45,944 bases of DNA from a virus. Of the stretch, positions 1 through 45,944 are shown one piece after another (position 1 is the stretch's first letter; each line of letters opens with the position of its first letter). Made by a program: the position numbers and the translations under genes. The notes beneath the pieces are model-generated. The model did not search any database. It saw only the letters and a list, made by a program, of their open reading frames with translations, and had not been told where the DNA came from. Where the stretch lies: positions 1 through 45,944 of the IMG/VR virus record IMGVR_UViG_3300020215_000014; one strand, given 5' to 3'.

Positions 1-127
1 CCCGCCTCTCCAGCGCCCAATCCACAATGTCCTGCACGTCTTCGGAGAGCGGCGTATCGGGCGGCAGCTTGTCGGCCAGGTGGGCGATGGCCCTGCAAAG
101 TTGCTCCTGGCTAGGCATCGGCCCGGG
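1..127. repeat. Left copy of 127-bp terminal direct repeat
   Basis: These bases are identical to 45818-45944. A perfect direct repeat of exactly 127 bp at both contig ends is what a de Bruijn assembler run with k = 127 leaves on a circular molecule, so it most likely marks circularity or circular permutation rather than a biological terminal repeat. A leftward gene reads through it in frame on both sides, which supports joining the ends. Confidence 0.93.
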
Positions 128-277
128 TCGCCAGGTGGTCACAGCGCTGCCCGACGCCGGGTTCGTTCGGTAGGACAGAAGCGTCCAGCCCGCAGCGAGG
201 TTGGTCGTCATCATCGAATCAACGGCCTCGGCGTGGGCCATACAGGTGCACGGTCCACTGTTCAGTGAGTCAGCCAT
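1..277 (-). CDS. Hypothetical protein, 5' part of a gene crossing the contig join
   Basis: The ATG at 277 follows a purine-rich stretch (AAAGGGACACAGGG) and opens a frame that runs off base 1. Joined through the 127-bp repeat it continues at 45817 and stops at 45714, giving one 126-residue protein. The 53 residues before the internal Met at 118 contain a Cys-x-Cys pair near residues 10-12. The C-terminal part is acidic and helical. It overlaps the upstream 52-residue gene by 16 bp. No family was recognised. The right-end piece is listed separately. Confidence 0.7.
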   Translation of the reverse strand, partial: MADSLNSGPCTCMAHAEAVDSMMTTNLAAGWTLLSYRTNPASGSAVTTWRPGPMPSQEQLCRAIAHLADKLPPDTPLSEDVQDIVDWALERR

Positions 278-420
278 CCCTGTGTCCCTTTCTCGGGGGG
301 TGCGTCTTCGAGGAGGCGCTTGCCTGCTCGTCGTTGCTTGCGGCGGGTGAGGAACTTGGCGTACGGCGACTCGGTGGAGTACCAGCCCCGGTACCGGCGG
401 CGCCGGGTGGTGCGGGCCAT
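262..420 (-). CDS. Small basic hypothetical protein (52 aa)
   Basis: The start is the ATG at 420, whose A overlaps the polymerase stop (TGATG), so translation is probably coupled to the polymerase. The product is very rich in Arg and Lys, with an N-terminal run of Arg residues, and could bind nucleic acid. No conserved domain was recognised. The much longer upstream reading of this frame lies over the polymerase gene and is not used. Confidence 0.6.
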   Translation of the reverse strand: MARTTRRRRYRGWYSTESPYAKFLTRRKQRRAGKRLLEDAPPEKGTQGWLTH

Positions 421-2255
421 CACACGCCTGCTTTCTGGTCCCAGAGCATCCGCATCCGGAACGGGTTCACGTCGTCGCTGACCTCCTGCAGCAGGCGGGC
501 CAGCTCGCCCCCCGCCCCAGCCGGACACTCGAAGACCAGCGAGTCGTGCACGGCCAGGACGGGGACCGCCCCTAGCTCAGCGGCGGGCTTCTCGATGGCG
601 AGCAGCGCGTCGTTGACGAACATCGCCACGCCGCCCTGCACCGCCGAGTTGAACGCCTGGTACGACGGGACGGGCCAGGCCATGCTGTCCGACACGAAGT
701 GTCGGTACCGTCCGGGCCAGCCCAGGGGCAGGCGCCCCGTCAGCTCGGCGTACATGGTGCAGTTGCGGATCGCCTCGTGCAGCTTCGGCCAGGCCGCCCG
801 GTGGGCGTCGATGGCGTCCTTCGCCTGGCGGTAGTGCTCGGGCCGCTGCTTCTCCTTGCGGCCCTTGGCGATGTACGTGGCGAACTTCTTCGGGCCGATG
901 CCGTAGGGGATGCCGTAGTTCAGGTTCTTCGCCAGGGTGTAGAAGGGCTCGTCCTCCCGCCCGAAGACGGAGCGGGCCGTCTCCTTGTGGAACGACCGTC
1001 CCTCCTCGGTCAGCGCCGCCATCATGTCCTCGTCGCTGGCGAGGCTGGCGCCGACGAACAGCTCGGCGGACTTGAGGTCGAAGCCGATCAGCTCGTAGCC
1101 CGGCGCCGCCACGAACAGCTTCTTGGCGTCGGGGTTGGTGCTCTCTTTCGGAATCTGCTGCAGGTTCGGCTCGCGGCTGGACCACCGCCCGGTGACGGTG
1201 CCGATCACGTTGAACGAGGTGTGCACCCGACCGAGCGCGTCGACGTGCTCGGACAGGCCCTCGTAGAACTGGGCCGCCTTGACCAGGCGCCGGTACTCCA
1301 GGATGCGGTCGAGGCCCGGGTGCTCCCCGGCCATGCTCTCCAGGACCGCAGCCGCCGTCGAGGGCGCCCCGCCGTCCGTGCGCTCGGTGACGGGCAGGCC
1401 CCAGGTGTCGTAGATCAGCTCGGCGAGCTGCGGGCCGCTGGCGATGTTCACCTCGAACTCGTCGGCGATGCGCTTCGCTGCGAACGTGGCGTCGTGCCAG
1501 AGGTCGTGGCACTTGTCGCCGTCGATGCCCACGCCCCGGCGGGTCATGCGGTACGCCGCCGCCTGCACGTCGTGCTGACGCTGGACGGCCGGCTCGATGT
1601 TGGCGTACTCGGGGCGGGCGAGCAGGTGGTGGTACACCCGCTCCGTCAGCTCGGCGTCCTTGGCGGCGTAGTCGGCGATGTCCTCGGCGGTGAACGTGTC
1701 CCACCGCTTGCCCGGAACGAAGTCCGTCTTCGCCAGGTCCCGCGCCTCGGCCACGCTGTAGCCCAGCTCCCGGAACCGCTTGTACGCAGCGGCCTGCGTC
1801 TCGGGCTTCATCAGCGCCTTGACGTGGCGCTGCTCGGCCGCCTCGTCTTCACCGAAGAAGCGGGCGCCGAGCTTCTTCAGCGCCTTCGGGGCGTTCTCGT
1901 CTTCGAGCCACGAGATGACCTGCACGTCCCGGTACCGGCCCATCGGCGGGGCGAAGCCGATGCCCGCCTCCAGGGCGCGGAAGTCGAACGGCGCATTGGC
2001 GTACACCGGCATGGCCTCGCTCGTCTGCAGCGCCGCCAGCAGGGGAGTGGTGGTCGGCACGTTCCACGAGTCGGGGTGCGTGACCGACACGTAGTAGCTC
2101 TCGCCCTCGAACCCGATGCACACGCCCCGCAGGGTGTCCTTGGTCCAGAGAGCGACGCCGGTCGTCTCCGTGTCGAGCGCCAGTGTCTGGTCGGCTCGGA
2201 GCCCCGCAATGGCGAAGCACAGGCGGGCGTAGTCGTCGGAGTTCGTGATGAGCAT
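420..2255 (-). CDS. polA: Family A DNA polymerase with 3'-5' exonuclease domain
   Basis: This is the replicative polymerase (611 aa). The start is the ATG at 2255, preceded by a strong GAGGAGG. Exonuclease motifs are visible: DxE at residues 28-30 (LALDTETTG), NxxFD near 87-91, and YxxxD at 196-200. Polymerase motifs follow: TGRWSS near 355, motif A with Asp393 and Glu398 (FDLKSAEL), the O-helix with Lys443, Tyr447 and Tyr451 (AKNLNYGIPYG), and motif C His570-Asp571 to Glu576 (HDSLVFE). The residue matching E. coli Phe762 is Tyr447, as in T7 polymerase. The position of E. coli Arg754 appears to be Tyr439, which is unusual. No 5' nuclease domain is present. Confidence 0.95.
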   Translation of the reverse strand: MLITNSDDYARLCFAIAGLRADQTLALDTETTGVALWTKDTLRGVCIGFEGESYYVSVTHPDSWNVPTTTPLLAALQTSEAMPVYANAPFDFRALEAGIGFAPPMGRYRDVQVISWLEDENAPKALKKLGARFFGEDEAAEQRHVKALMKPETQAAAYKRFRELGYSVAEARDLAKTDFVPGKRWDTFTAEDIADYAAKDAELTERVYHHLLARPEYANIEPAVQRQHDVQAAAYRMTRRGVGIDGDKCHDLWHDATFAAKRIADEFEVNIASGPQLAELIYDTWGLPVTERTDGGAPSTAAAVLESMAGEHPGLDRILEYRRLVKAAQFYEGLSEHVDALGRVHTSFNVIGTVTGRWSSREPNLQQIPKESTNPDAKKLFVAAPGYELIGFDLKSAELFVGASLASDEDMMAALTEEGRSFHKETARSVFGREDEPFYTLAKNLNYGIPYGIGPKKFATYIAKGRKEKQRPEHYRQAKDAIDAHRAAWPKLHEAIRNCTMYAELTGRLPLGWPGRYRHFVSDSMAWPVPSYQAFNSAVQGGVAMFVNDALLAIEKPAAELGAVPVLAVHDSLVFECPAGAGGELARLLQEVSDDVNPFRMRMLWDQKAGV

Positions 2256-2402
2256 GTGCCTCCTCAGGCGTGAAAGTGGGAGCGGGCGCCGCACGTCCGT
2301 ACGGCGCACCGCCCCCGTCGCAACCCCGGCGATGTGGCCGCTCCCCAATGGCGTGCGGCAGGGGGCGTTCCTTGTTCAGGGATCGCTCCGGGGTGTTCGC
2401 TG
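2256..2402 (-). other. Leader region upstream of polA, GC-rich hairpins
   Basis: About 147 bp lie between the small upstream gene and the polymerase. The leftward strand carries GC-rich self-complementary stretches around a CCGTACGG palindrome and ends in TGAGGAGGCAC before the ATG. No tandem heptamer promoter is obvious. The CTGAGGA near the end resembles a hammerhead core box, but no matching GAAA box with paired stems was found. Confidence 0.35.
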
Positions 2403-2711
2403 CTACAGCGGGCGGGCCGCTGTGACCTTCATGTAGGCGCCGTCCTTGGCGACGGTGATGCGGCACTTGCGGCCGATCGCCTGCGACAGACGGAACGCCT
2501 TGGGCAAGCCGAGCGCTTGAGCCGCCTGCCCCGTTTCCTTGCGGCGCCGGACCGTGGTCCACGCCAGGTCGAACTCACCGACTCGGAGGGTCCAGCGGAC
2601 GCAGGGGTTCCCGGCGGCGGACTCGACGGCCTCGGCCTGGACGCAGGTCGCGACGTGCTCGCCAGGGGGGAGCTGCGGCGGCTGCACCTGCGTCCAGACG
2701 GGCTCGCTCAT
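2403..2711 (-). CDS. Conserved phage replication-associated protein, unknown function
   Basis: A 102-residue protein starting at the ATG at 2711, which overlaps the TAA of the upstream gene (TAATG). The reading frame is open further upstream, but that part lies over the neighbouring gene. The sequence has the look of small phage proteins made beside polymerases and recombinases: GNPCVRWTLRV, an ETGQAAQALG stretch, and an IGRKCRITVAKDGAYMKV strand pattern. It resembles the DUF669/OB-fold group, but weakly. Its place between polymerase and a probable ssDNA-binding protein supports a replication role. Confidence 0.6.
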   Translation of the reverse strand: MSEPVWTQVQPPQLPPGEHVATCVQAEAVESAAGNPCVRWTLRVGEFDLAWTTVRRRKETGQAAQALGLPKAFRLSQAIGRKCRITVAKDGAYMKVTAARPL

Positions 2712-3073
2712 TACTCGGCGATGAAGACGACGAAGGTGGAGCTGGTCATCTTGCGGCCGTTCTTCTCGAAGTCCTCGTCGGGGAGCCGCTCGATCTTGAT
2801 GAGCTGGCCCTCCTTGACGGGGCTCATGTTCCACTTCATGTTCCCCTTCGAGACGAGGAACTTCTTGCTGCCGTCAAGGGCGGTCAGCTCGTAAGCCTCG
2901 ACCATCTTGCCGGGGGTGAACTTGGACTCGAACTCGACGCGCTTGTTCAGCGTGCCGATGAACTGGTCGCCGACGTTGAGCTCCAGCTTCTCGCTGCTCT
3001 CGTCGTCACGGCCGGCGTTGGGATCGACCTGCTTGAAGGCGCGACCGGCAAGGACATCGTTCAGGTTGGACAA
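2711..3073 (-). CDS. Putative OB-fold single-stranded DNA-binding protein
   Basis: 120 residues from a TTG at 3073 preceded by GGAGAAACACC; no ATG or GTG is better placed. The N-terminus is polar and is followed by alternating beta-type segments (LNVGDQFIGTLNKRVEF, KKFLVSKGN, GQLIKIERL, STFVVFIAE) that fit a small OB fold. It sits between a RecB-like nuclease and the polymerase, where phages often place their SSB. Function is inferred from context and strand pattern, not from a clear family signature. Confidence 0.55.
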   Translation of the reverse strand: MSNLNDVLAGRAFKQVDPNAGRDDESSEKLELNVGDQFIGTLNKRVEFESKFTPGKMVEAYELTALDGSKKFLVSKGNMKWNMSPVKEGQLIKIERLPDEDFEKNGRKMTSSTFVVFIAE

Positions 3074-3105
3074 GGTGTTTCTCCGTTTCGTTTGTGTTTC
3101 GGTTG

Positions 3106-3876
3106 TTAGAACTCGTCGTCCTCGGGGAGGACCGTCACGTCGAGGCCGAAGCAGGGCGCCGCATGTGCGCACCACGAGCAGCTCGACCCGACGTTGCGGA
3201 GCGGCACGCGGGGCGTGCAGGCGCTCTGGCCGCGGAGCTGCTTGCGGACCTCGACGGCGCTCATCGCCTCGGCGACCTTGCGCACCAGGTGGGCGTTGTC
3301 CCAGCGCTTCCAGTCCCGGGCGAAGGACTCGCTGAGGTTCAGCTCCTTGCGCACCGGGCGGTAGCTGCGGATCACGTCGATCATGGCGCCGACCACCGGG
3401 ACGCCCATCTGGCGGAGGGCCCAGACGTACAGCGGCGTCTGCAGCGTTTCCCGCAGGTGCTCCAGGTTGCTGAGCGTCTGCGTCGTCTTCAGCTCCGCCA
3501 CCCACAGCTCGCGCTTGTGGATCAGGAGCCCATCTGCCCAGCCGAAGAAGTACGGCCCGGCGGGGAGCTTCGCTGCGACCGGGACTTCCACGTCGATCAT
3601 GCGGGTGGAGTCGTCCCGGTAGTACTCGGCGTAGCGGCGCATCAGCCACATCGCCGTCTCGTTCTCCGAGGTCACGTCCTGGCCGGTGTGCCAGGCGCCC
3701 CACAGCGCGTGCACGTCCGTGCCGAGCTGCATCGCCTTGCTGGCGCCCTGCTCCTCCCGTTCGGTGTCGTAGCTGTAGACCCACGCCTGCTCGCAGCGGG
3801 CGAGCGTCCCGATCTCGGAGAAGCTGATCGCATCGGCGCCGAGGAAGGCGCGGGGCTCACTGGGCAGAATCGGCAT
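3106..3876 (-). CDS. RecB/Cas4-like PD-(D/E)XK nuclease with Fe-S cysteines
   Basis: A 256-residue protein with the full RecB-family nuclease set: His56 in LGTDVH, Asp115 in GWADG, the Glu128-x-Lys130 pair in AELKTT, and Gln146/Tyr150 in QTPLYVW. Four cysteines (28, 233, 236, 242) are spaced as in Cas4/AddB iron-sulfur nucleases, one near the N-terminus and three near the C-terminus. The likely role is end resection or recombination during phage DNA replication. The start overlaps the stop of the small upstream zinc-finger gene by 20 bp. Confidence 0.88.
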   Translation of the reverse strand: MPILPSEPRAFLGADAISFSEIGTLARCEQAWVYSYDTEREEQGASKAMQLGTDVHALWGAWHTGQDVTSENETAMWLMRRYAEYYRDDSTRMIDVEVPVAAKLPAGPYFFGWADGLLIHKRELWVAELKTTQTLSNLEHLRETLQTPLYVWALRQMGVPVVGAMIDVIRSYRPVRKELNLSESFARDWKRWDNAHLVRKVAEAMSAVEVRKQLRGQSACTPRVPLRNVGSSCSWCAHAAPCFGLDVTVLPEDDEF

Positions 3877-4006
3877 TCGGTACGTCCTTCCTCGCTCGGT
3901 ACTCGCGCTGGCGCTCTCGCCACGCCTTCTTGCAGTCGGGGCAGGGCGTCTCGCCCGCCCGCCGATGGCGCATGTAACCGGCGCTAGTCCCGTCGCATCT
4001 CCTCAT
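3857..4006 (-). CDS. Small zinc-finger-like protein (49 aa)
   Basis: The ATG at 4006 overlaps the TGA of the upstream nuclease (ATGA) and lies exactly six bases after a TACACT -10 box, so it is probably also translated from a leaderless mRNA. The product has the pattern CDGTSAGYMRHRRAGETPC followed by PDC, i.e. Cys4...Cys-x2-Cys with GY and HRR residues. I recognise this as a small Cys protein common in actinobacterial phages whose role is unknown. The C-terminal part is strongly basic, so nucleic-acid binding is plausible. Confidence 0.75.
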   Translation of the reverse strand: MRRCDGTSAGYMRHRRAGETPCPDCKKAWRERQREYRARKDVPNADSAQ

Positions 4007-4374
4007 TCGCCCAGTGTAACAGACTGAGCGGACTGAGCGGACTGAGAAGTGCGCAAAAGTACATGCTCGACGAACACGCGAAGCGGCATCACTACGTACG
4101 CCTCGCCCGGGTCGCCCTTGCCGACGCGCTTGGCGACGACCGCCACCGGCCTCCCGGCGTTGAGCGCCTCGGCGTCCGCCTCAGCGACCCACTCGGACAG
4201 CGCCAGGGTGCGGACGTTCTTGCACTCCAGGTTCCAACCGGCGCCGCTGTCCACGTCGCCGCGGTCCTTGTTGCCGTACAGCGGCAGGCGGAAGGCGCCG
4301 AGGTTCCGGCCGGACAGGTAGTTCACGACGGCCGTCTCGAACGACGTGCCCTTCTGCTTACTCCGGTTCGCCAT
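4003..4374 (-). CDS. Holliday-junction-resolvase-like nuclease
   Basis: 123 residues with the Hjc/VRR-type PD-(D/E)XK layout: Glu13 in KGTSFETAVV, Asp40 and Asp42 in RGDVD, Glu50-x-Lys52 in LECKN, and a beta segment PVAVVAKRVG. Such enzymes resolve branched DNA, the role of endonuclease I in T7-like phages. The last 15 residues (SQSAQSAQS region) are low complexity and are the translation of a tandem promoter element, so they may not matter for the enzyme. Confidence 0.85.
   Translation of the reverse strand: MANRSKQKGTSFETAVVNYLSGRNLGAFRLPLYGNKDRGDVDSGAGWNLECKNVRTLALSEWVAEADAEALNAGRPVAVVAKRVGKGDPGEAYVVMPLRVFVEHVLLRTSQSAQSAQSVTLGE
4013..4044 (-). promoter_or_regulatory. Tandem-heptamer promoter inside the 3' end of the resolvase-like gene
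   Basis: On the leftward strand three copies of CAGTCYG (4044-4038, 4035-4029, 4026-4020) are spaced 9 bp apart and are followed by TACACT (4018-4013), then six bases, then the ATG at 4006. From the first AGTCCG to the -10 box is 19 bp. The repeats are also translated, giving the SQSAQSAQS tail of the upstream protein. Confidence 0.7.
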
Positions 4375-4498
4375 CGTCCACCGCCAGGGAGATACGGAGG
4401 TCGAGCAGGAAGTCCCGCACCCGGTCGGCGTCGATGAGCGACTGGTTCTTCGTGTCGATCAGGAAGGCGTCGATGAGGTCGAGCGTGGCGCTAGCCAC
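4358..4498 (-). CDS. Small acidic hypothetical protein (46 aa)
   Basis: A GTG at 4498 overlaps the TAG of the upstream gene and opens a 46-residue frame that ends 17 bp inside the next gene. The product is acidic, Asp- and Leu-rich, and probably helical. Evidence is positional: it fills a gap in a tightly overlapping gene chain with no frame breaks. No family was recognised. Confidence 0.55.
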   Translation of the reverse strand: MASATLDLIDAFLIDTKNQSLIDADRVRDFLLDLRISLAVDDGEPE

Positions 4499-4673
4499 GA
4501 GGCACCGCCCGGCAGTTGGCGAGGTTCACGTTCGTCGTCCAGACACGGCGAAACGTGCCGCACACAGTGCCACCCTCCTTCAGGTGGCGCATCTCGGCAC
4601 CGTCAGCGGGGAGGCGGTCGAGCGTCGTCGTCGTGCCGCAGGTCTTGCACACATAGTCATATTCGACGGGCAT
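4491..4673 (-). CDS. FmdB-like small zinc-ribbon protein (60 aa)
   Basis: Starts at the ATG at 4673, overlapping the TGA of the membrane-protein gene (TGATG). The N-terminus MPVEYDYVCKTCG has the Tyr-x-Tyr/Cys-x2-Cys beginning of FmdB-type regulators. A third Cys sits in VCGTF and a fourth near the C-terminus, so the ribbon is irregular. A role as regulator or nucleic-acid binder is only suggested. Confidence 0.6.
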   Translation of the reverse strand: MPVEYDYVCKTCGTTTTLDRLPADGAEMRHLKEGGTVCGTFRRVWTTNVNLANCRAVPRG

Positions 4674-4897
4674 CAGTCGTCCTTTTGCATCAAATTGCGG
4701 ATGTACACCGAGGCGTATATGAGCGATCCAACGATGAAGCCGTGCGCATTTGCGAGAACGGCGTAGCTGATCCAGAACACCTGGTTCACCAGGCCGATGA
4801 TCCAGGCGAGGCGGCGGGTCTGGGCACGACCGGCGAGGTACATGACCGCTGCGCCCGCCACGGTGGTCGCCCACGGCAGCGCCGTGCGCCAGCTCAC
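4673..4897 (-). CDS. Small membrane protein (74 aa)
   Basis: Translation probably begins at the GTG at 4897, sharing GTGA with the upstream stop. Hydrophobic segments at about residues 8-22, 30-48 and 53-66 suggest two or three membrane helices, with a short charged C-terminus (QKDD). It could be an antiholin, a superinfection-exclusion factor or a general membrane protein; nothing in the sequence decides between these. Confidence 0.6.
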   Translation of the reverse strand: MSWRTALPWATTVAGAAVMYLAGRAQTRRLAWIIGLVNQVFWISYAVLANAHGFIVGSLIYASVYIRNLMQKDD

Positions 4898-5154
4898 TTC
4901 TCCTCAATTGCAGCGAGGATTTCCTTCTCCATGATCACGGCCATGTCGGCGGCGAACTCGGCGGCCCGCAGTGCCACGGCCTTCTGAATGCGCTCGGGGC
5001 TCATGCGCTTGTCCACCACGACAGTGAACGGGTAGGTCCGGCGGTGCAGCGGGGTGATCGGCTCACCGCCAGCGAGCACGGACAGGCGGAACGTGTACGT
5101 CACGGCCTTGAGCCGGCCGCGGTGCGGCCACTTGAACAGTCCCAGCAGACTCAC
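4894..5154 (-). CDS. Hypothetical protein (86 aa)
   Basis: GTG start at 5154 overlapping the upstream TGA (GTGA). The N-terminal half is beta-like (AVTYTFRLSVL, YPFTVVVDKR) and the C-terminal half is a long amphipathic helix (IQKAVALRAAEFAADMAVI). No family was recognised. The gene is supported by its place in an unbroken chain of overlapping genes. Confidence 0.6.
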   Translation of the reverse strand: MSLLGLFKWPHRGRLKAVTYTFRLSVLAGGEPITPLHRRTYPFTVVVDKRMSPERIQKAVALRAAEFAADMAVIMEKEILAAIEEK

Positions 5155-5789
5155 AGCAGCTCCTCCAGAAGTAGGGCGACACGCACCCGGTACTTGTCCG
5201 CGTCGCCGTCGTTGAACAGGTGGGCGTCGAAGTCCCAGTCGTCGAGCGCGGTCTCGGAGACGTGGGCGTTCACCGCTTTGACACCGGGGCGGTGGACCCG
5301 GACGACGAAGCCGCCCCGGGCCTTGATCGCCTGCGCCTCGTTGGGGAAGCGCACGTCGGTGATCACGTAGCGCTTGCCCGGCTCGATCCGCCGCATCGTG
5401 GCGTTGACCCAGAAGTCCGGGTCGATGTCACGGATGGCGACGCCGAAGCGCTGCAGGAAGGCCCGCACCTCGGGCGTCCGCTTGGCGGCCTCCCAGCCGT
5501 TCGGTCCGACGATGTCGCTGAGCCGGTGCCGGTAGCCGTCGATGTACGGGTTGACGGCCAGTGCCGCCGCCCGGAGCGGGTCGGCGAAGGCGAGGCGGGT
5601 GAAGCTGTAGTCCGCCAGGTGGGTGGCGGCGGTGTCCTTGCCAGTCTGGGCATATCCGCTCAGTCCGATGAGGGGTACAATGGACGAAGCACCGTTGAGC
5701 ACAGCTCCGGTGCGGTCCTGCGCAGCGCCCCGGGTGTCCTCCTCCGCCCGGGGCGCTGCTGCGTTCCGGGCTCGGTGAAGCCAGCTCAC
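5151..5789 (-). CDS. Deoxynucleoside monophosphate kinase
   Basis: The protein phosphorylates dNMPs and so feeds the phage polymerase. A P-loop of the phage dNMP-kinase kind is visible at residues 45-53 (GYAQTGKDT), followed by FADPLR, a DPDFWVNA stretch and VITDVRFPNEA, all typical of T4 gp1-like kinases. The frame as given uses a GTG at 5789 (212 aa), but the first 35 residues are unlike the family and lie over a 13-bp inverted repeat. A GTG at 5702 would give a 183-residue kinase of more normal length. A rightward promoter and hairpin pair lie antisense to its 5' part. Confidence 0.88.
   Translation of the reverse strand: MSWLHRARNAAAPRAEEDTRGAAQDRTGAVLNGASSIVPLIGLSGYAQTGKDTAATHLADYSFTRLAFADPLRAAALAVNPYIDGYRHRLSDIVGPNGWEAAKRTPEVRAFLQRFGVAIRDIDPDFWVNATMRRIEPGKRYVITDVRFPNEAQAIKARGGFVVRVHRPGVKAVNAHVSETALDDWDFDAHLFNDGDADKYRVRVALLLEELL
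5653..5681 (+). promoter_or_regulatory. Candidate antisense promoter within the dNMP kinase gene
   Basis: On the rightward strand TATCCG (5653-5658), CAGTCCG (5661-5667) and TACAAT (5676-5681) match the phage's promoter pattern, with a 17-bp spacer from the degenerate first heptamer. A further CAGTCTG lies at 5642. No start codon follows at the usual six-base distance, and no ORF begins here. The match overlaps the P-loop codons of the kinase, so chance cannot be excluded. Confidence 0.45.
5688..5760 (+). ncRNA. Candidate small antisense RNA with two hairpins
   Basis: If the promoter at 5653-5681 is used, the transcript starts near 5688. It would begin with a hairpin (GCACCG 5689-5694 with CGGTGC 5708-5713) and end with a perfect 13-bp stem (5722-5734 with 5747-5759, 12-base loop) able to act as a terminator, although no U-tract follows. 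It has no ORF and is antisense to the kinase 5' region. The same stem could instead act in the kinase mRNA leader. Confidence 0.4.
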
Positions 5790-6433
5790 TTGGCACCCCG
5801 GATCAACTGAGCCATCGCCAGCGAGGCGATGCCGCCGAGCACGAGCCAGCCGCCCAGGATGACGAGGACGGTCGAGCCGGTGCCGGTGCGGGGGAGCTCA
5901 GTCCTCGGAATAGGTACCGTCGTAGGGGCTGGGGTCGTCGTCCCACTGGGCGAGCCAAGCGTCTCCGTACCAGTCGTCGTAGGCGTAGTCGTCGTAGTCG
6001 TCGCCAGCGTGTCCGCTGCCGGCTCCGGCGTCGTCGTCGTAGTCGTCGGCTCCTCCGGCGTCACCGGCGGGAGCGGGGGTGTGGTCGTCGTGGTCGTTGA
6101 TGGTGTCTCCTCCTTGGGGCAGTCGGCCTCGGGGTTGTCGAAGCGCTCGCCGTAGCCCGGCCCATCGCCGGAGTGGTTGTCGCCGCTCTTGACCCAGACC
6201 GTCACGATGCCGTCCGGGTCCTCGAAGAAGTTCCCGGCGGGGGACTCGATCTTCTCCTCGTTGCCGAGGCAGTCGCGGATGACGACGTTGGACAGGTCCT
6301 TCGTTGACTGCACCGACGCCACGGTCGGGCCGAACAGCACGGCGATGTCGGCGGCGGGAGCGGCGTGCGCCGCCGGGGACAGGACTACGACAGACAGAGC
6401 GGACAGGGCGGACGCAGCGAAGACGCGGTTCAC
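5786..6433 (-). CDS. Secreted, sortase-anchored (LPRTG) surface protein
   Basis: The GTG at 6433 opens a 215-residue precursor. Residues 1-24 form a signal peptide ending AAHA. A small globular region with two cysteines (55, 105) follows, then a Thr/Pro stalk with several runs of Thr at about 112-178. LPRTG stands at 180-184, then a membrane helix (188-209) and the short basic tail RGAK: a complete cell-wall sorting signal. The host sortase would attach it to peptidoglycan. Phage genes of this kind may alter the surface or block superinfection; that role is inference. It overlaps both neighbours by 4 bp (GTGA). Confidence 0.88.
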   Translation of the reverse strand: MNRVFAASALSALSVVVLSPAAHAAPAADIAVLFGPTVASVQSTKDLSNVVIRDCLGNEEKIESPAGNFFEDPDGIVTVWVKSGDNHSGDGPGYGERFDNPEADCPKEETPSTTTTTTPPLPPVTPEEPTTTTTTPEPAADTLATTTTTTPTTTGTETLGSPSGTTTPAPTTVPIPRTELPRTGTGSTVLVILGGWLVLGGIASLAMAQLIRGAK

Positions 6434-6576
6434 TCGGCCACCACGTCGTTCAGGTCGGCGGGCACCAGCGGCACCAGCTCGACGCCGTCGATGGAGGCCA
6501 GCTCGGCGAGGTGCGCACGCACCAGGTCGAGGTCGGCGTCGTCCGTGTAGTACAGGGCGAACAGGGTTCCGTGCAT
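6430..6576 (-). CDS. Hypothetical protein (48 aa)
   Basis: The ATG at 6576 overlaps the upstream stop (TGATG), and its own TGA overlaps the next GTG. The product begins MHGTLFALYYTDDADLDLV and is acidic, with a beta-alpha-beta look, perhaps a small ferredoxin-like or ACT-like fold. No family was recognised. Confidence 0.6.
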   Translation of the reverse strand: MHGTLFALYYTDDADLDLVRAHLAELASIDGVELVPLVPADLNDVVAE

Positions 6577-6818
6577 CAGTTGCTCCTCTTGCGCCGGGGC
6601 GCCTTGGGCCAGACCACAGCGGTCGGCCGAACGTGTCGGTACTGCGAATGCGGGCCGCCGAACAGACAGACGTGCTCGCCGTGTGGGGAGTCGGACGCCG
6701 CCTCGTACCGCACGACGAACTCGCCCCGCTCTCCTCGGATACGGACCTTGGTCCCGGCTCGGCTGGTGTCGTGCCAGTCAGGCGGGCCAGTCGGTTCTTC
6801 TACTCTACGCCTCGGCAT
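6576..6818 (-). CDS. Hypothetical basic protein (80 aa)
   Basis: The chosen start is the ATG at 6818 (MPRRRVEEP), which overlaps the upstream stop by 14 bp; a start 27 bp further up is possible. The middle (GTKVRIRGERGEFVVRYEAAS) looks like a small beta-barrel and the tail PKAPRRKRSN is basic. Single Cys and His residues do not make a clear zinc site. Function unknown. Confidence 0.6.
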   Translation of the reverse strand: MPRRRVEEPTGPPDWHDTSRAGTKVRIRGERGEFVVRYEAASDSPHGEHVCLFGGPHSQYRHVRPTAVVWPKAPRRKRSN

Positions 6819-6963
6819 CGGACAGAGCGGCGTCCACAACTGCACGAATGGCGCGAAGGCGCATGGCGGGGGAGACGCGGTACCGGCCGCCCCAGCGCTG
6901 GATGGACTCCAGGGCCAGTCGGTACGTCTCTTCGGCGTCGTCCCGGATCGGTTCGTCAGACAT
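6805..6963 (-). CDS. Hypothetical helical protein (52 aa)
   Basis: An ATG at 6963 opens a frame ending in TAG at 6805. The product is helical (EETYRLALESIQRW and SPAMRLRAIRAVVDAALSD) with a Gly-Gly-Arg-Tyr turn. It overlaps both neighbours in the gene chain. No family was recognised. Confidence 0.6.
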   Translation of the reverse strand: MSDEPIRDDAEETYRLALESIQRWGGRYRVSPAMRLRAIRAVVDAALSDAEA

Positions 6964-7138
6964 CGTTCATCAGCTCCTCAATCTCAAGTTCGGCCAGGCG
7001 GTAGCGCTCGGCCGGGGTGGCGTTCTCGTGCCAGTCGACGTGCCGGTGGCAGCGCCACCAGTCCGTCTCGGCGACGGCGGTGGCTCGGCACCGGGTACCG
7101 GCCTGGGTCAGGGCGCCGCAGCGCAGGTCGTTGCTCAT
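6956..7138 (-). CDS. Small zinc-binding protein (60 aa)
   Basis: Residues Cys7, Cys17 and the C-x-x-His pair near 30-33 (CGALTQAGTRC ... CHRH) form the Cys3His pattern seen in small phage zinc proteins with GTxCRATAV. An acidic helix follows (LAELEIEELMND). The start at 7138 overlaps the stop of the ParB-like gene (ATGA). Probably a nucleic-acid or protein adaptor; no activity can be named. Confidence 0.65.
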   Translation of the reverse strand: MSNDLRCGALTQAGTRCRATAVAETDWWRCHRHVDWHENATPAERYRLAELEIEELMNDV

Positions 7139-7911
7139 GCGAAGGTCCGCTCGGCCTGGCGGATCAGATTCTCCAGCGCCTGGCGCACGTAGCGCAGGTC
7201 GTCCGGCCGGCCCTTCGAGCCGAGGTCAGCGATGGCGTCCGAGATGTTGGACACGGCGCGGTCGAGGCGCTTCTCGAAGCGCTCGTACTGGTCCTCGTCG
7301 TTGATCGGCTTGTCACCAGCGTGCGAGCCCGGAGCGTTGTCCTGGCGGCGCTTCAGCTCGTTATAGGCGTCGTTGATGGAGCGGGTGCCCTGCTTGATCT
7401 GCTCGTACAGGTCTTCGGCGTTAAGGCTGATCGACTTGGCACGAGCCACGGCCTGCTGTCCGACGCCGAACTTCTCGGCGACCAGCTCGTCGGACCGACC
7501 GTGTGAATTCACACTATCGGACTGAGCGGACTGGTTCTGCCGCAGATTGGCGAGGCGGCGAGCCTCGGCCAGCTCCTCGTAGTAGGGGAGAGCGGCGACC
7601 GCCAGGGCGGCTCGCTGCCCAGTGGTGAGGTGGCGGCGGGCCAGGTTCAGCGAGACGATGTAGCCAATCGGGTCATCGCCGGTGTACTCCTCGACCGGGA
7701 CGACCGTGAGGTTCGTCTTGGCGAGGGCACGCAGCCGGTTGCGGCCGTCGAGAATCTCGTTCTGGTACAGGACGACGGGGTGGTGCAGGCCGTTGGCCTC
7801 GATGTCCTGCGCCAGCTCCAGCGTCTCCTCGTCGGAGATGTACGGGAACTCGTCGGCGAAGGGGTGAACGGACAGAGCTTGCAGCGTGGCAAGCGGCATC
7901 AGATTAGACAC
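7135..7911 (-). CDS. ParB-like domain protein
   Basis: Starting at the GTG at 7911 (258 aa), residues 14-64 are a ParB/sulfiredoxin-type domain (VHPFADEF, DIEANGLHHPVVL, ILDGRNRLRAL). A helical region with a likely helix-turn-helix follows at about 98-160 (LTTGQRAALAVAALP, VAEKFGVGQQAVARA), then a charged C-terminus. No ParA-like partner is present, so a regulatory or DNA-binding role is likelier than plasmid-style partition. Codons for QSAQSDSV contain two copies of the promoter heptamer and the palindrome GTGTGAATTCACAC. Confidence 0.8.
   Translation of the reverse strand: MSNLMPLATLQALSVHPFADEFPYISDEETLELAQDIEANGLHHPVVLYQNEILDGRNRLRALAKTNLTVVPVEEYTGDDPIGYIVSLNLARRHLTTGQRAALAVAALPYYEELAEARRLANLRQNQSAQSDSVNSHGRSDELVAEKFGVGQQAVARAKSISLNAEDLYEQIKQGTRSINDAYNELKRRQDNAPGSHAGDKPINDEDQYERFEKRLDRAVSNISDAIADLGSKGRPDDLRYVRQALENLIRQAERTFA
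7501..7537 (-). promoter_or_regulatory. Tandem heptamers plus 14-bp palindrome inside the ParB-like gene
   Basis: Leftward strand: CAGTCCG-N2-CAGTCCG, one base, then TAGTGT, running into the perfect palindrome GTGTGAATTCACAC (7501-7514). The heptamers match those at proven-looking promoters, but the spacing to a -10 box is only 10 bp and no start codon follows soon. It could be an internal promoter or an operator, perhaps bound by the ParB-like protein itself. Confidence 0.4.
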
Positions 7912-8167
7912 AGGCAGCTCCTCGGTTAGCGGCGGACTTGCGGTACTCGGCGAGCATCCCGTCGCGGCCGTGCAGCTCTTCGACGGTGCGCTCGGCCAGG
8001 CCGGCGGCGATGCCTTCATACTTGGCGGCGTCCGCCAGGGCGTCTCGGCCCTTGGGTGTATCCTCGCCGTACTTGCTGGCGATGTACCGCAGGTTGCGAG
8101 CCTTGCTGCGCATCCGGGCCGCCATCTCGGCGTAGGTGGGGGACAGGTTCGGGGTCTTGTCTGACAT
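7904..8167 (-). CDS. Hypothetical helical protein (87 aa)
   Basis: The ATG at 8167 has a good GAGGAG upstream and is the first gene of the long leftward block. The product is helical and charged (YAEMAARMRSKARNLRYIASKYG), with no Cys pairs or membrane segments. It overlaps the GTG of the ParB-like gene by 8 bp, which suggests coupled expression. Function unknown. Confidence 0.65.
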   Translation of the reverse strand: MSDKTPNLSPTYAEMAARMRSKARNLRYIASKYGEDTPKGRDALADAAKYEGIAAGLAERTVEELHGRDGMLAEYRKSAANRGAACV

Positions 8168-8432
8168 AGGGCGCCTCCTCAGGCACTAGTCTGGCGGTCT
8201 GTCCGACCGACTGAACCGACTCTAACACACTGAGAGTGGCGGCGCGACCGCTCCAAACCGGGACGAAACCGGTCAGACTGGGGCAACCCTCACAAGATTT
8301 TCCAGAAATTTCCCTGGCGCCGCTCCTGGCAGCGAACACCAGTTCAAGAAGGTGCAGGTAGCTGCCGATATCTGCAGTGAGAGAGGAGAGGCGCCCCCAG
8401 CGGGTGCCACAGAGTGAAGGATGGGGGTTGCG
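8168..8432. promoter_or_regulatory. Divergent regulatory region
   Basis: 265 bp separate the leftward block from a rightward 53-residue gene. On the leftward strand AGTCGG-N2-CAGTCGG repeats (within 8196-8222) resemble the heptamer element, with a weak TAGTGC 18 bp downstream of the second copy. On the rightward side AT-richer sequence near 8295-8310 and the dyad-like GCTGCCGATATCTGCAG near 8369-8385 precede a purine-rich ribosome binding site. Exact start points cannot be set. Confidence 0.4.
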
Positions 8433-8594
8433 ATGCCGGAACGTTTGAGAGAGCAGATGTCCGGACACTGCGTCAAGTGCGTGGCCTGGTTCGTGCACGG
8501 AGAGTGGTGGGCCGTCATGTACGACGACGAGAACCACGAGGAGGTGGTAGCGCCGGATCGGCAGCCGATCCTGTCGCCGCCGTGCCCGAACTAG
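8433..8594 (+). CDS. Hypothetical protein (53 aa)
   Basis: The ATG at 8433 follows AAGGATGGGGG. The product contains Cys-x2-Cys (HCVKCVAWF) near residues 13-16 and a Trp/Tyr-rich stretch (HGEWWAVMYDD), and ends SPPCPN. It is the only rightward gene in the left 9.8 kb and ends on a CTAG shared with the stop of the convergent RHH gene. Function unknown; a small Zn or redox site is possible. Confidence 0.6.
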   Translation: MPERLREQMSGHCVKCVAWFVHGEWWAVMYDDENHEEVVAPDRQPILSPPCPN

Positions 8595-8851
8595 ACGCCG
8601 TTGGGCTCGCGGCTCCGCCGGTCGGCATCGATGTGCCGGGCCAGCCCGAGCGCGTTCAGGAGCGTGGGCATGTTCTTCTCCAGCTCGGCCGTCGAGTCGT
8701 CGCTGTGACCGGTCAGGACGTGCCCCAGGCCGTCAATGAAAGCTGTGATTGTCACACCGTGGGAAACGCAGAACGCCCGGAGCGACTCGGCTCCGGGCGC
8801 GCAGATTGTTGCGTGGATTACCTTCTTGCGGCTGTCGTCGTGACCGTTCAC
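8591..8851 (-). CDS. Putative ribbon-helix-helix regulator (86 aa)
   Basis: GTG start at 8851 with GGAAGAG upstream. After a charged N-terminus comes a beta strand (KKVIHATICAP), helix A (AESLRAFCVSHG) and helix B (TITAFIDGLGHVL), the Arc/MetJ layout. The C-terminal half is helical and acidic. Its position in the control region next to a second DNA-binding protein suggests a repressor or switch role. Not certain without structure comparison. Confidence 0.6.
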   Translation of the reverse strand: MNGHDDSRKKVIHATICAPGAESLRAFCVSHGVTITAFIDGLGHVLTGHSDDSTAELEKNMPTLLNALGLARHIDADRRSREPNGV

Positions 8852-8920
8852 GACACTGCTCTTCCGCTCGGCGCATATGTTTACACAACAATAACGCCTG
8901 GGTACTCGCGTGTCTTGTGT

Positions 8921-9622
8921 CTACCCCCGGAGCGAGGGGAGCTGGCGCATGAGCTTCGCCAGCTCCTGCTGCTCGCGCTTCGAGATCAGCTCCTTGATGG
9001 GGGTGCCGGGGTTGTTCTGGACCTTGTCCATCTGGGTGGTGAGCACCTTGTTGTTGTGCTCCAGGGTCTTGACCACGGCTTTCAGCTCGGCCATCTCCCG
9101 GCGCAGGGCCGCCAGCTCGTCCCGGGCGGCGGCCAGCTCGACCTCGGCACGCTGGGCGCGAGCCTCGGCGTCCTTGGCGCCGGCGCTCTGCTCCTGGGCC
9201 TGAGTGGCGACGAGCGCCTTCTTCAGGAGCACGCCCGCCAGGAGGTCGAGGTCGACGGCGCCGTTCAGGACCGCCTCCACCTCGGCGGCCGGTGACGGCT
9301 CGGGCAGCCGGTTGATCTCGGTGAGCCACTCGGTCCGCTCGGCGGCTGAGGAGTTGAGCAGGCGCTCGGCGGTCGCCCGGCCCTCTCGGGTCAGTGCGAT
9401 ACGGTAGGTACGGCGCCCGTTCATGTCACGCTGGATCAGTCCGGCCTCTTCGATCTGCGACAGGACGCCAGACAGACTGTTTGTGTGCTTATGTCCGGTG
9501 TACTTCTTGAGCAGTGGCGTAGCCTGTCCAGCAGGGTCCTCCACGGCGCCGCCCTCACGGAGCAGTGCTTCGAGCACCTTGGCGCGGTGGGGGGTCATCA
9601 CGAAGTTCTTGCTGTCACCCAT
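8921..9622 (-). CDS. Winged-helix DNA-binding protein with coiled coil
   Basis: The ATG at 9622 follows AGGAGCCACAC and gives 233 residues. Residues ~8-90 form a MarR/PadR-like winged helix (MTPHRAKVLEALL, LSGVLSQIEEAGLIQRDMNGRRTYRIALTREGRATAERLL). Residues ~120-210 are a coiled coil (RAEVELAAARDELAALRREMAEL...). This suggests a dimeric transcription factor, perhaps the main regulator, divergent from the primase-helicase gene. A longer upstream frame exists but lacks a ribosome binding site. Confidence 0.7.
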   Translation of the reverse strand: MGDSKNFVMTPHRAKVLEALLREGGAVEDPAGQATPLLKKYTGHKHTNSLSGVLSQIEEAGLIQRDMNGRRTYRIALTREGRATAERLLNSSAAERTEWLTEINRLPEPSPAAEVEAVLNGAVDLDLLAGVLLKKALVATQAQEQSAGAKDAEARAQRAEVELAAARDELAALRREMAELKAVVKTLEHNNKVLTTQMDKVQNNPGTPIKELISKREQQELAKLMRQLPSLRG

Positions 9623-9733
9623 GTGTGGCTCCTGTTCTGCCCCATCCGCCGGGGCCAACTGCGAGTCCGGGGAAAACTCGACTTTGGATTCGGTAGTCCG
9701 AAGATGCCCGTATTCTCGGCATCTCAATCGCTT

Positions 9734-9765
9734 CAGTCAAGCGCGTTTGTCTGATTTCCTATGTA
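9734..9765 (+). promoter_or_regulatory. Probable promoter of the primase-helicase gene
   Basis: CAGTCAA (9734-9740), a 19-bp spacer and TATGTA (9760-9765) fit the phage promoter pattern with mismatches. The predicted transcript has a leader of about 40 bases holding a small hairpin (CCTGG/CCAGG) and a strong GAGGAGG, so unlike several other genes this one is not leaderless. Confidence 0.45.
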
Positions 9766-9812
9766 ACCCCTGGTCAGGGCCAGGAAATTTCTTGTCCGGT
9801 CTGAGGAGGCCC

Positions 9813-11546
9813 ATGCAAATCCGATATGTCCCTCTGTGTACCCCTGTTGTTGGTGGTGGTTGCGATTCTCATGGGCCGGACTGTCCTACTCCGGGGAAGC
9901 GGCCGCTTAACGCGGACTGGGTGAACCAGTGGTCCCTGGATCGGCCCAGTGGCAATGCCGGTGTTCTGACTGGTCCCGAGTCCGGTCTGCTCGTCATTGA
10001 CGTTGACACGGCCGAGGCTGCGGCCCAATACAGCGGGTGGGGAATGCCGCCCACCTTCGCCGTCAAGTCCGGCCGAGCCGAGGGCGTCGGCATGCACTAC
10101 TACTTCCGCTGGCCGGAAGGGCTTGAGCGCGTCCCGAATCGGCTCGACGGCATCGAGATCAAAGGCCCCGGCCGCCAGGTGGTGGCCTGGGACTCGCTGC
10201 ACAAGTCGGGTCAGCGGTACACCCGGCTCGGCGGAGCGTTCGCCGAGCTGCCCCAGGAGTTCGTGGAGCGGCTCCGTTCGGCTGCGCCCCAGCACGACCG
10301 GACAGAGGTGCTCAAGGCCACGGCCGAGGCGCTGGACCTCCTGGACGACTGGCTCACTGAGTTCCCCGACGCCGAGCAGCAGCGGGACGGCGACTGGGTG
10401 ATGGTGTGCCCGGCGCACGACGACCACGACCCCAGTCTGGTCGTCACGGCGTCCGAGGACCGGCTCCTCGTGCACTGCCGGGCGGGCTGCACGATCCACG
10501 AGATCACTGAGGCGGTCGGCTGGACTGCGGCGGACCTCTGGGTGCGGCGTGTCGAGCGCTTCGACCCGCTGGCCGAGATCAAGTGGCGGCGTGTCGTGCC
10601 CGGCGCCGAGCACTTGGGCACCAAGTTCCGCCTGTCCGATCTGCTGGCCTGCGACATCCCGCCGGTGCGCTGGACCGTGCCCGGCATCGTGCCGGACGGA
10701 CTGACGCTCCTGGCCGGACCGCCGAAGCTCGGCAAGTCGTGGCTCGTGCTCGACCTGGCGCTGCAGGTGGCGGCGGGCGGGCGGTTCCTCGACTCCGACG
10801 TGGAGCAGGGCGACGCCCTGTACCTGGCGCTGGAGGACAACCCCCGGCGGCTCCGGGGCCGGGCGCTGACGCTCCTCGCCGGGGCGCCGGCTCCGGGGCG
10901 GCTGGAGCTCTGGACTCGGGCGGGCAAGCTCAGCAACGGGCTGCTCCCAGAGATCGAGGCGTGGCTGGACGAGCAGGAGGACCCCCGCCTCGTGATCATC
11001 GACACGCTCGGCCGCGTCCAGGACAACGGCACGCTCGACTCCAAGGACGGAGGCTACGCCGATGCGGTCGAGGCCCTCGCCGGGTTACAGGACCTGGCGG
11101 CGGCCCGGGGCGTGGCGGTCGTGGTGATCACCCACACGAAGAAGGGCGGGTGGCACCAGGGCGGCGATCCGCTGGAGGCCGTGCTCGGCTCGCAGGGCTA
11201 CGCCGGGACGGCCGACTCGATCCTGGTCCTCAAGCGAGAGCGGGGCGAGGACTGCGGCGAGCTGTTCATCACCGGCCGCGAGATCGAGGAGGAGATGAAG
11301 ATGAAGCTCCGCTTCGATGACATGCAGTGCCGGTGGGTCATGGGCCACGAGCTGAGCCTGGAGCAGGAGATCATGCGGGTCATCGCCGAGAAGCCGTTCC
11401 AACTCACTGGGCGGGGCGTGCAGAACGCCGTAGGCCGCCGGGGGGCGGACGTGCGGGCGGTCCTCGACGCCCTCGAAGCGTCGGGTCAGCTCATCCAGCA
11501 GGAGCCTCAGGGCGGCGGCTGGAAGCGGTGGGGACTGCCCGTCTGA
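9813..11546 (+). CDS. Primase-polymerase / DnaB-RepA-like helicase fusion
   Basis: The ATG at 9813 with GAGGAGG upstream gives 577 residues. The N-terminus is an archaeo-eukaryotic primase-polymerase domain: Asp63-x-Asp65 (VIDVD), His95 (MHYYF) and the IEIKGPG strand. A zinc site follows (Cys199, His202, Cys222, Cys226; CPAHDDHDPS ... CRAGC). The C-terminal RecA-like ATPase has Walker A 302-309 (GPPKLGKS) and Walker B ending Asp397 (LVIIDT), then THTKK. A winged helix may close the protein. It would lay primers and unwind DNA at the replication fork, replacing T7 gp4. Confidence 0.9.
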   Translation: MQIRYVPLCTPVVGGGCDSHGPDCPTPGKRPLNADWVNQWSLDRPSGNAGVLTGPESGLLVIDVDTAEAAAQYSGWGMPPTFAVKSGRAEGVGMHYYFRWPEGLERVPNRLDGIEIKGPGRQVVAWDSLHKSGQRYTRLGGAFAELPQEFVERLRSAAPQHDRTEVLKATAEALDLLDDWLTEFPDAEQQRDGDWVMVCPAHDDHDPSLVVTASEDRLLVHCRAGCTIHEITEAVGWTAADLWVRRVERFDPLAEIKWRRVVPGAEHLGTKFRLSDLLACDIPPVRWTVPGIVPDGLTLLAGPPKLGKSWLVLDLALQVAAGGRFLDSDVEQGDALYLALEDNPRRLRGRALTLLAGAPAPGRLELWTRAGKLSNGLLPEIEAWLDEQEDPRLVIIDTLGRVQDNGTLDSKDGGYADAVEALAGLQDLAAARGVAVVVITHTKKGGWHQGGDPLEAVLGSQGYAGTADSILVLKRERGEDCGELFITGREIEEEMKMKLRFDDMQCRWVMGHELSLEQEIMRVIAEKPFQLTGRGVQNAVGRRGADVRAVLDALEASGQLIQQEPQGGGWKRWGLPV

Positions 11547-11551
11547 GCCCC

Positions 11552-11607
11552 AAAACTGCGTCCCAAAACTGCGTCCCGCCTATAGAGAGACAACGGGACG
11601 CAGTTTT
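11552..11607 (+). terminator. Terminator with duplicated left arm
   Basis: AAAACTGCGTCCC occurs twice in tandem (11552-11564, 11565-11577) and its exact complement GGGACGCAGTTTT lies at 11595-11607. Either left copy can pair with the right arm in a 13-bp stem with A- and T-ends, a good intrinsic terminator after the primase-helicase gene. The second left arm makes two mutually exclusive hairpins possible. Confidence 0.75.
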
Positions 11608-11639
11608 CATCCGGCCCTACATATGTTGCATCGTTGCAA

Positions 11640-11695
11640 GCGCTCCGAGAGCGCCAAACGGCCCTGCCCCCTCCGCTGACGCTCGGGGGCGGGCC
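11640..11695 (+). terminator. Second hairpin cluster before terS
   Basis: GCGCTC-CGA-GAGCGC (near 11640-11654) and GGCCC-t-GCCCCC with GGGGGCGGGCC (11660-11695) form two strong hairpins between the first terminator and the terS promoter. They lack a long T-tract and may back up termination. Confidence 0.45.
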
Positions 11696-11726
11696 TTCGT
11701 CCAGGCCCCGCACCCTGGCGTGTACT

Positions 11727-11758
11727 CAGTCCGATTGAACAACTGTTCGTGAGACAAT
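11727..11758 (+). promoter_or_regulatory. Leaderless promoter of terS
   Basis: A single CAGTCCG (11727-11733), a 19-bp spacer and GACAAT (11753-11758) are followed by six bases and the ATG at 11765. Because only one heptamer is present, this site shows which copy acts as the -35 element. No ribosome binding site is present, so the mRNA should start at or next to the ATG. Confidence 0.7.
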
Positions 11759-11764
11759 GGACAT

Positions 11765-12295
11765 ATGAGCGAGGACGCACCGAAGGCCCGCAAGCAGCGG
11801 GCCACAGCCGCGACTGGCCGTCGCCTGTACCGCGACGCCGCCCTGAAGCAGGGCCGCGGCTTCACACCAGACAAGCAGGCGGACTACCTCGCGGCGATCG
11901 CTCGCGGCCTGACCCGGTCCAAGGCCGCGGTCGCCGCCGACGTGTCGACCGCGACGGTCCGCGACTACATGAAGAAGGACCCGGCCTTCGCCGCCGCGGT
12001 GGTCGAAGCGGAGGCCCAAGCCTGCGACGAGGTCGAGGACGTGCTCCGCGAGCTGGCGTTGTCCGGCCACATGACGGCGCTGATGTTCTGGCTGCAGAAC
12101 CGCGCCCCGGACCGCTGGAAGGACATGCGCCGGGTGGAGAAGAAGGTCACGCACGAGGGCACCGTCACGCACGAGCTCGAAGCAGGCGCCACCATGCAGC
12201 GCATCGCGCAGCTCCAGGCAACGCTGGAGGAGCGCCGGGCGCTCCGGGCGGCGCCCTCGGACCGCATCATCGACGCCCAGGTCGTCGACGAGTAG
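11765..12295 (+). CDS. terS: Terminase small subunit-like DNA-binding protein
   Basis: 176 residues. The N-terminal part is basic and is followed by a helix-turn-helix typical of small terminases: DKQADYLAAIARGLTRSKAAVAADVSTATVRDYMKKDPAF (read in two parts; HTH around residues 38-75). The middle GHMTALMFWLQNRAPDRWKDMR is also characteristic (QNR..DRWKD). The C-terminus is acidic. It should recognise the packaging site. Unusually, terL lies 5 kb away across an oppositely oriented module. Confidence 0.8.
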   Translation: MSEDAPKARKQRATAATGRRLYRDAALKQGRGFTPDKQADYLAAIARGLTRSKAAVAADVSTATVRDYMKKDPAFAAAVVEAEAQACDEVEDVLRELALSGHMTALMFWLQNRAPDRWKDMRRVEKKVTHEGTVTHELEAGATMQRIAQLQATLEERRALRAAPSDRIIDAQVVDE

Positions 12296-12309
12296 CCCAG
12301 GAACGACGA

Positions 12310-12345
12310 GAGGCGGGTCACCCTGTTACGGGTGCCCGCCTCTTT
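12310..12345. terminator. Bidirectional intrinsic terminator
   Basis: GAGGCGGG-t-CACCC pairs with GGGTG-CCCGCCTC over 13 bp with one bulged T and a short loop, followed by TTT. It stands between the convergent ends of terS and the leftward ribozyme operon, and can serve both. Confidence 0.85.
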
Positions 12346-12355
12346 GCGTGTCCGG

Positions 12356-12565
12356 CTACGCCGCTCGGTCGATCGCCTGCTGGAACAGCGCCCGGCGCAG
12401 GATGCTCAGGGCCTCCCGCTGCTCCGGACTCTCGACGTGGGCGATCATCACCCGCCGGAAGTAGTTCTCGTTCTGCTGCAGCCGCAGGGTGTCCCCGGCG
12501 ACGCTCGCCTGGGCAGCCTTCTCGGCCCAGTCCTTCACGAACCGCTCAAGCTCCTCGTTGCTCAA
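12356..12565 (-). CDS. Hypothetical helical protein (69 aa)
   Basis: Last gene of the leftward accessory operon. ATG at 12565 overlaps the upstream TGA (ATGA). The product is helical and charged (ELERFVKDWAEKAAQ, REALSILRRALFQQAI). No membrane segment or cysteine. Function unknown. Confidence 0.65.
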   Translation of the reverse strand: MSNEELERFVKDWAEKAAQASVAGDTLRLQQNENYFRRVMIAHVESPEQREALSILRRALFQQAIDRAA

Positions 12566-12810
12566 TTCGTCTCCTCTCGCAGCAACTCGAGGATGGCCTC
12601 GGCCGGACCACCGATGTGGGTCGGGATCGCCCCGCCCCTGGCGTTGTACTCACGCAGCGCCGCCATCATGAAGTCGCCCTTCGGGCCGCCGTCCTCGTAG
12701 GCCAGCTCGGCCAGCGGGATGTGCTTGCAGCCCCCGGCCATGTCCTGGATGATCGGGTCGGCCTTGAGCGCCGCCCTCGTCTCGCCGTAGTGACTCGCTT
12801 CGATCGTCAT
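12562..12810 (-). CDS. Hypothetical protein (82 aa)
   Basis: The ATG at 12810 has a strong GGAGGAG that begins 15 bases after ribozyme A ends. The product contains KGDFMMAALREYNARGG and AEAILELLREE helices and a single Cys. No family was recognised. Its placement directly behind a self-cleaving RNA means that its mRNA should carry a 5'-hydroxyl end with a stable hairpin. Confidence 0.65.
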   Translation of the reverse strand: MTIEASHYGETRAALKADPIIQDMAGGCKHIPLAELAYEDGGPKGDFMMAALREYNARGGAIPTHIGGPAEAILELLREETN

Positions 12811-12825
12811 GCTCCTCCAGTGCCA

Positions 12826-12878
12826 GGCTCCTCAGTGCGGGGATGGCGCCCCGCAGACGGGCGTGCGCCCGTTTCGCC
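12826..12878 (-). ncRNA. Type II hammerhead ribozyme A
   Basis: Read leftward: stem II strand GGC, then GAAA, stem III (CGGGC/GCCCG, loop GCAC), cleavage triplet GTC (12858-12856), stem I (TGCGGGG/CCCCGCA, 7 bp), core box CTGAGGA, stem II strand GCC. All invariant core positions are present, with stem II as the open stem. Cleavage is predicted between 12856 and 12855. The TGA of the upstream gene ends one base before the ribozyme. Confidence 0.9.
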
Positions 12879-12879
12879 G

Positions 12880-13281
12880 TCAGTCCATGCAGAACACGCC
12901 GCCCGCCCCAACCAGGGCGAAGTGCGACAGGCCCTCGACCGGCTCCTCGGTGTCCCGGTACACGAAGCCCGTGTACTTGTACGGGTTGTAGGTGACGGCC
13001 CGGCCCCGCTCTTCCCACCCGGCGCCGTAGCCGTCGCTGCTCCAGTAGCCGTTGACGAAGGCGTGCACCGTCTTCTTGCCGGTGCGCCGCACTCGCTCCC
13101 GCCCGGCGGCGCTCACCTCGAACCGGCCCCAGGTCAGGCGGGCCTGGTCGGTGTGCCCGAGCACGAGGCCCGTCTCGGCGTCCATGACGCTGTACACGAC
13201 GCCGGCCTTGTGCAGGTTGCGGTACAGCTTGACGTGCTGGCCCCGCTCGACGGTGCGTCCCTTGTAGCTCGTGAATCCCAT
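12880..13281 (-). CDS. Conserved phage hypothetical protein (133 aa)
   Basis: ATG at 13281 preceded by GAGAGGAGCAGC, 20 bases after ribozyme B. The sequence has the features of a widespread phage/bacterial family of unknown role: HVKLYRNLHKAGVVYSV near residues 16-32, a LVLGHT strand, and GRERVRRTGKKTVHAFVNGY near 78-97. Many His, Arg and Tyr residues hint at an RNA- or nucleotide-binding surface, but no activity is known to me. Ribozyme A begins straight after its stop. Confidence 0.7.
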   Translation of the reverse strand: MGFTSYKGRTVERGQHVKLYRNLHKAGVVYSVMDAETGLVLGHTDQARLTWGRFEVSAAGRERVRRTGKKTVHAFVNGYWSSDGYGAGWEERGRAVTYNPYKYTGFVYRDTEEPVEGLSHFALVGAGGVFCMD

Positions 13282-13301
13282 GTGCTGCTCCTCTCGTGGC
13301 A

Positions 13302-13356
13302 GGCTCGTCAGTGCGGGGATGCCGCCCCGCAGACAGGGCCGAAGCCCTGTTTCGCC
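13302..13356 (-). ncRNA. Type II hammerhead ribozyme B
   Basis: Stem II GGC/GCC; GAAA; stem III CAGGGC/GCCCTG closed by a TTCG tetraloop; GTC at 13334-13332; stem I TGCGGGG/CCCCGCA; core box CTGACGA. Predicted cleavage between 13332 and 13331. The upstream gene stops (TGA, 13361-13359) two bases before it. Stem III differs from ribozyme A but keeps pairing. Confidence 0.92.
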
Positions 13357-13358
13357 GC

Positions 13359-13532
13359 TCAGTTGTCCCGCTGCGCCATCAGGCACTGCACCGTCTCGGA
13401 GAAGTCCTGCTCCCAGTCGCTCAGGGCCGAGTCGGTTGCGTAGGTGCCCCAGTCGTCCTCGTGCTCCTCGCACCACTTGGCGTGCTCATCGAGCATCGCT
13501 GCGATGCGGTCAACGATCTCCTTGTCAGTCAT
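13359..13532 (-). CDS. Hypothetical acidic protein (57 aa)
   Basis: ATG at 13532 overlaps the upstream TGA and has GGAGGTGGCGC before it. The product is a strongly acidic helical protein with one pair of cysteines (WCEEHEDDW and VQCLM). No family was recognised; DNA mimicry is conceivable for so acidic a protein but is not shown. Its stop abuts ribozyme B. Confidence 0.65.
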   Translation of the reverse strand: MTDKEIVDRIAAMLDEHAKWCEEHEDDWGTYATDSALSDWEQDFSETVQCLMAQRDN

Positions 13533-13687
13533 GCGCCACCTCCTATGGCTCGGTTGTGCTTGCGTGCCACTGCGAACGCCTGCGTGGGACTGGCGTAGAA
13601 GCCCTTGCACCGCCCCGTCACGGTGTCCCGGACGAAGTAGAGGCGGTGGGCCGGATCAGCTCCGACCCGGAATCGGTCACAGCTCAT
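13529..13687 (-). CDS. Hypothetical protein (52 aa)
   Basis: ATG at 13687, overlapping the upstream gene by 11 bp. The sequence reads MSCDRFRVGADPAHRLYFV, then a DTVTGRCKGFYASPTQAFAVA segment that looks like a small beta-hairpin plus helix, with a basic tail. Two cysteines only. Function unknown. Confidence 0.6.
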   Translation of the reverse strand: MSCDRFRVGADPAHRLYFVRDTVTGRCKGFYASPTQAFAVARKHNRAIGGGA

Positions 13688-14099
13688 CGGTGCCTCCGTA
13701 TCCCTGCGTGTCGGCCGGTCCCTGGCGAACGCAGCGCTTGAATCGGTAGTCCTCGTGCGCCCAGTCACCGCTGGGCCGGTTCGGGTCGTTGGCGATGGCC
13801 GACCCGGTGGACAGGTGGCACACCTCGTGCCACACGACCTCCAGCAGCAGCTCGTCGGGCAGGTCCCACGCCAGGCGAATCTCGCACCGGCCCGACTGCT
13901 CGCCGTTGTCCGCATCGGCGGCGGCGCCCTCGGCGACGAGGTGGAGCGGCAGGGGGGCGACGCTCGGGTGGCAGGGCCGGTACCCGAGCCGCTCCTGCGC
14001 CGCTACGGCGTTTGCGACTGGCGACGGCGCCGCAGCGGGCGCCTGCGTGACGCCCACTACTGCGGCCGTTGCCAGTGCGACCAGGGCGGCGGGCCTCAC
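13677..14099 (-). CDS. Secreted HExxH putative metallopeptidase (140 aa)
   Basis: GTG start at 14099, sharing GTGA with the phosphatase-like gene. Residues 1-24 are a signal peptide (RPAALVALATAAVVGVTQA). A zincin signature His91-Glu92-x2-His95 stands in VVWHEVCHLSTG, with candidate third ligands at Asp112, His115 or Glu116 (GDWAHEDYRF). Four cysteines could form disulfides outside the cell. At 140 residues it is a minimal zincin, like the small peptidases that cleave surface proteins. Target unknown; the HExxH match is short, so the assignment is moderate. Confidence 0.65.
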   Translation of the reverse strand: MRPAALVALATAAVVGVTQAPAAAPSPVANAVAAQERLGYRPCHPSVAPLPLHLVAEGAAADADNGEQSGRCEIRLAWDLPDELLLEVVWHEVCHLSTGSAIANDPNRPSGDWAHEDYRFKRCVRQGPADTQGYGGTDEL

Positions 14100-15256
14100 A
14101 GCTTCACCGTCCCGCTGCTGACCTTGACGACGCAGGCGCCGTTGTGGCCCTTGAGCATCGTGCAGGGCCCGCTGTAGCCCTTGTCGCACGCCTCGCCGTC
14201 GCCGTCCCACTTGCGGAAGCTGTGGTAGTCGCTGTGGCCCTTCGCCTTGGCGCAGCGCCACACGCCCTCCAACGTGGTGCCCTCCATGAGCCGCTCGCAG
14301 CGCTCGGCGTCGGGCAGGTCCACCGGCGCAGCAGGCGCCGGCGTCGGCTCGATGCGGGCCTTGAGCGTGTAGTGGTGCGGCCCGCTGTGGCCCTGGTTCT
14401 TCCCGCACCACTTGCCCTTCTTCGTCCAGTCGCAGGACGGGCCGGACAGCGCAGCGCCCTTGCCGATCACCGTGTGCTTCGGCGTCGGGCGGCTGTAGTG
14501 GGCGGGCAGGCTCGGGTCAGCGAACCACCGCAGCCAGTACTCCTGCGAGGCGTCCTCGACGGCCTTGTGGCAGTAGTGCGACCGGACCCAGGACACTGCG
14601 CCCTCGGGCGTCATGTTCGGGTCGGCCAGCATGACCACGGCGGCCAGGAAGGTCCCGGTGCGGCCGTGACCGCCCATGCAACCGACCTCGACTCGCTCGC
14701 CTCGCTTCGCCCTGGCGTAGAAGCCCTCCACGACCTCCCGAACGGCGGCCCAGGGCACGTACGGCGTCCCGTAGTCCTCCCACGGTACGAACGTGGCGAT
14801 GGAGCTGGCGGACCAGCCGCCGTGGAGGTACACGGCGTAGTCGGGACGGTTGATCCGGCCCCGGCAGTCGGTACTGGCCGAGCAGTAGACCACGGTGCCA
14901 TCGGCGTCGGGCAGCCGGACCTCAGTCATGTTGTGGCGGCACGAAATGTACCGATCCCACTTGCTCCCGCCAGTCGGCAGGGGCGCAGGCATGTTCTTGA
15001 CTGTCGCATCGATGATGTTCTGCAGGTCCGTAGTCGGTGACAGGTCGTCGCCGTCCCAGGTCGAGCCGTCGCCGTACAGCACGACCAGCTTCTGGTCGAA
15101 CGGGTCCCAGTCCACGATGCCGTTCATGAAGTCTTCCAGCGCCCAGAGGTCGCAGCAGTGCTCGTGATCCATGTACTTCGGCGGATCAATGTCGTAGCGC
15201 AGGCTGCACGTACAGGTCAGCGCCTTCGGCAGTTTGCGGTTTCGTCGCTTCGCCAT
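14096..15256 (-). CDS. Tyrosine/dual-specificity phosphatase-like protein with Cys-His repeats
   Basis: 386 residues from the ATG at 15256 (AAAGGAG upstream, behind ribozyme C). Residues 190-203 carry the phosphatase loop: Cys193-MGGHG-Arg199-TG (VEVGCMGGHGRTGT), with a possible acid loop at PWEDYG (~159-163). From ~275 to 375 there are three repeats of the form Cys-x(6-9)-Cys-x(4)-GH-x-G/D-x-H-like zinc motifs (GKNQGHSGPHH, AKAKGHSDYH, LKGHNGAC). The N-terminus has extra cysteines (15, 17, 34, 35). It may dephosphorylate a host protein or RNA cap-like end; the substrate cannot be read from sequence. Confidence 0.78.
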   Translation of the reverse strand: MAKRRNRKLPKALTCTCSLRYDIDPPKYMDHEHCCDLWALEDFMNGIVDWDPFDQKLVVLYGDGSTWDGDDLSPTTDLQNIIDATVKNMPAPLPTGGSKWDRYISCRHNMTEVRLPDADGTVVYCSASTDCRGRINRPDYAVYLHGGWSASSIATFVPWEDYGTPYVPWAAVREVVEGFYARAKRGERVEVGCMGGHGRTGTFLAAVVMLADPNMTPEGAVSWVRSHYCHKAVEDASQEYWLRWFADPSLPAHYSRPTPKHTVIGKGAALSGPSCDWTKKGKWCGKNQGHSGPHHYTLKARIEPTPAPAAPVDLPDAERCERLMEGTTLEGVWRCAKAKGHSDYHSFRKWDGDGEACDKGYSGPCTMLKGHNGACVVKVSSGTVKL

Positions 15257-15286
15257 ATGCGTCACTCCTTTCGTCGTCTCAGTGGC

Positions 15287-15342
15287 AGGCTCGTCAGCGC
15301 AGGAATGCCAGTCCTGCGGACGCCCCGAAGGGCGTTTCGCCT
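15287..15342 (-). ncRNA. Type II hammerhead ribozyme C
   Basis: Stem II AGGC/GCCT (4 bp); GAAA; stem III CGCCC/GGGCG with TTCG loop; GTC at 15321-15319; stem I CGCAGGA/TCCTGCG; core CTGACGA. Predicted cleavage between 15319 and 15318. The A of the upstream TGA stop is the first base of stem II. Stem I differs from copies A and B at three pairs, each compensated. Confidence 0.92.
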
Positions 15343-15473
15343 CAGGCTGCGATGCGGAACGCCAGTCGCATCCTGCGGGGGGCACGCACCTCGCCGTTCC
15401 GGGCGGCCCCGGCCAGCAGGACCCGAGCGGCAATCTGGCGGACGTTGTAGGTAGCGTCGAGCAGTCGGTACAT
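15342..15473 (-). CDS. Small basic hypothetical protein (43 aa)
   Basis: ATG at 15473 with TGAGGAGGACC upstream, 24 bases behind ribozyme D; its TGA runs into ribozyme C. The product is helical and Arg/Ala-rich (MYRLLDATYNVRQIAARVLL ... RRMRLAFRIAA). It may be an amphipathic, membrane-seeking or nucleic-acid-binding peptide. Being framed on both sides by ribozymes supports it as a real gene. Confidence 0.7.
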   Translation of the reverse strand: MYRLLDATYNVRQIAARVLLAGAARNGEVRAPRRMRLAFRIAA

Positions 15474-15497
15474 GTGGTCCTCCTCAGGACTCGTGGC

Positions 15498-15556
15498 AGG
15501 CTCGTCAGCGCAGGAATGCCAGTCCTGCGGACCGGGGCAACGCCCCGGTTTCGCCT
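15498..15556 (-). ncRNA. Type II hammerhead ribozyme D
   Basis: Stem II AGGC/GCCT, sharing two bases with the TAG stop of the upstream gene; GAAA; stem III CCGGGGC/GCCCCGG with a 3-base loop; GTC at 15532-15530; stem I CGCAGGA/TCCTGCG; core CTGACGA. Predicted cleavage between 15530 and 15529. Stem III is the longest of the four copies and has a sequence of its own. Confidence 0.92.
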
Positions 15557-16832
15557 AGTGGCCGAGCAGCGCCATGGCGGCGTTGTGGTCGATTTCCATG
15601 TCGCCCCAGTAGCCCCGGCGCATCGGGACCCGAGTCTCAGGCATACGCTCGGGACGCATCCCGATCGCAGTCCGGACCCGATTGGCCGAGCGCCAGTATT
15701 CCGTGAAGAGCTCCCGGACAGCCGGACTGGCCACACTGAGCAGCAGCGGCCAAGGGTTCTTCGCACCGTGGGCGGGCAGAATCCACTGGTTAAGGCTGCT
15801 CATGCCCCATCCCAGTCGGTTGTCGACTGACCACGAAATTTTGTCGAAGCAGGTCCCGCCGTTGTGCTGCAGATTCCAGACACGATCGACGAACACTGCA
15901 GGACTGATCCGACCTTCCACCCGAGCCAGCAGGACACGAGCAATCTGGGCCCACGCCTCGCCGCCGTAGCTCGTGCTGTGAAAGTCAATGAACAGGTCGA
16001 CTGCGTCCCGCAGGACCTGCGTCCCGCCAGCCTGCCGAATGGCGTGCCATTCGTTCCATGCACCCTTGCGGCTCGTGTTCCGCAGGTTCGTCGATCCGGC
16101 TGCCCGATGGTGCCGAAGCTCACCGCCGATGATCATGTCCAGGTAACCCATGAACGAGCGATCGAGCCGGGCGACGTGAGCAGCGAAAAGCTCTTTCGCC
16201 TCACTGCGCAGCAGCGACAGGTATGCGTCATCGCCCGTCAAGTCACCCGCAGCGTTGACGACGTTCCCGGTCAGCGCTTCGAGCAGGTAGAAGTCTGCAG
16301 CCGACTGGCACAGGTCGATCGACTGGTCGACGTTCCAAGCGTCCCGAGCCGCACGAGCCGAGTCCTGCCAGACAGGATCGACTGAGACGCCACGAGCGAC
16401 CCACGGTGCGACCTTGATCGTGCCGAAGCGGGCATCGCCCGAGCCGTAGTAGCTGTCCGACTCGCACGAGCAGTTGCAGGAAGGCTCGTCGCAGTCGCCG
16501 CAGTAGCTGCAGGAGTAGGAAGAGCCGCAGGACGGGCAGCACTCGCAGTCGTCACCGATCAGTCCGCCGCAGTTGCCGCACTTGTCGCACGAGCAGAGGT
16601 AGTCGCACTCGTCGCAGTAGCTGCAGGTCATGCCCGCATCGGCGCATTCGCCGTGAGTCTCGCAGCCGCCGGAACAAAGCGGCTCGTTGACCTGCGCACT
16701 GTGGAACGGGTCAGTGTGGAACGGGTTCCCAGTCGGACTGCCGACACCGTAGAAACGGTGAAGCATGGCGCTGTGCTGGCGGCTGCGCTGACATTCGGCG
16801 CAGTCACACTTGACTGTGAAGGCGGGAAGCAT
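15555..16832 (-). CDS. Cysteine-rich zinc-binding protein of unknown function (425 aa)
   Basis: First gene of the accessory operon; ATG at 16832, with GAGGAG twelve bases upstream. Residues ~8-130 hold some 27 cysteines in repeated C-x-C and C-x2-C units (CDCAEC, CSYCDECDYLCSCDKCGNCG, CSYCGDCD), suggesting several zinc clusters. Residues ~150-425 are a helical, cysteine-poor domain with conserved-looking HNGGTCFDK and SYGGEAWAQIARVLLARVEG segments and a DMEIDHNAAMALL tail. I do not recognise the family. Possible nucleic-acid or ubiquitin-ligase-like scaffold, but no RING or HNH pattern is clear. Confidence 0.7.
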   Translation of the reverse strand: MLPAFTVKCDCAECQRSRQHSAMLHRFYGVGSPTGNPFHTDPFHSAQVNEPLCSGGCETHGECADAGMTCSYCDECDYLCSCDKCGNCGGLIGDDCECCPSCGSSYSCSYCGDCDEPSCNCSCESDSYYGSGDARFGTIKVAPWVARGVSVDPVWQDSARAARDAWNVDQSIDLCQSAADFYLLEALTGNVVNAAGDLTGDDAYLSLLRSEAKELFAAHVARLDRSFMGYLDMIIGGELRHHRAAGSTNLRNTSRKGAWNEWHAIRQAGGTQVLRDAVDLFIDFHSTSYGGEAWAQIARVLLARVEGRISPAVFVDRVWNLQHNGGTCFDKISWSVDNRLGWGMSSLNQWILPAHGAKNPWPLLLSVASPAVRELFTEYWRSANRVRTAIGMRPERMPETRVPMRRGYWGDMEIDHNAAMALLGH

Positions 16833-17337
16833 CGGACTGTTCGTCTCCTCGGGTCAGTCGGCTCGGTCGGCCGATCGCTGAGACGACTATCGGACTGATC
16901 CGACTGGCAGTCAACGGAGAAGATGTGAGGTTGGCCCGAGTTGGGGCGGAATGTCCGATTATTTGTGCCAGTCTGCCCAGTCGCTGCAGCCTTCCTCGTT
17001 GTCTGGCGCGCCCCGATCGCTGCGAATGCGGAAATAGCCGCTGACCTGCGCTTTTGTTCGCCCCAGTAGTGACGACTCTGCAGCGAATCGCTGCGCCGAT
17101 ATGGCCGCTGACCTGCGCTTTTACCCTCGGCGCAGCGATCGCAGCATGTCCACAGTTGTGGCGAATCGCAGTGTGGCGCAGCGATGGTGGTGGTTGTGGC
17201 AGACGCAGCGCCGCCGCACACGCCCGCGCCGCCGCGGGGGGTACACCCCACTGGCGCCGGCCCTCGCGCGACGGTACTTACCCCCGCGCCCAGTACATGC
17301 GGTCAGCCGGCCCGTATAACGCCCCCGACCCGACTGA
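16833..17337. other. Non-coding repeat region, possible replication origin
   Basis: About 500 bp without a credible gene lie between the divergent accessory and virion operons. GCCGCTGACCTGCGCTTTT occurs twice (17037-17055, 17104-17122). Variants of GCAGCGATCGCAG and its complement recur about five times between 17010 and 17190. ATGTCCACA at 17146-17154 is one base from the actinobacterial DnaA box TTGTCCACA. Next to the Cys-rich gene (about 16887-16915, leftward strand) are CAGTCGG-N2-CAGTCCG heptamers. This fits an iteron-type origin plus divergent promoters, but replication was not tested. Confidence 0.5.
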
Positions 17338-17349
17338 GACAATGGTTGT
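17338..17349 (+). promoter_or_regulatory. Leaderless -10 region of terL
   Basis: GACAAT (17338-17343), six bases, then ATG at 17350, the same arrangement as at terS; even the bases around it (GAGACAATGG) match terS. No clear AGTCCG is found at the usual distance, and there is no ribosome binding site. Confidence 0.55.
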
Positions 17350-18942
17350 ATGACGCACATTGATCCGGCGCTGCTCGCGCACGCCACCCCGCAGGAGCTG
17401 CAGCTCATCGAGCGCGCCCTGATCGCCGAGGTCGCCCTGTCCTCCCCGGCGGAGTACGCCGCGTACTGCGACTCGACGTTCCTGCGCCCGCCCCACGTCG
17501 AGCTGATCTCCGACACGGTGGTCCGCCTGGTCGAGGGGCGCCTCCTGAAGCCGGACGGCACGCCGTACCGGAAGCTGGCCGTCGCCATGCCGCCCCGGCA
17601 CGGCAAGTCCGAGATGATCAGCAAGTTCACCCCGGCCTGGTTCGTGACCAAGTACCCCGAGTTCAAGGTGCTGAGCACCAGCTACGAGGGCGAGTTCGCC
17701 GCGAGCTGGGGCAGGAAGGCCCGGGAGCTGGTGGAGGCCCACCCGGAGCTGGGTGTCACCGTCTCGTCGGCCTCGAAGGCCGCGGCGCGCTGGGAGCTGG
17801 CGGGGCACAAGGGCGGGATGAACACCGCCGGTGCGGGCGGCCCGATCACCGGTAAGGGCGGGCAGCTCATGATCATCGACGACCCGGTGAAGAACGCCGC
17901 CGACGCCGCCTCCGAGACGATGCGGGACCGCACCTGGGACTGGTACCGCGGCGTGTTCCTCAACCGAGGCGAGCCGGGGCTCCCGGCCGGTGGTCCCTGC
18001 ATCATCGTGCTGCAGACACGGTGGCACGAGGACGACCTGATGGGCCGCCTGCTCCGCGAGGAGCGCGACGAGTGGTACCTGCTCAGCCTCCCTGCCCTGG
18101 CGGGGAACGACGACCCGCTGGGCCGGCTGCCCGGCGAGCCCCTCTGGCCCGAGCGCTACGACTACGAGGCCCTCGAAGCGCTGCGGAAGTCGTCCGGGCC
18201 CTACGTCTGGTCCGCGCTGTTCCAGCAGACGCCCCAGATCGAGGGCGGCGGCCTGTTCCGGGCCGACGCACTGCGCTACCACACGTATAACCGCACCGAT
18301 CGGGGCTCCTTCGTGCGCCTCGGACAGCCCGACGCCGCCCCGAAGGTCGTCCCGGAGGCCCAACTGGCCCGTTTCATGGTCGTCGACCTGGCGGCGAGCA
18401 CCAAAACGACCGCCGACTTCAGCGTCTACGCCCATTTCGGCGTCACTCCCGACAAGGATTTGGTGCTCCTCGACGCCTATCGGGCCCGGATCGAGGGCGC
18501 CGAGCACATGCAGGTGCTGGAACGGCTGTATAACGCGTGGAGGCCCCGCTTCGTAGCCATCGAACGCGCCACTTACGGCCTCAGTCTGATCCAGACGGCG
18601 GCCCGGACCGGCCGAATCCCCATCCGGGAGCTCAAACCGGACTTCGACAAGGTGTCCCGGGCCTACGCCGCCGGTGCCCTCGCCGAAGCGGGCAAGCTCT
18701 ACCTGCCGAAGGACGCGCCGTGGCTGGCGGACTGGGTTGCCGAGCTGGTCGGCTTCCCCAACGCCGCCCACGACGACTGCGTGGACGTGACGGCCTACGC
18801 CGCGCACCTGGTGAACCAGCAACTGATGCCCCCGCGCCGCCCCCGCCCGGCCGAAGCGCAGTCCCTGGAGGAGCGCGTCCTGTCCCGCATGACCCGGCGC
18901 CGCCGCGACCGGGGCCATCCGCTCCTCGGCAGCGGCTTCTAG
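17350..18942 (+). CDS. terL: Terminase large subunit
   Basis: The packaging motor (530 aa). ATPase: Walker A at 81-87 (PPRHGKS), Walker B ending Asp177-Asp178 (LMIIDDP), and coupling motif QTRWHEDD near 222-229. Nuclease of RNase H fold: Asp346 (MVVDLAAS), Glu405 (VAIERATYG) and Asp475-Asp476 (AAHDDCVD). Length and order are normal for P22/T7-like large terminases. Starts from a leaderless promoter. It heads the virion operon but is parted from terS by about 5 kb. Confidence 0.96.
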   Translation: MTHIDPALLAHATPQELQLIERALIAEVALSSPAEYAAYCDSTFLRPPHVELISDTVVRLVEGRLLKPDGTPYRKLAVAMPPRHGKSEMISKFTPAWFVTKYPEFKVLSTSYEGEFAASWGRKARELVEAHPELGVTVSSASKAAARWELAGHKGGMNTAGAGGPITGKGGQLMIIDDPVKNAADAASETMRDRTWDWYRGVFLNRGEPGLPAGGPCIIVLQTRWHEDDLMGRLLREERDEWYLLSLPALAGNDDPLGRLPGEPLWPERYDYEALEALRKSSGPYVWSALFQQTPQIEGGGLFRADALRYHTYNRTDRGSFVRLGQPDAAPKVVPEAQLARFMVVDLAASTKTTADFSVYAHFGVTPDKDLVLLDAYRARIEGAEHMQVLERLYNAWRPRFVAIERATYGLSLIQTAARTGRIPIRELKPDFDKVSRAYAAGALAEAGKLYLPKDAPWLADWVAELVGFPNAAHDDCVDVTAYAAHLVNQQLMPPRRPRPAEAQSLEERVLSRMTRRRRDRGHPLLGSGF

Positions 18943-18962
18943 TCCGTTCAGTCCGGTACAAT
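18940..18962 (+). promoter_or_regulatory. Promoter after terL with structured leader
   Basis: TAGTCCG-N2-CAGTCCG, one base, TACAAT (18957-18962), at the terL stop. An ATG follows seven bases later (18970) and would read a 36-codon frame overlapping the next gene, but the main product uses the ATG at 19025 with AAAGGA upstream. CGGGG/CCCCG forms a small hairpin in the leader. Confidence 0.6.
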
Positions 18963-19024
18963 GATCTTAATGACGCGGCGGGGAAGCGCCCCGTCGCCCG
19001 CAAGTCCCCCGAAAGGACGTTCCA

Positions 19025-19354
19025 ATGGCTGCTGTTGCTACCACCACCACCGTGCTCGCCCGCTCCGTCTGGGGCACTAAGCGCGTCGTCATCGCCAAGC
19101 TCGTCTTCGACACCGGCGACTACGCGGACGGCGGCATCCCTGTCACCGCCGCCCAGTTCGGACTGACCAACATCGACGCGGTCCTGCCCCAGGGCGCCTC
19201 TTTCAGCGCCACCCTCGCCAACGTTCCGGCCTGGGACCAGACGAACAGCAAGATCGTCATGTTCGAGTGCGGTGCCGATGGCGACATGCTGGACGAGAAG
19301 CCGGCCGAGGCGATGACCGCCACCACGCTGTACGTCACCGTGATCGGCAACTAG
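19025..19354 (+). CDS. Putative minor capsid or decoration protein (109 aa)
   Basis: Short beta-rich protein directly behind its own promoter and terL. After an N-terminal Thr run, KRVVIAKLVFDTGDYADGGIPVTAAQFGLTNIDAVLP recalls a phage structural family with GxYxxGGxxL/V and LGL-x2-I patterns (read in parts). The rest is beta-strand-like with DMLDEKP and a C-terminal TLYVTVIGN. A strong separate promoter fits a protein needed in many copies. Not firmly assigned. Confidence 0.55.
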   Translation: MAAVATTTTVLARSVWGTKRVVIAKLVFDTGDYADGGIPVTAAQFGLTNIDAVLPQGASFSATLANVPAWDQTNSKIVMFECGADGDMLDEKPAEAMTATTLYVTVIGN

Positions 19355-19356
19355 TC

Positions 19357-19734
19357 ATGGCCGCTCCGCTCGTCCCTACCGCTAAGACGATCCTCGCGAG
19401 CGCGGCGAGGACGGCATCGGTCACCGGCGACGACCAGATCAACCTGGGCTACCGCGGCATGCACCTCGTCATCGACGTGACTGCCGCAGCCGCCACGCCT
19501 TCGGTCGTGTTCACGATCCAGGGCAAGGACCGCACCAGCGGCAAGTACTACACGATCCTGGAATCGGCCGCGATCACCGCCACCGGCACGACGGTGCTGC
19601 GGGTTTACCCGGACCTCACCGCCTCTGCCAACGTCACTGTCAACGACGTGCTGCCCGAGTGCTGGAGGGTCATCGCCACGGCTGCCGACGCCGACTCCCT
19701 CACCTACAGCGTCGGGGCCTCGCTTCTCCCGTAA
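19357..19734 (+). CDS. Putative virion structural protein (125 aa)
   Basis: ATG at 19357, two bases after the previous stop. Beta-rich and free of cysteine apart from one (PECWRV). Strands such as HLVIDVTAAAATPSVVFTIQGKD and TTVLRVYPDLTASANVTVNDVL suggest a jelly-roll-like coat or fibre component. Gene position between two probable structural genes supports this. No family was recognised. Confidence 0.55.
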   Translation: MAAPLVPTAKTILASAARTASVTGDDQINLGYRGMHLVIDVTAAAATPSVVFTIQGKDRTSGKYYTILESAAITATGTTVLRVYPDLTASANVTVNDVLPECWRVIATAADADSLTYSVGASLLP

Positions 19735-19743
19735 GGAGCTTCG

Positions 19744-20082
19744 TTGTACCTCGTATCGGACTACATCCGCGCCGCCGGAAAGGGCACGTGCTACGTGTGC
19801 CGTGCCCACCGGCGGAGCCACCAGGAACTCATCCTCGACTTCGACCGCGAGATCGAGTGGGAGGGAGCGCTGCAGGTCTGCGCGCCCTGCATCAAGGAGG
19901 CGGCCGGGCTGACCGGAGCGCTGGCCGAGGCGACCGCCGCGGCCGACGCCGAGGTTGCCCGCCTGCGCGCTGAGAACGAGACGCTGGCCCAGGCGCTCGA
20001 CGCCGCCGAGATCGCGCTGCAGAAGGTCGACCTGTTCAAGGCCGCTCGCTCCCGGCGGCCCAAGGCTGCGGACGACGAGTAG
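19744..20082 (+). CDS. Zinc-knuckle plus coiled-coil protein (112 aa)
   Basis: TTG start at 19744 with AAGGAGC upstream. Cys16-x2-Cys19 (CYVC) and a second pair near 46-49 (CAPC) form a four-Cys zinc site. Residues ~55-100 are a coiled coil (ALAEATAAADAEVARLRAENETLAQAL). Its role in the virion operon is unknown; it might aid assembly or act as a chaperone. Confidence 0.6.
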   Translation: MYLVSDYIRAAGKGTCYVCRAHRRSHQELILDFDREIEWEGALQVCAPCIKEAAGLTGALAEATAAADAEVARLRAENETLAQALDAAEIALQKVDLFKAARSRRPKAADDE

Positions 20083-21143
20083 TGGCAACCTCCGTCATCT
20101 CGAACACGATCACTGACCCGAGCGGCACCGCCGTCTCGGGCGTGCTCGTGACTGCCACGCTGATGCCCACCGGCGGGTTCCGCACCAGCGCCGCCAGTGA
20201 GGTGGCGCGCACGGTCACCACGACGAGCAACGGCTCCGGGGCCTGGACGCTCACGCTGGAGCGCAACTCCGACATCACGCCCTCGGGCACCTGGTACGAG
20301 ATCGTCGAGCAGATTCCCGCCTCGGCCGGGGGGCGGCGGGTGTGGAACGTCACGGTCGGCTCCAGCGACCAGAGCGTCCTGGCGGCGCTGACCAGCGCGC
20401 TGGGCCCCGCCTCGTCGGGCACCTACCTGACGCAGGCCGCGGCCGACGCCCGCTACCAGGCGCTCGGCGCCCTGGGCAGCGGCACGCCCGGCACGGAGAC
20501 GCCCGACCACGCCGGGACGGCCGGCGTCAGCACTAGCGCCGCCCGGGCGGACCACATCCACCCCATCGCCGCTGCTGCCGCCGGGTCGATCGAGCCGGAC
20601 GACGCCGCCGCCGAGGGCGTGTCGACCAGCTTCGCCCGCGCCGACCACAAGCACTCCATCGCCGCTGCCACGGCGGTCAGCATTGGCACGGCCAACAGCG
20701 AGGGCAACTCAACGAGCTTCGCGCGGGCCAACCACGTGCACACCGGCGCAGCGCTCGGGTCGATGGGCTACGCCCAGAACACGACGGGCCAGGGAAGCAT
20801 CGGAAACACGTTCGTGGACCTCACTGGCCTGTCGGTGACGTTCACCGCTGTCGCCGGGCGCCGCTACCGCATCCACGCCTCCTGCCACCTGACCAGCACG
20901 ACGGCAGGGGACGAGGTCGACCTCGGCATCCTCGAAGGCTCCACGAGCCTGCAAGAGCGCGTGACGACGATCAACACGGCGAACCGGATCGAAGGCATGG
21001 ACGCCTTCGCGATCGTCACTCCCTCGGCCGGTAGCCACACGTACAAGGCCGCTGCCCGGCGGAGTGGCGGCGCGGGCACCGTCAGCATGTCGGCCGGATC
21101 GACGTTCCCGGCGTTCATCCTCGTGGAGGACATCGGCACATGA
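20082..21143 (+). CDS. Virion fibre-like protein with DHxH repeats
   Basis: 353 residues from a GTG overlapping the previous stop (TAGTG). The N-terminus (~1-90) looks like a carboxypeptidase-regulatory/Ig-like beta domain (GTAVSGVLVTATLMPTGG). Three repeats of STS(A/F)ARADHxH occupy ~150-230 (ARADHIHPIAAA, ARADHKHSIAAA, ARANHVHTGAA), a motif of trimeric phage fibres. The last ~110 residues are a jelly-roll-like head (TFTAVAGRRYRIHASCHLTS ... TFPAFILVEDIGT). It probably forms a head or tail fibre for host contact. Confidence 0.75.
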   Translation: MATSVISNTITDPSGTAVSGVLVTATLMPTGGFRTSAASEVARTVTTTSNGSGAWTLTLERNSDITPSGTWYEIVEQIPASAGGRRVWNVTVGSSDQSVLAALTSALGPASSGTYLTQAAADARYQALGALGSGTPGTETPDHAGTAGVSTSAARADHIHPIAAAAAGSIEPDDAAAEGVSTSFARADHKHSIAAATAVSIGTANSEGNSTSFARANHVHTGAALGSMGYAQNTTGQGSIGNTFVDLTGLSVTFTAVAGRRYRIHASCHLTSTTAGDEVDLGILEGSTSLQERVTTINTANRIEGMDAFAIVTPSAGSHTYKAAARRSGGAGTVSMSAGSTFPAFILVEDIGT

Positions 21144-21349
21144 TCGCCGCACTGATCGCCCTCGTCGCCCTGAACGTCGTCACCCTGCTCGTCGCCGCCC
21201 GCCGCGAGGCGCGGCTGCTCGACGCTCTCATGACCCGCACCCCGGCGGAGTACATCGCCGCCAAGCGGGCCGACCACGACGCACCGAAGTCCAAGCCGCG
21301 CCCCGATTCGGACGCGGAGCCCGAACTCGTCTTCCCCATCGGACTGTGA
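21140..21349 (+). CDS. Small single-pass membrane protein (69 aa)
   Basis: ATG overlaps the preceding TGA (ATGA). One N-terminal membrane helix (residues 2-20) is followed by a charged, Pro/Asp-rich tail containing TPAEYIAAKRADHD. It is translated with virion genes, so it could be a membrane factor for ejection, or a signal-anchor protein. Function unknown. Confidence 0.65.
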   Translation: MIAALIALVALNVVTLLVAARREARLLDALMTRTPAEYIAAKRADHDAPKSKPRPDSDAEPELVFPIGL

Positions 21350-21354
21350 GCTAG

Positions 21355-23388
21355 ATGAACAACGACATCAAGGGCCGTCCCGACTGGTGGCGGTCGCCGG
21401 GCGCGATCCGGGAGAAGTACATCGAGGCGACCCAGGCCCTGCGCCGGGAGCAGTACGAGTACACCGTGAACCGCTCCTTCCTGGCGGGGGAGCAGTGGGT
21501 GTACTACGACGGCAGCCGCAACGTGCTGCGCCAGCTCCCGCGCGAGCCGAGCCGCACCCGCGTCACGCTCAACAAGCTGTGGCCTTCGTCGCGCCACATC
21601 ATCTCCCGCGTCGTGAGCCGGCCGTTCGCCTTCGAGGTCGAGCCGAGCGACAGCGACGACGCCACCATCCGCGGCGCCCAGACAGCGAAGTCTGTGGTGC
21701 GCGACCTGGCCCGGGAGCACAACTGGCAGCAGCTCCGCGAAGAGTCGGCCTGGAACACCTGGCTCGGTGGCACGAGCGTGCTCAGCCTCGACTGGGACCC
21801 GACCGGCAAGTACTCGGTGGGCCGCACGCCCATCCTCGGCAAGCCCTACGGCGCCGGGGACATCTGCGGCACTGCCCTGTCGATCCTCGAAGTGGCGTGG
21901 GAGCCCGGCATCCGCGACGCCGAGAAGGGCTACTGGTGGATTCGGGCCCAGGCCCTGCCGCCCGCCGAGGTGCAGATGCAGTACGGGCTCGACTACCTGC
22001 CCGACGCTGACGCCCAGGGCACCACTACGCCGCTGACGCAGAAGCTGCTGCAGGACAGCAAGCACTCCAACCCGAACCCGAACCTCTGCCTCGTGCTGAC
22101 CGTCTACATGCGCCCCTCCCCGGCGTTGAAGAAGGGCTTCGTCGCCACGGTCGTCGGGAACCGGTTCGTTGACCAGCCGAAGCCCTGGCCGTTCCCTTGG
22201 AAGGACCGCCTCAACATGGTCGTCCTGCGGGAGACGAAGGTGGCGGGCCGCGCCACCGGCGACACCGTCTTCTCGGCCGCCGTGCCGGTGCAGACGGCGT
22301 TCAACGCCTCGTGGTCGCTGATCATCGAGCACCTCAAGCTGGCGGGTAACGCTCGCCTCCTCGTGCCTGACGCCAGCCTCGACGGCATCGAGGACCTGAC
22401 CGACCTGCCCGGGGAGATCGTGCCCTGGAACAGCGCAGCCGGCGTTCCGCCCGGCTACCTGTCGCCGCCCCAGCTTCCCCAGTACATCCTGGATCAGCCG
22501 CTGCGGCTCGCCGAGCAGATGGACGACATCCTGGGCCTGCACGACATCTCGCGCGGCCAGGCGCCCAAGAACATCGAGTCGGGCGTCGGCATCGGCATCC
22601 TGGTCGAGCAGGACAGCACCCCGCTGGGCCAGCTCACCAAGGAGATCGCCGCCGGGTTCGAGCGCTTCGCCAGCATGTCGCTGAAGCTCTACGCCGCCAA
22701 GGTCAAGGACGAGCGCAAGGCCCGCATCCAGATTCCGGGCCAGGTCCCGGAGACGGTGCTGTGGACCGGCAAGTCGCTGATGGGCCAGACGAACGTCGTG
22801 CTGCCGCCGGACAGTGTGGTGCCCCGCAGCCGCGCTGCGCAGATGGCGATGGCCGAGCGCCTCGCCACGCTGGGCGCCTTCGGCCCGCCGGGACAGATGA
22901 ACATGCAGATGTTCGCCCGCGTGGCGGAACTCCCCGACGCCGAGGACCTCCTCGAAGGCATCGACGTGGCGTCGGCCAAGGCCCAGCGCGAGAACCACTG
23001 GATGAGCATCGGCCAGGTCTGCGTGCCCGAGAAGTTTGACGACCACGCCAAGCACATCGAGCGCCACAACTGGTTCCGCCAGACGACCCGCTACGAGGCG
23101 ATGGCACCGGAGCTGCGCGAGATCGTGGACCTCCACGTCCAGGCGCACGAGGTCATGGTCGCCGAAGAGCTGGGCGAGCAGGTCGCCAAGATGAACGTGC
23201 ACCCGGTGCTGGGCCAGGCCCCGACCGCCCACGGCACGACGCTGCCGGACATGGGCGCCCCCCCCGGCGCGCCCGCCCCCGCTGGACCGCCCGCCCCTGG
23301 CGGCGGCGGTGATGCCCCGCCCATCCTGCAGGGTCCTCCGCCGGGGAGCCTCGGCATCTGGGACCCGCAGGGACAGCAGCCGCAGTAA
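21355..23388 (+). CDS. Portal protein
   Basis: 677 residues, the size of P22/T7-group portals. The N-terminus has the portal-like YIEATQALRREQYEYTVNRSFLAGEQW start and an LNKLWPSSRHIISRVVSRPF segment. The middle shows AVPVQTAFNASWSLIIEHLK and LHDISRGQAPKNIESGVGI (clip/stem region), and the C-terminus ends in a Gly/Pro-rich tail. It forms the dodecameric DNA gate between capsid and tail. It lies between fibre and scaffold genes, the usual place in podoviruses. The ribosome binding site is weak. Confidence 0.88.
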   Translation: MNNDIKGRPDWWRSPGAIREKYIEATQALRREQYEYTVNRSFLAGEQWVYYDGSRNVLRQLPREPSRTRVTLNKLWPSSRHIISRVVSRPFAFEVEPSDSDDATIRGAQTAKSVVRDLAREHNWQQLREESAWNTWLGGTSVLSLDWDPTGKYSVGRTPILGKPYGAGDICGTALSILEVAWEPGIRDAEKGYWWIRAQALPPAEVQMQYGLDYLPDADAQGTTTPLTQKLLQDSKHSNPNPNLCLVLTVYMRPSPALKKGFVATVVGNRFVDQPKPWPFPWKDRLNMVVLRETKVAGRATGDTVFSAAVPVQTAFNASWSLIIEHLKLAGNARLLVPDASLDGIEDLTDLPGEIVPWNSAAGVPPGYLSPPQLPQYILDQPLRLAEQMDDILGLHDISRGQAPKNIESGVGIGILVEQDSTPLGQLTKEIAAGFERFASMSLKLYAAKVKDERKARIQIPGQVPETVLWTGKSLMGQTNVVLPPDSVVPRSRAAQMAMAERLATLGAFGPPGQMNMQMFARVAELPDAEDLLEGIDVASAKAQRENHWMSIGQVCVPEKFDDHAKHIERHNWFRQTTRYEAMAPELREIVDLHVQAHEVMVAEELGEQVAKMNVHPVLGQAPTAHGTTLPDMGAPPGAPAPAGPPAPGGGGDAPPILQGPPPGSLGIWDPQGQQPQ

Positions 23389-23422
23389 CCCGTAACCCAC
23401 AACAAGGAGAGATGAGTCCCAG

Positions 23423-24127
23423 GTGGACACCGAACCCGAAGTGACAGAAGAAGTATCCGCAGCGCCCGTCTCCGACGCAGCGCCCGACACCACCGAAGAG
23501 CCGGCGACGTTCAGCCGGGAGTACGTCCAGGAGCTGCGCCGCGAGGCCGCCAGCTACCGGACCAAGGCCCAGGTGTACCAGGACGCCTTTGACGGCATCG
23601 CCGACGAGGACCGCGAGGTCTTCCTCGAAATGGCGAAGCAGTACAAGTCCGACCCGAAGTCGGCGGTCGACTACTTCGATCAGGTGACCAAGACGCTGCG
23701 CGAGCAGTTCGCCGAAGAGGTCGCCGCGGCCGAGGACGAGCTGAACCGTCCGCTCACCCTGGCGGAGTACAACCGGCTCCAGGACGAAGCGCGGCAGAAG
23801 GCGGAAGAGGCGGCTCACGTCGCCCGCATCGAGTCCGAGGCGAAGAGCCTCGGCTACGACCCGGCGAGCGCGGAGTACACGTACCTGCTCAAGGTGGCGG
23901 CCGACCTGCCGGGCGGCTCGATCAAGGAAGCGCACGAGAAGATCGAGGCCGCGTTCGAGGCCCGCATCCAGAAGCGCCTGGCGGAGATGCAGGCCGAGGC
24001 GGAGGAGAGCCCCACCGCCCCGAGCACCGGCGCCGGTGCCGCCCCGAGCGGCGAGCGCCCGCTGCGCGATTGGAAGGACGCCGAAGCGGCGGCTCGCGCC
24101 CGCCTCGAAGCGGCGAAGCTCAGGTAG
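23423..24127 (+). CDS. Scaffolding protein
   Basis: 234 residues, very acidic at the N-terminus and otherwise long helices and coiled coil (RREAASYRTKAQVYQDAF, EEVAAAEDELNRP, ARQKAEEAAHVARIESEA), ending in a basic C-terminus (ARARLEAAKLR), the usual layout of phage scaffolds that bind the coat through a basic tail. It sits between portal and coat. The GTG at 23423 lacks its own ribosome binding site. AAGGAGAG instead serves an ATG at 23412 that opens a ten-codon frame overlapping the GTG. Confidence 0.82.
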   Translation: MDTEPEVTEEVSAAPVSDAAPDTTEEPATFSREYVQELRREAASYRTKAQVYQDAFDGIADEDREVFLEMAKQYKSDPKSAVDYFDQVTKTLREQFAEEVAAAEDELNRPLTLAEYNRLQDEARQKAEEAAHVARIESEAKSLGYDPASAEYTYLLKVAADLPGGSIKEAHEKIEAAFEARIQKRLAEMQAEAEESPTAPSTGAGAAPSGERPLRDWKDAEAAARARLEAAKLR

Positions 24128-24130
24128 TCC

Positions 24131-24162
24131 CAGTCTGTTCAGTCCGGGCGCTGCTGTACAAT
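24131..24162 (+). promoter_or_regulatory. Major capsid promoter with overlapping 13-bp dyad
   Basis: CAGTCTG-N2-CAGTCCG (24131-24146), 19 bp from the first AGTCTG to TACAAT (24157-24162). GGCGCTGCTGTAC (24147-24159) is repeated inverted at 24170-24182, so the dyad straddles the -10 box and start point. It may be an operator, or a terminator hairpin for transcripts arriving from the scaffold gene. Confidence 0.7.
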
Positions 24163-24168
24163 TGTCGT

Positions 24169-24297
24169 AGTACAGCAGCGCCTGGAGCGCTGAGTCCGAT
24201 CCCGACACCCCTGGTGGGTTGAGGCGGCCTGGCGATAGCAGCACCGCCGCATCGCGGCTCCCAACAAAACCACTAGCCCACGAAAGGGGTGTACCAG
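24169..24297 (+). promoter_or_regulatory. Long structured 5' leader of the capsid mRNA
   Basis: About 129 bases lie between the predicted start point and the capsid ATG. They can form CAGCGC/GCGCTG (near 24175-24191) and GGCGG/CCGCC inside GTTG/CAAC, ending with AAAGGGG eight bases before the ATG. It contrasts with the leaderless genes and may give strong, stable expression of the coat protein. Confidence 0.4.
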
Positions 24298-25527
24298 ATG
24301 TCTAGCAACATGAGCACCGCTGACGCGATCCTCAAGGAGGACTACCTCCCCGTCGTTCGTGAGCAGCTCAACGACAAGGCTCAGTTCCTCATGCAGATCG
24401 AGCAGAACAGCTCGGACATTGAGGGGCGCCGCGCCGTTCTCTCCCTGCACGTCTCCCGTAACTCGGGCGTTGGTTCCCGCCGGGACAACGCCACCCTCCC
24501 CACCGCCGGTAACCAGGGCTCCGCTGAAGAGCGCATCCCGGTCTACCACCACTACGGCCGGATTGAGCTGACTGGCCCGGTCATGCGTGCCAGCAAGTCC
24601 GACAAGGGCTCGTTCACCCGCGCCCTGCGGTACGAGCAGTCGAACCTCGTCGACGACCTGAAGCGGGACCTCAACCGCCAGGCGTTCGGCGACGGCACCG
24701 GCGCCATCGCGGCCTGCACCGTCTCCACCACCGGACAGACCACCGTCCTGCTCGCTTCCAGCACGACCGCCGTGCAGATGCGGCAGTTCGAGGTCGGCAT
24801 GCTCGTGGACATCGGCACGCTCGCCGAGCTGAACGCCGGCTCCGGCGGCCCGACGTACGGTAACGCCATCGTCTCGGTGGACGTTGCCAACAAGTCGTTC
24901 GTCCTCACCTCGAACCTCAGCTCGGCCACGGCTTCCACCGACTTCGTTGCCCGCTCGGGTAACGGTGGTGCGCTCGGCGGCTCGACGCAGAAGGAGATCA
25001 CCGGGCTTCAGGCCATCGTTGACTCCAGCGGTTCGCTGTTCAACGTTGACCCCAGCACCTACCCGGTGTGGGCCTCCGTCGAGAACACGACCGGCGGTAC
25101 CCCGACCGAGAACCTGTTCGCCAAGGTGATGCACGAGATCGAGATCGCCGGTGGGTCGAACATCGACTTCATCGTCTGCTCGGACGGCGTGCACCGCGCC
25201 TTCGCCAACAACCTGACGGCGCAGAAGCGGTTCGCTTCGACGATCGACCTGAAGGGCGGCTACAAGGAGCTGGACGTTGCCGCTGGCGGCGGTTCGGTTC
25301 CGCTCGTGTGGGACCGCGACTGCCCGGCGCAGTCCGCCTACTTCCTCACGAAGAAGCACCTCACGCTGTTCAGCCAGTCCGACTGGGAGTGGATGGACGA
25401 CGACGGTGCCGTGCTCAGCCGGGTCCTGAACAAGGACGCCTACGAGGCCGTGCTCTACCGCGACCTCGAACTGGCGACCGACAAGCGCAACGCTCACGGT
25501 AAGGCGACCGGCCTGACCGAGGCGTAG
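24298..25527 (+). CDS. Major capsid protein
   Basis: 409 residues from the ATG at 24298; an in-frame GTG at 24289 is less likely because AAAGGGG is spaced for 24298. HK97-fold coat signs include a helical N-arm (LKEDYLPVVREQLNDKAQFLMQI), an E-loop region rich in Gly/Arg, GSFTRALRYEQSNLVDDLKRDLNR (spine helix) and a C-terminal NIDFIVCSDGVHRAFANNL segment. It follows the scaffold gene and has its own promoter and terminator, as expected for the most abundant protein. Confidence 0.88.
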   Translation: MSSNMSTADAILKEDYLPVVREQLNDKAQFLMQIEQNSSDIEGRRAVLSLHVSRNSGVGSRRDNATLPTAGNQGSAEERIPVYHHYGRIELTGPVMRASKSDKGSFTRALRYEQSNLVDDLKRDLNRQAFGDGTGAIAACTVSTTGQTTVLLASSTTAVQMRQFEVGMLVDIGTLAELNAGSGGPTYGNAIVSVDVANKSFVLTSNLSSATASTDFVARSGNGGALGGSTQKEITGLQAIVDSSGSLFNVDPSTYPVWASVENTTGGTPTENLFAKVMHEIEIAGGSNIDFIVCSDGVHRAFANNLTAQKRFASTIDLKGGYKELDVAAGGGSVPLVWDRDCPAQSAYFLTKKHLTLFSQSDWEWMDDDGAVLSRVLNKDAYEAVLYRDLELATDKRNAHGKATGLTEA

Positions 25528-25547
25528 TACCTGCCACACACACCACT

Positions 25548-25586
25548 GAGCGGCGCCCTGGGAGAGCAGTACCTGGGGCGCCGCTC
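25548..25586 (+). terminator. Hairpin terminator after the capsid gene
   Basis: GAGCGGCGCCC (25548-25558) pairs perfectly with GGGCGCCGCTC (25576-25586), an 11-bp GC-rich stem with a 17-base loop and no T-tract. It would limit read-through from capsid to the glycosyltransferase gene. Confidence 0.65.
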
Positions 25587-25606
25587 CTATGTCTGAGGAG
25601 ACACAC

Positions 25607-26251
25607 ATGGGCAAGCCCAGTCCGACGCCGGACACGATCGTCACCTTCTCGCACCCGGACACCTGGGACGCCAGCTTCGGCCGCTCCCTCCTGGCGATGG
25701 TCATGCGGGACAAGGGCCGCCGCATCTTGGACGTGGTTCCGTCTGAGTCCAGCTCGTTCCTGGTGGGCGGGCGCAACGCCCAGATCGAGCTGGCGCTCAG
25801 CACGTCGGCGCAGTGGATTCTGATGCTCGACGCCGACATGACGTTCTCGCCCGACCTGATCGAGCGGCTGCGACGGCGGGCCACGCCGACCCGGATCGTG
25901 GGCGGGCTGTGCTTCACCGCCACCGAGCTGCCGGTCATGTTCGGCTTCGACGGGCAGCGCATCGAGTCCTGGACGCCGGGGGCCCTCGTCCCGGTCCTCG
26001 CCACCGGCGGCGCCTGCCTGATGATCCACCGCAGCGTGTTCGAGCGCCTGCCGTACCCCTGGTTCTACATGACGCGCGAGCACTACCAGATGGACCAGGA
26101 CCAGCAGTTCCTGCGCGACTGCAACCGGGCCGGCGTCGAGGTCGCGGTGGACACGAGCACGGTCCTCGGGCACGTCAAGAAGCGGGCGATCGACGGCTCC
26201 GGTTACGTCATGCCCGCCCAGTCCGTTCAGTCCGACGCGGAGGTACACTAG
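25607..26251 (+). CDS. GT-A fold glycosyltransferase (family 2-like)
   Basis: 214 residues from the ATG at 25607, which has GAGGAG at proper spacing; an in-frame ATG at 25589 has none. A DxD metal site is visible in MLDADMTF, followed by GGLCFT, GGACLMIHRSVFERL and MDQDQQFLRDCNRAGVEVAVD, the acceptor/base region of GT-A enzymes. Such enzymes move a sugar from a nucleotide donor. Between capsid and tail genes it may glycosylate the virion or the host surface. Its last codons (AQSVQSDAEVH) overlap the next promoter. Confidence 0.8.
   Translation: MGKPSPTPDTIVTFSHPDTWDASFGRSLLAMVMRDKGRRILDVVPSESSSFLVGGRNAQIELALSTSAQWILMLDADMTFSPDLIERLRRRATPTRIVGGLCFTATELPVMFGFDGQRIESWTPGALVPVLATGGACLMIHRSVFERLPYPWFYMTREHYQMDQDQQFLRDCNRAGVEVAVDTSTVLGHVKKRAIDGSGYVMPAQSVQSDAEVH
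26219..26249 (+). promoter_or_regulatory. Leaderless promoter in the 3' end of the glycosyltransferase gene
   Basis: CAGTCCG-N2-CAGTCCG (26219-26234), 18 bp from the first AGTCCG to TACACT (26244-26249), six bases, then ATG at 26256. The TAG stop of the upstream gene overlaps the last base of the -10 box. Confidence 0.72.
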
Positions 26252-26255
26252 AAGC

Positions 26256-26726
26256 ATGGACTTCACCACCCCGACGCACCTTCCTGACGGCCGTTCCATC
26301 TGGGTCGACGCCGACTTCTACCGCCGACTGCACTTCGGCGACGCGTCGATCGGCTGGAACGGCGACCCCACCCTGGCGGTGTACCACGAGAACGACCGGC
26401 TCGTGATCGTGCGGTGGGCGACGGGGGAGCCGCAGACGATCATGCGCTCCAAGCCGGGGCACAAGACGCTGGACACGGCGGCGCTCGTGTTCCTGGCGGC
26501 GCACGACACGCAGCGCCGGGGCGGCTTCGACCCGAAGAAGTACGTGGACGACCACAACGCGCGGATCAAGGCCGACCGGCAGCGCCAGTTGGACGCCAAG
26601 TTCGAGGAGGCCGCCGACAAGCTGCACTACGCCCTGCGCAAGGACATCGGCGCACACAACGGCGGTCTGTCGAAGCGCCTGTTCACGTTCGCGCCCCGGA
26701 CCACGAAGAAGAAGGACGCTGAATGA
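26256..26726 (+). CDS. Virion-operon protein of unknown function (156 aa)
   Basis: Starts on a leaderless promoter. The N-terminal part is beta-like with many aromatic residues (WVDADFYRRLHFGDASIGWNGD) and the C-terminal half is helical and basic (DDHNARIKADRQRQLDAKFEEAADKL ... RTTKKKDAE). It ends overlapping the adaptor gene. It could be a head-completion or assembly factor, but no family was recognised. Confidence 0.6.
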   Translation: MDFTTPTHLPDGRSIWVDADFYRRLHFGDASIGWNGDPTLAVYHENDRLVIVRWATGEPQTIMRSKPGHKTLDTAALVFLAAHDTQRRGGFDPKKYVDDHNARIKADRQRQLDAKFEEAADKLHYALRKDIGAHNGGLSKRLFTFAPRTTKKKDAE

Positions 26727-27340
26727 ACCTCGCCCAGCTCAACGACGCCGTGCGCACCCGCATCGGGGTGCCCGCTGGCGATGCTTTCTACACGGACCAG
26801 GTGCTCACCGACCTGGTGAACGAGTCGCTGCAGGTCATCTCCACGGAGTACGACTGGCCGTGGCTCGACGCCAGCACGACGTTCGACCTCGTGAACGGCA
26901 CCGCCACGTACACGCCGCCCGCCGACTGGATGCGCACGAGGAGCCTCTGCATCGACGGCTTCGACGCGATGGAGTACCGGAGCCTGATCGAGCTGCGCGA
27001 GTGGCCCACGACGATCGTGGACGTGCCCCGCTACTACCACATCAACGTCGAGCAGATCACGCTGCGCCCGGTGCCCGGCGCGGTCTGGACGGTCACGCAC
27101 GACTACGTGAAGGTTGAGCCGACGCTGGTCGACTCGACCGACACGCCGCTGATGCCGTCGCAGTTCCACTACGCCATCGTGGCGTACGCCGTGCACCTGG
27201 CCTACCTCCGGTCCGGCGACGTGCAGCGCGCCACCGCCGCCGTCGCTGACTACCAGGGCTGGCTCAGGCGTATGTCCGACGCCCGCCGCCGCCAGACGAG
27301 CCCGCTGCGCGTGCGCGTGCGCCCGGGTGGCGAGCTGTAA
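26723..27340 (+). CDS. Head-tail adaptor (tail tubular A / gp4-like)
   Basis: 205 residues. The opening LAQLNDAVRTRIGVPAGDAFYTDQVLTDLVNESLQ, then YDWPWLD and a beta section with NGTATYTPPADWMR, is the pattern of podoviral adaptor proteins that sit under the portal (T7 gp11, P22 gp4). The C-terminal helix bundle has FHYAIVAYAVHLAYLRSGD. ATGA overlap with the upstream gene; the nozzle gene follows at once. Confidence 0.8.
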   Translation: MNLAQLNDAVRTRIGVPAGDAFYTDQVLTDLVNESLQVISTEYDWPWLDASTTFDLVNGTATYTPPADWMRTRSLCIDGFDAMEYRSLIELREWPTTIVDVPRYYHINVEQITLRPVPGAVWTVTHDYVKVEPTLVDSTDTPLMPSQFHYAIVAYAVHLAYLRSGDVQRATAAVADYQGWLRRMSDARRRQTSPLRVRVRPGGEL

Positions 27341-28878
27341 TGGCAACGCTGGAGTACAAGGACTTCAGCGGCGGGGAGTGGGGCCGGCTCGGGCCGGACA
27401 AGGCCGCGAAGAACCAGTTCACGTCCTCGAACATGCTGCTGTACAAGACGGGCGAGCTGGGCGTCCGGGCCGGGCTGCGCAGCTTCCAGCCGGACGGCCT
27501 GGTGGCGGGCACCGTCCTGGACATGTTCACCATGCCGGGCGAGAGGCGCGAGAAGGTCGGCTTCATCCAGGGCACGGCGGTGCGGTACTTCCAGCCCGCC
27601 ACGGACGCCTCGGTGTCCTCCGCCAGCGGCTCGTTCGGCGCTTCGCCGACCGGGTTCGTGCACGTCTACTCCCGCGGCGGGGACAACGCCTACATCGCCA
27701 CCAGCAACAGCGGCTGCTACGAGCTGGCGGGCAGCACCCTGTCGGCGCTCAGTGGCTCGCCCAACGCCCGCGCCATCGTGCAGCGCTACGACCGGCTGAT
27801 CGCCGTGTCGTCCTCGTCGACCAACACCATCCGCTACACGGCGGGCGCCGACTTCAACAACTGGACGATCGCCGCCGGGGCGGGCGGCTCGATCACGGTC
27901 GGCGACTCGGAGGAAATCTTCGCTCTGCACATGCAGCGCGACAACGTCGTCATCATCAAGCCCTACGGCGGCTGGTGGGTCCTCACCGGCGTGCCGGGCG
28001 TGAACGAGGCGCTCCGCCAGGTGTCGCTGTCTCCCGGGCCCGTCGCCACGACCGACAGCGGTGCGTCGCCGGACGGGCTGATCTGGGCGAGCAGCGAGCG
28101 CGGCCTGAACCCGATCATCTTCGACGGCACGGCGGCTCGTGAAGTGCCGAACCTCGACGAGCTGCCCAACGCCGCAGCGTCGGCCCTCCCGTTCCTCACC
28201 AACAGCGGCGTGCTGTTCCACAGCACCGCGACCGGCGAGACGCTGTCGAAGGGCCTGCTGTTCCACAACGGTGTGTGGACCAAGCACTCGTTCGGGGTGC
28301 AGTTCTCCACGCTGGGCGCGGTGACGGAGCAGGCGTACGCGCCCGACCCCGGCAACGCCAGCGACGCGACCGACAAGCGCACGACCTGCTTCACGTTCGA
28401 GAACGGCGCAGCGACGCCCACGTTCTACAACTGGCCCGTCGACCTCGACCGCCCCGGTTCGGAGACGCAGCCCAGCCTGTTCCTTGAGGCCGCCCTGGAG
28501 CGCGCTGGCGACGCCTCGGCTGCGCAGGTGTCAGGCAGCTTCGAGCTGCCGTACCACACCGACCCGGACGGCCGCGAGCTGCGCGTCCGGCGGGTCACCG
28601 TGCACTTCCGCAGTTGGGACACCGGCGGCTCGCTGACGAACCACATCGACCTGGCCGTCCGGTCGCTGCGCGAATACGACGGCACCTACTCCGACTCAAC
28701 GTCTCTGGCGTGGGACGAGGCCGGCTCGCTGTCGTCGACGGGCGGCACCGTGCGGCGCACCGACTTCCAGTTCGGCGACCAGGGCTTCGGCTCGGCGTTC
28801 CAGCTCCGGTTCTCGAACCTGCGGGGCGTGGCGATCCGTCGCATCGTGGTCGAGTACGACGTGCAGCCGAGGCGATAG
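27340..28878 (+). CDS. Tail nozzle protein (tail tubular B / gp12-like)
   Basis: 512 residues beginning MATLEYKDFSGGEWGRLGPD, the N-terminal signature of podoviral nozzle proteins. The body is beta-rich with repeated blade-like units (GFVHVYSRGGDNAYIATSN, RYDRLIAVSSSSTNTIRYTAG, NVVIIKPYGGWWVLTG). It forms the distal tail tube. The ATG overlaps the adaptor stop (TAATG). Confidence 0.82.
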   Translation: MATLEYKDFSGGEWGRLGPDKAAKNQFTSSNMLLYKTGELGVRAGLRSFQPDGLVAGTVLDMFTMPGERREKVGFIQGTAVRYFQPATDASVSSASGSFGASPTGFVHVYSRGGDNAYIATSNSGCYELAGSTLSALSGSPNARAIVQRYDRLIAVSSSSTNTIRYTAGADFNNWTIAAGAGGSITVGDSEEIFALHMQRDNVVIIKPYGGWWVLTGVPGVNEALRQVSLSPGPVATTDSGASPDGLIWASSERGLNPIIFDGTAAREVPNLDELPNAAASALPFLTNSGVLFHSTATGETLSKGLLFHNGVWTKHSFGVQFSTLGAVTEQAYAPDPGNASDATDKRTTCFTFENGAATPTFYNWPVDLDRPGSETQPSLFLEAALERAGDASAAQVSGSFELPYHTDPDGRELRVRRVTVHFRSWDTGGSLTNHIDLAVRSLREYDGTYSDSTSLAWDEAGSLSSTGGTVRRTDFQFGDQGFGSAFQLRFSNLRGVAIRRIVVEYDVQPRR

Positions 28879-28880
28879 AC

Positions 28881-29411
28881 ATGTCCCAGACCAACGCCAA
28901 CGCGGGGTTCCGCTACCCCTCGGAAGTGCACATCGCCCTGGAGCCGTGGCGGTCGAAGCTCGGGGCCGACTTCGATCGGGTGGCGGCGCTCCTCCTGGAC
29001 CGGGACCGGGCGCTCGAAGACCACCTCGCCTCGGCCGTGCCCGGCTTCGAGCAAATCCTCACCGAGGAAAGCACGACGAGCATGACGGACACGGACCTGG
29101 CGACGGTCGGCCCGACTGTCGAGGTCAAGCTGCCCCGGGGCCGCTGCATCGTCACCGGCGGCGCGTTGGTGACGAGCACGGCGACGGGCCAGACGGCGGC
29201 TGCCTCGCTGTTCATCGACGGGGTGTTCAACCAGGACCTGGTGCTCCTCGGCAACAACTCGGGCGGCAGCCTGTCGGCGTCGCTCAGCGCGACGTTCCTG
29301 TTCAACGACCTGGACCCGGGGACGCACACGTTCCAGATCAAGTACCTGAGCAGTAACGGCGTCACGGTCCGCTTCGCCGCGCGATTCCTCCTCGTGCAGC
29401 CAATCGTCTAG
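28881..29411 (+). CDS. Tail-associated protein (176 aa)
   Basis: ATG at 28881, two bases after the nozzle stop; a longer open frame upstream lies over the nozzle gene and is not used. N-terminal helices (LEPWRSKLGADFDRVAALLLDRDRALEDHL) suggest an attachment region. The beta-rich C-terminal part (VEVKLPRGRCIVTGGALVTST ... HTFQIKYLSSNGVTVRFAARFLL) resembles a jelly roll. A short fibre or receptor-binding tip is possible. Confidence 0.65.
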   Translation: MSQTNANAGFRYPSEVHIALEPWRSKLGADFDRVAALLLDRDRALEDHLASAVPGFEQILTEESTTSMTDTDLATVGPTVEVKLPRGRCIVTGGALVTSTATGQTAAASLFIDGVFNQDLVLLGNNSGGSLSASLSATFLFNDLDPGTHTFQIKYLSSNGVTVRFAARFLLVQPIV

Positions 29412-29440
29412 TCCGGCCCAGTCTGACAGAGAGGTACAAT
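29410..29440 (+). promoter_or_regulatory. Leaderless promoter at the end of the tail gene
   Basis: TAGTCCG (the T and A belong to the TAG stop), CAGTCTG (29419-29425) and TACAAT (29435-29440), spacer 19 bp from the first AGTCCG. Six bases later stands the ATG at 29447. No ribosome binding site. Confidence 0.75.
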
Positions 29441-29446
29441 CTAAGC

Positions 29447-30193
29447 ATGGCCGTTTCTCTTCCCGCCGGTGTGAAGGAAGTCCAGCGCATCGCCGCCCCC
29501 GGCGGCGGTTACTACGTGCTGGGCAGTGACGGCGGCGTGTTCGCGATCAGCGACGAGCAGGGTCGCACCCCGGCGTTCTACGGCTCCGTGCCGATGACGA
29601 AGCCGCAGGGGACGCGCGGCTTCACTGGCATCGAGCTGAACCCGACTGGCGGCTACACCGTCATCTCGGACAGGGGCGAGCGCTACAACTTCGACACCGC
29701 GTTCGCCCGCGGCGCCGGGCTGCAGGTGCCTGAGCAGGGCAGCACGCTCACGTCGAACCCGGCGTTCCTGGCGTTCCTGCGCACCTCGGGCCTCTCGCTG
29801 GAGACGGCCGCGAACCAGGTTCGCCAGCAGACCGCCGCCATCAACGCCGCCAGGGACACGGCGGTGGGCGACATCGAGTTCCAGGCTGGCGAGAACCGGC
29901 GCAACACGGCCGGCAGCCGCGAGGCCCGCGGCGTGCTGCGCTCCAGCGGCACGCAGGAGGCGCTGGACCGGGTGGAGCGCGCCCGCCTCGCTGCCATCAC
30001 CTCGAAGCAGAACGAGGCAGCGTCACAGATCAGCGGCCTGAACACGAGCCTGGTGAACAAGGTGCTGGAGCAGCAGAGCAAGGCCGCAGAGTTGGGCCTG
30101 TCCACCGGGCAGGCGCAGGACTACGACGCCCAGATTTCTGGGCTCAAGCGCAAGTACGCCCCCGAACTCGCTGCAGGAGGATTGAGCCTCTAA
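29447..30193 (+). CDS. Virion protein with SDGGVFAI-type wall domain
   Basis: 248 residues. Residues ~15-85 have GGGYYVLGSDGGVFAISDEQ ... FYGSVP ... GGYTVISDRGERYNF, a beta repeat familiar from actinobacterial exported proteins (GGYW-x-V-x-SDGGVF-x-F). A related unit closes the phage endolysin. The C-terminal half is helical with RR/QQ-rich stretches (ANQVRQQTAAINAARDTAV, SKQNEAASQISGLN). It is probably an internal or tail protein that meets the cell wall during entry. Reads into the next gene (TAATG). Confidence 0.7.
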   Translation: MAVSLPAGVKEVQRIAAPGGGYYVLGSDGGVFAISDEQGRTPAFYGSVPMTKPQGTRGFTGIELNPTGGYTVISDRGERYNFDTAFARGAGLQVPEQGSTLTSNPAFLAFLRTSGLSLETAANQVRQQTAAINAARDTAVGDIEFQAGENRRNTAGSREARGVLRSSGTQEALDRVERARLAAITSKQNEAASQISGLNTSLVNKVLEQQSKAAELGLSTGQAQDYDAQISGLKRKYAPELAAGGLSL

Positions 30194-31290
30194 TGGCTTC
30201 CCCGTACTTCGACTCGGCGAACCGCCAAATAGACGAGAGCAAGAAGGGCCTGCTCGAAGCGGTCGCCACCGGCGGCTCCGCCGGGAAGGCGGCGTTCGAC
30301 GCTGCCCAGGCGCAGGCCGCCCAGGCGCGCCAGGACGCCGTTGCACGCGCTGCGCAGCGTTCGGCCCTGTACGGCGTCGGCGGGGACCAGCAGACGTTCC
30401 TGGGCGCCTACGACGCCCGCATGAACCAGATGAACGTGAACCGCTCGAACTTCGAGTCGGGCCTGGCCCAGACGCAGGCGAGCGGCGAGTCGTACCTGGA
30501 CAAGGCCCGGGCGTCCATCCCTGTGCTTGAGGCGCAGAACCTGCAGAAGGTCACGGACCAGGAGACGAAGATCAAGACCGCCATCGAGGCTGCGCGGCAG
30601 AAGGCCGAGGCCGAGCGCCTCAAGGCCGAAGAGGCGGAGCGCCGCACGCTGGAGCGGGAGCAGCGCGCCGAGGCTCGTACCATCGCCCGGGAGAACCGGG
30701 CCGCGGCTCGCGACGCCGCCAAGCAGGCGAAGAAGGACAACACCCCGTCGAACCAGGGCCTCCTCGGCCTGGCGGCTCAGGCTGCGAAGCAGTCGGTCAA
30801 CCCGGCGATCAACCCGAAGGCCGCTGGCCCGGTGCGCCCCAGCGAACAGGCCGCTCGCACGAAGCCCGACCAGGGCCTGACCGACTTGGCTGTCCAGATC
30901 GGGCGCTCGCTCGGCATCCCGGACGCCCAGCTCGCCGAGCTGTACGCGCCGTCGCAGCAGTCGTCCCTGGCGACGAACCTGCAGAAGCCCGAGCAGCTCC
31001 TGGCGCAGACCTCGCCGGACATCAAGTGGCTGACCGCCAACGTCCGGGGCATGGACACGAAGAAGGCACAGCAGGCGCTGGCAGCGCCCGAGTTCAAGGA
31101 AGCGGGGAACCAGGTTGCCTCGTACTTCGCGATCGCTCCGCTGGACGAGGACGGCCTCATCAGCGACGGCAGCGTCTACGAAGGACTCAAGCCGCGGGAG
31201 GCGCTCCGCCGGTACATCTACTCGCAGCCCGGTAACCTCACGATGAAGGACGCCGTGATGCAGTACTACGGCCGGATGCTCCCGGCGTAA
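30193..31290 (+). CDS. Internal virion protein, helical (365 aa)
   Basis: Almost all helical, rich in Ala, Gln and Arg, with a coiled coil at about 110-185 (EAARQKAEAERLKAEEAERRTLERE...). The C-terminal ~120 residues are more globular (LAVQIGRSLGIPDAQLAELY, YFAIAPLDEDGLISDGSVYEGL). Size and place before the giant virion protein resemble T7 gp14/gp15-type ejection proteins. No catalytic motif was seen. Confidence 0.65.
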   Translation: MASPYFDSANRQIDESKKGLLEAVATGGSAGKAAFDAAQAQAAQARQDAVARAAQRSALYGVGGDQQTFLGAYDARMNQMNVNRSNFESGLAQTQASGESYLDKARASIPVLEAQNLQKVTDQETKIKTAIEAARQKAEAERLKAEEAERRTLEREQRAEARTIARENRAAARDAAKQAKKDNTPSNQGLLGLAAQAAKQSVNPAINPKAAGPVRPSEQAARTKPDQGLTDLAVQIGRSLGIPDAQLAELYAPSQQSSLATNLQKPEQLLAQTSPDIKWLTANVRGMDTKKAQQALAAPEFKEAGNQVASYFAIAPLDEDGLISDGSVYEGLKPREALRRYIYSQPGNLTMKDAVMQYYGRMLPA

Positions 31291-34200
31291 TGGCTGCCCC
31301 CGTCCCGCCGCCCCTCGGCCCCAACCGTCCGCCCGCCCCCGGCCGCAGCAGCGCACCCCGCGCCGGGGCGGGCCCTGTCGCGCCGCCCCTCGGCCCGAAC
31401 GCGAAGAGCGGCGGAAGCACGAAGAAGAAGGACAAGAAGAAGTCGAGCGGCCTGTTCGGCGCACTGGGCCAGGTCAAGGATGTCGTGACCGGCGCCGGGC
31501 CTGCGCTGTTCCGCTTCGGCGTCCAGGCCGCCAAGGAGCTGGCGCCCCGGAACCCGCTGACGGTCAAGGCGCTGCCGAAGTCGGAGCGCGGCTGGCAGGC
31601 CGTTGAGAAGCAGATGCCGGTCCTGTCCCAGGTCGTCGAATCGCCGGCTCGCACGCTGCGCCAGATTCCCGACACCGCCGTGGCGATCCGCCCCGGCGGT
31701 CCCGGCTTCGGCCAGTCCAACCTCGGCCGTCAGATTCGGGACGAGGGCTACCTCAACACCGGGCTCGCCAAGCTGGGTGACGCCAGCCTGCTCGCTGGCG
31801 GTGTCGGCCTCATCGGCCGCGCCGCGACCGGCGGCAAGCTGGCCCAGGCGACGAAGCTGGAGCGCCTGGCGGGCGCCACCTCCGAGGCAGCGGGCCTCGG
31901 CAAGAAGGCCAACTTCGCCAAGCTGACCAAAGCCGCCGGTGAGGCAGAGGCCGCTGGCGATGTCGCCCGCGCCGCCGACCTCGCCGCCGCAGCGCGGCAG
32001 GTGCTCCAGGCCGCCGAGCTCAAGACGGGCGTGGCGGGCGCGAGCAAGGCGACGCGCGCCGCAGAGAAGATCACTGACACGGCGTTCCGCATCGGCCGTG
32101 GCGGGGACCGCGCCGCCGCCCTGCCGTTCCTGCCGACGCAGAAGGCGATCGGCGCGCTGGGCAAGGGCGCCGGTGCGCTGGCCCGCAGCGAGCGCCTGGC
32201 GCCGGTCATGGCAAAGGCGACGGCTGCGCTGTCGCGGCTGGAGTCCCGCCGCCAGGTGGGCGACCTGTACCACGAGACGGTGCGGGCCCCCTTCGAGGCG
32301 GAGATGTTCAACTGGTTCGAGCGCAACGGCCTGGAGGACGTGGCGAAGAACCTGTCGCGCGACGAGCAGGCCGCCGTCTACATGGCGCGCATGTCCCGCG
32401 AGCTGGCCGACCCGGCGGTCCGCGAGCTGCTCGACGCCATCGACGAGCTGCCCGCCGAGGTGCGGCCCGACGCCATCCGCCAGTTGTTCCCCGATGGCGA
32501 CGTGACGCCCGAGCAGGTGGCGCTGGCCCGCGACTTCGACGAGGGGCTCCTGCCCGAGGAGCAGGCCGCGAAGCTGCAGGACGCCGCCGACCGCATCGCC
32601 GCCGCCCAGGCGCAGCGCCAGGCGAGCCGCTACGAGACGGGCCGCGGCACCTCGCGCCAGCTCAGCGACGCCGCCCTGGAGGCGCGCCGCCAGCGGGCCG
32701 CAGGGGAGTCGGCCGACATGGACGTGGAGTCCGCCGTCGAGCGCCGCACCGCCGCCACGCAGCGGCGCCTGTCCGGCATCCGCGCCGAGATGGACGAGCT
32801 GAACACCGCCGGGGACCCCGCCCCGGTGCCGCTGTCGCGTGCCCAGGAGCGGCAGCTCGCCCGCCTGGCGGAGCGCACCCGCCGCCGCGAGGCGACGGTC
32901 AAGGGCGAGACGGAGCGCGGCGTGCGGCTCATGAAGGCCGCCGCCGGTGAGATCGAGCGCACCGCCGCCCGGGCCGACAACCGCACCGGGCAGGTCATCG
33001 GCCGCGCCAAGGGCCGGCTCGAAGAGGCAGGGCAGCTCCAGACCGGCGTCGAGCGCCGCGCCAAGCAGGCCGAGCTGAAGGCGCAGCGCCTGGCGAAGGC
33101 CGCAAAGGCCGCCGAGGCGAAGGTGAAGCCGGCCAAGCCTGCCGCCCCGAAGCAGGAGGCCGCGGCCAAGGCCGCGAAGCCCGAGCCTGTGAAGAACGAG
33201 ACGCCCGCCCCGAAGCCGATCTCGATGAACGACGCACGCATCGCGCTGGAGCGGGACGCGGACCTGCGGCGGAAGGCCGAGGGCCTGGCGCGGTACCGCA
33301 ACCGGACCATCCTCGACACGGACTCCGACGCCTGGAACATGGCCGTGCGCCGCGCCGCCAAGGAACTCCTGGAGCAGGGACAGAAGACCGACGCCCCGAA
33401 GGGGCTGCGCCCTGCCACGCCCGAGGCGCTGGCGGAGTTCGAGGGTCAGCGCGTGCGCCTCGTCACGCCCCACGCCGACAACTACCACGGCAAGGTCGTC
33501 ATCCGCGACGGCAAGGTGTACGTGCAGCGTGGCGAGAAGACGCTCGTCCGCATCAAGGAGGGCGACCGCTTCGAGCCGGAGGCGACCGCCCCGGCCGCGA
33601 AGGCCGAGGCGAAGCTGCCCGAGGGCTACAAGGTCACGAAGGCCGGCGACCAGTACTTCGCCACCGGCCCGGACAGCCCCGTCGCCATCGGGCGGCGCGG
33701 CTACGCCACCGAGGCCGAGGCGATCGCCGCTGCCCGCAAGGCGGCGGGGGAGGCCGAAGTCGCAGCGAAGGGCCCGAAGAACCCTGACCTGAAGAACGTG
33801 CGGGGCTCGAACCTGGAGCGCCTCGAAGGCAACGAATACACCGGGTCGCGCGGCCGCATCATCTACCGCAACGGCAAGTACAGCGTCTGGTGGGTCGCGG
33901 GCGACGACGGCAAGTGGGCCAACGCCAGCCCGGAGCAGGCCGTCGCCATCCTCAAGGATGCCGCCGAGAAGACGAAGTTCGAGGGCTACGCCGACGAGGC
34001 CAAGCGCCTGGAGGCTACGGCGAAGCCCGCCCCGGCGCCGAAGCTGACGGCTGCGAACCGGGCCGCCGCCAAGCGGGCCGAGGCCGACGAGGCCGCCGCC
34101 GAGGCAGCCAAGCTCAAGGGCGTGAAGGCGCCGTCGCTGGCGAAGGTCCGCAGCGACGTGAACCTCGACGCGCAGCGGGCGAACATCGCCAACCAGGCCG

Positions 34201-36128
34201 AGGGCGGCACGACCGGCAAGCTCCTCAGCAAGGAAGTGGAGCGCCAGCGGGCCGCCGTCGAGAAGGCGCAGAAGCAGCTCACCGCCGCCCAGGCGCAGGA
34301 GCGCGCCACCCTGGACCGCTTCGAGCGGGAGAACCAGGTGCGGGCCGACCGCAAGCAGCAGAAGCGGTTCGAGGCGCTCCAGGAGCGCGAGGTCAAGGCG
34401 CTGGCGCGTCTGGCCAAGGAGGCGGACGAGGCCCGCAACAGCGTGGAGGCCGCCCCGCCCCAGGACCGCCCCGCCCTGCGGGTGAACCAGCGGGCCAAGG
34501 ACTTCGCCCTGGAGCTGGCCGAGGCGCACCCCGAGCAGGCCCACCGCTTCACCGCCCTGGCGGACGACATCGCCACGACCGCGGATCAGCTCCGCGCCAA
34601 GGGCATCAAGACCGAGTACATCTTCGGCGGCGCCGAGCTGGGCGACCAGGCCGGACCCCCGGCGACTGCCCGGCTGCGCCAGGCCAAGAAGCTCCAGAGC
34701 GAGCGCCAGCGGACCAAGGGCGCCCTCGCCCGGTCGGTCAAGGCGCAGGGCGAGAAGTTCGCCCGCGAGACGCTCGACATCCTGCACAACGAGTTCCGCG
34801 GCAACCTGCAGCGCCAGATGGGCAGCAAGGCCGGCGACGAGGTGCGCATCGAGAAGCACGTCACCGGCGAGGAGATCGCCCGGCGGCTCGACGAGGCGGG
34901 CCTCGTGGCGTGGGACCCGAAGACGGGCAAGCTGCTCGACGCGGCCGACGTGGACCGCAACAGCGCGGTGCTGCCCAAGACGCTGCACGAGGCCGTCACC
35001 AAGTGGACCGCCACGAAGGAGCCGGGCCTGGCGCTGCGCATCTACGACAAGGCGACGGGCGGCTGGAAGCACACCGTCCTGGCGCTGAGCCCCCGCTGGC
35101 ACGTCGGCAACATCGTCGGCAACGCCGCCCTCGCCACCATCGGCGCGGGCCTCTCACCGGCGCAGGTCGCCAAGAACGTGGGCGAAGCGCGGCGCCTGGT
35201 CAAGGCGTTCGAGGCGGGCGAGGACGTTCCGGCCGAGCACGTCTCCGCACTGCAGCGCCTGCTCGCCGCCGGGTACCACAACCCGGACCTGGCGAAGGTC
35301 GAGAACGCCCGCGCCATCGGGCGGATGATCAACAAGTCGTACCACTTCAACAGCTACGTGGACAACGTGAACCGCACGATGGTCTACCTGGCGAAGCACA
35401 AGGGCGGCGTCAGCTCCGAGGCCGCCGTGGCGATGGCGCTCAAGGCGGCGGGCGACTTCTCCAAGATGACGCCGTTCGAGCGCAACGTCGTGCGCCGGAT
35501 CATCCCGTTCTACGCGTGGCAGCGCCACATCACCCGGCTGTCCCTGTCGCTGCCCGTCGAGCATCCGACGCGGGTGATCTGGACCCTGCACCTGGCGGAA
35601 CTCCAGGACCAGATCATGCCGGACCCCGGCGCCGACAACGAGTTCAACGAGGGCACGGTCGAGATCGGCGGCAAGCGCCTCAACGTGCGGGCGCTCTTCC
35701 CGTTCACCTCGTCGTTCTGGGCCGACCCTACCTACCGGGGCGCGGGCTACCAGGTGAACCCGGTGCTCAAGACCGCCATCGCCGCCACGACCGGGCTCAA
35801 CGTGAGCAAGGGCCTCAAGCCGGTGTCGGGCAAGTTCCGGGGCGAGAACCCGTCCGGGTTCGGCGCCAGCCCCGAACTCATGGGCATCAAGAACCCCGGC
35901 GCGCTGGCCCAGGTGGTGGCGCAGCAGTTCCCGCAGGTGTCGCTGGCCCGGGACCTCAAGGCTGGCGAGGTGCCGGTGCGCTACGACACCGGCGAGCCCC
36001 GCAAGGTGGGCAAGGGCGCCACGAAGAAGAACGCCAAGCCGACGCTTACGGGGCGGGGCCGCAAGGAGACGATCGCCCGGTTCATCGGGGTGCCGATCCC
36101 CGAGCCGGAGCAGAAGCCGAAGAAGTAG
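31290..36128 (+). CDS. Giant internal virion (ejection) protein, 1612 aa
   Basis: The largest gene. The N-terminus is Pro/Arg-rich and low complexity, then a long helical, Ala/Lys/Glu-rich body with coiled coils (for example ~420-640 and ~920-1120). A more conserved-looking C-terminal domain (~1260-1500) contains SPRWHVGNIVGNAAL, YHFNSYVDNVNRTMVYLAKHKG and NVVRRIIPFYAWQRHITRL, a pattern of phage ejection proteins that form a transmembrane channel. No lytic transglycosylase motif was found. Long open frames on other strands across this gene are GC-rich shadows. Confidence 0.75.
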   Translation: MAAPVPPPLGPNRPPAPGRSSAPRAGAGPVAPPLGPNAKSGGSTKKKDKKKSSGLFGALGQVKDVVTGAGPALFRFGVQAAKELAPRNPLTVKALPKSERGWQAVEKQMPVLSQVVESPARTLRQIPDTAVAIRPGGPGFGQSNLGRQIRDEGYLNTGLAKLGDASLLAGGVGLIGRAATGGKLAQATKLERLAGATSEAAGLGKKANFAKLTKAAGEAEAAGDVARAADLAAAARQVLQAAELKTGVAGASKATRAAEKITDTAFRIGRGGDRAAALPFLPTQKAIGALGKGAGALARSERLAPVMAKATAALSRLESRRQVGDLYHETVRAPFEAEMFNWFERNGLEDVAKNLSRDEQAAVYMARMSRELADPAVRELLDAIDELPAEVRPDAIRQLFPDGDVTPEQVALARDFDEGLLPEEQAAKLQDAADRIAAAQAQRQASRYETGRGTSRQLSDAALEARRQRAAGESADMDVESAVERRTAATQRRLSGIRAEMDELNTAGDPAPVPLSRAQERQLARLAERTRRREATVKGETERGVRLMKAAAGEIERTAARADNRTGQVIGRAKGRLEEAGQLQTGVERRAKQAELKAQRLAKAAKAAEAKVKPAKPAAPKQEAAAKAAKPEPVKNETPAPKPISMNDARIALERDADLRRKAEGLARYRNRTILDTDSDAWNMAVRRAAKELLEQGQKTDAPKGLRPATPEALAEFEGQRVRLVTPHADNYHGKVVIRDGKVYVQRGEKTLVRIKEGDRFEPEATAPAAKAEAKLPEGYKVTKAGDQYFATGPDSPVAIGRRGYATEAEAIAAARKAAGEAEVAAKGPKNPDLKNVRGSNLERLEGNEYTGSRGRIIYRNGKYSVWWVAGDDGKWANASPEQAVAILKDAAEKTKFEGYADEAKRLEATAKPAPAPKLTAANRAAAKRAEADEAAAEAAKLKGVKAPSLAKVRSDVNLDAQRANIANQAEGGTTGKLLSKEVERQRAAVEKAQKQLTAAQAQERATLDRFERENQVRADRKQQKRFEALQEREVKALARLAKEADEARNSVEAAPPQDRPALRVNQRAKDFALELAEAHPEQAHRFTALADDIATTADQLRAKGIKTEYIFGGAELGDQAGPPATARLRQAKKLQSERQRTKGALARSVKAQGEKFARETLDILHNEFRGNLQRQMGSKAGDEVRIEKHVTGEEIARRLDEAGLVAWDPKTGKLLDAADVDRNSAVLPKTLHEAVTKWTATKEPGLALRIYDKATGGWKHTVLALSPRWHVGNIVGNAALATIGAGLSPAQVAKNVGEARRLVKAFEAGEDVPAEHVSALQRLLAAGYHNPDLAKVENARAIGRMINKSYHFNSYVDNVNRTMVYLAKHKGGVSSEAAVAMALKAAGDFSKMTPFERNVVRRIIPFYAWQRHITRLSLSLPVEHPTRVIWTLHLAELQDQIMPDPGADNEFNEGTVEIGGKRLNVRALFPFTSSFWADPTYRGAGYQVNPVLKTAIAATTGLNVSKGLKPVSGKFRGENPSGFGASPELMGIKNPGALAQVVAQQFPQVSLARDLKAGEVPVRYDTGEPRKVGKGATKKNAKPTLTGRGRKETIARFIGVPIPEPEQKPKK

Positions 36129-36266
36129 CTACGCGGTGGCGATCGCCTCGAAGAGGCGGTACAGCCCGGCGGCGCCGAAGATGACGCCCAGGATCACGGC
36201 CCAGGCGAGGAAGGACTCCCACAGCGTGGCGTCCCCCTCGCCGGGGTAGCGGGCGGGCTCACGCAT
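36129..36266 (-). CDS. Small membrane protein (45 aa)
   Basis: ATG at 36266, stop one base after the convergent virion operon ends. After a charged start (MREPARYPGEGD) there is one membrane helix (FLAWAVILGVIFGAAGLYRLF). Last gene of the leftward integrase group. Function unknown. Confidence 0.65.
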   Translation of the reverse strand: MREPARYPGEGDATLWESFLAWAVILGVIFGAAGLYRLFEAIATA

Positions 36267-36450
36267 CGCGCACCGTCCCGTCGTTGAGTGCGGGGCAGAC
36301 CACGGCGATCACGTCCGCTTCCCAGGGGGCGAGAACCGTGTACGAACTGGCCTCCTGAATCAGCGCCTCAAGGTCGTCTCGCTGCCACTCCTCGATGTCT
36401 TCGACGGCGACGACGACCTGGAGTGTCACGACATAGGTCTCGTCAGGCAT
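36259..36450 (-). CDS. Hypothetical protein (63 aa)
   Basis: ATG at 36450 with GGGAGG upstream. The product is beta-alpha-beta in look and acidic: ETYVVTLQVVVAVEDIEEWQR, a helix, then EADVIAVVCPALNDG. It may be a small ferredoxin-like fold. Overlaps both neighbours. No family was recognised. Confidence 0.6.
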   Translation of the reverse strand: MPDETYVVTLQVVVAVEDIEEWQRDDLEALIQEASSYTVLAPWEADVIAVVCPALNDGTVRDA

Positions 36451-36634
36451 CGTCCCTCCCGAACGCATCCGACCAGTGGCACGGCGTGACGTACTCGTCG
36501 TTTCGGTGGATGCCGTCATGCCCACGGCGCAACTGGCAGCGGATCGGTCGGAAGAGAATCACCGATCCCTCTCGGAAGATGCGGGCGCTGCTGAGGTAGC
36601 TGGGGCACACATATTCGGCGCTATGGGCGGTCAC
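36443..36634 (-). CDS. Small Cys/His zinc protein (63 aa)
   Basis: GTG start at 36634 inside GTGA shared with the integrase stop. The order Cys10 ... Cys33-x4-GHDGIH-x-N-x-EYVTPCHW gives a compact zinc site of the same CxxxxGHxGxH kind repeated in the phosphatase-like protein. Likely a small zinc adaptor; function unknown. Confidence 0.6.
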   Translation of the reverse strand: MTAHSAEYVCPSYLSSARIFREGSVILFRPIRCQLRRGHDGIHRNDEYVTPCHWSDAFGRDDA

Positions 36635-37569
36635 TTGCTGCCCCCCTTGAGCCGGTCGGCGGGGGACTGCCGCTTGCGGTAGCTCTCCGCCGCCCGGGCG
36701 TCGGCCGCGCTGGCGGCGTAGCGGGACAGCATCGAGCGGGAGCTCCAGCCGGTGAGGCGCATCAGGTCCGTCTCGTGCCCGCCCTCCGCCAGCCACTGGT
36801 GGGCGAAGGTGTGGCGGAACTGGTGCGGATGGACGTGGGCGACCCCGGCGGCCTTGGCCCGGCGCTCCAGTACGTCGCCGAACCCGGAGCGGGTCATCGG
36901 GCCGCGCTTGCCCAGCCACAGCCGGTCCGAGCCGGCGTAGGGGTGGCGATCCCGGGCCCGGAGGTAGCGGTCGAGGACCCTGGCGGTGGTGCTGCCGTAG
37001 AAGACGGTGCGGGGCTTGCGGCCCTTGCCCATGACCCGGGCGGCGCCGTCCACCACGTCATCGACGGTGAGGTTCGTCAGCTCCGAGACTCGTCCGCCGG
37101 TGTCGAGCAGCATCATGATGATGGCGGCGTCGCGGCGATCCTCGAAGCTGTTCGTCTTGCACGTCTTGAGCATGGCGGCGATGTCCTCGTCGGAGATGAC
37201 CGGCACCTCCGGGGCGGGCGCCGGGGGAGCGGACATGCCGTCCATCGGGTGCCAGCGAATCTCTTCGTCTTCGAGCAGGAAGTTGAAGAACGTCTTGATG
37301 GCGTAGAACTTCGTGTTCGCCGTGGACGACTTCTGCTGCTCCAGCACGCTGGCGATGAACTCGCGCAGGTGGGTCTTCTGCACCTCGGCCACGCCGGTGG
37401 GGAAGCTTTGCGCCACGAGGAACTCGTGGAGCTGGCGCACGGCCACGACGTACTTGTCGATGGTGCCCTGGACGATCCCTTCGGACCGCAGGTAACGGAC
37501 GTACGACGGGATGAACGCCGCCAGGTCGCTGGCGGGTACGGCGGGTACGGCGCGCAAGGGCTGCGTCAC
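36631..37569 (-). CDS. int: Tyrosine recombinase (integrase)
   Basis: The start chosen is the GTG at 37569 with AGAGGAG upstream (312 aa); a GTG at 37602 lies upstream of the predicted transcript start. An N-terminal SAM-like core-binding domain is followed by the catalytic set: Arg in TGGRVSELTNL, Lys in GKGRKPRT, HPHQFRHTFAHQWL (His-x2-Arg), GWSSRSML with Trp in place of the second His, and the Tyr of SRYAASAA. Integrates and excises DNA at tRNA-type attachment sites. A probable attP lies directly upstream. Confidence 0.93.
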   Translation of the reverse strand: MTQPLRAVPAVPASDLAAFIPSYVRYLRSEGIVQGTIDKYVVAVRQLHEFLVAQSFPTGVAEVQKTHLREFIASVLEQQKSSTANTKFYAIKTFFNFLLEDEEIRWHPMDGMSAPPAPAPEVPVISDEDIAAMLKTCKTNSFEDRRDAAIIMMLLDTGGRVSELTNLTVDDVVDGAARVMGKGRKPRTVFYGSTTARVLDRYLRARDRHPYAGSDRLWLGKRGPMTRSGFGDVLERRAKAAGVAHVHPHQFRHTFAHQWLAEGGHETDLMRLTGWSSRSMLSRYAASAADARAAESYRKRQSPADRLKGGSK

Positions 37570-37978
37570 ATGGGCTCCTCTGGTAGGTGCTGCTATCTGC
37601 ACCTCATTGTAAACCCGGTTGTGTTGTAACGGCAGGGGGACGAACCGCCCAAAGTGGGGCCTACCTGCGGTGATGCAAGTGATCCACTTTCGGGGCGAAC
37701 GAGCGATAGGCTTCGCGTGCTAAAGTGTTCGACGGAACAAAAGCGCAGGTCAGAGGCTGTTTTTGCGCGGACGTGGCTCAGCTGGTAGAGCACAACCTTG
37801 CCAACGCTGCAGGGCTGAACGATAAGGTTCGATGCTCCCGAGCAGGTCCGACGCCAGGCGAGCTGAGCGGTCCTCGTCCACTTTCGGGGCGAATCACTGC
37901 GAAGATTCCGTGGAGGTGCAGGTACCCGCACCTCCAGCGGCGTATCTTCCGGCGTACCCCCGATCTAAGGAGCCACGC
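37570..37978. other. attP: Probable attP: tRNA-Gly 5' half flanked by arm-type repeats
   Basis: About 400 bp without a credible gene. Bases 37767-37804 read as the first 38 bases of a tRNA-Gly(GCC): acceptor strand GCGGACG, perfect D-arm GCTC/GAGC and anticodon loop TTGCCAA. The sequence after the loop does not fold as the 3' half. A 17-bp direct repeat (TCCACTTTCGGGGCGAA) lies at 37683-37699 and 37877-37893, and an inverted relative near 37646-37659. Such repeats around a tRNA fragment beside an integrase are what an attachment site with arm-type sites looks like. Confidence 0.7.
37606..37635 (-). promoter_or_regulatory. Probable integrase promoter
   Basis: Leftward CTGCCG (37635-37630), 18-bp spacer, TACAAT (37611-37606). 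The -35 matches AGTCCG at four of six bases. The transcript would start near 37599 and carry a leader of about 30 bases with AGAGGAG, so this gene is not leaderless. Confidence 0.5.
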
Positions 37979-38425
37979 TTGAAGAAGACACTCGGCGCGG
38001 TGATCGCCGCCGCCACCATCGCGACCCTGGCTGTGCCCGCCGGGGCCGCCGTCCCGAAGAAGAAGGCGACTACTACGTTGGCCTGCCCCGGTGAGTCTGG
38101 CAAGGTCGCGCGCATCTGGACCAGCCACCACCGCGGCAACCTCACCAAGTTCGCCGTCGACAACCCCTGCTCGCAGTACCTGGTGTTCCACGGCGCCCAG
38201 ACCTATGCCAGCGGCGACTCCCGCAGCGCGATGGCCGTCGTCCCCGGCGCGCACTTCAACTGGGGCAAGAAGCGGATCGCCATGTACTCCACGGCGATCG
38301 TCACGATTCAGCCGGCGTTCAAGGACATGTCCGATTGGGAGTGCATGGGCCCGACTACGGTCATGGTCGTTGAGCGGTACAACGTCGTGCGCCCGGCGCA
38401 GGACGAGAACGGGGACGGCTGCTGA
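37979..38425 (+). CDS. Secreted hypothetical protein (148 aa)
   Basis: TTG start at 37979 with AAGGAG seven bases upstream. A signal peptide (KKTLGAVIAAATIATLAVPAGA) covers residues 2-23. The mature part has four cysteines and beta-like segments (SQYLVFHGAQTYASGD, RIAMYSTAIVTIQPAF). No family was recognised. Its place next to the attachment site is typical of lysogenic conversion genes, but that is inference. Confidence 0.7.
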   Translation: MKKTLGAVIAAATIATLAVPAGAAVPKKKATTTLACPGESGKVARIWTSHHRGNLTKFAVDNPCSQYLVFHGAQTYASGDSRSAMAVVPGAHFNWGKKRIAMYSTAIVTIQPAFKDMSDWECMGPTTVMVVERYNVVRPAQDENGDGC

Positions 38426-38589
38426 TGGTCCGTCGAATCGTGAAGGTCGGGGCACTCGGCGTCTTCGCCTTGCTCGTGACCGTCATCACCCTGGCGTGGT
38501 TCAACGTCATCCCGGTGATGGAGATGTGCACCGCCAGGGACACGGCGGACGGTGTGGAGCAGTGCCACCCCGTCTACTGGCGGCGGTAA
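38425..38589 (+). CDS. Small membrane protein (54 aa)
   Basis: ATG overlaps the previous stop (TGATG). One membrane helix (ALGVFALLVTVITLAWFNVI, about 9-28) is followed by a short outer segment with two cysteines (MCTARDTADGVEQCHPVYWRR). Co-translated with the secreted protein and possibly its membrane partner. Confidence 0.65.
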   Translation: MVRRIVKVGALGVFALLVTVITLAWFNVIPVMEMCTARDTADGVEQCHPVYWRR

Positions 38590-38604
38590 CCCGAGACAGC
38601 GAAA

Positions 38605-38632
38605 AGCCCCCGGCCCAATCGGACCGGGGGCT
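38605..38632. terminator. Bidirectional intrinsic terminator
   Basis: AGCCCCCGG (38605-38613) and CCGGGGGCT (38624-38632) form a 9-bp stem, with AAAA before and CTTTCGTTT after. It separates the convergent secreted-protein genes. Confidence 0.88.
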
Positions 38633-38644
38633 CTTTCGTTTCTG

Positions 38645-41600
38645 CTAGTTGACTACTGCCCCGGGACCGGTTGCCTGGTAGCAACCGTTCGGGGTGTCGT
38701 CCATGATGTCGCCAACGTCACCAAGGTCGTTGTCGAACTTGAATCCGCCGACGAGCGGAATCTTGCCGGGGACCTTCCCTTCGATGCGGGGGTCCAGCTC
38801 CCTCGACCGGGCGCCGAGGAACGTGAAGTCCACGTCAAGGTTGATGCCGAAGCCGCCCTTGTTGTAGACCTCCCACCGCAGCGTGTTGTGCGAGTACTGG
38901 AAGCCTGCGTCCGGGTCGGGGTCCGGGTGATCGTCGTCGGTCCGGCAGAGGTACCAGTGCCCGTTGTTCGGGAGGGTCTGGCTCATGCCCTGGCCCTCGT
39001 TGCCGTTCGGGCCGCCGATACCCCACACGCCGATGGTGATGGGGCAGTTCCCGGCGTTGGAGGTCGGGCACCGAACCATCGCTTCAGCGGTGTACTTCTT
39101 GAGGCCGGCTGCGCCGCCGGGGTAGGTCACGTCCTGCTGGATCGAGACTTCCCCGTTGCCGTTGCCGCTGTTGAACTGGACGAAGCAGCTCTCGTCGTAA
39201 CCGGTGCCGTTGCAGTACTTGACTCGGTTGACCGGCGAGCCCCACTGGTGCCAGAAGGTGTAGCCGTTGAGGTCCGGCGACTCCGCCATGCCCTGGTTCA
39301 CGAGCCAGTCCGCAACGACGTGCTGGACGGTGCTGCTACCAGTTGCGAGGATGTTCTGCTCCTGGAACACGTACGTGTACTCGTAGTCGTTGTTCACGCA
39401 CCACGACGCCTGGTACCGAGACTCCCGGCCCCAGATGGCGTTGTTCCAGTTGTCCAGCTCCGTGGGGTTCCACTTGCAGTCGGCGTTGTCGTGCGGAAGC
39501 ATCGGCAGACGGATGTCGTACATCGTGCCGACCTGCGCCTTCAACGTGACTGAGTAGTTCGAGGTGCAGCTCGTCTGGCAGTACGTGCCGAACTCGACCC
39601 AGTACTCGGTGTTGTTCGAGAGCGCCGAGACGTTGCCGACGCCGAAGCCGACCGAGATTTTGCCGTCGCTGCCGCAGTCGTCGTTGGCGAAGTAGTTCCA
39701 CGGCGTCACGTTCTTGCTCTCGAAGAACATGTTGTCCTCGTGAGGAAGTGCCGCCGCCGGGATGTTCGTCGCCCACAGACCAGGCTCGTAACCGCGGTCA
39801 CCAGGAGCGGAGTTCCAGTCGTAGCCCCACGGAGACTGCCCGTTGACGCAAGGGATGTCCGCTGCGATCTCCAGGGTCTGCATGTAGTTGTCCGACTGAA
39901 TCTGGTGGTGCGTCTGGTGGTACTGGAACGTCATCTTGAACTTGTTCACGGGGTTGCTGTTGTACGTCGTACGCCATGCGGCGAAGCCAACGTCCCGAGG
40001 CGCCCAGCCGCTGGCGCCGTGGCGCTTACGCTGCTCGGCCCGGGCCTTCTCGCTGTACGGCGTTTCGACCTTGCTCAGAGCTGCCCGGTAGACCGAGAGG
40101 TCCGGCACCGGGGTACGCAGCTCGTAGTCGTAGCTCGCTGCCGTGCTGCGGTAGAGCGGGCTGGCGATGAGAATCTTGTACCAGTCGAACCCGCGGTTGT
40201 CCACGTCGCCACCGGCAGTGGTGTCGATGAAGCGCCAGTCGTGCGACTGGAACTCGTGGAAGTACGCGTAGCCGAGGAGGTACTGGTTCGCTTCAAGGTC
40301 GAACTTCAGGTAGTCGAACATCTGCTTGAACCAGTCCTGACGACTGAAGACAGTGCTCGATCCGTTGCACTTGAAGGCCGTGTCGCCACTGCCGTTGCAG
40401 CCGGGGTGCGAGCCCAGCTCGGCGATGATCGCCGGCTTGGACAGCGCCGCCGCCAGGTCGAGGAACTCGTTGTTCGCACTGCTCGACGGGTCGTCGATCA
40501 GCGTCTCGAACGACTTCCACTCGTGGTTGCTGCTGGAGCAGGTGCCTGTGGACTTGCGGAAGCAGCCCCAGTTGAACACGTCGCCGCCGAGCACGTCGAA
40601 GTCGTCCGAGTTGGGACGCATCACGTCGTCGTCACCGACCACCGCACCCGGGGTCATGTTCGAGTTCACGCCGATGTAGGTGATGAGCACCTTCTTGCAG
40701 GGGTGCCCGTACACGCCGCCGGTGGTGCCACCGGTGCTGGTGCAGGCAACCTGCTGGCGGAGCCGCATCTGGTGGTAAAGGTCCTTGAACTCCGCCGAGG
40801 TACCGAGGCAGGGGTCGTGGCTGGCGTCGCTGCCGGACGGGCTGGTCGTGGACCCGCACTTCCGGTTCGCTGAGCCGTTGTCCCAGCCCTTGCTCGTGTC
40901 ACTGGCGTTGTCGTGGGGCTCGTGGCTGACGGCGTAGAACATCATCGCCGGTCCGTTGGTCTGGTTCGCCGAACTCTGAAGCGACCTGATCTGGCTGTCG
41001 ATCATGGACGTGTCAGCGGCGGCCCGCTTCCAGGGGGAGTCGCTGCCGCTCCAGGCCGGGGGCTTGGCCGACCAAATGACGGACTTGCCCTCGCTGGCCC
41101 AGGTGGCGACCCGGCTGCTCGGGGGGTTCCAGTCCGACTTGTAGTCGCGGACCAGGCTCATGTTCTTCGCCAGGCCGGTGCTGGTGTTCGCCTGCTCCTG
41201 CGTCAGCTCGCTGGTGCTGTTGCCGTCCGGGTGCGCGCCCCAGAGGTAGCCCTGGCCGACGTAGAAGTACCCACGGCCGTAGTGGTAGGTGTTGCCCTCG
41301 CCGAGGCTGGTGCAGGGATCGGGGGTGCACTCGTTCTGGGTCCGGAGTTCGAGAATCATCTCGTACCAGCCCGGGGCGAGCGCGGCGTCAGCGGCGCCGT
41401 CGAACGGCTCCGCGTCCATCTGGACGGTGATGGTCGGCGACTGCTGCTGGTGCCAGCCACCGGGGTTGTTCATCACGTACGAGCCGGGGAGCACGGTGCC
41501 GTTCTCGTTCCGAATCTTGAACGTGACGCTGGTGTAGTAGTCGGCGTGGCTCGTGGACGTACCGGCCCAGCCTTCGTTCACCTCGATACAGAAGTTGCCG

Positions 41601-41920
41601 GTGCCTCCGGAGACGAACGTTGTCTGGAGGGCACCACCGAGGTCAGCAGCTTCGTTGGCCTGGTTGGCCATGTTCGTGCCGCTGTCACAGGCGGAGTGCT
41701 GCTGCGGGTGAACGATGGCGAACGACTTCCAGTAGTCGCCCGACACGTCGAACCGCATGTCCACTTTGGTGAGGCCGAATCCGTTGAACTCGTTCCACCA
41801 CTCGTGTTCGGCGGGCGGGTCCGCCGAGGCGATAGGGGCGTTAGCGACCACGCCCGTCAGGGTCGGGAGGAGCGCCGTCACGGCTAAGAGCGCGCGACGC
41901 CAACATCGTCTCATTCTCAA
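38645..41920 (-). CDS. Large secreted protein with GH26-like glycoside hydrolase domain
   Basis: 1091 residues, TTG start at 41920 (AAAGGA upstream; an ATG six bases on is possible). Signal peptide at about 1-33. Residues ~240-570 look like a clan GH-A barrel: acid/base Glu334 in FYAVSHEPHDNAS and nucleophile Glu501 in KPAIIAELGSHPG, with FNWGCF and the barrel-end YAYFHEF between and after. This is the arrangement of GH26-type secreted enzymes. The last ~500 residues are beta-rich with several Cys pairs, possibly carbohydrate-binding modules. The codon choice looks less extreme in GC than in the virion genes. Secretion, not virion assembly, is implied. Confidence 0.7.
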   Translation of the reverse strand: MRMRRCWRRALLAVTALLPTLTGVVANAPIASADPPAEHEWWNEFNGFGLTKVDMRFDVSGDYWKSFAIVHPQQHSACDSGTNMANQANEAADLGGALQTTFVSGGTGNFCIEVNEGWAGTSTSHADYYTSVTFKIRNENGTVLPGSYVMNNPGGWHQQQSPTITVQMDAEPFDGAADAALAPGWYEMILELRTQNECTPDPCTSLGEGNTYHYGRGYFYVGQGYLWGAHPDGNSTSELTQEQANTSTGLAKNMSLVRDYKSDWNPPSSRVATWASEGKSVIWSAKPPAWSGSDSPWKRAAADTSMIDSQIRSLQSSANQTNGPAMMFYAVSHEPHDNASDTSKGWDNGSANRKCGSTTSPSGSDASHDPCLGTSAEFKDLYHQMRLRQQVACTSTGGTTGGVYGHPCKKVLITYIGVNSNMTPGAVVGDDDVMRPNSDDFDVLGGDVFNWGCFRKSTGTCSSSNHEWKSFETLIDDPSSSANNEFLDLAAALSKPAIIAELGSHPGCNGSGDTAFKCNGSSTVFSRQDWFKQMFDYLKFDLEANQYLLGYAYFHEFQSHDWRFIDTTAGGDVDNRGFDWYKILIASPLYRSTAASYDYELRTPVPDLSVYRAALSKVETPYSEKARAEQRKRHGASGWAPRDVGFAAWRTTYNSNPVNKFKMTFQYHQTHHQIQSDNYMQTLEIAADIPCVNGQSPWGYDWNSAPGDRGYEPGLWATNIPAAALPHEDNMFFESKNVTPWNYFANDDCGSDGKISVGFGVGNVSALSNNTEYWVEFGTYCQTSCTSNYSVTLKAQVGTMYDIRLPMLPHDNADCKWNPTELDNWNNAIWGRESRYQASWCVNNDYEYTYVFQEQNILATGSSTVQHVVADWLVNQGMAESPDLNGYTFWHQWGSPVNRVKYCNGTGYDESCFVQFNSGNGNGEVSIQQDVTYPGGAAGLKKYTAEAMVRCPTSNAGNCPITIGVWGIGGPNGNEGQGMSQTLPNNGHWYLCRTDDDHPDPDPDAGFQYSHNTLRWEVYNKGGFGINLDVDFTFLGARSRELDPRIEGKVPGKIPLVGGFKFDNDLGDVGDIMDDTPNGCYQATGPGAVVN

Positions 41921-41937
41921 GGGCTTGTGTCCTTTGT

Positions 41938-42162
41938 TCAGCGCCGCCGAGCGGCGGCGGATCGGGACGCCAGGCGCAGCATGTGCGCCCGCATCAGGAG
42001 GTCAGCACGGCGCTGACGCTCCGCTTCGGGCAGGACGCCGTCTGGGTCGGCCTCCCGCTCGAACTTGGCCCGGAGCCCCTTGCGGGCTCGGGCTGCAACG
42101 GCGCCGCCGTAGCGGGCCTGCACGGTCAGTCCGCCCATCCGGCGGCCCAGCTCACGTGACAC
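41938..42162 (-). CDS. Basic hypothetical protein (74 aa)
   Basis: GTG start at 42162 overlapping the upstream TGA region by 11 bp. The product is helical and Arg/Ala-rich (ARYGGAVAARARKGLRAKFEREAD, RRADLLMRAHMLRLASRSAAARRR). Probably nucleic-acid binding; no family was recognised. Confidence 0.6.
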   Translation of the reverse strand: MSRELGRRMGGLTVQARYGGAVAARARKGLRAKFEREADPDGVLPEAERQRRADLLMRAHMLRLASRSAAARRR

Positions 42163-42463
42163 TGGCGTAGCACTCTGTGCAGATGGCGAAGCCGAGGACG
42201 GTGTGCTCGCCGTCCCACGGTCGCGTGCAGGGTCGGTCGTGCAGCTCGCTGCGCAGCACGACGCACTGGCGCACCGGCGGCTGGAACGACGGCTCGGGGT
42301 CGAAGCCGGTCGAGTACTGCACCGTGCCCTCGGGCTCGTTCCAGTCCTCGGGGTGGCAGACCCAACACCGCCGGGGCACCTTCGGCGAGAACCACGACAT
42401 GCCGAGGTGCACCTCGCACTGCTGCGGTAGGGGCGACGCCAGCGGGGACCCGAACGGGAACAC
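42152..42463 (-). CDS. Small Cys-rich protein (103 aa)
   Basis: GTG start at 42463, placed directly after the previous stop. Cys-x2-His (CWVCHPEDW) and a late Cys-x2-Cys (ICTECYASV) could bind zinc; further Cys residues lie at QCEVHLG, QCVVL and PCTRPWDG. The WVCHPEDWNEPEGTVQY segment is distinctive but not known to me. Confidence 0.6.
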   Translation of the reverse strand: MFPFGSPLASPLPQQCEVHLGMSWFSPKVPRRCWVCHPEDWNEPEGTVQYSTGFDPEPSFQPPVRQCVVLRSELHDRPCTRPWDGEHTVLGFAICTECYASVT

Positions 42464-42622
42464 TCAGCGGTCCTTCTTGGCGACGTGCACCGTCAGCCAC
42501 GCAATGCCGATGAACGCCTCGGCACGGTTGCGGCGCAGGATCGCCGTGATGGTGTCTTGCCTGGCGAGCTTCGCCGCCACGTCGATGGCGACGACGGCGC
42601 CCACCAGGGCGAGCAGCGCCAT
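42464..42622 (-). CDS. Small membrane-associated protein (52 aa)
   Basis: ATG at 42622 (TGATG overlap upstream); its TGA directly abuts the next GTG. An N-terminal hydrophobic helix (ALLALVGAVVAIDVAA) is followed by an amphipathic segment and AFIGIAWLTVHVA, ending in KKDR. Could be a second holin-like or membrane protein of the lysis region. Confidence 0.6.
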   Translation of the reverse strand: MALLALVGAVVAIDVAAKLARQDTITAILRRNRAEAFIGIAWLTVHVAKKDR

Positions 42623-42768
42623 CAGCGGAGCGGCCTCAACGCCAGGACGCTGAGCGGACCGAACTCAATCTGCAATCCCCACGTGTGGTAGCGCTCCGCG
42701 CGGACTTGCCAGTTGAGCGGGTTCAGCGTGAACGTGATCTGCAAGTCGTACGCTTCGAGTCGACGCAT
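42622..42768 (-). CDS. Hypothetical protein (48 aa)
   Basis: ATG at 42768 overlaps the stop of the Pup gene (TGATG), and its stop overlaps the next start the same way. The product is beta-like with aromatic residues (LQITFTLNPLNWQVRAERYH). No family was recognised. Tight coupling to pup suggests shared regulation. Confidence 0.6.
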   Translation of the reverse strand: MRRLEAYDLQITFTLNPLNWQVRAERYHTWGLQIEFGPLSVLALRPLR

Positions 42769-42971
42769 CACTCGCCGCCCTTCTGCCGGAAGTTGGTCAG
42801 TACCTCCTGCTCCTCCAGGAGCCCGTCGATCTCGTCGAGAAGGTCGTCGATGTCGGACGTGTCAGCGGCCGGCTTCGACTGTGCGGACTGGACAGCCGCG
42901 TCGTCGGCCGCCAGTTGGTCGAGGGACTCCTTCGTCTCCTGCGGCTTGGGCTTCTGAATCCGCTCAGCCAC
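42768..42971 (-). CDS. pup: Pup, prokaryotic ubiquitin-like protein homologue
   Basis: 67 residues from a GTG at 42971 with AGGAG seven bases upstream. The N-terminal ~40 residues are polar and look disordered. Then IDDLLDEIDGLLEEQE (41-56) and the C-terminus FRQKGGE (61-67) match bacterial Pup (DDLLDEID-x-VLEEN ... QKGG-Q/E). The last residue is already Glu, so the protein should not need Dop deamidation before PafA ligates it to lysines. The region between is two residues shorter than in the mycobacterial protein. It lies between the holin and a small gene. Host PafA and Mpa-proteasome are the expected partners; no ligase is encoded in the window. Confidence 0.9.
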   Translation of the reverse strand: MAERIQKPKPQETKESLDQLAADDAAVQSAQSKPAADTSDIDDLLDEIDGLLEEQEVLTNFRQKGGE

Positions 42972-43152
42972 GGCTCAGCTCCTGCAGCTTCGCCAGGGCG
43001 GCAGCCCCAGCAGCGACGGCGGCGGCCTTGAGGACCGACACGTCGAGGTAGCCGGTGCCAGCGGCGACCAGTACGGCCAGTCCGGCCTGGACGGCTGTAC
43101 GGACTACGGGGGACGCGTAAGCCATACCGATGAGGGACTTGAGCTTGCTCAT
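42964..43152 (-). CDS. Putative holin (62 aa)
   Basis: ATG at 43152. A basic N-terminus (MSKLKSLIGM) precedes two hydrophobic stretches (VVRTAVQAGLAVLVAAGTGYLD and VLKAAAVAAGAAALAKL), with a charged end, the form of small actinophage holins. It is encoded in the same leftward group as the M15-type endolysin. Overlaps pup by 8 bp. Confidence 0.7.
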   Translation of the reverse strand: MSKLKSLIGMAYASPVVRTAVQAGLAVLVAAGTGYLDVSVLKAAAVAAGAAALAKLQELSRG

Positions 43153-43346
43153 TGATCAGTCTCCGTTTCTTCGGCGATGTCGCCGTAGTGGGGCAGGTTT
43201 TCCTCGGCGTAGTCGAGGGCGGCACGCAGCAGCTCGGGCAGTTCGAGCCAGGAGAACTCGCTGGCGTCGACCTCGACCCGGTTCTCGTCGTCGTAGTACC
43301 AGACGATCAGGAGCCGGCGGTTCGGACTGGGCAACTCGTCGCTCAT
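43149..43346 (-). CDS. Acidic hypothetical protein (65 aa)
   Basis: ATG at 43346 with AAGGAGCTGCG upstream. The product has a beta hairpin (RRLLIVWYYDDENRVEVDA) and an acidic helical tail. Overlaps the holin gene by 4 bp. No family was recognised. Confidence 0.62.
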   Translation of the reverse strand: MSDELPSPNRRLLIVWYYDDENRVEVDASEFSWLELPELLRAALDYAEENLPHYGDIAEETETDQ

Positions 43347-43753
43347 CGCAGCTCCTTGATCAGCGCGTCGAGTTCGGTGAATACGCCAGTGGCGAAGCGG
43401 TACATCACGTCGAACCGCTCGGGCTCGCCGTCGAGGAGGACGTAGCCCCGCTTGCCCTGGCCGAGCATCCAGCCCAGCTCCAGGTGGGCGGACTTGCCCG
43501 CCGGGGCGACGAGCACAGCGGCGTAGGACTGGGACAGGTGGAACCGGTCGAAGTCGAACACGTTGCGGGCGTGCGCGCCGTCGAGCGCCTCGGTGTAGCT
43601 GCGCCCGCGCTGCTGCTCGTAGCGCTGCCACGCGTCGTCAGCGTCGGGCCCGGCGGCGTGCCAGTCATCGAACACTTCGAGGCCGGCGCCCCGCATCTCG
43701 TCGGCGACGTACGGGATGCGGGGGTTGCGGAGGGAGCCGATCAGGTAGATCAC
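43343..43753 (-). CDS. Nucleoside 2-deoxyribosyltransferase-like protein
   Basis: 136 residues, GTG start in GTGA overlap. The fold signature is clear: IYLIGSLRNP at the N-terminus, DFDRFHLSQSYAAVLVAPAGKSAHLELGWMLGQGK near 67-101 with Glu92 as candidate nucleophile, and a final YRFATGVFTELDAL. Members exchange bases on deoxynucleosides; relatives in the same superfamily hydrolyse NAD or nucleotides in immunity systems. Salvage of nucleotides and anti-defence action are both possible. Confidence 0.78.
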   Translation of the reverse strand: MIYLIGSLRNPRIPYVADEMRGAGLEVFDDWHAAGPDADDAWQRYEQQRGRSYTEALDGAHARNVFDFDRFHLSQSYAAVLVAPAGKSAHLELGWMLGQGKRGYVLLDGEPERFDVMYRFATGVFTELDALIKELR

Positions 43754-43884
43754 GGCCTGTCCACCTTCGAGTCGGGGCTTTGACGGAACGCCTCATCCTC
43801 GGGACTGTCGAGGTCGGGGTCGCAGACGGGACACGTCCCGAACGTTCCTAGGCAGCCACACTCGGGGAACTCGGGATGACACAT
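43750..43884 (-). CDS. Small Cys-rich protein (44 aa)
   Basis: ATG at 43884. Cys2, His3, Cys9-x-Cys11 and Cys18-x2-Cys21 (FPECGCLGTFGTCPVC) make a probable zinc knuckle, followed by an acidic tail. The frame is supported by exact overlap with the next start (GTGA). Confidence 0.6.
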   Translation of the reverse strand: MCHPEFPECGCLGTFGTCPVCDPDLDSPEDEAFRQSPDSKVDRP

Positions 43885-43910
43885 GCCCACTCGTGCCCAC
43901 CAACTCGCGC

Positions 43911-44765
43911 TCAACCGAGCACCGCCGTCTGGACCTTCACGCCACGGAGGCGCGAGCTGCTACGGAACCACGAGCCGCAGTTGCCGCAGGAGTAGCGGGC
44001 GAACACGGACAGGGCGGTCTGGTACTCGCCGTCCCGGCGCAGGTCGTCCGAGCCGCAGTTGGGGCAGGCCCCGTCACCGTCGTAGAGGTGGCGGTGCGGC
44101 GGGTTCGGCAGCCACGGCAGCAGGCGCTCGTAGCACTCTTCGAGGAGCGCGGTGTCACGGACGTTGTACTTCTCCATCCGCCCCTGGGCGGCGGCGTCGC
44201 CCTCCTGCACCTTGCGCCAGAGCATGGCGCCCTCGTGCTTGATCTTGCCTTCGAGGCCGCAGGCGCGGCTGATGAACTCCAGCTTGTTGCTGTCGAACTT
44301 GAAGCGCTTGCTCACCGCCAGTTTGAGGTCGACCTGCTTGTACGGCGACGGCGGCGTCAGCCCGGCGAGGAAGAACTCCCGGTTCAGGTGCGGCACGTCG
44401 AACCGGCTGCCGTAGTAGTGCACCACCACGTCGGCCTCGTTGAGCAGGTCGTGCGCCAGGGCGATCATCATGTCCCGGCCCTGCCGCCACTCCGAGGCGA
44501 AGATGACTTCCTTCTCGCCGAGCCACTTGGCGGCGAAGCAGAGCATCCGAGTCGGCTCGACGGTCAGCTCGGGGTTGATGTTCACGCCCCACTGGCCGAA
44601 GTGGTAGCTGAGTTGGAGGCTCGTCTCGATGTCGATGAGCAGCACCCGCGGCCCGCCGGGGCGGATCACGGACTGGCGCTTGTCCTTGCGACGGCAGGTG
44701 CGGCAGCGCGACTTACCCCGCTCGGCGGTGCGCTCGCAACCGTCGTACTTGCATTGCTTCGTCAT
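43911..44765 (-). CDS. DEDD-type RNase H-like 3'-5' exonuclease with zinc ribbons
   Basis: 284 residues; ATG at 44765 with GAGGAGAC upstream. An N-terminal Cys4 region (CKYDGC ... CRTC) precedes the nuclease core: Asp45-x-Glu47 (VLLIDIETS), a second Asp in HYYGSRFDVPHLN, and the Asp of YNVRDTALLEECYERL. This is the YprB/RNase_H_2 arrangement. A C-terminal zinc ribbon (CPNCGSDDL ... CGNCGSWF) suggests nucleic-acid binding. Probably acts in repair, degradation or processing of DNA or RNA. Confidence 0.82.
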   Translation of the reverse strand: MTKQCKYDGCERTAERGKSRCRTCRRKDKRQSVIRPGGPRVLLIDIETSLQLSYHFGQWGVNINPELTVEPTRMLCFAAKWLGEKEVIFASEWRQGRDMMIALAHDLLNEADVVVHYYGSRFDVPHLNREFFLAGLTPPSPYKQVDLKLAVSKRFKFDSNKLEFISRACGLEGKIKHEGAMLWRKVQEGDAAAQGRMEKYNVRDTALLEECYERLLPWLPNPPHRHLYDGDGACPNCGSDDLRRDGEYQTALSVFARYSCGNCGSWFRSSSRLRGVKVQTAVLG

Positions 44766-44773
44766 GTGTCTCC

Positions 44774-45034
44774 TCAGTTGGACCGGTTGCGTCTGGCTCG
44801 CGCCTCACGCGCCAAGTACGTCTCCATGCGGGCGGTGCGCTCCTCGGTGCGAGCGGCCCTCTCTTCGATGCCGGTCAAGCGCTCGCCGTGGCGGGCCTGC
44901 TCGGCCTTGATCTCCTTCAGCTCCGCAGCGATCGGCCCTTTGCCGTTGGTGCGGCGCCTCATGTCGGCCCACTGGGCCAGTGCTGCGATGGTGGGTCCTG
45001 CTGCGGCGATCGCAGCTACGACTACGGGCTCCAT
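44774..45034 (-). CDS. Membrane-anchored coiled-coil protein (86 aa)
   Basis: ATG at 45034, one base after the endolysin stop. A short hydrophobic N-terminus (VVVAAIAAAGPTIAALAQW) is followed by a coiled coil (LKEIKAEQARHGERLTGIEERAAR...). Location after the endolysin suggests a second holin or a lysis accessory protein, but it could also be a membrane-linked scaffold. Confidence 0.62.
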   Translation of the reverse strand: MEPVVVAAIAAAGPTIAALAQWADMRRRTNGKGPIAAELKEIKAEQARHGERLTGIEERAARTEERTARMETYLAREARARRNRSN

Positions 45035-45035
45035 C

Positions 45036-45665
45036 TCACGAGGCGGGGTAGTTGTAGCGACGGCCGGCGTTGTCGATCACGACGTAGCCACCCTCGTGCG
45101 GTTCCAGGCGGGCGGCCTTCTGGCCGGGGATGTTCCAGTACTCGGGGTGCCGGTTCGGCGCGTCGTAGTCGGGACAGCCGAAGGCGTAGATGGCACCGCC
45201 GTCCGTCAGCACCCACACCCCGCCACCGGGGGCAACGAGGTGGGCGACGACGGCGCCGACGATCGGGAAGGGCGGGTCGTACATGGGGCGCACCTCCTTG
45301 GGGGCGGACTCGTACCGGAACCCTCGGTTCACGGCCAGGTGGATGTGGTTGCGGTGCGCCGCCAGGACGGGAGCGCTGTAGCTGTACGGCTTGCCGTTGC
45401 GGAGGTTCGGGCCCTCGGCGTAGATCAGCTCGGCGCAGGCCGGGCCGATCCGCTTCGCCACCTCGGACGCGATCCGCTTGAGCCCCGGGGTCAGGGCGCT
45501 GGGACCGGACAGCTCGGCGAGGTCGATTGCCAGGCCGGTGCCGCCAGTCCCAGCGGCGTAGTGGAAGCTCGTAGCCGAATGCCGCCCGCCGGTAGTGCTA
45601 GTCACCCTGGCGCCGATGTCGGCGGCAAGGCGTCGAAGGGCAGCAACTTCCAGGGACTCGGCCAT
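45036..45665 (-). CDS. Endolysin: M15-type peptidase with C-terminal wall domain
   Basis: 209 residues from the leaderless ATG at 45665. Zinc ligands of a D,D-carboxypeptidase/M15-like fold: His35 in SFHYAAG, Asp48 in GLAIDLAEL, and His107-x-His109 in HRNHIHLAV. From ~147 on, GGGVWVLTDGGAIYAFG and GGYVVIDNAGRRYNY form the same beta unit as in the virion protein at 29447, probably binding the cell wall. It would cut peptide cross-links at lysis. Confidence 0.8.
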   Translation of the reverse strand: MAESLEVAALRRLAADIGARVTSTTGGRHSATSFHYAAGTGGTGLAIDLAELSGPSALTPGLKRIASEVAKRIGPACAELIYAEGPNLRNGKPYSYSAPVLAAHRNHIHLAVNRGFRYESAPKEVRPMYDPPFPIVGAVVAHLVAPGGGVWVLTDGGAIYAFGCPDYDAPNRHPEYWNIPGQKAARLEPHEGGYVVIDNAGRRYNYPAS

Positions 45666-45671
45666 AGTCCC

Positions 45672-45702
45672 ATTGTAACGGACAACCGGACTGAGCGGAC
45701 TA
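45672..45702 (-). promoter_or_regulatory. Leaderless promoter of the endolysin gene
   Basis: Leftward TAGTCCG (45702-45696), CAGTCCG (45693-45687), a degenerate TTGTCCG (45685-45679) and TACAAT (45677-45672), then six bases and the ATG at 45665. The spacer from the first AGTCCG is 18 bp. Confidence 0.75.
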
Positions 45703-45713
45703 GACGCCGGTCA

Positions 45714-45944
45714 TCAGGCTCCGTCTCGCTCGGCGTCTTCTTGTGCCCACCTGTCCCGCTCGTCGCCGTAGAGGGGGTCGTACCGGGCCTGCTGCACCCG
45801 CTCCTCGGACACCTCGACCCGCCTCTCCAGCGCCCAATCCACAATGTCCTGCACGTCTTCGGAGAGCGGCGTATCGGGCGGCAGCTTGTCGGCCAGGTGG
45901 GCGATGGCCCTGCAAAGTTGCTCCTGGCTAGGCATCGGCCCGGG
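45714..45944 (-). CDS. Hypothetical protein, 3' part of the gene crossing the join
   Basis: This piece is open to the contig edge and ends in TGA at 45714. With bases 128-277 it forms one 126-residue gene. The visible part is acidic and helical (LCRAIAHLADKLPPDTPLSEDVQDIVDWALERRVEV ... DPLYGDERDRWAQEDAERDGA, read in parts). No family was recognised. An ATG at 45935 inside the repeat is internal to the joined frame. Confidence 0.7.
   Translation of the reverse strand, partial: PGPMPSQEQLCRAIAHLADKLPPDTPLSEDVQDIVDWALERRVEVSEERVQQARYDPLYGDERDRWAQEDAERDGA
45818..45944. repeat. Right copy of 127-bp terminal direct repeat
   Basis: Exact copy of 1-127. See the left copy; the two should be collapsed to one when the circle is closed. 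Confidence 0.93.

Follow-up and report, generated by a model that had tools for sequence, protein, structure and literature searches.

Ubiquitin-like conjugation is reportedly deployed by bacteria against phages, as set out by Hor, Wolf and Sorek in 2024 (cited in PMC13175485). A phage-encoded prokaryotic ubiquitin-like protein (Pup) is already known as a database annotation: gene HUN42_00036 of the cultured Streptomyces phage Dagobah, which adjoins the endolysin gene, is annotated 'ubiquitin-like protein Pup', and the publication text on Dagobah does not mention the gene. In a literature search covering openly licensed published papers, neither Pups encoded by phages nor the short-helix Pups described below were the subject of any paper found; as far as found, what is new here is a short-helix phage member together with a putative cellular short-Pup module.

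Pup residues 21–51 form a helix on the coiled coil of Mpa, with the N-terminus threaded into its pore (PMC8755798). The last 27 residues form two helices within the groove of PafA or Dop (PMC8599861). A Pup that ends in Glu can be ligated without the action of Dop, and that of Corynebacterium glutamicum has this ending naturally (PMC3511204).

The DNA analysed here (the window) spans 45,944 bases and makes up an entire IMG/VR virus record. It contains genes for terminase, portal, major head protein, tail proteins, DNA polymerase, exonuclease and integrase, so that the carrier looks like a temperate tailed phage; no close relatives of it were found. The pup-like gene and its surroundings comprise the following features:

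42464..42622, minus strand: 52-aa small ORF, 57% conserved beside the Pup of phage L003 (tblastn).
42622..42771, minus strand: 49-aa ORF with no assigned function, directly downstream and overlapping the pup-like stop; it occupies the position that a partner gene of about 82 aa takes in cellular loci.
42768..42971, minus strand: pup-like gene, 67 aa, GTG start, assigned to the short-helix Pup subfamily (PF05639 match, held-out HMMs and tree).
42771..42785, minus strand: QKGGE tail, residues 63–67, with terminal Glu (translation).
42786..42824, minus strand: GLLEEQEVLTNFR, residues 50–62, the second-helix segment, shorter by two residues than in canonical Pup (alignments).
42825..42848, minus strand: DDLLDEID core, residues 42–49 (sequence); in Pup, the Mpa-binding helix and first PafA-Dop helix (PMC8755798, PMC8599861).
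42964..43152, minus strand: r1t-type holin, 62 aa, directly upstream of the pup-like gene with an 8-nt overlap (PF16945, 28.1 bits against a cut-off of 26.9; the L003 homologue lies in the same place).
42979..42983, minus strand: Shine-Dalgarno AGGAG, 7 nt 5' of the GTG start (sequence).

The translated product is VAERIQKPKPQETKESLDQLAADDAAVQSAQSKPAADTSDIDDLLDEIDGLLEEQEVLTNFRQKGGE, followed by the stop. The start of the gene overlaps the 3' end of the holin gene and its stop overlaps the start of the next ORF, and its codon-position GC (0.75/0.34/0.88) resembles that of the adjacent genes. The protein has an N-terminus of 38 residues, beginning with a MAERIQKPK stretch similar to that of acidimicrobial Pups, and the DDLLDEID helix; its structure model is of low confidence (pLDDT 66). 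Both the position and the adjoining holin given in an initial annotation of this DNA hold, with the strand to be read as minus. Elsewhere in the record, a nucleoside deoxyribosyltransferase-like gene (phrog_12607; 43343-43753, minus strand) lies near the holin and pup-like genes, and a 1091-aa protein with a signal-peptide-like start, unusual in a phage, is encoded at 38645-41920 (minus strand) and has no Pfam or PHROGs match.

Membership of the Pup family is confirmed by several comparisons, in keeping with what the initial annotation had proposed. The protein matches PF05639 with 37.1 bits (E 6.1e-9; residues 10–67 to model positions 11–69) against a curated gathering cut-off of 27 bits, Pup chains in the PDB match it, and phage L003 has a homologue in the same position; PHROGs contains no family for it. 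QKGGE supplies the C-terminal Gly-Gly-Glu/Gln of the NCBIfam Pup equivalog TIGR03687, for which the protein scores 28.9 bits, below the equivalog cut-off of 41.45, compared with 24.2 for phage L034, 42.9 for Dagobah and 59.5 for L003. Because of this score, a role as a direct substrate of PafA is only plausible.

Comparison with the 80 cellular Pup loci closest to it, most of them from Acidimicrobiia, shows where the protein departs from its relatives. A canonical pup gene lies next to Dop and PafA and in most cases to prcBA or mpa as well; PafA or Dop lies in the flank of 79 of these 80 loci, whereas the window record contains neither. From DEID to the C-terminus there are 20 residues in all 80 (74 counted by script and six read from the sequences by eye) and 18 in the window and in L034, so the two-residue shortening noted initially stands; it had been linked to Mpa binding only, though the segment concerned is the second helix docking into PafA and Dop (PMC8599861). 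Terminal Glu, also singled out at the outset, fails as a distinguishing mark among Pups generally, since 47 of these 80 cellular Pups end in it (the other 33 in Gln), as does that of C. glutamicum. It does set phage from cellular members within the short-helix subfamily, where all eight clear cellular proteins end in Gln and both phage proteins (window and L034) in Glu.

The cellular members of this subfamily come from the Acidimicrobiia, in which Pup was found in 332 of 395 genomes. Extra, weakly scoring copies are present in three of them (G253, G268 and G277), the sole sampled members of one family, and eight of these copies carry the two-residue deletion and motif of the window protein (for example DELLDEIDALLEEQSVLTNFRQKGGQ, compared with DDLLDEIDGLLEEQEVLTNFRQKGGE in the window); the C-terminal half of the window Pup is 82–85% identical to the two closest, L145 and L152. 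The shortening of GLLEEQEVLTNFR is identical in the alignments of L034 and the cellular short Pups. An HMM built from the eight cellular members, with the window and L034 left out, gives the window protein 60.5 bits, compared with 44.7 for a canonical and 42.7 for a phage-canonical model, and gives L034 52.2 bits against 39.0 and 36.2 for the canonical-type models, whereas all other phage Pups favour the canonical models by at least 18 bits. In a class-wide search the eight members score 81–98 bits and the top canonical Pup 55. A tree from 65 columns, which resolves little else, splits the window, L034 and the eight cellular short Pups from all canonical Pups with support of 99/96. The window protein combines the LLDEID helix, the deletion, the FRQ-type tail and the better held-out short-model score, and the deletion marks a distinct short-helix Pup subfamily. 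Since intact genes in cellular genomes have the short-helix form too, it is not a sign of decay.

G253 and G277 carry the usual Dop-Pup-PrcB-PrcA-PafA locus alongside their short Pups. Each encodes only two PF03136 proteins, the ordinary PafA/Dop pair, and neither yielded a further ligase dedicated to short Pups, which had been considered as a candidate; no PF03136 protein was found in G268, a genome that is possibly incomplete. A search of plasmids gave no short-Pup match. Multiple Pups were also seen in a Rokuibacteriota MAG (G053), with three canonical-helix Pups on separate contigs (L113, L142 and L148), one of them without PafA or Dop nearby; this is either a genuine multi-Pup genome or a mixed bin.

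The cellular short Pups have a companion. Where the downstream region is readable, an overlapping gene of 82–84 aa follows, with a conserved HHPITC...C.H pattern. Among 397 sampled genomes of the phylum this partner was found in one, G253, with six copies; it is also present in G277 and G268, directly behind the short Pup in phage L034, and alone in the viral contig L217. The partner protein has no Pfam or NCBIfam match and no match in annotated phages, and its structure model is of low confidence (pLDDT 47). Neither alignment nor a partner profile detects it in the window, where the 49-aa ORF in its place is not recognisable as a partner. A partner-profile match in Dagobah (E 0.002) was set aside as spurious, being of 14 bits and distant from the Dagobah pup gene.

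Within the three genomes, short-Pup and partner cassettes (L154, L155, L156, L157, L158, L159 and L161) occupy unrelated chromosomal loci, several per genome, and their Pup ends vary between GGQ, RSGQ and PGQ; the RSGQ ends may resemble UBact. Diverged Pup-like ORFs ending in QWEGE and followed by the partner lie at L207:4235-6297 and L215:497-951 (G253 and G268), with a family 2B encapsulin shell gene adjoining the pair in L207. In L217 (6008-6304) the partner sits directly behind a RusA-like gene and no Pup was seen, and in L034 the order is resolvase-like gene, Pup, partner.

Phage L003 is related to the window phage across several genes (35–47% identity in tail genes, 52% in the exonuclease, 53% in the holin, 57% in the small ORF and 38% in Pup) and has its Pup in the same slot between the holin and the 52-aa ORF. 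The occupant is a canonical Pup in L003 and a short Pup in the window, as if the Pup type were matched to the host; we infer that the slot stays constant while its Pup type tracks the host.

Scans of IMG/VR and annotated phages with profiles and single sequences found about 28 further distinct phage Pups, Dagobah included, a lower bound since the scans rely on short peptide patterns. The M. tuberculosis Pup as query matched nothing in phages, so single-sequence searches miss phage Pups. No PafA or Dop was found in 44 virus records or in Dagobah, each searched over the whole record, and a control, a mislabelled bacterial piece, was positive. The tag alone has thus been retained. That piece, MT835496.1 (L005), was deposited as 'Bacteriophage sp.' and was rejected as a second annotated phage Pup; it holds a Mpa-Dop-Pup-PafA locus, so at least that part is bacterial chromosome.

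Among 29 distinct phage Pups the C-terminus is Glu in 21 and Gln in eight, with Gly penultimate in all. This end is conserved despite strong divergence elsewhere, also in Pups found through internal rather than C-terminal search patterns, although some have altered tails (QAQGQ, QQSGQ) and a few have lost the GG motif. Purifying selection acts on sibling phage Pups, between which dN/dS is about 0.05–0.33. The tree places phage Pups at several points, at least two of them forced by well-supported branches. Their neighbours include UvsY, UvsW-type helicase, terminase, DNA polymerase/primase, dCMP deaminase, thymidylate synthase and endonuclease VII genes. The placement in the lysis region emphasised initially is therefore not general, since other phage pups lie beside replication, recombination and terminase genes, and a lysis-specific function was rejected. 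In four IMG/VR records (L011, L040, L041 and L047) a QRGGE-ended Pup lies between UvsY-like and helicase genes in a T4-like order; the hosts of these phages are presumably competent for pupylation.

Profile searches of the window record found no PafA or Dop (PF03136) and no proteasome subunit (PF00227). The initial annotation had reported the same and had the product acting through host machinery; with a Pup-family gene present and its enzymes absent, any Pup-like action would indeed need the host. The major head protein matches 14 phage records, whose hosts, where named, are all actinobacteria. A search of 390 Acidimicrobiia genomes, run without a positive control, did not find it, and a host assignment through prophage relatives gained no support.

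The best reading, to which we give a little short of an even chance, is that the Glu-ended short-helix Pup is a pre-activated tag attached by host enzymes. The phage would supply the tag, an acidic protein whose N-terminus is probably disordered and whose C-terminal Glu can be ligated, and leave the enzymes to its host. PafA of that host, an actinobacterium and perhaps a member of the Acidimicrobiia with short-helix Pups of its own, would join the tag to lysines of host proteins. Requiring no deamidation by Dop, the Glu end could outrun the Gln-ended short Pups of the host. The outcome would be pupylation redirected at a time set by the phage, with extra targets passed through Mpa to the host proteasome, the host tag out-competed, or both. 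The phage may in this way use the host's own protein-tagging machinery, though the conjugation, the host, the targets and the benefit are all conjectural. The co-occurrence of short Pups with one ordinary PafA/Dop pair in G253 and G277 counts in favour of conjugation by the host, and the actinophage-matching capsid protein and acidimicrobial-like N-terminus count in favour of the host supposed; that the host is not proved, with the capsid protein not found in the 390 genomes, counts against. Canonical PafA may not accept the window Pup, given the deletion in the part that docks into PafA and Dop (PMC8599861) and the score below the equivalog cut-off. The chemistry of cellular short Pups may also differ from pupylation, since a partner gene accompanies them that is missing from the window, and the altered tails of some phage Pups suggest that conjugation is perhaps not general.

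We rank this tag above a decoy, and a decoy above an action on the short-Pup and partner module. As a competitive inhibitor, the phage Pup would occupy PafA, Dop or Mpa and thereby, during infection, hold back stress responses or the breakdown of phage proteins. A small free Pup without enzymes would suit such a role, as would a DDLLDEID Mpa-binding helix kept beside an altered ligase-docking segment and the loss of the GG motif in a few phage Pups. We nonetheless consider it unlikely: all 29 phage Pups retain the terminal Glu or Gln behind Gly, and the window protein the full QKGGE, which argues for conjugation, since a pure Mpa decoy relying on the helix would not need such an end. Free Pup is moreover unstable (PMC5358908), which would make it a poor stoichiometric inhibitor.

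The target could instead be the short-Pup and partner cassettes of the host rather than its Pup-proteasome system, the lone phage short Pup serving as counter-module or mimic; short Pup and partner would then form a small two-gene module, perhaps one that resembles a toxin-antitoxin pair or one that consists of a tag and its dedicated receptor. The scattering of overlapping two-gene copies over chromosomes, the complete copy in L034 beside the lone pup of the window, the variable C-termini (WEGE among them) and the lack of adjoining PafA or Dop fit this picture. It is quite unlikely all the same, as the partner has neither a known activity nor a recognised family or usable model, and the module was found only in one small acidimicrobial family and L034, with the partner alone in L217. 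That the gene is a passenger, captured from a host and decaying without function, would agree with its divergence from canonical Pup and the missing partner, and is very improbable: the ORF is intact with a good codon pattern and start signal, the slot is kept in L003, sibling phage Pups are under purifying selection, and intact cellular genes have the short-helix form. A broader conjecture, speculative and rather unlikely, is that short-helix Pup and partner form a second, undescribed Pup-based module beside ordinary pupylation in some Acidimicrobiia, captured by phages, with the window protein a Glu-ended orphan tag that feeds or blocks it.

The recurrence of the tag alone in many different phages suggests that pupylation is exploited by phages, an idea for which S. 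coelicolor and Dagobah offer a direct laboratory test; the window member joins the short-helix form to a pre-activated end. Compared with canonical Pup (PF05639, TIGR03687; M. tuberculosis, C. glutamicum and Acidimicrobiia), the window protein is alike in small size, acidity, the DDLLDEID helix and the QKGG[E/Q] tail, and differs in lacking two second-helix residues, in its sub-cut-off equivalog score and in being phage-borne, away from Dop, PafA and prcBA. With the short-helix paralogues of G253, G268 and G277 it shares the deletion, the FRQ motif and a held-out model preference of 16 bits, but the eight clear cellular members are Gln-ended and accompanied by the partner of about 82 aa. L034 (IMG/VR 3300036851_000408) has a short-helix Pup ending, like that of the window, in NFRQKGGE, but keeps the partner and places the gene in a nucleotide-metabolism/resolvase region, away from the holin. 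Dagobah and about 27 other phages resemble the window in carrying an enzyme-less Pup, which in Dagobah lies beside endolysin and has a QVGGE tail; all but L034 differ from the window in being of canonical type, with varied neighbours.
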